DNA of 7,139 bases from Paludibacter sp. GTDB taxonomy: Bacteria; Bacteroidota; Bacteroidia; Bacteroidales; Paludibacteraceae. The DNA is taken from contig JAUSNQ010000008.1 in NCBI GenBank assembly GCA_030655595.1, positions 1-7,139 on the forward strand, read 5' to 3'. This document shows, piece by piece, positions 1 through 7,139 of this stretch. The number at the start of each line of letters is the position of its first letter. The stretch's first letter is position 1. The notes below the pieces were generated by a model. It was not told where the DNA came from. It made no database searches and worked only from the letters and a program-made list of their open reading frames with translations. Made by a program: the position numbers and the translations under genes.

Positions 1-312
1 TGGCTCGGATTAAGTCAAAAAGCACATCAAAAAAGAAAACTGAAAGAATTTGATGTAGAGTTTTCCGATGAAATAAAATCTGCTACTTGCGAAATCACCG
101 TAGATCAAAACATATTGAAAAATGGGAATCGTTTGATGCATGTCGATCTCCCTGAACAAACACTGGTCGTTATGGTTAAAAGAAATGATCGCTATTTTAT
201 TCCTCGCGGCAATACCCAGCTCGAAAAAGGCGACTCTCTACTCGTAATTACCGATAATGAGGAAGCCATGCGGGAAACGTACAGGCAATTAGGGATTACT
301 CCGCTGGAGTGA
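1..312 (+). CDS. Potassium/proton antiporter, CvrA/NhaP2-like, C-terminal end (5' partial)
   Basis: The frame is open from base 1 to a TGA at 310-312, giving the last 103 residues of a longer protein whose start lies outside the window. It begins WLGLS, which resembles the end of the last membrane segment of CPA1-type antiporters. A basic linker (QKAHQKRKLKEF) follows, then a soluble domain of about 80 residues. That domain has the TrkA_C (RCK-C) pattern: a strand around LPEQTLVVMVKR, then FIPRGNTQLEKGDSLLVITD, then a final helix ending in YRQLGI. In the family, the membrane part exchanges K+ (or Na+) for H+ across the inner membrane, and TrkA_C is a regulatory ligand-binding domain. The tail closely matches what I recall of Bacteroides potassium/proton antiporters. 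The family call is firm; the transported ion is inferred from the family. The gene appears unrelated in function to the restriction operon downstream. Confidence 0.85.
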   Translation, partial: WLGLSQKAHQKRKLKEFDVEFSDEIKSATCEITVDQNILKNGNRLMHVDLPEQTLVVMVKRNDRYFIPRGNTQLEKGDSLLVITDNEEAMRETYRQLGITPLE

Positions 313-336
313 TAATTCAGATAATAATAATGATTT

Positions 337-392
337 GACAGGATTAACAGGATTTACATGAAAAACTACTTGTTAATCATGTAAATCCTGTC
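337..392. repeat. Inverted repeat built from a short GACAGGATT-type motif
   Basis: The spacer between the antiporter and ppiB holds a perfect 13-base inverted repeat: CAGGATTTACATG at 348-360 and its complement at 378-390, with a 17-base loop. The left side also has a direct repeat of ACAGGATT (338-345 and 347-354). GACAGGATT at 337-345 is complementary to 384-392, and GATTAACA at 342-349 is complementary to 371-378. The last pairing is incompatible with the 13-base stem, so two alternative hairpins are possible. No T-run follows, so it does not look like a standard intrinsic terminator. From memory, motifs of this kind (GACAGGATTAACAGGATT) recur between genes in many Bacteroidota and other environmental genomes, so this is probably one copy of a dispersed intergenic repeat. 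Confidence 0.7.
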
Positions 393-416
393 TAACTAAA
401 ACATAAAATAAACTCA

Positions 417-854
417 ATGAAAAAAGCAATTATTACCACTGCCAAAGGCGTGATGAAAATCGAGCTATACGAAAAAGATGCTCCCAATACCGTTAAAAAC
501 TTCTGCGAATTAGCCGAAAAAGGCTTTTACAACGGACTTACCTTCCACCGTGTGATTCCTGATTTCGTAATTCAGGGTGGCTGTCCGAATGGAACGGGAA
601 GCGGCGGCCCCGGTTACAAAATCAACTGCGAACTCGACGGCGAAAACCAATACCACGACCGTGGCGTACTTTCGATGGCACATGCCGGTCGCAATACCGG
701 TGGCTCCCAGTTTTTCATCTGCCACAGTCGCAAGAACACTGCCCACCTCGACCGCAATCATACTTGTTTTGGTAAAGTTGTAGAAGGTTTGGAAGTGATT
801 GATGAAATACGGCAAGGGGATGTGATGGAAAGTGTGGTGGTTGTGGAGGAGTAA
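417..854 (+). CDS. ppiB: Cyclophilin-type peptidyl-prolyl cis-trans isomerase B
   Basis: This complete 145-residue protein catalyses cis-trans isomerisation of peptide bonds before proline and so assists protein folding. There is no signal peptide or membrane segment, so it should act in the cytoplasm. It is a single cyclophilin domain from end to end. [13 protein letters not shown] (43-55) carries the catalytic Arg45 and also Phe50 and Gln53. SQFFI (97-101) and [11 protein letters not shown] (111-121) supply the rest of the proline pocket, including Phe100 and His115. The Trp that contacts cyclosporin in human CypA is replaced by His110, as in many bacterial cyclophilins. ATG at 417 is the natural start because the domain begins at once ([19 protein letters not shown]). 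No Shine-Dalgarno sequence precedes it; the leader is A-rich. The length is normal for short bacterial cyclophilins. It is probably a single housekeeping gene. Confidence 0.95.
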
Positions 855-884
855 CAATAGATTATAATTTTTCTTGATAGTTTT

Positions 885-907
885 ATAGGTAGTTTAACCT
901 GTTTTTT
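885..907 (+). terminator. Weak candidate intrinsic terminator after ppiB
   Basis: About 30 bases past the ppiB stop, bases 885-890 can pair with 897-902 (six pairs, one of them a T-G wobble) around a six-base loop, and a run of T follows to 907. The stem is short and contains only two G-C pairs, so this is a suggestive signal only. Its position between ppiB and the hsdR promoter fits a transcription boundary. Confidence 0.25.
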
Positions 908-908
908 G

Positions 909-916
909 TAGATTTG
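909..916 (+). promoter_or_regulatory. Candidate Bacteroidota-type -7 promoter element for the hsd operon
   Basis: TAGATTTG at 909-916 matches the Bacteroidota -7 consensus TAnnTTTG exactly and lies about 50 bases upstream of the hsdR start. That would give a leader of roughly 45 bases. No clear TTTG -33 box is found at the expected spacing of about 20 bases; the sequence there is TTATAGGTAG-like. This suggests a weak promoter or one that needs an activator. It is the only perfect -7 match I noticed in a spacer of this window, and it is correctly placed to drive hsdR, hsdM, the DinD-like gene and hsdS as one transcript. Confidence 0.45.
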
Positions 917-966
917 CGAAATTGAAAAAATAATAGTTTCAATATATCACAGCTTAAATTTGTGCT

Positions 967-3330
967 TTGAAAGAATTCAACAAAAAAGAACTGAGCGAAT
1001 CCGATATCTGTGACAAATTCATCACGCCCGCCATCGTCGAGGCCGGATGGGATCCTATGACCCAAATCAGAAGGGAGTATCCGTTGACCCCGGGTCCGGT
1101 GATTGTGCGCGGTAATCTTTCAGCACGAAATAAAAAGAAGAGAAAGATTGCCGATTATGCTTTGTTTTGGGAGCCGGGTGTACCTATTGCGGTAGTGGAA
1201 GCAAAAGATAATAAGCACAGTGTTAGTTGTGGAATGCAACAAGCCCTCGGCTATGCTCATATCATGGATGTTCCCTCTGTTTTCAGTTCTAATGGTGATG
1301 CTTTTGCCTATCACAATAAACTTGCAGGTGATGGGGTGGATATTGAAACAGAATTATCGATGGATGAATTTCCATCGCCAGAACTTCTCTGGAAACGCTA
1401 CAAAAAATACAGAGATATTGATGAGGAGGATGAAGAGCTTATAACGCAACCCTTTTACACAGATGGTTCGGGTAAAGACCCACGTTATTATCAGCTCGAA
1501 GCCATCAATCGCACCATTGAAGCGGTTGCCAAAGGCCAGAAACGCATGTTGCTGGTGATGGCTACCGGTACAGGTAAAACATATACAACTTTTCAAATCA
1601 TCTGGCGACTGTGGAAAGCCCGGGTGGTGAAACGAGTGCTGTTCTTAGTAGATAGAAATATCTTAGCCGATCAGGCAAAGAACAATGATTTCAAACCTTT
1701 TGGGTCGGTGATGACCAAAATAAGCAACCGAAGAATTGATCCGGCCTACGAAATTCACATCGGATTGTATCAGGCCATTACCGGACCGAATGAAGAGGAT
1801 AAAATCTTTCAAAACGTTTCCAAAGACTTTTTTGATTTGGTTGTCATCGATGAGTGTCACCGCGGAAGCGCTGCCGATGATGCTTCGTGGCGGGAGATTC
1901 TGGAGTATTTTGATAACGCCATCCAGATTGGTTTGACCGCTACTCCAAAAGAGACAAAATATGTCTCCAATATCAACTATTTCGGCGATCCGGTTTATAC
2001 TTATAGCTTGAAACAAGGCATTACCGATGGATTTCTGGCTCCTTACAAGGTGGTGAAAATCGATATTGATAAAGATGTGGAAGGATGGACGCCTCCGCCG
2101 GGCATGAAAGATGATTTAGGGAATGAGGTGGAAAGTCGCACCTATAATCAGGTTGATATGGACCGGATCTTGGTACTTAATAAGCGAACCAAATTAGTTG
2201 CCGAAAGGGTGATGCAATTACTCAAAGCAACCGATCCTTTCTCCAAAACCATCATTTTCTGCGAAGATATCGACCATGCCGAACGCATGCGCAAAGCCAT
2301 TGTCAATGCTGCCGGAAGAATAGCCACCGATAATCCGAGATATGTGATGCGCATTACCGGCGACAGCGTGGAAGGAAAGGCCGAATTGGAGAATTTTGTG
2401 TTTACCGAGAGTACGTTTCCGGTTATTGCTACGACTTCCGAACTGATGACTACCGGCGTGGATGCCAAGATGTGCAAACTCATCGTGTTAGATAAGACCA
2501 TCCGCTCCATGACGACTTTCAAACAGATTATCGGTCGTGGAACCCGCATCGAAGAAGAATACGGCAAACTGTACTTCACCATCATGGATTTCAAAAAGGC
2601 GACTGAGTTGTTTCGCGATCCCGATTTCGATGGCGATCCGGTGGTTATTTATGAACCCGGTAAGGATGATGATCCTGTTCCACCCGATCCTGAATATCCG
2701 GAGTCTGATGATGATGAAACAGCAGATGACGGAGGAGATGACGGCACAAGTACAAGTCGTAAATACTACGTCGAAGGCGTTGAGGTGCATATCCTCAACG
2801 AACGGGTTGAGTATTATGGCGAGAACGGCGAGTTAATTACCGAATCGTACCGTGACTTCACAAGGAAACAAGTGCAGAAGGAATACGCAACTTTGGATGA
2901 ATTCCTGAGAACCTGGAACGATGCGGAAAAGAAACAAATCATCATCGAAAAGTTGGAAGATCAGGGCATCATCCTCGATAACCTGGCTGAGGAAGTGGGA
3001 AAGGATTACGGAGATTTCGATTTGATTTGTCATATCGCGTTCGATCAGCCGCCGCTGACCAGAAAAGAACGAGCCAACAATGTGAAGAAGCGGAATTATT
3101 TCACCAAATACGGCGAGCAGGCACGCAAGGTGCTCAATGCCCTGCTCGATAACTATGCCGATGAAGGTATTCTGTCAATAGAGAATACCCGGGTATTGAA
3201 GCTGAAGCCATTCAGCGATATGGGCACACCTTACGAAATTATCAACGAAGCTTTCGGAGGAAAGGCCAACTACGAAATGGCGCTCCGGGAGTTGGAAAAC
3301 GAACTATTTAATCAGCATAAATTAGCATGA
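967..3330 (+). CDS. hsdR: Type I restriction enzyme, R (endonuclease/translocase) subunit, EcoEI-like
   Basis: This 787-residue protein is the ATP-dependent translocase and nuclease of a type I restriction complex. It acts with two HsdM and one HsdS to cut unmethylated DNA far from the recognition site. The N-terminal PD-(D/E)xK nuclease has Asp63, then VVEAK with Glu78 and Lys80, and a QxxxY motif (Gln92, Tyr96). The superfamily 2 motor has Walker A ATGTGKT (199-205), DECH (295-298), TATP (324-327), TTGVDA (495-500) and QIIGRGTR (520-527). An acidic linker (565-593) leads to a C-terminal domain like that of EcoEI HsdR (about 600-780), which binds the methylase core. All key residues are present, so it should be active. 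The start is TTG at 967: a stop lies in frame at 955-957, and the next ATG (residue 31) would cut into the conserved N-terminus (LSESDICDKFITPAI). No Shine-Dalgarno sequence is seen. The stop overlaps the hsdM start (ATGA), implying coupled translation. Confidence 0.95.
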   Translation: MKEFNKKELSESDICDKFITPAIVEAGWDPMTQIRREYPLTPGPVIVRGNLSARNKKKRKIADYALFWEPGVPIAVVEAKDNKHSVSCGMQQALGYAHIMDVPSVFSSNGDAFAYHNKLAGDGVDIETELSMDEFPSPELLWKRYKKYRDIDEEDEELITQPFYTDGSGKDPRYYQLEAINRTIEAVAKGQKRMLLVMATGTGKTYTTFQIIWRLWKARVVKRVLFLVDRNILADQAKNNDFKPFGSVMTKISNRRIDPAYEIHIGLYQAITGPNEEDKIFQNVSKDFFDLVVIDECHRGSAADDASWREILEYFDNAIQIGLTATPKETKYVSNINYFGDPVYTYSLKQGITDGFLAPYKVVKIDIDKDVEGWTPPPGMKDDLGNEVESRTYNQVDMDRILVLNKRTKLVAERVMQLLKATDPFSKTIIFCEDIDHAERMRKAIVNAAGRIATDNPRYVMRITGDSVEGKAELENFVFTESTFPVIATTSELMTTGVDAKMCKLIVLDKTIRSMTTFKQIIGRGTRIEEEYGKLYFTIMDFKKATELFRDPDFDGDPVVIYEPGKDDDPVPPDPEYPESDDDETADDGGDDGTSTSRKYYVEGVEVHILNERVEYYGENGELITESYRDFTRKQVQKEYATLDEFLRTWNDAEKKQIIIEKLEDQGIILDNLAEEVGKDYGDFDLICHIAFDQPPLTRKERANNVKKRNYFTKYGEQARKVLNALLDNYADEGILSIENTRVLKLKPFSDMGTPYEIINEAFGGKANYEMALRELENELFNQHKLA

Positions 3331-4790
3331 GTAATGTATCAGGCGTCATCAAATCCATTCAGGATATCATGCGCAAAGATGTGGGTGTCGATGGCGATGC
3401 ACAACGTATCAGTCAGTTGGTGTGGATGTTGTTTTTGAAGATTTTCGACGACCACGAAAAAGAATTGGAACTTACCGAGGATAACTATAAATCCCCCATA
3501 CCGGAGCATTTACGCTGGCGCAACTGGGCAGCCAACGCCGAAGGAATCACAGGCGATGAGTTGCTCGATTTTGTGAACCTGCAGGTTTTTCCAACGCTGA
3601 AAACCAAGCTGAATCTGCAAAATGTAAAGGCACAGGTTATCAACAGCATGTTTCTAGATGCCTATAATTATATGAAGTCGGGTACGTTAATGCGACAGGT
3701 CATCAACAAATTAGCCGAAATTGATTTCAACACCAACAGCGACCGCCATACCTTTGGAACCATCTACGAACAGATTCTCAAAGACTTGCAAAGTGCGGGC
3801 AATGCCGGCGAATTCTATACGCCGAGAGCAGTCACCACCTTTATGGTCGACAGGGTTGCACCGCGCTTAGAAGAAACAGTGCTTGATCCTGCCTGCGGGA
3901 CCGGTGGATTTCTCTCGAATATCATCGAGTACAAACGCGATCGTTTCGTGAAATCACCTGCCGATGAAGAAATACTCCAGCAAACCATTCATGGGGTCGA
4001 AAAGAAATCGCTGCCTCACATGCTTTGCACCACCAACATGATTCTGCATGGGATTGAGTCGCCGGTGAAAATAAGGCATGACAACACCCTGAGCCGACCA
4101 TTGATCGACTACACCAACAAGGATCGGGTAGATGTGATTGTGACCAATCCGCCTTTCGGAGGCATGGAAGAAGATGGCATCGAGAACAACTTTCCGGCAT
4201 CGTATCGCACCCGCGAAACAGCCGATTTGTTCATGACCCTGATCATACATTTGTTGAAAAAAGACGGACGTGCAGCTTTGGTTTTACCCGACGGTTTCCT
4301 GTTTGGCGAAGGCATCAAAACCCGCATCAAAGAAAAACTGATGACCGAATGCAACCTGCACACCATCGTGCGACTGCCAAACGGCGTGTTTAGTCCCTAC
4401 ACCGGCATCAAAACCAATCTCTTATTTTTCACCAAAGGCACACCCACCGAGAACATTTGGTATTACGAGCATCCCTATCCCGATGGCGTGAAAAGTTACA
4501 ACAAAACCAAGCCCATGCGATTCGAAGAATTTGCGACCGAGATCGCCTGGTGGGGTAACGACGTCGACGAATTTGCCTTTCGGGTGGAAAATGAACAAGC
4601 CTGGAAAGTCACTGCGGCAGACATCAAAGCCCGCAATTACAACTTAGACATCAAGAATCCGCATGTGGGCGAGCAAATCAACCACGACCCGGAAGTGTTG
4701 TTGCAACAATATCAGGCACAACAAGAAAAAATACATGATTTACGAAATCAGATAAAAGCAATTCTGAGCGAAGCGCTCAATAACCAATAA
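3327..4790 (+). CDS. hsdM: Type I restriction-modification system, M (adenine-N6 methyltransferase) subunit
   Basis: This 487-residue protein methylates adenine at the N6 position using S-adenosylmethionine, and two copies join one HsdS to form the modification core. An N-terminal helical HsdM_N domain (about 8-130) precedes the N6-adenine methyltransferase domain. GEFYTPR (161-167) is the motif X region. DPACGTGGFL (187-196) is motif I, which binds S-adenosylmethionine. NPPF (274-277) is catalytic motif IV. The conserved block around FSPYTGIKTNLLFFTKG (355-371) is typical of HsdM. A Gln-rich helical tail (459-480) probably packs against HsdS. Length and motifs are normal, so it should be active. 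Translation starts inside the hsdR stop codon, while 19 bases separate its stop from the next gene. Order R-M-(extra gene)-S fits one operon. Confidence 0.96.
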   Translation: MSNVSGVIKSIQDIMRKDVGVDGDAQRISQLVWMLFLKIFDDHEKELELTEDNYKSPIPEHLRWRNWAANAEGITGDELLDFVNLQVFPTLKTKLNLQNVKAQVINSMFLDAYNYMKSGTLMRQVINKLAEIDFNTNSDRHTFGTIYEQILKDLQSAGNAGEFYTPRAVTTFMVDRVAPRLEETVLDPACGTGGFLSNIIEYKRDRFVKSPADEEILQQTIHGVEKKSLPHMLCTTNMILHGIESPVKIRHDNTLSRPLIDYTNKDRVDVIVTNPPFGGMEEDGIENNFPASYRTRETADLFMTLIIHLLKKDGRAALVLPDGFLFGEGIKTRIKEKLMTECNLHTIVRLPNGVFSPYTGIKTNLLFFTKGTPTENIWYYEHPYPDGVKSYNKTKPMRFEEFATEIAWWGNDVDEFAFRVENEQAWKVTAADIKARNYNLDIKNPHVGEQINHDPEVLLQQYQAQQEKIHDLRNQIKAILSEALNNQ

Positions 4791-4809
4791 CTATTTAACA
4801 ATTATTTTT

Positions 4810-5646
4810 ATGAAAAATCAAATTCAACTGTTTGAAGAAAAGAAAGTTCGTACCGCGTGGGACGAAGAAAGTGAAGAGTGGTATTTTTCCATTATTGATG
4901 TGGTGGATGTGTTGACAGAAAGTCCAAATCCACGAAAATACTGGAGTGTGTTAAAAACCCGATTGAAAAAAGAAGGAAGTGAGTTGGCTACAAATTGTAG
5001 TCAACTGAAAATGCAATCGGCGGATGGTAAATTTTACAAAACCGATGTTGTCAGCACCGAGCAACTTTTCCGCTTGATTCAATCTATTCCTTCACCCAAA
5101 GCAGAACCCTTTAAATTATGGATTGCGCAGGTAGCCAAAGAACGTTTAGACCAAATGCAGGATCCGGAATTGTCGATTAATCAGGCCATGATGGATTATA
5201 AACGCTTAGGCTATTCCGATAGCTGGATCAATCAGCGATTGAAGAGCATTGAAATTCGCAAAGATTTAACCGACGAATGGAAATCGAGAGGATTGGAAGA
5301 AGGTCTGCATTTCGCTTCCCTGACGGATATTATTTATAAAACCTGGGCAGATAAAACCGCCAAAGAATACGAGCAATACAAGGGTTTGAAGAAAGAGAAC
5401 CTGCGCGACAACATGACGAATGCCGAACTGGTATTGAACATGCTTGCGGAGCTTTCAACCAAACAAATATCAGAAACCAGCAATCCGGAAAGTATGGAAG
5501 AGCATGCGCAGGTAGCCAAGCAGGGCGGAGAAATTGCCCGCAATGCCCGTCAAGAGTTAGAAGCCAAAACCGGGAAACCGGTCGTTTCGCCGCTGAATGC
5601 CAAAAAGGGATTGCTGAACAAAAAACCAAACGAAATCAAAGAGTGA
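4810..5646 (+). CDS. BRO-N / DinD-like protein embedded in the restriction operon
   Basis: This complete 278-residue soluble protein has no signal peptide or membrane segment. Residues 1-115 look like a BRO-N (prophage antirepressor) domain: MKNQIQLFEEKKVRTAWDEE, a YFSIIDVVDVL strand-helix, KYWSVLKTRL, and the TDVVSTEQLFRLIQSIPSPKAEPFK block where such domains usually have a YxVxxxGLYxLI-like pattern. The C-terminal half resembles E. coli DinD as I remember it: YKGLKKENLRDNMTNAEL (190-207) and GGEIARNARQEL (239-250) ending in a basic tail. The length, close to DinD (274 residues), supports this. BRO-N domains are thought to bind DNA, and E. coli DinD is SOS-induced and reported to disassemble RecA filaments. 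The function here is unknown; roles in controlling the operon or limiting recombination on restricted DNA are inference. It lies 19 bases after hsdM and 14 before hsdS, all one strand, so it is very likely co-transcribed. No LexA-like box was recognised. Confidence 0.85.
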   Translation: MKNQIQLFEEKKVRTAWDEESEEWYFSIIDVVDVLTESPNPRKYWSVLKTRLKKEGSELATNCSQLKMQSADGKFYKTDVVSTEQLFRLIQSIPSPKAEPFKLWIAQVAKERLDQMQDPELSINQAMMDYKRLGYSDSWINQRLKSIEIRKDLTDEWKSRGLEEGLHFASLTDIIYKTWADKTAKEYEQYKGLKKENLRDNMTNAELVLNMLAELSTKQISETSNPESMEEHAQVAKQGGEIARNARQELEAKTGKPVVSPLNAKKGLLNKKPNEIKE

Positions 5647-5660
5647 CAAATAAACAATTC

Positions 5661-7139
5661 ATGAAGTCCTTTATCACACAACATATCGACCTCTGGACAT
5701 CCGCTCAAGCCACCAAAACCAGTGGTCGCGGCATCAGTGCCTCCAACCAGCAATTGCTCGGCATACAAAAACTCCGCGAACTTATTTTAGAACTCGCAGT
5801 AAGAGGGAAATTGGTTCCGCAGAATGCGAATGATGAACCGGCGGGGGAGTTGTTAAAGAGGATTGAAGTTGAGAAGAAAAGGTTGGTGAAAGAGGGAAAA
5901 ATTAAGAAACAAGAAATTCTTTCAGAAGTTGAAGATGATGAAAAGCTATTTGAATTGCCAGTAGGATGGGTCTTTTGTAGATTAGGTACAATTTTTAACT
6001 CAATTGTCAGTGGTGGTACACCAAGTAAAAGTAATCCCGGTTTTTGGAATGGTGATATACCATGGGCAAGTGTAAAAGACCTTGGAAAATTAAAATACAT
6101 TGAGAAAACACAAGATTATATTACCCAAAAAGGATTAGACTCAGGGAGTAAACTTGCAGAGATTGATGATGTTATTATATGTACAAGAATGGGTTTAGGT
6201 AAGATTGCTATTGCTAAGGTAAAACTTGCAATCAATCAGGACTTAAAAGCTGTAAAACTAAGTTCAAATTTAGATGTTGATTATTTCTTGTATTTCTTTT
6301 CAACATTAAAAATAATTGGTACCGGAACTACAGTAGCAGGAATCACTCAGGATAAATTAGTAAATTATCCATTTCCACTTCCCCCTCTCCCCGAGCAACA
6401 CCGCATTGTCGCCAAAGTCGATGAACTCATGGCCTTATGCGACACCTTAGAAAAAGAGCAAACCAGCAGCAATGCCGCCCACGAAACCTTGGTTGAGAAC
6501 TTGTTGGGCATCCTCACCAATGCCCGCGACACCAACGACTTTCAGGAAGCCTGGCAGCGTATCGCTGAATATTTCGATTTGCTGTTCACCACTGAACACA
6601 GCATCGACAAACTCAAACAAACCATCCTGCAATTGGCAGTCATGGGTAAATTGGTGCCGCAGAATCCGAATGATGAACCGGCAAGTGTGTTGCTGAAAAA
6701 GATTGCTGCCGAAAAGGCGAAATTGGTGAAGGAAGGAAAGATAAAGAAGCAAGTTGATTTGCCGAAGATTACAGAGGAAGAGAAGCCGTTTGAGTTGCCG
6801 AAGGGGTGGGAGTGGGTGAAGTGTCAAGATATTTGCAGCAAAATTACCGATGGAGAGCATATAACTCCAAATCGGTCTGTTTCTGGTTTTTACTTATTAT
6901 CAGCAAGAAATGTAACAAATGAAGGTATTATTTTGGAGGATGTTGATTTTGTTCCAGCTGATGAATTTGAACGAATTAGAAGAAGATGTGATCCAAATAT
7001 CGGGGATATTCTGATTTCATGTTCAGGAAGTGTTGGACGTGTTGCGTTAGTTGACAAGGACAATACTTATACTATGGTCAGAAGTGCTGCTTTGATTCGC
7101 CCTTTTTCAAATTGCTTTGATAATGAATATTTGGCAATT
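5661..7139 (+). CDS. hsdS: Type I restriction-modification system, S (specificity) subunit (3' partial)
   Basis: The frame runs from ATG at 5661 without a stop to the window edge, giving 493 residues; the end of the second recognition domain and any tail are missing. HsdS holds the DNA target for both restriction and methylation. The order is: N-terminal tail and conserved helix (1-96); target-recognition domain 1 (about 97-245), with SGGTPSKSNPGFWNGDIPWA (117-136) and GITQDKLVNYPFPLPPLPEQ (227-246); the central conserved helical region (about 240-370), including HRIVAKVDELMALCDTLE; and recognition domain 2 (from about 377), with ITDGEHITP (395-403) and GDILISCSGSVGRVAL (448-463). Two different recognition domains predict a split, asymmetric target, which cannot be read from sequence. 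Residues 35-103 repeat at 315-383. The recognition domains are visibly AT-richer than the conserved parts. The start lies 14 bases after the DinD-like gene, with no Shine-Dalgarno sequence. Family call is certain. Confidence 0.96.
   Translation, partial: MKSFITQHIDLWTSAQATKTSGRGISASNQQLLGIQKLRELILELAVRGKLVPQNANDEPAGELLKRIEVEKKRLVKEGKIKKQEILSEVEDDEKLFELPVGWVFCRLGTIFNSIVSGGTPSKSNPGFWNGDIPWASVKDLGKLKYIEKTQDYITQKGLDSGSKLAEIDDVIICTRMGLGKIAIAKVKLAINQDLKAVKLSSNLDVDYFLYFFSTLKIIGTGTTVAGITQDKLVNYPFPLPPLPEQHRIVAKVDELMALCDTLEKEQTSSNAAHETLVENLLGILTNARDTNDFQEAWQRIAEYFDLLFTTEHSIDKLKQTILQLAVMGKLVPQNPNDEPASVLLKKIAAEKAKLVKEGKIKKQVDLPKITEEEKPFELPKGWEWVKCQDICSKITDGEHITPNRSVSGFYLLSARNVTNEGIILEDVDFVPADEFERIRRRCDPNIGDILISCSGSVGRVALVDKDNTYTMVRSAALIRPFSNCFDNEYLAI
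5772..5969 (+). repeat. hsdS internal direct repeat, copy 1 (before recognition domain 1)
   Basis: This encodes residues 38-103 of HsdS, from the LILELAVRGKLVPQN helix through VEKKRLVKEGKIKKQ to FELPVGW. It matches 6612-6809 at an offset of exactly 840 bases. Over the 47 residues from 38 to 84 I count 34 identities with copy 2. The best DNA match is 5808-5842, with 33 of 35 bases identical, including a perfect 16-base run at 5827-5842. Confidence 0.9.
6612..6809 (+). repeat. hsdS internal direct repeat, copy 2 (before recognition domain 2)
   Basis: This encodes residues 318-383 of HsdS (TILQLAVMGKLVPQN through AEKAKLVKEGKIKKQ to FELPKGW) and is the second copy of the conserved module that precedes a recognition domain. 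The best DNA match to copy 1 is 6648-6682. Being in frame and in the same orientation, the two copies could recombine to exchange or delete one recognition domain without breaking the reading frame. Confidence 0.9.

Follow-up and report, generated by a model that had tools for sequence, protein, structure and literature searches.

A Bro-N/DinD-family gene of predicted DdrC fold, perhaps a mobile accessory, at the hsdM-hsdS junction of a Paludibacter type I restriction-modification operon

Results

The hsd operon and its embedded gene

The window, by which we mean the whole 7,139-nt stretch of Paludibacter DNA analysed here, carries on its plus strand an operon in the order hsdR, hsdM, a 278-codon gene and hsdS, an R-M-S arrangement of EcoAI type; hsdR is preceded by the end of a TrkA-C-domain gene and by a cyclophilin-type gene. 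The features are:

909..916, + strand: putative Bacteroidota-type -7 box (TAnnTTTG), candidate operon promoter, 5' of hsdR (motif scan)
967..3330, + strand: hsdR, EcoAI/FtnUII-type restriction subunit, 787 aa (ORF call and profile matches)
3327..4790, + strand: hsdM, methylation subunit, 487 aa, with a 4-nt overlap with hsdR (ORF call and profile matches)
4776..4809, + strand: leader of the 278-codon gene, comprising the last hsdM codons (LNNQ-stop) and the 19-nt gap; possible left edge of a transferred unit (alignment with relative L001)
4810..5646, + strand: Bro-N/DinD/PDC-S13-family gene, 278 aa, predicted DdrC fold (ORF, profiles, alignments, AlphaFold model)
4843..5133, + strand: Bro-N domain (PF02498), residues 12-108, whose predicted fold matches the DdrC N-terminal domain
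5164..5571, + strand: all-helical C-terminal domain, about residues 119-254, DinD/DdrC-like (model, fold search, family profile)
5380..5430, + strand: signature K191-x-L193 ... D200-x-M202 ... E206-L207 (alignments)
5643..7139, + strand: hsdS, specificity subunit, open at the window end, start at GTG 5643 or ATG 5661 (ORF call and profile matches)

HsdR scores 1153 bits against the EcoAI/FtnUII NCBIfam model, well past its cut-off of 550. The first-pass annotation had described an intact 278-residue gene on the same strand, close behind hsdM and close before hsdS, and this layout is correct: the gene starts with ATG after a 19-nt gap from the hsdM stop (4790), and the first ATG of hsdS (5661) lies 14 nt past its end, with an alternative GTG (5643) overlapping its stop by 4 nt. 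Its GC content of 42.7% falls between those of hsdM (47.1%) and hsdS (40.3%). TAnnTTTG is the Bacteroidota-type -7 promoter box, and a second copy was found by the motif scan at 955-962; hsdR has such a box, and the scan found none within 120 nt upstream of the window gene. Among 77 relatives, 28 have the box no more than 120 nt upstream, compared with 4.6 in shuffled sequence. The gaps and overlaps seen in the window suggest that the gene is now probably transcribed together with the hsd operon.

A remote relative of DinD and DdrC

The BRO-N-like N-terminus proposed earlier is well supported, since PF02498 matches residues 12-108 with an E value of 6.7e-13 (49.5 bits, above the gathering cut-off of 25.6). 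The best family is PADLOC's PDC-S13, which aligns over the full length (448 bits, residues 2-271 of 278, in a library that shows no cut-off) with PDLC04920 as the best model, and neither domain profiles nor fold searches found a catalytic or toxin domain in the gene product. PDC-S13 is a candidate label without description, and its members here reach down to about 22% identity. We take PDC to stand for phage defence candidate; the names reportedly derive from a 2024 preprint by Payne et al., and our literature search did not find the name PDC-S13 in any paper. The family has at least 8000 database relatives, and the closest named ones are from Paludibacter and other Bacteroidota.

The DinD-like C-terminus is also right, although the relationship is remote. 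BLASTP gives no significant match between the window protein and E. coli DinD (E 0.097), the two are 22% identical in a multiple alignment, and the split between them lies deep in the tree. However, DinD also matches PDLC04920 (2.2e-16), one of three models named PDC-S13 that it matches, and the two proteins have invariant residues in common in both 74- and 51-row alignments; the signature residues are invariant across all 74 rows from the window protein to DinD, and are partly recognisable in DdrC. Both proteins have a Bro-N plus helical layout and the same best PDB match, and the AlphaFold models of both match DdrC, a DNA-binding protein of Deinococcus, well, with the DdrC fold predicted for both domains of the window protein. 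Unlike the window gene, E. coli K-12 dinD lies between yicC and yicG, outside any hsd locus. DinD is named from the SOS response, and we know of no settled role for it.

A family profile (74 rows, 58 of this branch and 16 of DinD) reaches DdrC in the C-terminal region with an E value of 1.5e-4; comparison of the single protein with solved structures by sequence gave nothing of note (best E 0.61), and the NCBIfam DdrC equivalog NF033622 returns 19.3 bits against a cut-off of 150. By these sequence measures the window protein is a remote DdrC relative and no DdrC proper. The predicted fold is shared with Deinococcus radiodurans DdrC over nearly the whole protein, with sequence similarity in the C-terminal domain, but DdrC is about 230 aa long and damage-induced, whereas the window protein has 278 residues and differently arranged domains (full-length rmsd 9.4). 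Other matches in the fold searches were to unrelated or designed proteins, and there was no second Bro-N structure among the rows listed. A link to DNA-damage proteins, as suggested in the first-pass annotation, is thus borne out by the predicted DdrC fold and the DinD family.

Close relatives lie mostly outside hsd loci

A scan of species genomes yielded 474 relatives, of which the best 80 (73-93% identical) were examined; flanks of at least 3 kb were present on both sides in 50 of the 80 loci, the other 30 being short on at least one side. Six of these best 80 of 474 have HsdM or HsdS no more than about 3 kb away, five of them on the same strand. Two Treponema loci (L038 and L040) have the order hsdM-Fic-gene-hsdS, and a third (L041) starts in the same manner before its contig ends; L067 reads hsdM-gene-hsdS, L080 has hsdM upstream followed by the contig end, and in L011 the hsdM neighbour is on the opposite strand. 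In L038, L040 and L067 hsdS begins 0 nt past the gene end. For the window's branch, two of 40 loci are near HsdS where at most 0.31 would be expected (P 0.04), a small excess that makes the hsd tie of this branch a weak one.

In samples of Bacteroidota and Spirochaetota, hsd context was read from the loci that the search returned, each flanked by about 1.5 kb: 30 of 48 rows for Bacteroidota and 13 of 13 for Spirochaetota. An N6-methylase was within 3 kb in at least two of 37 Bacteroidota carrier genomes, among the PF02384 matches listed: G251, with the order M-S-gene, and G223, with a frame-broken copy. One of ten Spirochaetota carrier genomes has hsd context (L149, the same place as L040). 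At L114 a weak HsdM-like match adjoins the gene. No Methylase_S match was found in 11 of 38 carrier genomes (those of the first 40 loci), and no HsdM match at E 1e-40 in 28 of 33, the other five showing 34-48% identity; these absences are soft because many of the carriers are metagenome assemblies by title.

The remaining surroundings are diverse. Same-strand neighbours of at least 100 aa are found upstream in 58 of 73 and downstream in 55 of 72 cases, and among the same-strand neighbours of the best 80 relatives no Pfam family has more than five members. Four loci (L010, L012, L013 and L014) have a common neighbourhood, in which an EcoRI-type methylase and a GmrSD_N/HNH gene flank the L010 copy. 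In two of the 80 (L020 and L054) no single open frame covers the match. Two copies (L005 8001-8837 and L007 2256-3092) lie between similar-sized genes, which in L005 encode a chorismate-binding enzyme and a TPP enzyme; judged by the L005 domains alone, these flanks read as menF-like and menD-like genes of a menaquinone operon. We also note truncated Bro-N relics directly 5' of full copies in L002 (2771-3037, residues 1-90, 56% identical) and L077 (8001-8246, residues 1-80, 65% identical), as though a fresh copy had inserted next to an older one.

The closest locus discussed, L001 (93% identical), places the gene downstream of the ribosomal protein L17 gene. The 34 nt before the ATG are common to the window and L001 leaders with two mismatches and one gap, the local alignment ending there, and this leader recurs in no other among 78 relatives compared by eye. 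On the strength of this one pair, the shared leader is suggestive either of an hsd-linked unit having moved to the L17 site, or of a unit having brought the last codons of hsdM with it. The dN/dS between these two copies is 0.048, with dS near saturation at 1.02, and three other pairs give 0.065, 0.028 and 0.388; the low value between the window and L001 copies shows that the ORF is genuine and no chance frame. Such strong purifying selection, seen between one copy in an hsd locus and one outside, suggests a function of the gene's own, and because only one partner of the pair lies in an hsd locus, that function is seemingly untied to HsdM-HsdS.

The hsdM-hsdS junction accepts different genes

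A search of 247 genomes of the window's phylum gave 50 places, in 46 of the genomes, with a gene for window-like HsdM; none of the 30 such loci examined, with about 1.5 kb of flank, carries the gene. Eleven of the 247 genomes hold both genes, on different contigs or far apart (G009, G054, G061, G109, G155, G179, G214, G223, G247, G251 and G267). Where HsdM is at least 50% identical (25 loci, L082-L105 and L107), hsdS follows in 22 loci without another ORF of 100 aa in between, and the other three hold other cargo: SLFN/AlbA_2 (L092), DUF559 (L096) and an NTP-transferase with a HepT-like gene (L107). Among three plasmid loci viewed, hsdM and hsdS are directly adjacent in E. coli and separated by a short hypothetical gene in P. 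aeruginosa; an Aliarcobacter plasmid locus (L189) has an RNA-binding-domain gene between them. The variety of this cargo implies that the junction is a slot accepting different genes.

The similarity of the gene does not follow that of HsdM, as it should if the two were inherited together. Between the window and L040 the HsdM proteins are 21% identical and the gene products 73%, and between L067 and L163 the values are 39% and 20%. Two pairs are concordant (HsdM/gene product 71/84 for L067-L080 and 94/89 for L172-L173), and the correlation of identities over 36 pairs, which are not independent, is 0.34. Thus, neither the regular presence with HsdM and HsdS nor, these two pairs apart, the co-inheritance with HsdM that would mark a component of a type I system is observed.

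The wider DinD family is associated with type I loci

A sample of 249 Pseudomonadota genomes (the phylum of the L063 genome), queried with E. coli DinD, gave 20 places in 19 genomes. Six of the 20 are within 3 kb of HsdM or HsdS, where 0.14 would be expected (P 4e-9, uncorrected for kinship, L172 and L173 being close kin). The order hsdM-dinD-hsdS occurs in three loci (L163, L172 and L173), and the others place the gene before hsdS (L174), after hsdS (L176) or before hsdM (L171). Chance does not account for this association of the wider DinD family with type I loci, and to that extent the first-pass annotation is supported; the window's own branch lies mostly outside hsd loci.

An association of this kind was described in 2016, and the word undescribed, which the first-pass annotation had used, is too strong, the more so as PADLOC already names PDC-S13. 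In the Bibersteinia trehalosi system Btr190I, according to the parts of the report available to us, dinD and the 5' end of hsdS are fused, and the system still methylates its site (PMC4996451). As at the window, a DinD-family unit directly precedes HsdS in a type I locus, although in Btr190I it is fused, bears the name dinD and stands in M-S-R order, whereas the window has a separate gene of another branch in R-M-S order. Sister strains have an S gene and flanking ORFs that lack homology to those of Btr190I, a difference that the authors, in the same portions, attribute to replacement by recombination (PMC4996451), and by analogy this suggests transfer together with hsdS as a possible entry route. 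A PADLOC specificity-subunit model aligns with E. coli DinD over the first 267 of its 717 positions, as would be expected because DinD-HsdS fusions would give such an alignment. A keyword search for DinD embedded in a restriction-modification locus found no paper, nor did a literature search find one, judged by title, on Bro-N genes in restriction-modification defence; the available portions of PMC3702460, PMC4437046 and PMC13092281 contain nothing on the gene.

Phages, plasmids and other defence settings

Relatives are present in four of 50,697 phage records, two of them covering 80% of the query, and at seven loci of viral contigs in a pattern scan that finds close relatives only. A phage origin as an antirepressor is disfavoured, the relatives being rare in both collections. 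One IMG/VR contig classed as viral (L146, 4384-6708) carries an HsdM gene followed by a copy of the gene studied here. Against PHROG the best match (405 bits) is far ahead of the rest and has no known function; weaker matches include four antirepressor families (E 4e-7 to 5e-3) and a transcriptional regulator (E 4e-8). Plasmid relatives occur in 12 of 72,556 records. On the Arcobacter cloacae plasmid pACLO (L184, 4995-5891), a 66%-identical Bro-N gene separates cas4 from cas1b, in the same orientation, within a type I-B CRISPR-Cas operon.

Discussion

On balance we think it probable, judging from the predicted fold and homology, that the gene is a mobile, self-sufficient PDC-S13 accessory that was recruited at the hsdM-hsdS junction and is likely a binder of single-stranded DNA and DNA ends. 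A two-domain gene, Bro-N plus the helical DinD/DdrC domain, would have arrived horizontally and settled at an EcoAI-type junction, and the protein, as a dimer, would bind ssDNA and broken ends, bridging or shielding them as DdrC does. Because type I enzymes cut both strands of invading DNA, and at times of host DNA, end binding would matter in this operon, where the protein would keep hold of broken host DNA or protect it, or else block end processing. From the distribution we infer that the product is not a subunit needed by HsdM and HsdS. We note that a shared fold is no proof of function, that helical domains easily give middling matches, and that the full-length rmsd is large; moreover, many relatives are in operons unlinked to DNA breaks, and the location within hsd may therefore lack functional meaning.

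The first-pass annotation suggested that the gene may be a fixed fourth component of a type I system; taken as a part needed alongside HsdM and HsdS, this is very improbable. The same-strand orientation, the tight spacing, the 0-nt gaps to hsdS in L038, L040 and L067, the three Pseudomonadota hsdM-dinD-hsdS loci and the joint movement of the pairs L067-L080 and L172-L173 are what it would predict, and the dinD-hsdS fusion works as a specificity subunit in the available portion of PMC4996451. Nevertheless, only five of the best 80 of 474 relatives are in same-strand hsd loci, none of the 30 window-like hsdM loci carries the gene, the identities are discordant, and HsdS and HsdM matches are missing from 11 of 38 and, at E 1e-40, 28 of 33 carriers. 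Homologues mostly scattered outside hsd loci among unrelated neighbours, the outcome named beforehand as counting against the proposal, is what the window's branch displays, and for this branch a fixed component is rejected by distribution. The opposite extreme, a neutral or selfish passenger that tolerates operon junctions, finds support in the copies between genes of many unrelated operons and in the truncated relics at L002 and L077, but dN/dS values of 0.03-0.07 in three of four pairs (0.39 in the fourth) and the hsd enrichment of the DinD branch leave it little probability.

The remaining alternatives assign the protein a different activity. A stand-alone antiphage gene, which would sense ends made by phage or restriction and have a defence effect of its own independent of restriction, is possible but unlikely. 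PDC-S13 is a PADLOC family, relatives occur beside the EcoRI-type methylase and GmrSD_N/HNH genes (L010), after Fic (L040) and between cas4 and cas1b (Arcobacter, 66%), and the hsdM-hsdS slot holds other cargo (SLFN/AlbA_2, DUF559, NTP-transferase plus HepT-like), but the product has no catalytic or toxin domain that we could find, many copies have housekeeping surroundings, and a candidate list is no test, its name being absent from the papers searched. We regard as quite unlikely a DinD-like RecA antagonist that would keep RecA off restriction ends and damp SOS or the repair of cut DNA. The distant homology and common best structural match with DinD, cited as an inhibitor of RecA or as acting on RecA filaments in the available part of PMC10602874, are in its favour; however, identity is only 22% across a very deep split, and in Streptococcus pneumoniae, according to the same part, loss of a dinD-like gene together with island regulatory genes lacked the strong effect on transformation seen on removal of the element (PMC10602874). 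That the protein acts on the hsd operon as a repressor or antirepressor, through its Bro-N domain, is decidedly unlikely, even though the weaker PHROG matches fit and RptR is an example of a repressor encoded within a type I locus (PMC12255303, in the portion available). The gene is third of four and distant from the promoter, the same protein occurs in unrelated operons, the best PHROG has no known function, phage relatives are rare, and DdrC binds DNA without sequence specificity. The DarTG2 and RptR locus resembles the window in having extra defence genes inside an hsd operon, although DarTG2 is a toxin-antitoxin pair between hsdS and hsdR whose proteins are unrelated to those of the window (PMC12255303, same portion).

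A tentative generalisation, which we hold to be somewhat unlikely as it stands, is that DinD/PDC-S13 proteins of DdrC fold are general keepers of DNA ends that different branches of the family have repeatedly supplied to immune operons concerned with cutting or processing ends, where they would decide the fate of those ends; the settings would be hsdM-hsdS junctions, cas4-cas1 and the EcoRI-methylase/GmrSD neighbourhood. Because DinD and a large Bro-N family are tied to the DdrC fold, there is a testable activity, the binding of DNA ends and ssDNA, and repeated arrival between hsdM and hsdS lets one ask what becomes of DNA ends after restriction. For the window alone the point is more modest, that of an accessory gene and no new subunit.

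A further occupant of the same junction is seen in two loci with a more distant HsdM (47%; L106 and L190), where an unnamed 338-aa protein, without a Pfam match in the L106 copy, is encoded 15 nt after hsdM. Another ORF comes next in both genomes, and in L106 it contains the stretch HFFNDGNKR, which we take to be a Fic/Doc-like motif.
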